Of a stretch of DNA of 24,782 nucleotides, positions 1 through 24,782 are shown one piece after another (the stretch's first letter is position 1; each line of letters opens with the position of its first letter). A program made the position numbers and the translations under genes. Below the pieces are notes generated by a model. The model was not told the DNA's origin. It ran no database searches and saw only the letters and a list, made by a program, of their open reading frames with translations. The stretch comes from a bacterium (GTDB taxonomy: Bacteria > CSSED10-310 > JAJRTK01): assembly GCA_024278345.1 (NCBI GenBank), contig JAJRTK010000510.1:1-24782 (forward strand), given 5' to 3'.

Positions 1-1144
1 AGGCAGCGTTCCGCCTCACCTCCCTCGCCAGCCCCTTCCCCAATCCCGCGACCCCCACAAGCCACTGGGGTTCAAGGCAAAGCTGAGCGAACATACAGGC
101 CACGGCCTCCGAAAAACAGGGCGAAGCCGACAAGCGAAATTCCCAGCTATCTTGGTCGATGTGGGCGCTATAGAGGGCGTGGCCGTAGGTGTGTAGGAGT
201 GCCTCGACTCCACATACACCAGCTCCAATGCGCAATACGAGCCGAACATCATCCGGCACCGAAACAGCCAGACAGTAGGCGCTGCACTCAGATTTCCCCG
301 CAGCTTCCACGGACATTGGCAGCCTGGGTAAGTCAGGCGAAAAACCCATGGCGCCCAGAGCCTCTTTGGCCAACTCCTCTGCCCGCTCCCTGGGAAACTT
401 TTCCCGTAGGCAAGCCGCGAGATCAGAGGCAGATCCTCCGGCAAGATCCCAAAAGTGGAGATCTGTCAAGCCAGTTGCCGCTCTCCTCGATTCCAGGAAG
501 CTCTGAAAAAGGTCTTCAGTCTGGACTCTGAGCTCCTCCAATAGATCGAGAAGAGGGATGGAGCCATTGAAATCCTGCAACTCCTGGAGCAACTCCTCCC
601 CGACTCCGGAATCCGTCATCTGCTCTTCAAAGAGACGCATCTGCAAGAAAAATAGCCTCGCCGTCCGTTCGGCAACCTCGTCGCTGGCACTCCATCGGTT
701 CAAAAAAATCCGCCGGGAGTCCACCGGGTCAGAGAAGGAGTTCGTTGCCAGAATCAATTCCCCGCAATCGATGGGATAACCTGGAGAGAAAGCGAGGGCC
801 GACACGACCTGGCCGTCGAGCTGACTCAGAAGTTCCACGATCTCCTGGCGAAGCTTGGAGCCACCCTGGTTTTTGGCGAAGCGCTCCCTTAGAAGAGAAA
901 TGCGGCGCCTGAGGATCGGTTCGTCTACCTGGGCCAGCCATCGAGTCAGACTGGCAAATCCCGCCTTTTCCGCGTAATGAGAATTCAGTTCTCCCGCAAG
1001 CTCTACGAGGCAGCCCTCCTGACAGATGCGCAAGTAGGACCACAGCCCTTCACCGAGCTCTTTCTCCAAGGGTGCAATTTTCGCAAGAAGCTCCTTAGAA
1101 AACGAGGCGGCCTCCTGCTCTGGCGAACCCGGCGAGGTACTCAT
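1..1144 (-). CDS. M2/ACE-like gluzincin homologue with altered HExxH, C-terminus cut off by window edge
   Basis: An uninterrupted reading frame runs from ATG at 1144 off the left edge; 381 residues are visible. GGAGG (1153-1157, minus strand) lies 8 nt upstream of the start. The N-terminal ~280 residues look helical. The segment before the active site reads like bacterial M2/M3-type peptidases (a V-P-D-D-V-R-L stretch, then LLH.YGHALY). The site is H318-T-Y-G-H322 (nt 179-193) with E346 (nt 107-109) 24 residues after H322, in P-C-F-S-E-A. This matches the HExxH-23-E spacing and the P-G-F-H-E-A context of angiotensin-converting-enzyme family M2. The zinc ligands are therefore present, but the catalytic Glu is Thr319, which suggests a binding protein or pseudo-enzyme. 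No signal peptide is seen. It lies downstream of serS and the HAD gene on the same strand, after a 219-nt gap. Coding status is firm; the family (M2 versus M3-like) is less so. Confidence 0.82.
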   Translation of the reverse strand, partial: MSTSPGSPEQEAASFSKELLAKIAPLEKELGEGLWSYLRICQEGCLVELAGELNSHYAEKAGFASLTRWLAQVDEPILRRRISLLRERFAKNQGGSKLRQEIVELLSQLDGQVVSALAFSPGYPIDCGELILATNSFSDPVDSRRIFLNRWSASDEVAERTARLFFLQMRLFEEQMTDSGVGEELLQELQDFNGSIPLLDLLEELRVQTEDLFQSFLESRRAATGLTDLHFWDLAGGSASDLAACLREKFPRERAEELAKEALGAMGFSPDLPRLPMSVEAAGKSECSAYCLAVSVPDDVRLVLRIGAGVCGVEALLHTYGHALYSAHIDQDSWEFRLSASPCFSEAVACMFAQLCLEPQWLVGVAGLGKGLAREVRRNAA

Positions 1145-1210
1145 TCCATCAACCTCCGGTCAAGACCGTTCACGGAAGGTGACACCACTAAAACGGCCAT
1201 TCGTTTTCCA

Positions 1211-1241
1211 ATACTAGGTCAGCGGTTAAGGTGCATGTCAA
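1211..1241 (-). promoter_or_regulatory. Possible sigma70-type promoter for the M2-like gene
   Basis: On the minus strand TTGACA (1236-1241) is followed after 19 nt by TAGTAT (1211-1216), upstream of the ATG at 1144. The -35 box is perfect and the -10 box matches 4 of 6. The spacer is 2 nt longer than ideal, so this is a weak prediction. It would allow transcription independent of the serS-HAD pair. Confidence 0.3.
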
Positions 1242-1363
1242 GCTTTGCCTCACTGGCAGCGTCGTAAAGGGCGCGGTTTCTTGAAAAGAGAGCTTCTGGA
1301 ACCACGGATTTTCCTGGCTTCCCAGGGAGGCATCCCTTGGTTTTCCGCCGGTGCTCGCTGCCA

Positions 1364-2158
1364 TCACGGAGCCACGGGAGGCTGACCAACGGGAGAAACT
1401 TCCATGGGGCCTCTTTCCGCGGTCGCTGCTCCCACGGAGTTCATCCATCGGCCAAGCTCATCGTAATCAACTCCCTCCAGCGAATCGAGAAGGCGATGAG
1501 CATCGCCAAGGATTGACGCGGGCCGGCTGGTCGTGACAGCCCAGCAGCGAAGCCCGGCATGGCGTGCCGCCTGGATGCCCAAGGGAGAGTCCTCGATGGC
1601 CAGGCAGCGCCCTGGATGCCGATTCAAGAGCTCTAGTCCTCGCAAATAGCCTTCGGGACTCGGCTTCCCTGCCCGAACGTCTTCGGCGGCAACGATCCCG
1701 GCAAAGCAGTCCAGCAGGCCGAATCGGCCAAGGAGGGTGGTGATCTCCTGGCGAAGAGCACCGGAAACCACGATGATGGGAACTTTCGAGGAGATTTCTC
1801 GAACCGCGGTGTCTGAACCGGGGATCATGCTCACCAGGTCCAACTTCGTGCAGTACAGAGCCGCCTTGTCGGCAACGAGACGCTGGACCGCCCGCTCAGT
1901 CAGTTTCGTATCCTGATCGCGATAGAAATCTCGGAAAAAATCACTGTCGGTGAGTCCGAAATAGTCCGAAAAATAATCTTCGGGTCCAAAGGCGAATCCA
2001 TTGGCGCGGACGATTTCCGCAAAGCACTCCCCATGAAGCCATTCGTCATCCACGATGACGCCATTAAAATCGAACAACACGGCCTCGGGCAGAGGCCTTT
2101 CGGACTCCCGGACGGCTCTACCGCTCTCCTGAAGTGAAGAAAGTTTACAGGGGTCCAC
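1364..2158 (-). CDS. HAD-superfamily hydrolase (subfamily IA, beta-phosphoglucomutase/phosphatase-like)
   Basis: 264 residues from a GTG start. GGAG (2166-2169, minus strand) lies 7 nt upstream and supports this start. All four HAD motifs are present: nucleophile D30 in DFNGVIVD, S131 in VVSGA, K164 in AGKPSPEGY and E188-D189 in IEDSPLG. A helical cap lies between motifs I and II, which fits phosphatases or mutases acting on small phosphorylated metabolites in the cytoplasm. Motif I is DxN instead of DxD, so the usual acid/base Asp is Asn32. The DFNGV variant is, to my knowledge, a recurring subgroup. The gene starts 18 nt after the serS stop and is probably cotranscribed with it. The substrate cannot be predicted. 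The C-terminal ~25 residues lie outside the fold and look disordered. Confidence 0.85.
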   Translation of the reverse strand: MDPCKLSSLQESGRAVRESERPLPEAVLFDFNGVIVDDEWLHGECFAEIVRANGFAFGPEDYFSDYFGLTDSDFFRDFYRDQDTKLTERAVQRLVADKAALYCTKLDLVSMIPGSDTAVREISSKVPIIVVSGALRQEITTLLGRFGLLDCFAGIVAAEDVRAGKPSPEGYLRGLELLNRHPGRCLAIEDSPLGIQAARHAGLRCWAVTTSRPASILGDAHRLLDSLEGVDYDELGRWMNSVGAATAERGPMEVSPVGQPPVAP

Positions 2159-2176
2159 ACCACTTCTCCGAGGCGT

Positions 2177-3646
<1,470 letters not shown>

Positions 3647-3780
3647 AAGCAAACATTGCCCCGAGTATTCTGACATCCCTCCCAGAGATGCCGCCAAAGC
3701 CGTGAAGGTAGCAAAAAACTCGGCAATTTTCCTCTGGAACGGCTTGGCCTGTGGACTGTGAAACAAAAAAGATTAAAAAA

Positions 3781-3786
3781 AAGGAG
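3781..3786 (+). promoter_or_regulatory. Ribosome binding site fixing the start of the peptidase-propeller-barrel gene
   Basis: AAGGAG ends 9 nt before ATG 3796. The longer frame from GTG 3751 has no comparable site and would add 15 lysine-rich residues before the signal peptide, so 3796 is the better start. Confidence 0.75.
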
Positions 3787-3795
3787 CTCAGCCGG

Positions 3796-6700
3796 ATGAA
3801 CAGGGTACGCTTCATCATCGCGATCTCGGCGCTTACGCTCTGCGGAACGCCACTTGAATCGGCCACCGCATCGATATTCGAGCAATCGTACATCACACCG
3901 CAACGCGCCGGGAAAAGCAAAGTGCGTTGGCGAACATTCGACTGGAAATACGTCGATTTCCTGGCCGAAGAAAACGGCAGCGGAGGCGTTCGCCTCTTTT
4001 ACTACGACAGGGTCCAACAAGCCGCTGAAATCGCGGCAGCCGCGATTACCGAAGAGTACAGGAAGTTCAAGCGGCGCTTCGACATCACCCCCGACATCCG
4101 CATGCCCTACATTCTTTATGCCACGCACCTTGAGTTCGAAGAACAGAACTTGTTCCGAGTCTCCGAGACGGTCCTGGGCGTCACATCTCCCGCCGACCTT
4201 ACCCTTTCTTTGCCCTATTCAGGCGACAACCGCCTCTTCGTGGAAGTCTCCAGTCACGAAATGGCGCATCAGTTTACGATTCAGAAGATCTACCAAGTAC
4301 AGCGCCTCCACCGCGCTCAGGTCAACCCGATCCAGGGATTTCCCCTCTGGTTCATCGAGGGACTGGCGGAGTTTTACGCTCGCGATGGCCTCAATGACGA
4401 AGTGGCCATGTACATGTCCGACCTCCTTCTCAACCCGGACGAGAAACGACGTCACAAGTACGAGTCGTTCTGGGCCGACCAACCTAGGGGCTTCGTCCAG
4501 ACCTACAAGCTGGGGCAAGCACGGATTGCCTATCTTGCCGAGGAATTCGGGGAAGACCTGGTGCAGCAGGTCCTTGCAAAAAGCTACCTCATGACGCCGC
4601 GGGCCGACATGACACCGGCGGATCGGATCGTCAACTTCCCCGGCCTCATGGAAGAGCTCACAGCCGTCCGGCCGCACCAGATGGATAAGCAGTTCAAAAG
4701 CTGGCTGGAACAAAAGTTTAACATTGAGGGGCAAAGGAAATCGGAGGAAATACCGAAACTCGAAGAGCAGAAAGCGGTGAGCGACACCATGGACAGCTAC
4801 AGCGTGGCCAACGACGGCCAGCTCGTGTTGTACCGCGACGTGGACATCACCACCGGTGAATCAGGACTGCGGCTGGTCGATCTGCGGGATGAAGAGAGCC
4901 GCCTGACCGTAGCCTTAGAGGGAAAGCCGGGGATCGAGTCGCTTCACTTCTTCCAGCGCAAGATCTTTGCACTGGGCAGAGAGATCCTTGCGTACGGCGC
5001 TCTTGATCGCGGGTACGACGTCATCTACGTTCACCGTTTTAAGCGGAGAGTCCAGAAATCCGGAAAAGAGTTCAAGATAGAGTTCGAAATGGAAAAGCCC
5101 TGGAAGATCAAACTCAAACAGATAGGACTCATGGAGGTCGCCGATCTCGCCATTTCTCCGGATGACCGCCATCTAGCTTTCGCCGGACTGAGCAGTGATG
5201 GCAAATCCGATATCTACCTCATCGGACTTGACGAAAAAGGCGCCGCCGACACGATCCGGCGACTCACCGATGACTTTTACTCTGAAAAATCTCTTGCCTG
5301 GGGCGACGCGGGCCTTCTCTTTTCTGGAGACAAAACAGAGAGCGGCTATTTCAACCTCTTTTTGATGGATCCCGATTCAGGAGTCACGAAACGCCTCACC
5401 AGCGAGCCCGTCGATCACCAAACTCCCAGTTTCGGAAGAGACGGATCCATCTATTTCACAAGTTACGGAGCCGGAAAATCAAATGTCTACAGACTGAAAG
5501 ATGGCGTGGTTTCCAGGCTGACCCAAACCCACACGGGCCTCTTCGAACCGCGAGACGTCGGCTCGGGCCTCCTGCTCAAGCGCTTTTTTCGAGGACGCTA
5601 CCAGCTTTTCAAGACCGCTTCTCCCCACCTGGAGCCTCTGCCGCTCACCGATCCTGTCCTCCCTCCACAGTCAGAGAAAACCCGGAAGAGGGCTATCCCT
5701 CCCGTGGAAGCCCTCATGAATCAAGCAGCCAAGGCACTGAGTGAGCCCAAGTCCGCACCTTCCAAAACTTCGCCGACTCCCACCACCGATGCAGACCTGT
5801 CGCACGCCGCCCCCTCAGCGGACAATCTAGCCGAAGAACCAAGAGGCAAACGCGTCAGCTTGATGACAGAACCGCCTCTCAGCACCCCCGGCCGCGATCA
5901 CCGGAGCTTCGGAATGCGCCAGATCATACCCGGGAATAGCACCCCGCAATCCTTCCCGCGCAAGTCTCTGGACAGTGCGGAGCGGTACCGCTCCAACAAG
6001 ATCTCGGATTGGCGACCTGATGCCGGATTCTTCGGCCTGAGTACCGGGCAAGTGGGCGCCCTCTATCTGGCCTTCTCCGATCGAATGCGCGATCAGAGTC
6101 TCCTCGTAGATGTATCAATCTTGGGGGACATCGAGTTTACGGAGGCCAACATCTTTTACATCAATCGGAAGCGCCGAATGAGCTGGGGCATCGGAATCAT
6201 GCACAACCTAAGGATCCGCCAGGACAACGATCCGGCATCGGCCGAGCTTTCGTCGGGGATACCCGCCTATCTTGAGCGTGATTTTGGAGCCTACGGAATT
6301 CTTCGCTATCCTTTTGATCGCTTTACCCACGTCCAGCTCGGTCTGGGGCTTGTAGGTGTCCACCGATTTCGTTACAACGCCCTCGACCCCGAGGCCATCG
6401 CGATCTGGAATGAGCGAAGCGGCGGTCTTGACGCCCAATTCGACCTCTCCCTTAGCGGGGGCTACGACACCGTCGGATACCACTATGCCACCGGCCCGCT
6501 GAACGGAACATCGCTCTACGGGAAGATCGACTATTCCTACATTGCCACGGAAGCAAAATCGGTGATGTCGGCGCGGGGAGACTTCCAGCAGTATTTCCGA
6601 ATCTGGAAGGGCATCAACTTGATGTCACGGGCGGCGTTCGGAACGAGCTTCGGAGATCTGAGGTTCCGGCCGCAGTATTTTATTTCGTCGTACGACAACC

Positions 6701-7041
6701 TCAGGAGCTTCCCCTTTGGGGCCAGTGCCCTCCTAGATAACCACTTTGCCATCACGAATCTCGAGCTCCAAATTCCGCTGGCTTCTTTCATCCAAAAACC
6801 GGCGATTTTTCAGCTCTTCGAAGGAGTCATCGCCCTGGACGCGGGAAGCATCTTCGACGAGCTGGACCGCGATATCTTTTGGGAAAACCGGACGGTCGCC
6901 TTCGTCCTGGGCACCAATTTGCTCCTGGGTCCCTTCGTGCTGCGCCTCCACTTCGCCAAACCCCTTGATATTGGCGGCATTTTGCCCCAACAGGGAACGG
7001 GCTGGCAAACGAATTTCTCCATGCGCTACGCCTTTCTTTAG
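3796..7041 (+). CDS. Exported fusion: HExxH metallopeptidase, TolB/PD40-like propeller, Omp85-like outer-membrane barrel
   Basis: 1081 residues. A Sec signal peptide (~1-25) is followed by a gluzincin domain of the peptidase-MA type: H154-E-M-A-H158 (nt 4255-4269) and WFIEGLAEFY with the third ligand E188 (nt 4357-4359). Residues ~345-620 hold TolB/PD40-like propeller blades, for example SPDDRHLAF at 454 with the recurrent pattern of a hydrophobic strand followed by RLT. A Pro/Ser/Thr-rich linker (~625-730) leads to a C-terminal beta-barrel (~745-1081). The barrel carries LRSF at about 970, equivalent to the VRGF/LRGF lid motif of Omp85/BamA, and then the typical strand FEGVIALDAGSIF. The expected location is outer membrane with peptidase and propeller in the periplasm. 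The role is unknown; proteolysis or assembly at the outer membrane is inference. PD40-plus-barrel proteins are known in several Gram-negative phyla. It is monocistronic, convergent with the cyclase gene. Confidence 0.85.
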   Translation: MNRVRFIIAISALTLCGTPLESATASIFEQSYITPQRAGKSKVRWRTFDWKYVDFLAEENGSGGVRLFYYDRVQQAAEIAAAAITEEYRKFKRRFDITPDIRMPYILYATHLEFEEQNLFRVSETVLGVTSPADLTLSLPYSGDNRLFVEVSSHEMAHQFTIQKIYQVQRLHRAQVNPIQGFPLWFIEGLAEFYARDGLNDEVAMYMSDLLLNPDEKRRHKYESFWADQPRGFVQTYKLGQARIAYLAEEFGEDLVQQVLAKSYLMTPRADMTPADRIVNFPGLMEELTAVRPHQMDKQFKSWLEQKFNIEGQRKSEEIPKLEEQKAVSDTMDSYSVANDGQLVLYRDVDITTGESGLRLVDLRDEESRLTVALEGKPGIESLHFFQRKIFALGREILAYGALDRGYDVIYVHRFKRRVQKSGKEFKIEFEMEKPWKIKLKQIGLMEVADLAISPDDRHLAFAGLSSDGKSDIYLIGLDEKGAADTIRRLTDDFYSEKSLAWGDAGLLFSGDKTESGYFNLFLMDPDSGVTKRLTSEPVDHQTPSFGRDGSIYFTSYGAGKSNVYRLKDGVVSRLTQTHTGLFEPRDVGSGLLLKRFFRGRYQLFKTASPHLEPLPLTDPVLPPQSEKTRKRAIPPVEALMNQAAKALSEPKSAPSKTSPTPTTDADLSHAAPSADNLAEEPRGKRVSLMTEPPLSTPGRDHRSFGMRQIIPGNSTPQSFPRKSLDSAERYRSNKISDWRPDAGFFGLSTGQVGALYLAFSDRMRDQSLLVDVSILGDIEFTEANIFYINRKRRMSWGIGIMHNLRIRQDNDPASAELSSGIPAYLERDFGAYGILRYPFDRFTHVQLGLGLVGVHRFRYNALDPEAIAIWNERSGGLDAQFDLSLSGGYDTVGYHYATGPLNGTSLYGKIDYSYIATEAKSVMSARGDFQQYFRIWKGINLMSRAAFGTSFGDLRFRPQYFISSYDNLRSFPFGASALLDNHFAITNLELQIPLASFIQKPAIFQLFEGVIALDAGSIFDELDRDIFWENRTVAFVLGTNLLLGPFVLRLHFAKPLDIGGILPQQGTGWQTNFSMRYAFL

Positions 7042-7097
7042 CCCGCCCCCCCCATGACCAAACTCCCTGGTATGACACGCTTTCAGGGCTATCAACG

Positions 7098-7162
7098 CAG
7101 CCAAGGGCGAGGAAGGGCGAGCGGCGGCGGACGGATTGCCGCCGACGGGAGCGGAACGCAAC
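7098..7162 (+). repeat. Intergenic repeat-like segment, copy A
   Basis: It lies about 55-120 nt after the stop of the peptidase-barrel gene. Its core CGACGGGAGCGGAACGCAAC (7143-7162) matches 18 of 20 positions in copy B (19353-19372) and resembles copy C (12076-12120, minus strand). Weaker similarity (GGCGAG and CGGACGG blocks) extends upstream. All three copies are downstream of a gene in the sense orientation. The segment includes a GGCGGC/GCCGCC hairpin (7123-7143, 9-nt loop) without a T-tract, which might act as a poor bidirectional terminator between convergent genes. Confidence 0.4.
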
Positions 7163-7190
7163 ACAAAGAAAACAAAGGGGGCAAAATCTC

Positions 7191-10100
7191 CTATTGCTGA
7201 TCGAGCCAACTCAGAAAACCTTCCGGCAACTCCGAAAAGGCCTCTCCGCGAAAGACGGGCAACCCATTCTCGAAAGACTCCACGGCGGTCCGGAGAGCGA
7301 CGAATAGGCGACCAGACGGGCCATCCGTGGAAATCCCGGTCTCCCTAAAAATCGCGCCAGCCTCCTCCAGAAGGTCTCGGGCTACCTTCCCTTCCGCCAT
7401 CTTCCAATGCCCCCGTTCGCAAAGGCACCGAAGCCGGCCTAAACGGTCGTGATAGCGGTGAACAAGGGCTTCCGCCTCCCGAAGATGAAGTTCGGCATCA
7501 GACAGACGGTTTTCCACCCTTCTTTCGAATTGAGCGAGGACGCAGAGAATTTCTGCTTTGAAGAACCGGTTTTCCAGCCGATCAAGGATCTTGCATGCCT
7601 GCTCCAGCATGGACCGTGCCTCCTCTTGCTGGCCAAGAACATGCCGGAGCCGCGCCTGGCTGCAAAGTGTCACCGCCTCGTACCGGCGATCAGCCACCTC
7701 CCGATGGACGGTCAACGCATACTCGTAGTAGGCATTAGCCTCGTCGAACCGCAGGGCATCCTGGGCAAGACTTCCGAGATTCTCCAGAGTGATCCCTTCG
7801 GAGCGCCGGTTGCCCACCTCCTGATGTAGACGCAGAGCAGTCTCCTGGAGCTGCCTGCTGGCTTCGGGCTCACCGAGCTCTCTGCAAACCGCGCCCAGAT
7901 TACTCAGCGTCACGGCCTCCCCCTGGACATTGCCCATGTCCCGATGAACCCCAAGGGCCTCCCTGAACATGCCCTGAGCCGCACCAAGTTGACCTAGGTC
8001 GTAAAGACAAGCGGCCAACAGGGTCATGCACGTGGCTTCCGAACGGCGCTCGCCAACTTTGCTGTATAACTCCATGGCCTGCTGGGCAAATTTCCGTGCA
8101 TCCTCCAGCTTGCCTTCGATTCTAGAAACCGTGGCCAGGCCCTGAAGACTCATGGCCTGAGCCCCGGGGTCTCCCACGGCACGAGCCTCCTCCAAGGCAC
8201 GGCGGTGCTCGGTCAGGGCCTCTTCATAGCGCCCTTGTACCGCCAAAACGTCCCTGGCAAACTCGTTCCTGACTCGGACCATTTCCGGCGTTTGCTCTTC
8301 GCAAAGGCGAAAGTAGGCCCTGTACAGCCCGCGGGCCTCATCGTGAGCGTAGCGGCGAGAAGAGCGCCTGGCGCCTCCCAGGTAATAGCGCCGCGCCCGA
8401 TCTCCCACGCCGGCCCTTTTCCAGTGGTGCCCCAAACCCCGAAGATGCTTCTCCAGCTCTTCCCCGTAGACCGACTCAATTGCACGAGCCGCCGCAAAAT
8501 GAAGTTTTTGCAGGTGCGCCCTAGCCTGCATCTCGTAGGCTGCATCCCGGAACAGTGCATGGCGGAAACCAAAACTATCTCCGCCCAAACGGCGCCAGAT
8601 TCCTTGATCAACGCCTTTTTCCACGGCCTCACCGATGTGGGGGTTGCTCTTGAACATGGCCTCAAGGACCGGCAGGGAAAAGGTGCGGCCCAGGACGGAC
8701 GCGGCCTGAACGGTCCTCTTGAAGTCCGGGTGCATTCGATCCAGACGCGCCATCAACAGGGTGTTGACGTTGCCTGGAAGCAGCATGATGGAGGCCGTGG
8801 TCATGCTGTCCTCCTTGTTTCTCTCCACCTGGGCCGAATCCCGCCAATAGCTCAAAAGCTGCTCGGCGAAGAATGGATTCCCCTCCGCCTTGTCGGTGAG
8901 CAATCGCCCAAGCATGGCATCCACCGGCATTCCAAGGTGGAGCTCAGCCAACTTGCGCATCTCTTCTGGCTGCAAGCGTTTCAACTCAATGGTCTGCTCC
9001 GGAACGGAAGAACCAGCCGGAAGAGGAATCCGAAAAGGCCTTCGATCATCCTTGGGCCGGCAGGTACAGAGGATCGCCAGAGGGTAGCCAGCGGCGCTCC
9101 GTGCAATCGATGTGACGGTTCGCAGGGTTTCTTCATCGGACCACTGGGCGTCCTCAAGCTGGAAAATAACGGGCTGAACCGAGCTTTCGGCCAAGATCCA
9201 GGCGCGAAGAGCCTCCACGACGACTTCAAACCTTTGGCTTCGTGCCAGCCGCAACATGGGTGAATCACCGGTCCCGAGTCCAGCCAACTCCGCCAAGAGA
9301 GCCTTCCCGCCCGCCAAGTCTCGGGCCAGTGGATGGTCGTTTCCCAGGCCTTTCGATAGTTCCTGAAACGTCTTCTCGAAGGCGGCCTTGCTCTCTTCTT
9401 CGCCTGCATCAGGATTCTTGACAAACGCCTCGCGAAGAGCGGATTCCATGGGGTTGAGGGCCTCGCGAAGAGTCTGATCCGCCGGGGCATAAATCCACTT
9501 GACTGGCGCGGACTTCCAACGGCTTTCCAAGTGCCGACGGTAGCAGTCCACCATAAAGCTCTTCCCTATACCGGGTTCCCCGGTGATGTAGATGATCCCG
9601 GCGAACTCGCCTTGGTGGATAGGCCGGACCAAGCGGTCGAGAGCGGCCAAGGCGCGGTCGCGGCCCACGAGGCCCTTGGCCTGAAACGCCTTTGGGGAGC
9701 CACTCCGCTTCTTGCCGTTCACCGTGTAGACCTTTACCGGATGGCGAAAACCCTTGCAAAGGATATCGCCAACAGCTTCGCACTCGTAGCCGGACTCCAC
9801 CTGGAGGTGGACCTTCTGATCGCACCAAATCCCGTTCCAAGGAGCCTTCATCATCAACCGGGCAGCGAGATTTGTCCCACGCCCAAGGCAGGCAAATTCG
9901 TGGCGCTCAGCGCCGCCATTGAAGCCCACGTATCGGATGTCTCTTGTCACTCCGAACCGAAGGCGAATCGACGGAGAGCGTCTCTCCCTCAGGCTCAGCG
10001 CAAAATCGAGAGCACGCTGGGTATTGTTTTCATGGGCTACGGGCGCACCAAAATGGACAAGACTATTGGCACCTTTGTCACCAAAATCAACTCCGGTGAA

Positions 10101-10904
10101 AGCTCCGCCGTACTGGGTCCCAAGCTCGTGGAGAAGCAGAATAAAATCAGGCAGGTCAACAACGTTCTCGATGGACATGAAAACGCTGGTAACGTCTCGG
10201 AATTCGCCTTGCGGAAGGATGTCCGTGATCCCCGGAGCCAGGAAATGGAGACCGTCCCCTCCAACCTCCGGTGATGCCACCGGCTCACGCTCGCCCTCCA
10301 TCTCCCCAAGAGAAATCAAGCGAAACGCATCCGGCCCCACTTGCTCCGCCTCGTGGTCCAAAGCCTGTTGGTAAAAACCTCTATCAAGAAGAATCTGCCC
10401 CTTCCCCGCCCCGTGCTCCACCCTGGCGCACCCATCGATGGCCGGACCACTGAAATAGCAGACGGCCCTCTCCGGAGTTACGTAGACAATGCCCCAGTCA
10501 AGACGCCCCCAGGAAAGACCGATCTTGATGGAGAACGGGAATGCACCGTAAGCCGTGGAATAGGTGGCATGGGACCGGAAGAAATCCTGCATGCGGTTCG
10601 CCGAATGCAGCGCGTAGTCCGCCACGTCGTGGTCCGGGTTGTCGGGAAAGATGGCCGTGAACGCATCGCCAGCGAATCCAGTAATGAATCCCCCCGCCGA
10701 ATGGACCGCTTCCACGAGAGGATCGAAAAAAAAGCGCAACGAATTCGCCAAGGCTTCCGCGCCCGGACGTCCGTGACGCACGAGCTGCCCCGTGAGACTG
10801 GTGAAGCCGGAAATATCCACGAATAGACTCGCCGCCTCCAGGGAACCCTGGACGGTTTTTCCATTGTCGTGCTGAAGGATGAACCAGGGGATCAAAGGAT
10901 TCAT
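7191..10904 (-). CDS. Class III nucleotide cyclase with tandem catalytic domains, NTPase and TPR region (soluble adenylyl cyclase-like)
   Basis: 1237 residues from ATG 10904, with only a weak GGTGA upstream. Cyclase domain 1 (~24-190) has the metal Asp residues D30 (FVDISGF) and D80 (GFAGD), but Asp157 where the catalytic Asn is expected. Cyclase domain 2 (~237-395) lacks the first metal Asp (Ser244) but keeps N345 and R349 (TNLAAR) and a DKG motif (276-278). The two domains should form one composite site. An AAA/STAND-type NTPase follows: Walker A GEPGIGKS (442-449) and Walker B with LED/D585 and W588. The C-terminal ~350 residues are TPR repeats. Domain order matches mammalian soluble adenylyl cyclase. 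The likely product is cAMP, made in the cytoplasm; there is no membrane segment. The gene is last in a minus-strand run, 37 nt after the TRAP binding protein, so the two are probably coexpressed. Confidence 0.88.
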   Translation of the reverse strand: MNPLIPWFILQHDNGKTVQGSLEAASLFVDISGFTSLTGQLVRHGRPGAEALANSLRFFFDPLVEAVHSAGGFITGFAGDAFTAIFPDNPDHDVADYALHSANRMQDFFRSHATYSTAYGAFPFSIKIGLSWGRLDWGIVYVTPERAVCYFSGPAIDGCARVEHGAGKGQILLDRGFYQQALDHEAEQVGPDAFRLISLGEMEGEREPVASPEVGGDGLHFLAPGITDILPQGEFRDVTSVFMSIENVVDLPDFILLLHELGTQYGGAFTGVDFGDKGANSLVHFGAPVAHENNTQRALDFALSLRERRSPSIRLRFGVTRDIRYVGFNGGAERHEFACLGRGTNLAARLMMKAPWNGIWCDQKVHLQVESGYECEAVGDILCKGFRHPVKVYTVNGKKRSGSPKAFQAKGLVGRDRALAALDRLVRPIHQGEFAGIIYITGEPGIGKSFMVDCYRRHLESRWKSAPVKWIYAPADQTLREALNPMESALREAFVKNPDAGEEESKAAFEKTFQELSKGLGNDHPLARDLAGGKALLAELAGLGTGDSPMLRLARSQRFEVVVEALRAWILAESSVQPVIFQLEDAQWSDEETLRTVTSIARSAAGYPLAILCTCRPKDDRRPFRIPLPAGSSVPEQTIELKRLQPEEMRKLAELHLGMPVDAMLGRLLTDKAEGNPFFAEQLLSYWRDSAQVERNKEDSMTTASIMLLPGNVNTLLMARLDRMHPDFKRTVQAASVLGRTFSLPVLEAMFKSNPHIGEAVEKGVDQGIWRRLGGDSFGFRHALFRDAAYEMQARAHLQKLHFAAARAIESVYGEELEKHLRGLGHHWKRAGVGDRARRYYLGGARRSSRRYAHDEARGLYRAYFRLCEEQTPEMVRVRNEFARDVLAVQGRYEEALTEHRRALEEARAVGDPGAQAMSLQGLATVSRIEGKLEDARKFAQQAMELYSKVGERRSEATCMTLLAACLYDLGQLGAAQGMFREALGVHRDMGNVQGEAVTLSNLGAVCRELGEPEASRQLQETALRLHQEVGNRRSEGITLENLGSLAQDALRFDEANAYYEYALTVHREVADRRYEAVTLCSQARLRHVLGQQEEARSMLEQACKILDRLENRFFKAEILCVLAQFERRVENRLSDAELHLREAEALVHRYHDRLGRLRCLCERGHWKMAEGKVARDLLEEAGAIFRETGISTDGPSGRLFVALRTAVESFENGLPVFRGEAFSELPEGFLSWLDQQ

Positions 10905-10941
10905 GTGTCACCGGGGCGGGGGTCTAGTGGATTTCTGGAAA

Positions 10942-11958
10942 CTAATGTGCGGCGCCTTGGCTTCGGACTTCGGCCAACGCGGCCTCCACCGATTCCAAGA
11001 GATCCCTCGAAAAGAGTTTGCCCACCATCTCCTGTTTGACGTCGGCCGCGATCTTCTCAAGCCTGGCTCGATCTCCCGCTGAGAAGGGCGTAAAAACCTT
11101 TATTCCTCGTTGTTTGAGGGCCAAAAACGCGCTTTTGTTGTCCCTCCGCGCGAGTCTTCGAAGCTCGATGGACATCTCCATTGCCACCCGGGACAGTACA
11201 TCTTTTTCTTCGGCGGAGAGCAATTTCCAGGCTTTCTCGCTGAGCACAACCCCCCCGGGGGTCCACCAATATGCTTCGGGGGTCATTCCGTCGATCTTCG
11301 TGTGCCACTGCAAGGCCACCGCCGCCGCCGGCGGACCGTTGACCACGTTCAACATTCCCGTCTGCAACCCCGTGAGAACCTCCGGCACACCCAAAGGAAT
11401 ACCATGCATCCCCAGCTTCTCGAAAAAAAACCGGTGAAGTTGATCGATGTCCCAAAGCCACGAATTCACCGCGGGGTCCTTGAAGTCCCCAAGGTTGTTG
11501 AGGGGAACCCGGCCGTAAAAATGAACGAACCCCGTTTCGGTCAATCCAAGGAGACGAAACCCCTTCTCTGCAAACTTCCTGGAAAAAAGATCGAACGTTT
11601 TTTCCAGCACCGCATCGACCTCCTCGCCATTCCGAAACAACAACGGAAGCTCGAGCACCTGGATGTCCGGCAGGATCTCCGCCAACCCAACACCGGTCAT
11701 CCCCGCTGCCTGAAACTGGCCGAGCCTCATTTTCCGGACAACCTCCGCTTCGTCTCCCGCCACTCCGCCAGGGTAGTACCGAAGGCGGATCGCCCCCTTT
11801 GATCGCTTCCTCAGTGTCCGCGCACCCTTCCGGAGAGTTTTCATCCAGACCGAACCCTCCGGCGCCAACGTGGCGAATTTAATGGGTTTGGCCGCTCCCG
11901 AATCTTGCGCAGCCACAAAAAACAACACAATCCACAGAACAACCACCCACTTTTTCAA
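10942..11958 (-). CDS. dctP: TRAP transporter solute-binding protein, DctP family
   Basis: 338 residues from a TTG start. AAGGAGAGG (11966-11974, minus strand) is 7 nt upstream, and the start gives a good signal peptide MKKWVVVLWIVLFFVAA with cleavage near GAA|KPIKFA. DctP hallmarks are KFATLAPEGSVW, the central PLNNLGDFK and VPEVLTGLQTGML. It captures an organic ligand in the periplasm for a TRAP permease. The usual ligand-carboxylate Arg of the KIR motif is absent; W167-L168-W169 occupy that region. This resembles the subfamily I associate with TatT-type TRAP systems, so an organic acid ligand should not be assumed. No DctQ/DctM genes are in the window. The neighbours are a secreted protein upstream and the cyclase downstream. 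Confidence 0.88.
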   Translation of the reverse strand: MKKWVVVLWIVLFFVAAQDSGAAKPIKFATLAPEGSVWMKTLRKGARTLRKRSKGAIRLRYYPGGVAGDEAEVVRKMRLGQFQAAGMTGVGLAEILPDIQVLELPLLFRNGEEVDAVLEKTFDLFSRKFAEKGFRLLGLTETGFVHFYGRVPLNNLGDFKDPAVNSWLWDIDQLHRFFFEKLGMHGIPLGVPEVLTGLQTGMLNVVNGPPAAAVALQWHTKIDGMTPEAYWWTPGGVVLSEKAWKLLSAEEKDVLSRVAMEMSIELRRLARRDNKSAFLALKQRGIKVFTPFSAGDRARLEKIAADVKQEMVGKLFSRDLLESVEAALAEVRSQGAAH

Positions 11959-11965
11959 CGCTTTT

Positions 11966-11974
11966 CCTCTCCTT
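11966..11974 (-). promoter_or_regulatory. Ribosome binding site supporting the TTG start of the TRAP binding protein
   Basis: AAGGAGAGG on the minus strand ends 7 nt before TTG 11958. The first ATG further in would remove the signal peptide, so the TTG start is preferred. Confidence 0.65.
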
Positions 11975-12075
11975 CACCAAGGGGCACCCTTCACTCAGGG
12001 CCCCATTCCAAAAGCAGTCTGCCGCGACCTTTATTCTTCCCCCAAAAGCCCCACTTCAACCCAGGTCCTCAATTT

Positions 12076-12120
12076 TTGCCGTGGTCCGCTCCCGTCGCTC
12101 ACCTCCGTTGCGCGCCACTC
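12076..12120 (-). repeat. Intergenic repeat-like segment, copy C
   Basis: Read on the minus strand it contains GGCGAG, CGGAGG and then CGACGGGAGCGGACCACGG, similar to copies A and B. It begins about 35 nt after the stop of the 12154-12831 gene, the same relative position as the others. It is the most divergent of the three, so homology is tentative. Confidence 0.3.
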
Positions 12121-12153
12121 GCCCACCAAAGCCGCGGTACCCATCTCACAACC

Positions 12154-12831
12154 TCATTTTGGGGTCACCACGTATTGCAGGCCATCGAACGACAGGACCC
12201 CCTCGATCCCATCGTAATAGACCTCGAAAACGTCCCTTGCTTCTCCAGAATCCGTCTTTCCTTGAACCAACCGAGGCACGTGGCCAGCTATATCCTGGAG
12301 TATGAACAACTCACTGACCCCATATTTCCTCCATCCGGGATCGCGACCGTGGAACAAAACCAGGATGACCTCGTTTTTTCGAAGAACATATTGAGGCGGC
12401 CGCAAAGGGTTCGCTTCCAGCTCACCACGGGTCTGAGCCTCATATGGCGGGTTCGCGAGAGGGAATCTGCGCCACGCATCGGGAACCGACTTTTGGACTC
12501 GGGCCAAGACCGCGAGATCCTCTTCACCGTCTCCGTTGAAATCACCCAGCCAGGTGTTGGTCTTTTCTTCGCTCACGACCTCAAACAAGTCCTCGAAAGC
12601 CGCTTTCAAGAGCTTTTCTTCCGTGGCGCTACCTTCTTGGGATTCCGCGGGCTGGCCGGTGGCTTGGCCCCAGGATTGTGGAGTGGAACCCTGCAGGAGG
12701 AACCCGAAAAGAATCCAACCCGCCAACCAGAAGCCACCGCGGCAACAGCACCAAAACCGCAAAGTTCCAGCCCTTGAGGGTTCAACCCGATCAGTCTTCG
12801 CGACACGATAATGTGGCGAGCGTTTGCTCAT
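12154..12831 (-). CDS. Small secreted protein with an FG-GAP/EF-hand-like calcium loop, function unknown
   Basis: 225 residues from ATG 12831, with GAAGGA about 9 nt upstream. The frame stays open to 13185, but that extension overlaps the opposite-strand gene and looks non-coding. A long basic N-terminus precedes a hydrophobic segment (~27-48: FWCCCRGGFWLAGWILFGFLL), a signal peptide or anchor. The only clear motif is D97-F-N-G-D101-G-E-E-D105, the DxNxDGxxD loop of FG-GAP/VCBS repeats that binds calcium. A single loop is present, so this is not a full propeller. It is divergent from the 12932 gene across 100 nt and probably heads the minus-strand run with the TRAP binding protein and cyclase. 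I do not recognise a family. Confidence 0.65.
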   Translation of the reverse strand: MSKRSPHYRVAKTDRVEPSRAGTLRFWCCCRGGFWLAGWILFGFLLQGSTPQSWGQATGQPAESQEGSATEEKLLKAAFEDLFEVVSEEKTNTWLGDFNGDGEEDLAVLARVQKSVPDAWRRFPLANPPYEAQTRGELEANPLRPPQYVLRKNEVILVLFHGRDPGWRKYGVSELFILQDIAGHVPRLVQGKTDSGEARDVFEVYYDGIEGVLSFDGLQYVVTPK

Positions 12832-12918
12832 TCCAATCCGTCCTTCATAAATTGGCGCCTGATCGGCTATCCCGTTCGTAGCGAATTCGCGGCGGAAAAC
12901 GCTTCTCAACAACCAATC

Positions 12919-12924
12919 AGGAGG
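12919..12924 (+). promoter_or_regulatory. Ribosome binding site fixing the GTG start at 12932
   Basis: A consensus AGGAGG sits 7 nt before GTG 12932 and 16 nt before the in-frame ATG 12941, so GTG is the likely start. Confidence 0.75.
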
Positions 12925-12931
12925 AAAGTCC

Positions 12932-13498
12932 GTGAAAACAATGCGACGAACCCAAACGCTCATGGCCCTCGTGGCCGGCGCAATGACCGTTCTTCCGCCC
13001 TGCCTGGCTTCGGCAGGACAAGCCTCGAAAAAACTCAGCCCGATTGTCGAGTGGTCCAACGTCCGACAAGACCCGGCGGTCTGGAAGATTCTGGACATCC
13101 TTGGGGAGTCGAATAAGTGGGTCCGGAACAATAAAATGGTGGATGGGCGGTACGTGGAAGCAAAATGCACGGCGACCCTGGTCAAGCGAGGACCCGGTTT
13201 CTATCTTCGCGAAGATGGCGCCGCCTCGATCCGGTCGCCATTGCTCGACGCCAAGGCCCTTTATTTCTGGCGTCGAAGCGAAGTGGAAGAAAGCTGGGGC
13301 AGTAGCACTCCAACCTCGGCCAAACAGGTGGGAGACGTCGTGGTCAATGAGGGCGAAAACCAATGGCGATTCCCCCTGCTGGCCATGCCTTCAAGGCAAT
13401 GGCTCGACATCCGGATCGTCACCCGAGGCAAGGATACCCTCCTCTATGTCATGGCCCCGGGGACAGAAAAGTATTTGGAAGAGTGGATCTTGAGGTAG
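12932..13498 (+). CDS. Secreted protein of unknown function
   Basis: 188 residues with a clear Sec signal peptide (basic MKTMRRTQ, hydrophobic LMALVAGAMTVL, likely cleavage near ASAGQA). The mature part is about 160 residues, rich in Trp and charged residues, with probable beta structure toward the C-terminus (QWLDIRIVTRGKDTLLYVM). I recognise no domain. It is the first gene of the plus-strand cluster that continues with the PAP2 gene 37 nt downstream, so it may belong to that envelope module. The excellent RBS and normal codon use make it a convincing gene. Confidence 0.75.
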   Translation: MKTMRRTQTLMALVAGAMTVLPPCLASAGQASKKLSPIVEWSNVRQDPAVWKILDILGESNKWVRNNKMVDGRYVEAKCTATLVKRGPGFYLREDGAASIRSPLLDAKALYFWRRSEVEESWGSSTPTSAKQVGDVVVNEGENQWRFPLLAMPSRQWLDIRIVTRGKDTLLYVMAPGTEKYLEEWILR

Positions 13499-13535
13499 TT
13501 TTAGTGAACCTCCCTCTGGATTGTGGGAACAAACA

Positions 13536-14117
13536 ATGAGGCGCTCTTTGGGACCAACATTGACAGCATGGGATCGATCACTGTTCCAATTCCTGAATCA
13601 GGATCTCGCCACCCCATGGCTCGATCCTATCATGGCCTGGATCACGGCGTCGAGCAACTGGAGAGCACCTCTTTTCCTCCTTCTGCTTTTCTTGCTGGTT
13701 CGCGGGCCGGCTTCCCTTCGCTGGACTCTTCTGGGAGCGGGGCTCGTGGCCGGCCTCACCGATCTGGTTTCCAGTCAACTTCTCAAACCCCTGTGGCATG
13801 CCCCAAGGCCTTGCATTTTTGAATCCTCACCGCGACTTCTGGTGGGCATCAAGCGTTCGGGCTCTTTACCCTCGTCCCACGCGGCCAATCTCTTGGCGGT
13901 AGGGGTCTATCTTCAGGGACGCATGACGCCCCGGCTCATCTGGCTCCCGTTGGCACTCCTTACCACAGCCATTCTCTATTCCAGGATCTACGTGGGCGTG
14001 CATTATCCATCGGACATCCTGGGCGGGACCCTCCTGGGCATCCTTTTGGGAAGGGCGGCCCTTGGGCTGCCGCTTCCAGGCTCCTTCAAGGAGAGTCCCG
14101 GATCGAGGCCGACATGA
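13536..14117 (+). CDS. PAP2-superfamily membrane phosphatase
   Basis: 193 residues from ATG 13536; TTG 13521 would add five residues, and neither start has a strong RBS. The three PAP2 signature blocks are present: K84-x6-R91-P92, PSSHA with H115 (Ser replaces Gly of the usual PSGH) and SRxxxxxHxxxD with R150, H156 and D160. Several transmembrane helices surround them, for example APLFLLLLFLLV and WLPLALLTTAILYS. Family members dephosphorylate lipid phosphates or diphosphates, such as undecaprenyl diphosphate or phosphatidylglycerol phosphate, at the outer face of the inner membrane. The substrate here is unknown. The stop codon overlaps the ATG of the FadL-like gene (ATGA), which points to translational coupling. 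Confidence 0.88.
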   Translation: MRRSLGPTLTAWDRSLFQFLNQDLATPWLDPIMAWITASSNWRAPLFLLLLFLLVRGPASLRWTLLGAGLVAGLTDLVSSQLLKPLWHAPRPCIFESSPRLLVGIKRSGSLPSSHAANLLAVGVYLQGRMTPRLIWLPLALLTTAILYSRIYVGVHYPSDILGGTLLGILLGRAALGLPLPGSFKESPGSRPT

Positions 14118-15415
14118 TCATAGCCAACCGCCACCGAAGTTATGCGGCGAGATCCGTCTGTCGCATGGTTGCCGTCACCCTGGTTCTCCTTGGCTACTGG
14201 CCGCCCTGTACCTTCGCCCTCACGGACGAGGAAATCTACGAAGCCTTCGAATTCAATTTTTCTCTGCCCGGGGCGCGGAGCGCTGGGATGGGACGCGCCT
14301 TCGTCGGACTGGCCGATGATGCTACGGCCTCGATCTCCAACCCGGCGGGGCTCATGACTCTCCAGGTGCCGGAAGTGGCTCTGGAGAGCAAGTTCACGGG
14401 ATTCGACGTCCACCGCCGCGCCGAGGCGGACTCATTCCTCGATCCCCGGACGCGGCGTTTCGGGAGCTCCGTGCCTCAGCTTTCGTTCATCGGCCTCGTC
14501 TATCCAAAGGGAAATCTGGTCTTCGGTGTCTACCGGTACGAGACCCTCCGTTTCGACGAGGCGTTTTCCTTGGAAGCGCGGCAGCTACCGCTGGACGGGG
14601 GCATCGTGGAACTGCCACCCACGGACGCCCAGATGGCGCTCACGGTTTCGAATATCGGCGGCTCCGTAGCAATCCGCCTGCCCGAGAACTTTTCCCTGGG
14701 TTTTTCGGCGTCCGCGGCTCTCCTGGAGATGGATAGTCGAACGACCCATCTTTCCACCACTGAACCGGCAACCATCACGGATCAGACCATCATCAACGCC
14801 ACGGGTTTGGATTGGAGCGGAACAGCCGGGCTCCTCTATCGTCCCTCCGAACGGTTTTCCGCGGGGGCTTTTTACAGCCTTGGTCCTTCCTTCAGCGTAA
14901 CGCAAAGAGCCACGGGGCTGGGTCCTCAGCGCCAGGAATTCCCTGTCAGGATCCGGATTCCCGATCGCTTTGGCGTGGGCCTGAGCGTCAGGCCCACCGA
15001 TGAGCTCACGGTTCTCCTCGACCTGCTCAAGGTTCAGTACGCCCAGCAGGCAAGCGGGCGGTTTCCGACGCTGGTGCGATTCCCCGAGCTGAATCCCGAC
15101 GATTTTACCATCGACGACCAGTGGGAAATCCACCTGGGGGCGGAGTACGTTTTCGCGATAGGATCCGTGCCGTTCGCGGCCCGGGCGGGCCTTTTCACGA
15201 ATCCAGCCCACTCCCTCCGCTATGAAGGCCCCGTGGAACAACTGGAGGGCCAGATCGCGGACGCCCTCTTCAACGCTACTGCCGGAAAATCGCCTCTTGC
15301 CTATAGCGTGGGACTGGGGGCCGTCTTCAGCGGTTATTTCCAAGTCGATATGGCGTTCGTCAATGCCAATCTCTTTGACGAAGCCATCGCATCCGTGATT
15401 TTCCACTTCAAATGA
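14114..15415 (+). CDS. FadL/OmpP1-family outer-membrane protein
   Basis: 433 residues. A signal peptide (~1-36, hydrophobic VAVTLVLLGYW, cleavage near TFA|LTDEE) is followed by the FadL-type N-terminal hatch sequence: FSLPGARSAGMGRAFVG and then LADDATASISNPAGL. The rest alternates polar and hydrophobic residues as in a beta-barrel and ends in an amphipathic strand with a C-terminal FHFK. The family carries hydrophobic compounds (long-chain fatty acids, aromatics) across the outer membrane. The ligand cannot be read from the sequence. It starts inside the PAP2 stop codon with GAGG 5 nt upstream and is followed at once by the membrane NTPase, so outer-membrane uptake or sensing is tied to that module. 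Confidence 0.85.
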   Translation: MIIANRHRSYAARSVCRMVAVTLVLLGYWPPCTFALTDEEIYEAFEFNFSLPGARSAGMGRAFVGLADDATASISNPAGLMTLQVPEVALESKFTGFDVHRRAEADSFLDPRTRRFGSSVPQLSFIGLVYPKGNLVFGVYRYETLRFDEAFSLEARQLPLDGGIVELPPTDAQMALTVSNIGGSVAIRLPENFSLGFSASAALLEMDSRTTHLSTTEPATITDQTIINATGLDWSGTAGLLYRPSERFSAGAFYSLGPSFSVTQRATGLGPQRQEFPVRIRIPDRFGVGLSVRPTDELTVLLDLLKVQYAQQASGRFPTLVRFPELNPDDFTIDDQWEIHLGAEYVFAIGSVPFAARAGLFTNPAHSLRYEGPVEQLEGQIADALFNATAGKSPLAYSVGLGAVFSGYFQVDMAFVNANLFDEAIASVIFHFK

Positions 15416-15449
15416 GTGGCCTCTATTCACGGAAGCCGATTCATCAACT

Positions 15450-15454
15450 GGAGG
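15450..15454 (+). promoter_or_regulatory. Ribosome binding site supporting a GTG start at 15460
   Basis: GGAGG lies 5 nt before GTG 15460. The alternative ATG 15412 overlaps the previous stop as ATGA but has no Shine-Dalgarno sequence and gives an unusually long n-region before the signal segment. Both starts remain possible. Confidence 0.55.
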
Positions 15455-15459
15455 CAGCA

Positions 15460-17310
15460 GTGGAAAACCGACGATCAGCCGGACGAGCTCCAGGCGCGAT
15501 TCCTCTTTTCCCGAACAGCCGCCGGGTCGGTTGCCTCATCACTCTGTTCATGCTCGTCTGCCCCCGCCCCACCATGGCCGATGCCTGGTACGAAGACTAC
15601 GACAGAGCGGAAACACTGCTCCGCCAGGCGGAGGCGGGACAAGACCCCGCCCAGGCCAAGGAAGACTATCTGCAAGTCATCGAAATCGTTGCGGATATCC
15701 TTCTCAAACACCATCCGATCCCCGAGCTCAACAAGCGAAAGTACGGGGTGGCCTATTATAGGGATTACCTGCCCTACTACCTCCTTGGCCGTGCCTATGA
15801 AGGGCTGGGGGACTGGAAAACCGCCCTTGCTGAGTACGAGCGCTCCCTCGATGCCGCGGCGATCCGCGGTCGAAAAAAACTCTACGAAGACCTTTCGCGC
15901 CGTCAGGCACGGCTTTCGGCACTGCTTCGACCCTCCCCAACCCCCTCTTTGCTGAACCAGGCTAACAGCGCGCTGAAAAGGGGCGACCTGGATCTGGCCG
16001 AACGGCTTGCCTCGCTTCTGCCAAACCCTGAATCCATGGCGATTCGCGCCAAGATAGAGCGGTTGAGGCAGACTCCGCTCCCTTCGGCTACTCCCCTTGC
16101 CTCCGCTACCGCTTCGATAAAACTGCCAGCAACCTCCAAGGCGGTTCGCGGACATCTTCCAAGGCCCAGGCCGACGCGCCGACCCCGGACCACCACTCCG
16201 AAACCCAAACCTTCTCCCACGACGACTCCCTCTGAAGCGCCATCAGTGACACCGAGGCCCAGCGCAATTTCGACTCCAAAAGCCCCGGTTGAGATCGCCC
16301 GGCCCCCGGGATTTACACCCTCTTCTGGCGGTAACGGGGAGCCAGTTTCGCCCTCCTTTTTCCTGCCCTGGCTGCGGGCGGTTCTCATCGCATTCCCACT
16401 TTCCTTGCTCTTCGGCTTCGGTGGCTCGGCCATTCTGAAGCGGCGACGCCGTAGAAGGGCGGTTGCCAGGGGGTTCAACCCGTACATCGCAGGCACACCG
16501 ATTCTGGAAGAGAACATGTTTTTCGGCCGCGAAAAGCTACTTTCTCAAATCCTCAGCACTCTCCACCACAACAGCCTGCTCCTCCACGGCGAAAGGCGGA
16601 TCGGCAAGACCAGCTTGCTCCACGGCATCTACCGCCATCTGAAACTACTCGATGACCCAGAGTATGAGTTCCTTCCAGTCCTCATCGATCTTGAAGGAAC
16701 GCCCGAGGATGGTTTTTTCGGACTCCTCATGTCCGAGATCACATCTCAACTGGACGAGCGCATTGCTGGTGTGGATCTGAGGTTCGATCCCACGCGGGCA
16801 CGCGGCGGCTATGCCGGAACCGATTTCGTCCGCGATCTTCGCGCCATCGTTCGCCATCTACGCAAAACCAGCCAGCGCCACCCCAAGCTGATTCTGCTCC
16901 TTGACGAGGTGGACGTTTTGAATACCTTCAGCAACCGGACGAATCAGCGGCTCAGAAGCCTATTCATGAAGACTTTCGCACGCCACCTTGGCCTGGTCAT
17001 GGCGGGAGTGCGGATTAGCAAGGAATGGGACTCGGAAGGAAGCCCTTGGTTCAACTTCTTTGAAGAGATTCCCGTCAGGCCATTGGCTATGGCTGAAATC
17101 CGGGAGCTGGTTGTCAAACCGGTTGCAGGGATCTACACCTATGAAGAGGAAGCCGTGCAAGAGATCGTCACACTGGCGGAAGGACGCCCCTATATCGTCC
17201 AAAAACTCTGCATTGCTTGCGTAAGCCGAGTCGCCGAAGAGAAACGTATTAAAATCCTGGTGGAGGATGTCGTGGCCACGGCGCGTCATATCCTGGGGAA
17301 TCGCTCATGA
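15460..17310 (+). CDS. Membrane protein: periplasmic TPR-like domain, Pro/Thr-rich linker, TM helix, cytoplasmic STAND/AAA-type NTPase
   Basis: 616 residues from GTG 15460 (632 from ATG 15412). An N-terminal signal or TM segment (~23-42) precedes a helical TPR-like region (~43-150, with LPYYLLGRAYEGLGDWKTAL). A Pro/Thr/Ser-rich stalk follows (~200-290), then a TM helix (~300-326) with a basic stop-transfer run of Lys/Arg. The NTPase opens with NPYIAG and FFGR, then Walker A GERRIGKTS (377-385, K383) and Walker B LILLLDEVD (D482). It ends with GRPYIVQKL, typical of signal-transduction ATPases. Topology suggests that a periplasmic signal is passed to the cytoplasmic NTPase. The adjacent downstream gene encodes a soluble paralogue of the same NTPase, overlapping by 4 bp (ATGA), so the two products may form a complex. 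Ligand and output are unknown. Confidence 0.85.
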   Translation: MENRRSAGRAPGAIPLFPNSRRVGCLITLFMLVCPRPTMADAWYEDYDRAETLLRQAEAGQDPAQAKEDYLQVIEIVADILLKHHPIPELNKRKYGVAYYRDYLPYYLLGRAYEGLGDWKTALAEYERSLDAAAIRGRKKLYEDLSRRQARLSALLRPSPTPSLLNQANSALKRGDLDLAERLASLLPNPESMAIRAKIERLRQTPLPSATPLASATASIKLPATSKAVRGHLPRPRPTRRPRTTTPKPKPSPTTTPSEAPSVTPRPSAISTPKAPVEIARPPGFTPSSGGNGEPVSPSFFLPWLRAVLIAFPLSLLFGFGGSAILKRRRRRRAVARGFNPYIAGTPILEENMFFGREKLLSQILSTLHHNSLLLHGERRIGKTSLLHGIYRHLKLLDDPEYEFLPVLIDLEGTPEDGFFGLLMSEITSQLDERIAGVDLRFDPTRARGGYAGTDFVRDLRAIVRHLRKTSQRHPKLILLLDEVDVLNTFSNRTNQRLRSLFMKTFARHLGLVMAGVRISKEWDSEGSPWFNFFEEIPVRPLAMAEIRELVVKPVAGIYTYEEEAVQEIVTLAEGRPYIVQKLCIACVSRVAEEKRIKILVEDVVATARHILGNRS

Positions 17311-19253
17311 TGAACCCGTTCGTCGCAGGAAGTTGGGTCCGGGGGCCACAGTTTTTCGGACGGGGAGAACTGCTGCAAAGCATCCTTTCTGGCGGGCGTC
17401 ACGCCATTTGGCTGTTGGGAATGCGGCGGGTTGGCAAAACTTCGGTTCTCAAACAACTGGAGTGGCTCGCCTCCTCCGAACCATGGAATGACCAGTACCT
17501 CCCGATCTATTGGGATATGCAGGGCAGCAACGATGCCGAAGGCCTAAGAGAAAGCCTCTTCGAGTCTCTGGAAGACGCCGAGGATGCCTTCGCCCAATGC
17601 GACATCGATCCCGCGGAGCTGGAAGCCGATGATCTCTTTCGCATCCTTCGCCTGGCCATGCGGGCTGTCAGTCGCTCGGGACGGCGGTTGCTCCTGCTTT
17701 GTGACGAAGCCGAAGAACTGATCCAAGTGGCCTCCACGGATGTGGTAAGCCTGCGGCGCCTGCGGCGCCTCTTGCTCCAGGGAGAAAAAATTCGGTGCAT
17801 CCTCGCGGCGACGAAACGAATGGGAGACGCCTTGGGGGGTCAGGTGGAGGGAACGAGCCCATTCCTCAACGGCTTTTTGCCTCCCCTCTACTTGCGCCAC
17901 TTCGACTCAAAAACAGCCCGGGAGCTCTTGACCGGGGGTGGCGTCCCCGATGCCGATGCCAAACTTGCCTGCCGGTTCACCGGTGGCCACCCCTATCTCG
18001 TGCAGCTCATCGGGCGGCGGATCTTCAGCGGATCCGGCATCGAAGAGACCATTGAAGAGCTCAAAGCCGACGAGCTTGTCAAAGCCTTCTTTCGAGTCGA
18101 TTTCTCTTACCTCTTGGAGACGGAAAAGAAGGTCATCTTCCAGGTCTTCCAGCAAGGTTCCATCTCCAGGTTTCAGCTTGAATCGGATTCCGGCTACAGC
18201 GGAGAGCACCTCCGTTCTCTGCTCCATTCTCTGGAAATGGCTGGATACCTGAAAAAAGAGGAAGATCGTTTTGGAATCTCCAACGACTTCTTCCGTCACT
18301 GGCTCCGTCACGAACAGCTCTGGAGTGATGGACAGGCCAAGCTGAGCGAGACAACCGCCCCAAATAATTTCTCTGCAACGGGGTCGCTCGAAGAGCGGAG
18401 CCTGGCACAGTATCGCATCGTGAAGCCCCTGGGCCACGGCGGGATGGGCACCGTCTACCTGGCACACGACAGAAATCTTGGAAGGCAGGTCGCTCTCAAG
18501 GTCATCCGAAGCGAGGTCATCCATTCGCCCACGGTGTCGGAGCGGTTCCAGCGGGAGGCCAGGACGATTTCGTCACTCAACCACGGAGGCATCGTCACGG
18601 TCTACGAGTTTCGCCAGGTGGACGGCGTCTGGTTCTTGGCCATGGAAATGGTGGATGGCGTCGATTTGCGAACGTTTCTAGCGGAAAGCACCGGTCCAGT
18701 GCCCCAATCAAGCGCCCTTCGCTGGAGCACGACCGTCGCGAAAATCCTTGCCTACGCCCACGAGGCGGGCGTCATCCACAGGGATGTCAAGCCAGCCAAT
18801 GTAATGTTGACAAGCCAGGGAGCCATCAAGGTCCTTGATTTTGGCCTTGCCAAGCTCCACCGTCCTGACGCGGTCTCCCATTCCCAAGTGACTGCCAGCC
18901 TGACCCAGGAGGGATTCGTCATCGGAACCCTGGCCTATATGTCTCCGGAGCAGGCCCAGGGCCTTCCAGTGGGGCCCGCGACGGATCAGTTCTCCCTGGG
19001 GTGCCTCCTCTACGAGCTTCTCACCAAGCGGCTCCCCTTCTCCGCCAAGACCAGCTACGAGGTCATCCGGCGCCTTGTTTCCGAAGAACCGGTTCCAGCC
19101 GGCAAGATTCGGCCCGACATCCCGGCGGCAACGGAGTCGATTCTGCACCGTCTGCTGCAAAAGCGACCGGAGGATCGCTACCCCTCCATGGACGACGCGG
19201 CGAAAGCTCTTCAAAACCTGGAAAATTCCAGCCCTTCACCCCTTCTGGAATAA
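17307..19253 (+). CDS. STAND-like NTPase - winged helix - Ser/Thr protein kinase (PknB-type) fusion
   Basis: 648 residues. The N-terminal NTPase begins MMNPFVAG and FFGR, with Walker A GMRRVGKTS (38-46, K44), Walker B LLLLCDEAE (D133) and GGHPYLVQLIG. A winged-helix-like segment (~270-340) ends in FGISNDFFRHWL. The C-terminal Hanks-type kinase (~368-640) looks active: glycine loop LGHGGMGTVY (from 375), K398 in VALK, HRD with D493, DFG with D511, SPEQ, and a Ser/Thr-rich activation loop. No transmembrane segment is present, so it is cytoplasmic. Bacterial kinase-NTPase proteins usually have the kinase first; here the order is reversed. The start overlaps the stop of the membrane NTPase gene (ATGA). 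Probable role: NTPase-gated phosphorylation downstream of the membrane partner. Targets are unknown. Last gene of the cluster. Confidence 0.92.
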   Translation: MMNPFVAGSWVRGPQFFGRGELLQSILSGGRHAIWLLGMRRVGKTSVLKQLEWLASSEPWNDQYLPIYWDMQGSNDAEGLRESLFESLEDAEDAFAQCDIDPAELEADDLFRILRLAMRAVSRSGRRLLLLCDEAEELIQVASTDVVSLRRLRRLLLQGEKIRCILAATKRMGDALGGQVEGTSPFLNGFLPPLYLRHFDSKTARELLTGGGVPDADAKLACRFTGGHPYLVQLIGRRIFSGSGIEETIEELKADELVKAFFRVDFSYLLETEKKVIFQVFQQGSISRFQLESDSGYSGEHLRSLLHSLEMAGYLKKEEDRFGISNDFFRHWLRHEQLWSDGQAKLSETTAPNNFSATGSLEERSLAQYRIVKPLGHGGMGTVYLAHDRNLGRQVALKVIRSEVIHSPTVSERFQREARTISSLNHGGIVTVYEFRQVDGVWFLAMEMVDGVDLRTFLAESTGPVPQSSALRWSTTVAKILAYAHEAGVIHRDVKPANVMLTSQGAIKVLDFGLAKLHRPDAVSHSQVTASLTQEGFVIGTLAYMSPEQAQGLPVGPATDQFSLGCLLYELLTKRLPFSAKTSYEVIRRLVSEEPVPAGKIRPDIPAATESILHRLLQKRPEDRYPSMDDAAKALQNLENSSPSPLLE

Positions 19254-19305
19254 TGTTCCCCATCTGTCCCAAGTTTCGGTGGTGCTCCGCTTTCGGCGAA
19301 CCGAT

Positions 19306-19372
19306 GGGGCAAAGGGGGGGGGAATGGCGAGGTGCAGGCGTCGGACGGCGCCCGATGGGAGCGGAAGGCAAC
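19306..19372 (+). repeat. Intergenic repeat-like segment, copy B
   Basis: Located about 50-120 nt after the kinase stop. The core CGATGGGAGCGGAAGGCAAC (19353-19372) differs from copy A at 2 of 20 positions. GGCGAGG and CGGACGG blocks upstream are also shared with copy A, in the same order. Position and orientation relative to the preceding gene match the other copies. Confidence 0.4.
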
Positions 19373-19412
19373 GTTTCGGCCAGGATCAGGAAACACCGGC
19401 CCCTGCCGGCCC

Positions 19413-19449
19413 CGAAAGCCCTGTACGGAAGTTGCGCGGAGGGCTTTCG
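19413..19449 (+). terminator. 10-bp perfect inverted repeat, possible transcription stop after the kinase cluster
   Basis: CGAAAGCCCT (19413-19422) and AGGGCTTTCG (19440-19449) are perfect complements separated by 17 nt. A loosely T-rich stretch follows (tcctttcttt), not a clean U-tract. It may be a weak terminator or an operator for the rmlD-like cluster. Confidence 0.35.
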
Positions 19450-19540
19450 AAGTGGTATTCGTCCTTTCTTTGATCCAATGGGACGCGAGAGCTTCCGCTT
19501 GGCCCCAGTCTTTTCCGCGGCGCCCCGTGAACCCGCTTTT

Positions 19541-19544
19541 AGGA
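19541..19544 (+). promoter_or_regulatory. Ribosome binding site supporting the GTG start of the rmlD-like gene
   Basis: AGGA ends 9 nt before GTG 19554, where the Rossmann fold begins (KNRTLVTGGQG). Starts further upstream (GTG 19527 and beyond) add unrelated sequence. Confidence 0.55.
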
Positions 19545-19553
19545 ATCCGCACC

Positions 19554-20438
19554 GTGAAAAACCGGACCCTTGTCACCGGTGGTCAGGGCATGCTTGCCAC
19601 CGCCTTCCGCACACTGCTTCCAGATGCCCACTACCACGACCGCGACACACTGGACATCACTTCCGCCAGAGCCGTGGACCGTTTTTTTGACGAGATGCGG
19701 CCAAAACTCGTGTACAATCTGGCGGCTTTCACCCAGGTAGATGAGGCGGAGGCACATGAAGATGAGGCAACCCTGGTAAACGGGCTGGGCGCCGGCAATC
19801 TTGCCCGGACGTGCGCCAAGATTGGCGCACGCCTTATCCATGTGAGCACGGACTACGTCTTTTCCGGGGAAGCACAACAGCCCTGGCGCGAAGAATGCCA
19901 GCCTGCTCCAGTTTCGGCCTATGGCCGGAGCAAGCTTCAGGGTGAACAAGAAGTCGAGCTCCATTGCGCCGACTCGCTCATCGTCCGGGCGGCCTGGCTC
20001 TACGGGGATGGAGGCCCCAACTTCGTCACCACCATGCTTCGGCTGGCCAGAGAACGGAACGAAATCCGGGTCGTGGACGATCAAAGGGGATCGCCCACTT
20101 GGACGATGGACCTGGCACGAGCTTTGACTGGCCTGGCTGACGGCGGGTTCAAAGGACTTTGCCACTTTGCACTGGCTGGAGAAGCAACTTGGTTCGAGTT
20201 CGCCAACGCGATCCTTGGAGGGTCCGGGTATCGGGGAAGAGTTGTCCCGGTCAAGACATGGGAGTTTCCCCGGCCGGCCAGGCGACCAGCCTATTCGGTG
20301 CTAGACACCACCCGCTACCGGCGCTGGACGGGACAAAAGCCCCGCCACTGGCGCGAAGCACTGGCCGACTATCTACGGACCCGCACTCCCAATCAGAACG
20401 AATTGCTACCGCCCCGAAGCGACGAACAACAACAATGA
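19554..20438 (+). CDS. rmlD: dTDP-4-dehydrorhamnose reductase-like SDR (RmlD family)
   Basis: 294 residues, the usual RmlD length. It has the nucleotide-binding loop TGGQGML (8-14), LAAFTQVDEAE, STDYVFSG and the SDR active site YGRSKLQGE with the YxxxK pair. Further RmlD features are RAAWLYG and DDQRGSPTW. RmlD reduces dTDP-4-keto-L-rhamnose to dTDP-L-rhamnose with NAD(P)H in the cytoplasm. The partners rmlA, rmlB and rmlC are not in the window. Instead the gene is followed after 29 nt by GDP-sugar enzymes, so it could act on another 4-keto-6-deoxy sugar, or the other rml genes may be elsewhere. Confidence 0.85.
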   Translation: MKNRTLVTGGQGMLATAFRTLLPDAHYHDRDTLDITSARAVDRFFDEMRPKLVYNLAAFTQVDEAEAHEDEATLVNGLGAGNLARTCAKIGARLIHVSTDYVFSGEAQQPWREECQPAPVSAYGRSKLQGEQEVELHCADSLIVRAAWLYGDGGPNFVTTMLRLARERNEIRVVDDQRGSPTWTMDLARALTGLADGGFKGLCHFALAGEATWFEFANAILGGSGYRGRVVPVKTWEFPRPARRPAYSVLDTTRYRRWTGQKPRHWREALADYLRTRTPNQNELLPPRSDEQQQ

Positions 20439-20456
20439 GACATGGTCGAGCTGACC

Positions 20457-20460
20457 GGAG
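20457..20460 (+). promoter_or_regulatory. Ribosome binding site fixing the gmd-like start
   Basis: GGAG lies 7 nt before ATG 20468. The frame is open far upstream (to 20159) but overlaps the rmlD-like gene there, so 20468, where MKVLITGITGMAG begins, is the true start. Confidence 0.75.
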
Positions 20461-20467
20461 ATTAAAC

Positions 20468-21439
20468 ATGAAAGTACTGATCACGGGGATCACCGGCATG
20501 GCGGGCAGCCATCTGGCCGATTACCTCATCAAGGAAAAGCCGGACGTGGAGATCCACGGTACGCGGCGATGGAGGAGCCGCACCGAGAACGTCGCTCACT
20601 GCCTCCACCAGCTTCACCTTCATGAGTGTGAGCTCACGGACTATTCCAACGTGCAACGGGTGCTGTCACAGGTCCGGCCAGACCTCATCTTCCACCTTGC
20701 GGCACAGTCGTTCGTTCCGGCGAGCTGGAGATCCCCCGCGGCAACATTGGCGGACAACGCGGCCATGGAGGTGAACCTCTTCGAGGTCATGCTCCAGGAA
20801 GGGCTGGACATTCCGGTACAGATAGCCCTCTCCAGCGAAGAGTATGGGATGGTCTTTGAGACGGAGCTCCCCATCTCCGAGGGGAACCCGTTGAGACCTC
20901 TCTCCCCCTACGCGGTGAGCAAAGTGACTCAGGACATGCTGGGCTATCAATACCACCAGTCCCACGGACTCAAGGTCATCCGAACCCGGACCTTCAACCA
21001 CGAGGGCCCCCGGCGTGGAGATGTCTTCGTGACATCGAACTTCGCGCGGCAGATCGCGGAAATCGAGCTTGGCAAGAAACCGCCCATCATCGAGGTGGGC
21101 AACCTGGAGGCGCGGCGAGACTGGTCTGATGTCCGCGACGTGGCAAGAGCTTACTGGCTGGCCATCCAACATTGCACTCCCGGCGAAGTCTACGTCATCG
21201 GAAGCGGCACCTGCTACACCGTCCGGGCCATGCTCGATACGCTTTTGAGCTTGAGCCAGGTCAAAGTGGAGGTCAAGCAAGATCCGTCGCGGCTCCGGCC
21301 CAGTGATGTGCCAGTACTCCTGGCCGATCCAACGAAGTTCAAACAAGCCACGGGCTGGCAACCGGAATTCACATTCCGGCAGATGTTGAGCGATCTCTTG
21401 GACTACTGGCGAGATCGATTGCGGCGGGGAATGCCGTGA
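20468..21439 (+). CDS. gmd: GDP-mannose 4,6-dehydratase-like SDR
   Basis: 323 residues. NAD(P)-binding GITGMAG (7-13), HLAAQSFV, active site SSEEYG (122-127) with Y148 and K152 in SPYAVSK, then the Gmd-type FNHEGPRRG and FVTSNFARQIA and the VGNLEARRDWSDVRD block. This combination is characteristic of GDP-mannose 4,6-dehydratase, which converts GDP-mannose to GDP-4-keto-6-deoxy-mannose. It is shorter than E. coli Gmd (~370 residues) but typical of the ~320-residue bacterial branch. Its stop overlaps the GTG start of the next SDR (GTGA), which fits a two-step pathway made from one message. Confidence 0.82.
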   Translation: MKVLITGITGMAGSHLADYLIKEKPDVEIHGTRRWRSRTENVAHCLHQLHLHECELTDYSNVQRVLSQVRPDLIFHLAAQSFVPASWRSPAATLADNAAMEVNLFEVMLQEGLDIPVQIALSSEEYGMVFETELPISEGNPLRPLSPYAVSKVTQDMLGYQYHQSHGLKVIRTRTFNHEGPRRGDVFVTSNFARQIAEIELGKKPPIIEVGNLEARRDWSDVRDVARAYWLAIQHCTPGEVYVIGSGTCYTVRAMLDTLLSLSQVKVEVKQDPSRLRPSDVPVLLADPTKFKQATGWQPEFTFRQMLSDLLDYWRDRLRRGMP

Positions 21440-22416
21440 GCGCCGAAGAGACTCATCTGGTGACGGGAGCCGCCGGTTTTGCCGGGCGTCACCTTTGCCG
21501 CCTGCTCCGGGGCCACGGGCATCGAGTCATCGCCATGCGTGGCCCGGGTTCTCGGAGCGACCCCATCGAGGGAGCCCATCAAGAAATCCTCCAGGACCTC
21601 CTGGACCTCGAAGGCCTGGCAAAGGTCTTGGATTCGGTCAAACCGGATTCTCTGTATCATCTGGCGGCCATCGCCAACGTCGGGGGCTCCTGGGCAGCGC
21701 AAAAGCGGACCCACGAAACCAACTACATGGGAACTTTCCACCTCTTGGAGTCAATACGGATTGCGGGGCTCAAGCCTCGGATCGCACTTGTGGGCTCCGC
21801 CGCGGCGTACGGTATTGCGAGGCCACCGGATCGGCCGATCACTGAATCGGCTCCTCTCCGCCCCAAAGATCCCTACGGCGCCTCGAAGGCCGCGGCGGAG
21901 TTTTTGGGCCTCCAATTCCACCTTTCTCACGGGCTCCACGTCGTCCTGCTCCGGCCCTTCAACCATACGGGGCCCGGCCAGAGTCCGGGATTCGTCTGCG
22001 CGGACTTTTCCAGGCAGATCGCCGCCATCGAGCTGGGTCTGAAGAAACCCACGATCCGCGTTGGGAATTTGGAAGCCATGAGAGATTTCACGGATGTCCG
22101 GGACACCGTGGAAGCTTACCGCCTCGCCGCCGAGAAGTGCGAGGCGGGCATCCCCTATAACATCGCCACTGGCCAGGCCTGGTCCATTTCCCAAGTGCTG
22201 GAACGGCTCTGCGAGCTTGCAAAAGTTCCGGTGGAAGTGGAAGTGGACCCCGCGCTCTTTCGCCCCATCGACAATCCACTCATGCTGGGGGACGCCTCGA
22301 AGCTCCGGAAGGAAACCGGCTGGCAACCGACGAAGGACTTTATGAGGGAAACCCTGGCCGAACTGCTGGAGGACTGGCGGGCCAGGCTGAAGAAGGAGCT
22401 CCAGGGTGAGCTTTAG
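21436..22416 (+). CDS. rmd: GDP-4-keto-6-deoxy-mannose reductase-like SDR (Rmd family)
   Basis: 326 residues from GTG 21436, inside the stop of the gmd-like gene. It has GAAGFAG (11-17), HLAAIANVGGSW, SAAAYG (121-126), Y147 and K151 in DPYGASK, then the Rmd-type stretch RPFNHTGPGQSPGFVC and the RVGNLEAMRDFTDVRD block. Rmd reduces the Gmd product to GDP-D-rhamnose, a precursor of D-rhamnose in O-antigens and other glycans. The 4-keto product could instead feed other 6-deoxy sugars, so the end product is inferred. The 3' end overlaps the start of the lipid-kinase fusion by 11 nt. Confidence 0.8.
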   Translation: MSAEETHLVTGAAGFAGRHLCRLLRGHGHRVIAMRGPGSRSDPIEGAHQEILQDLLDLEGLAKVLDSVKPDSLYHLAAIANVGGSWAAQKRTHETNYMGTFHLLESIRIAGLKPRIALVGSAAAYGIARPPDRPITESAPLRPKDPYGASKAAAEFLGLQFHLSHGLHVVLLRPFNHTGPGQSPGFVCADFSRQIAAIELGLKKPTIRVGNLEAMRDFTDVRDTVEAYRLAAEKCEAGIPYNIATGQAWSISQVLERLCELAKVPVEVEVDPALFRPIDNPLMLGDASKLRKETGWQPTKDFMRETLAELLEDWRARLKKELQGEL

Positions 22417-23773
22417 TGAAACACGCAGACAGACTCTTCACGTGAGCATGGTGGCCTTCGCGCTCCTTCTGCGTTTCTTGCCGATTTGGGGAGCGTTGAT
22501 CTGCGCCTGCATCGCTTTTCTCCACAATCTTGTAGTACTTCCCATGACCGGGCGTGAAGTTTTTTTCCGGCCAGAGGACAAGGACCGGGGATACCCCTTG
22601 GGAATCCTTGTCTATCCCGTGACGGTCTTTTTTTTGATTCTGCTCTATGGCCACCAGATGTTCCTGGTGGGCGCTGCCTGGGCAATCCTTTCCTTTGGGG
22701 ATGGTTTCGCCACCATCGTCGGGAAACGCATGGGCCGCCATCCCCTGCCCTGGTGCCCGGAGAAGAGCTGGGAAGGGAGTGGGGCCTACGTTTTGTTCGG
22801 GACCGCGGGCGCTCTCCTCATGGCCCTTTGGATCGGCTCTTCAGCCTTCAATGACATCGTAACGACAACTTACCCGATCCTCCCCGGAAGTGCCGCCAAG
22901 CTCCTTTGGGTCTGCTTCGCCGGAGCTCTCGTGGCGGCACTCATCGAGTCGCTTCCCACGGGCATCGACGACAACATCAGTGCTCCATTGGTGGCGGGTT
23001 TCTTGATGTATGTCCTTTGGGGTGCCGACCCTGGCCGGGCGCAGGTCGTTCTGGAGTGGGGAGACCACAGCCTTCTGGTGGGACTGCTGGTCACAGGGGT
23101 CGTGGGCATCGCCAGCTACGCCCTGGGCTTCGTGAGCAAATCGGGAATGCTTGGAGGAACCATCGTCGGGGTTCTGCTGGTCGCGGGAGCGGGCCTTCGC
23201 GGGTTTGGCGTCCTGCTTCTTTTCTTCGTCATCGGCTCGGCGGTCTCAAAGTTCGGATATCGCAAGAAGCAGGCATTTGGGGCGGCTCAGGAAGCGGGAG
23301 GCCGCCGGGGCTCCAAGCACGCCGCGGCAAATTGCGCGGCGGGAGTCCTGTTGGGGTTGGCCTCTCTGGTCCACCCGGCGGCCAGTAGCCTGTTCCTCAT
23401 CGGCTTTGTGGCGGCTTTTGCCACGGCCATCGCCGACACAACATCCAGTGAATTGGGGTCCCTTTACGGGAAGAGCCCGATCCTTCTCACGACCTTCAAG
23501 AGTGTTGCGCCGGGAACCGAGGGCGCCGTTTCCATAGAGGGGACTCTCATTGGAATCGCCTTCGCCGCACTCCTGGCAATGAGCGGGTGGGGTCTGGGGT
23601 TAATCCCAAGAGAATCCATCATCGTCGTCACGGCGGGCGGCTTCATAGGGATGAGCTTTGAAAGCTATCTTGGCGCGGCAACCAAAGGCTTGGACAATGA
23701 GCTCTTGAACTTCCTGAATACCGTCGTCGGAGCCACGGCGGCCATCTTATTGGCTGCCTGGCTAAACCTTTGA
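22406..23773 (+). CDS. Fusion of SEC59/VTE5-like polyprenol (phytol) kinase and DUF92/VTE6-like prenyl-phosphate kinase domains
   Basis: 455 residues, polytopic membrane protein. GTG 22406 has GGAG 7 nt upstream (22395-22398). The N-terminal domain (~1-205) carries the CTP-dependent dolichol/phytol kinase signatures SFGDGFATIVGKRMG (96-110), KSWEGS (120-125) and ESLPTGIDDNIS (181-192). The C-terminal domain (~220-455) is DUF92/TMEM19-like: SKSGMLGGTIVG, RRGSKHAAANCAAG (310-323), ADTTSSELGSLYGK (353-366) and GTEGAVSIEGT (370-380). In plants VTE5 phosphorylates phytol and VTE6 phosphorylates phytyl-phosphate. The fusion therefore suggests two successive phosphorylations of an isoprenoid alcohol at the inner membrane. 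Next to nucleotide-sugar genes, the substrate may be a polyprenol that carries glycans. That is inference. Confidence 0.85.
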   Translation: MSFSETRRQTLHVSMVAFALLLRFLPIWGALICACIAFLHNLVVLPMTGREVFFRPEDKDRGYPLGILVYPVTVFFLILLYGHQMFLVGAAWAILSFGDGFATIVGKRMGRHPLPWCPEKSWEGSGAYVLFGTAGALLMALWIGSSAFNDIVTTTYPILPGSAAKLLWVCFAGALVAALIESLPTGIDDNISAPLVAGFLMYVLWGADPGRAQVVLEWGDHSLLVGLLVTGVVGIASYALGFVSKSGMLGGTIVGVLLVAGAGLRGFGVLLLFFVIGSAVSKFGYRKKQAFGAAQEAGGRRGSKHAAANCAAGVLLGLASLVHPAASSLFLIGFVAAFATAIADTTSSELGSLYGKSPILLTTFKSVAPGTEGAVSIEGTLIGIAFAALLAMSGWGLGLIPRESIIVVTAGGFIGMSFESYLGAATKGLDNELLNFLNTVVGATAAILLAAWLNL

Positions 23774-23885
23774 GTCTGACCACTTGCTTCCCGGGGAGAC
23801 TCAGAGCCTGCAAAATATGAACTCCATCCCCGAAAAGCGCAGCCTCCGGTGGTCAGGGAGTCAGGGAACGCCAGCGCAAGAAGTA

Positions 23886-24085
23886 GGCCTCGTCCATCGT
23901 TTCGGCCACCCTGTGAATTACAGGCCCGGCAGTTGGGCCTCCGGCCCCGGACCCCGGCGGAGGCGCCGCCTCCGGACCTTCGCCAGGAGCGCTGCTCCTG
24001 GACCTCGCCAGGAAGCTAGCTCCCTGGACCCCTCTTTGTACGCTACGCGTTTTTTGAGAGGGTGGCCGAAACGATGGACGAGGCC
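23886..24085. mobile_element. MITE-like element, 200 bp, 27-bp perfect terminal inverted repeats, 9-bp target-site duplication
   Basis: The 27 bp at 23886-23912 (beginning GGCCTCGTCC, ending GGCCACCCT) are the exact reverse complement of 24059-24085. Immediately outside both ends lies the direct repeat CAAGAAGTA (23877-23885 and 24086-24094), possibly 10 bp because the next base is G on both sides. There is no room for a transposase. The interior is a row of hairpins. This is the anatomy of a non-autonomous DNA transposon mobilised in trans. The parent transposase family is unknown; 9-bp duplications occur in several insertion-sequence families. Confidence 0.85.
23922..24027. repeat. Four consecutive hairpins inside the MITE-like element
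   Basis: H1 is AGGCCC/GGGCCT (23922-23940). H2 is CGGAGGC/GCCTCCG (23958-23974). H3 is CCAGGAGC/GCTCCTGG with a 3-nt loop (23983-24001). H4 is CCAGG/CCTGG around the palindrome AGCTAGCT (24008-24027). H2-H4 recur every ~25 nt, separated by GGACC and a TCGC-type linker, so they look like diverged copies of one hairpin unit. Confidence 0.7.
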
Positions 24086-24141
24086 CAAGAAGTAGATTCT
24101 TATTACAGGCTCTCAGTTATTGCAGCTTGGAAGCGGAAGCC

Positions 24142-24723
24142 ATGAAAAAGCAACCCATAAAACCTCACCGCGCCAGCATGGAAGGGGTCGAGATTCGGCC
24201 CTACCGCATGGAAGACGTGGAAGCCCTTTTTGAGGCCGCCCGGGAATCGATCCGGGAAATCCATCCCTGGCTCCCCTGGTGCCATCCGGGTTACACGTTG
24301 GAGGAAAGCCTTGGTTGGGTCACTTCCCGTCCCGAGGCCTGGGCAACGGGCCAGGCGTACAGCTTTGTGATGACCGACGCCGAGACGGGCCGCTTCCTGG
24401 GGGGGTGTGGGATCAACCAGATTGACTGGACCAATCGACTGGGAAACCTCGGCTACTGGGTCCGCCGAACCTCGATGCGCCGCGGCGTGGCAACCAAGGC
24501 GACCCGGCTGGCGGCGCGCTTTGCCCTGGAAGAGTTGGGCCTCCATCGGGTGGAGATTTTCGCCGCGCTGAAGAATGTGGGAAGCCTTCGGGTGGCGGAA
24601 AAGGCGGGAGCCAAGCGGGAGGGCACTCTGCGAAAGCGGCTCTGGCTCCACGACAGGGCTCACGATGTGGCACTTTTTTCGCTGGTCAGAGAGGATCTCT
24701 CCCAAGAAACGCCAAGCTCTTGA
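24142..24723 (+). CDS. GNAT-family N-acetyltransferase (RimJ/RimL-like)
   Basis: 193 residues from ATG 24142; TTG 24127 and ATG 24178 are alternative starts and the RBS is weak. The N-terminus IRPYRMEDVEALFEA and the block LGYWVRRTSMRRGVATKATRL include the acetyl-CoA pyrophosphate loop RRGVAT (motif A). These are followed by HRVEIFAALKNVGSLRVAEKAGAKREGTLRKR, here quoted only as the RimJ/RimL-type arrangement of HRVEI, N-x-x-S and AGAKREG. Such enzymes acetylate N-termini of ribosomal proteins or small amines with acetyl-CoA in the cytoplasm. The substrate is unknown. It stands alone after the MITE-like insertion, which lies ~55 nt upstream and could affect its expression. The last 59 nt of the window after its stop hold nothing recognisable. 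Confidence 0.88.
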   Translation: MKKQPIKPHRASMEGVEIRPYRMEDVEALFEAARESIREIHPWLPWCHPGYTLEESLGWVTSRPEAWATGQAYSFVMTDAETGRFLGGCGINQIDWTNRLGNLGYWVRRTSMRRGVATKATRLAARFALEELGLHRVEIFAALKNVGSLRVAEKAGAKREGTLRKRLWLHDRAHDVALFSLVREDLSQETPSS

Positions 24724-24782
24724 TCACGGTTTCTTCCCAAGAGAGAGGCCGGGAAGGGGAGCGACCGTAGAACGCCTTTAGG

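Follow-up and report, generated by a model that had tools for sequence, protein, structure and literature searches.

FadL-superfamily outer-membrane barrels and two kinds of NTPase, a membrane-spanning protein with a TPR region (N1) and a partner with an exchangeable output domain (N2), form a widely conserved bacterial module that is found across phyla. The best explanation for this module, and in our view the probable one, is trans-envelope signaling by two partner NTPases together with the FadL barrel. The window analyzed here (24,782 nucleotides) represents one entire contig of a 6.06-Mb draft genome in 550 contigs and features the kinase form of the module at the end of a run of five plus-strand genes, whose positions and identities, as given in a preliminary description, were confirmed by ORFs and Pfam domains. 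The tight packing described for this run was largely retained: 37 nt separate the first two genes, and ATGA overlaps join the PAP2 to the FadL gene and N1 to N2. The overlap of FadL and N1, however, may be unused, since the probable start codon of N1 is GTG 15460, which follows 5 nt after GGAGG, a likely ribosome-binding site (15450–15454, plus strand), and not ATG 15412, which lacks such a site. Scanning the region for sigma-70 promoters and terminators gave sites no more common than in shuffled sequences.

The first two genes of the run are local accessories outside the conserved module. One (12932–13498, plus strand) encodes a secreted protein of 188 aa with no Pfam or NCBIfam match, the other (13536–14117, plus strand) an undecaprenyl-pyrophosphatase-like PAP2 membrane phosphatase (PF01569 at 1.8e-16), in which the K-x6-RP, PSSH and SR-x5-H-x3-D motifs are all present. 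Both had been placed in a chain leading from the envelope to the cytoplasm, of which the FadL protein, the membrane NTPase and the NTPase-kinase proved to be conserved. The PAP2 and the secreted protein, in contrast, had no homologue in any of 75 related loci in a single-sequence search, which distant homologues could escape, and were consequently ruled out as parts of the module. We propose that they are local passengers or targets of it.

The outer-membrane component (14114–15415, plus strand; 433 aa) belongs to the conserved core and was assigned to the FadL superfamily based on its predicted fold and on PF03349 matches across its alignment. The protein itself matches PF03349 at 1.5e-6 with 27.4 bits, against a curated cut-off of 29.7, and all 12 members of the FadL alignment match at E < 0.01. 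Its AlphaFold2 model (pLDDT 84.7) displays the 14-strand barrel fold that characterizes FadL/TodX proteins, the NPA motif was found, and structural comparison yielded Z scores of 35.3 (3pgs) and 34.8 (1t16; rmsd 3.0, 342 residues) for E. coli FadL, 34.3 for TbuX/CymD, 31 for BamG and 27.8 for PorV. With FadL, TbuX and CymD giving the top scores, the modeled protein is best read as a channel for hydrophobic compounds. A role like that of BamG or PorV, which share the FadL fold and do not transport, could also be considered, as their scores lie just 4–7 Z below that of FadL. Extended to the whole locus, this would mean an envelope-assembly or secretion machine, in which a BamG- or PorV-like barrel is served by N1 and N2 as ATPases controlling assembly or export and the kinase is regulatory. 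In line with such a machine, NCBIfam gives weak matches to PorV_fam (4e-11, over a short stretch) and BamG (2e-7), the distance in Z score is small, and secreted or lipoprotein genes lie next to some loci. We nevertheless regard it as quite improbable: the recurrent neighbors of the module include neither BamA nor an SprA-like protein nor any other secretion component, FadL/TodX/CymD channels give the highest fold scores, and the sigma factor and DNA-binding outputs of N2 discussed below fit gene control. In the FadL tree, the protein of the window sits on a long branch and clusters with the FadLs of other module loci, not with the two further FadL-like proteins that its genome encodes.

N1 (15412–17310, plus strand) is, as judged from Pfam matches and the AlphaFold2 model, a protein with a single predicted membrane crossing. 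A helix at residues 36–49 represents the putative signal sequence and is followed by a helical TPR region (residues 59–220; 15586–16071, plus strand), which is supported by TPR matches and confidently modeled helices and is predicted to be periplasmic. A disordered linker rich in Pro, Thr and Ser comes next (residues 224–312; 16081–16347, plus strand; pLDDT < 50), and KSB1 orthologues feature an Ig-like domain (Big_7/Glucodextran_B) at this position according to Pfam and the alignment. A long helix (residues 319–352; 16366–16467, plus strand) contains the predicted transmembrane segment and leads into RRRRRR on the cytoplasmic side. The remainder of the protein is an AAA+/STAND-like NTPase domain (16474–17307, plus strand; residues 355–630 of the model), which Pfam matches as an AAA/nSTAND1-type NTPase, with a GR(E) motif, Walker A GERRIGKT, Walker B LLLDEVD and the motif SEGSPWFNFFEE, all identified from invariant alignment columns. 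MFFGREKLL precedes Walker A, its G-R as well as the Walker residues being invariant in N1 alignments, and a G-x-P-like motif (EGRPYIVQK, with P593 and Q597 invariant) follows the nucleotide-binding domain. A profile search of the PDB returned 1ye8, 2qen and ORC4. On the level of fold, archaeal ORC/Cdc6 was nearest (Z 18.3, rmsd 3.3 over 251 residues), and the archaeal ATPase 2qen reached Z 16.3 (rmsd 3.3 over 244 residues); the kinship of N1 to AAA+/ORC proteins is thus as strong as that to STAND proteins.

N2 (17307–19253, plus strand; 648 aa) likewise belongs to the conserved core and combines an NTPase, a winged-helix-like segment and a Ser/Thr kinase, as seen from Pfam and the alignment. 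Its NTPase (residues 2–240; 17310–18026, plus strand; Pfam ATPase_2/AAA_22) features Walker A GMRRVGKT, Walker B LLLLCDE, a preceding FFGRGELL and a G-x-P-like motif, GGHPYLVQL; the G-R and Walker residues as well as P229, L231 and Q233 are invariant in N2 alignments. Here, the PDB profile search returned 2fna, 2qen and the TPR-sensor STAND protein 6mfv. The kinase domain (residues 366–638; 18402–19220, plus strand; Pfam Pkinase at 2.7e-48) retains K398, E417, HRD at 491–493, DFG at 511–513 and SPE at 546–548, all of which are invariant in the N2 alignment, so that the catalytic K, E, HRD and DFG that define Hanks-type kinases are complete. Neither N1 nor N2 falls into an NCBIfam or PADLOC family or into a specific Pfam family.

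A search of KSB1/Calditrichota revealed N1 orthologues that are 43–50% identical across the NTPase domain, in neighborhoods ordered FadL, N1, N2 with kinase; full-length N2 orthologues are 33–42% identical. A profile scan of genome contigs with the N1 alignment then yielded the 75 related loci, which stem from several Acidobacteriota classes, KSB1/Calditrichota, Gammaproteobacteria (Woeseiaceae), Binatota, Anaerolineae (Chloroflexota), Desulfosarcina and relatives, SAR324 and others, including a lone and weak archaeal match. Seven genomes of the window's own phylum contained no N2 and weak N1 matches only. The two NTPases tend to occur in the same genomes. Among 247 Acidobacteriota genomes, an even draw that was not selected for N1, yet includes the centre genome, N1 is present in six and N2 in the identical six, with copy numbers of 2, 2, 1, 1, 2 and 1 for both (hypergeometric p 3.4e-12). 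In a gammaproteobacterial order (296 genomes), N1 was found in 11 genomes, N2 in 12 and both in 10 (p 6e-16), the three exceptions being partial matches or matches close to contig starts. N2 lies within 6 kb of N1 for 61 of 71 N1 genes (62 N1-bearing genomes); 48 of these linked N2 genes are located on the same strand less than 500 nt downstream and 10 are divergent, which is the gammaproteobacterial layout. Three Anaerolineae have a single unlinked N2 each, no N2 was found in five draft genomes with N1, and orphan N2 genes exist, one of them in the window's own genome. Tree distances of N1 and N2 correlate with r 0.93 over 51 loci, to which shared species history contributes. Both this correlation and the co-occurrence could also arise if the genes were transferred together as an operon.

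With about 130 kinase matches across the window's genome, unrelated genes might also come to lie side by side by chance. This reading stands for the secreted and PAP2 genes, which are not conserved partners. For FadL, N1 and N2 it is refuted by the recurrence of their order in KSB1/Calditrichota and Acidobacteriota and by the complete match between genomes with N1 and genomes with N2 in the latter, and as an account of the locus it is hardly credible.

The preliminary description had named an NTPase pair that never adjoins FadL/PAP2 elsewhere as its refutation, and for FadL this clearly does not apply. We found a FadL gene at most four ORFs away in 34 of the 48 well-flanked loci, i.e., N1 loci flanked by 3 kb or more on both sides; in 20 loci, FadL directly precedes N1 on the same strand. 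At 2–13 FadL profile matches per genome, chance linkage amounts to about 1–2% per locus. In an all-against-all comparison of neighbors, solely N1/N2 and FadL were common to different clades. FadL could nonetheless be merely a frequent regulated neighbor of the NTPase pair, i.e., a target of the true signaling unit with no role in input. This alternative draws on the other 14 well-flanked loci, which have no FadL nearby, and on all three Anaerolineae loci, where FadL is likewise absent and N1 carries a Reg_prop sensor. Against it stand the direct upstream position on the same strand and the correlation of N1 and FadL distances (r 0.84, 20 loci), in which species history has its share. Moreover, the type-I loci of Sulfidibacter and Acanthopleuribacter lack a linked FadL, but both of these cultured genera keep an unlinked one that groups with other type-I module FadLs at 100% support. 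We therefore consider a pure target role possible but rather unlikely, and favor FadL as part of the signaling chain.

While the NTPase pair is constant, its sensors and outputs are exchanged. N1 occurs with TPR, with TPR plus an Ig-like domain or with a Reg_prop propeller. Besides the window, N2 is combined with a Ser/Thr kinase in 15 loci, with a kinase and an ECF sigma factor in five loci of one clade (Thermoanaerobaculia, where both are fused to N2) and with an N-terminal Trans_reg_C, an OmpR/CadC-type DNA-binding domain, in 15; no output was recognized in 19 and three are truncated. The conversion of a signal into Ser/Thr phosphorylation, as first suggested, hence fits the kinase of the window, but is too narrow for loci with DNA-binding, kinase-ECF or decayed kinase outputs. 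Such a decayed kinase C-lobe was detected in one Holophagae group without recognized output (hmmsearch 1e-9 to 1e-6; hhalign 97.5%). The decayed lobe implies that the kinase is probably ancient and that the NTPase pair persisted through its loss or replacement. The C-terminus of type-I Holophagae N2 showed no kinase remnant. The N1 tree demands at least five changes of output; the N1 of the window branches off alone, on a long branch and close to where the main group begins. Wider relatives keep the split into a sensor-NTPase followed by an NTPase-effector, in the combinations GAF/TIR and TPR/CHAT. A constant NTPase–NTPase core with swappable sensors and outputs follows the logic of a two-protein signaling relay.

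A further option is a defense device, in which a STAND-type sensor responds to phage at the surface or to envelope injury, the N2 kinase acts as effector and FadL is the guarded receptor surface. STAND-like NTPases are common in defense systems, TIR (L027) or CHAT (L065) effectors occur in wider relatives of the pair, and the spread is patchy, as reflected by 2.4% of Acidobacteriota genomes. However, PADLOC yielded generic kinase and marginal NTPase matches only and no system-specific NTPase model, the outputs are mostly regulatory (kinase, ECF sigma, Trans_reg_C) and not lethal, the sequences are well conserved between phyla (43–50%) and not diversifying, and no other defense genes were seen among recurrent neighbors. 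A defense function is consequently improbable, and we continue with trans-envelope signaling.

We infer the signaling role, the direction of flow, the contact of N1 and N2, the input gate at FadL and the nature of the cue from the architecture. The FadL barrel, directly or via a compound that it admits, would present the cue to the periplasmic TPR region of N1, which might couple this region to the cytoplasmic NTPase through its single inner-membrane crossing. A nucleotide-dependent change in N1 could then reach the N2 NTPase by direct contact, e.g., in a mixed assembly or by template-type oligomerization as in STAND/ORC ATPases. The STAND proteins MalT and PH0952 are closed with ADP and assemble upon activation (PMC6468293); by analogy, the shifted state of N1 may recruit or open N2 and thereby release its output, which would be the Ser/Thr kinase in the window and a kinase with ECF sigma factor or a DNA-binding domain elsewhere. 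In fused kinase-ECF proteins, the sigma factor may be a substrate of the kinase, as EcfK is of PknS (PMC13147305). We see a roughly even chance that the module constitutes a separate class of signal transduction, in which an AAA+/STAND NTPase pair does the work of a histidine kinase and its response regulator, with exchangeable N2 outputs and FadL as input gate.

The individual parts are of known kinds. STAND proteins with a TPR sensor (MalT, PH0952; PMC6468293) and archaeal ATPase_2 proteins (2qen, 2fna) share with N1 and N2 the P-loop NTPase, GR(E), Walker A and B and a G-x-P-like motif, and known STAND members also use a TPR sensor, as N1 does, and a nucleotide-state switch of the effector. 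Whereas STAND proteins unite sensor, NTPase and effector on one polypeptide, the module distributes them over two NTPases, with the sensor on the inner-membrane-spanning N1 and the effector on N2, and adds an outer-membrane barrel. Two-component systems, including hybrid sensors with Reg_prop, are likewise paired modular sensors and outputs and have Reg_prop and Trans_reg_C in common with the module; its constant core, however, is NTPase plus NTPase, and Pfam scans of N1, N2 and relatives gave no histidine kinase or receiver domain. FecA-FecR-FecI resembles the module in the order of outer-membrane barrel, single-pass inner-membrane transducer and cytoplasmic regulator, with ECF sigma factors in some module loci, but the barrel here is of FadL type and not a TonB-dependent receptor, NTPases stand in place of an anti-sigma factor, and N1 has no FecR match in Pfam. 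PknS-EcfK (PMC13147305) couples a Ser/Thr kinase to an ECF sigma factor, as does N2 of Thermoanaerobaculia; PknS is itself a membrane kinase, whereas the module places its sensor on an NTPase protein of its own. NTP-dependent ternary conflict systems (PMC7159879) also link NTPase components with exchangeable effectors. They center on vWA/MoxR and other cores; vWA/MoxR was not matched in the module, and FadL goes unmentioned in the main text of that study.

In agreement with the preliminary description, we found no described system of such composition in the open-licence literature, though a description in a subscription journal is possible; the Sulfidibacter genus paper mentions neither kinases nor FadL nor NTPases. 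The arrangement as a predicted trans-envelope relay of an NTPase pair is apparently undescribed. If true, bacteria would have one more general means of carrying outside information across two membranes, with an ATPase pair linking an outer-membrane channel to kinases, sigma factors or DNA-binding domains, and many proteins annotated just as AAA/TPR ATPase, FadL-like or serine/threonine kinase would gain a function. The presence of the module in the cultured Sulfidibacter corallicola and Acanthopleuribacter pedis makes it directly testable.

Apart from the module itself, some further neighbors were observed. A candidate sigma-54 promoter between a GAF-sigma54 activator gene and FadL in KSB1 was dropped, sites being present in one of ten intergenic regions. 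This activator was found repeatedly, in 12 loci, and some loci are flanked by clade-specific secreted proteins or by secreted or lipoprotein genes.

The window's genome (G000) carries on another contig, C262, a second copy of N2, the NTPase-kinase partner of the putative sensor ATPase N1 (33% identity across 651 aa). This copy is an orphan, with both N1 and the FadL-like gene missing beside it, and its divergent neighbour is a GAF-sigma54 activator (locus at L026:657-2498 (+) and L025:12698-14521 (-)). The same activator type adjoins the module in KSB1 loci.

Further variation was observed at the N2 output, including single polypeptides from Thermoanaerobaculia and relatives that join an NTPase to both a Ser/Thr kinase and an ECF sigma factor (L078, L100, L107, L138, L139), and N2 proteins with the kinase reduced to a decayed C-lobe, N-lobe and catalytic loop being gone (L106, L108, L116, L119, L121, L126, L135). 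Adjacent NTPase pairs of the wider family carry a sensor (GAF, TPR) on the first protein and an effector (TIR, CHAT) on the second (L027:954-6097; L065:5104-10727; L066; L070).

Secreted proteins accompany the module in other clades. One, with three DUF5666 domains and one DUF2807 (head GIN) domain, is encoded between N1 and N2 (L079:6265-7887, and equivalents in ten gammaproteobacterial loci), and large clade-specific ones adjoin the module at L074:1221-5779 and L074:10931-12400, with equivalents in seven Holophagae-type loci, one of these proteins having a TGase_elicitor match.

Among the window's other genes, 7191-10904 (-) encodes a 1237-aa AAA_16/TPR protein, whose N-terminal 400 residues returned no Pfam match and read like two adenylate/guanylate cyclase-type domains. 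The 1096-aa secreted product of 3751-7041 (+) has PD40 repeats as well as a metallopeptidase-like motif, HEMAH, and its C-terminus is barrel-like. Finally, the membrane protein at 22406-23773 (+) looks, judged by eye from its sequence, like a CDP-diglyceride synthase/dolichol-kinase-like part fused to DUF92.
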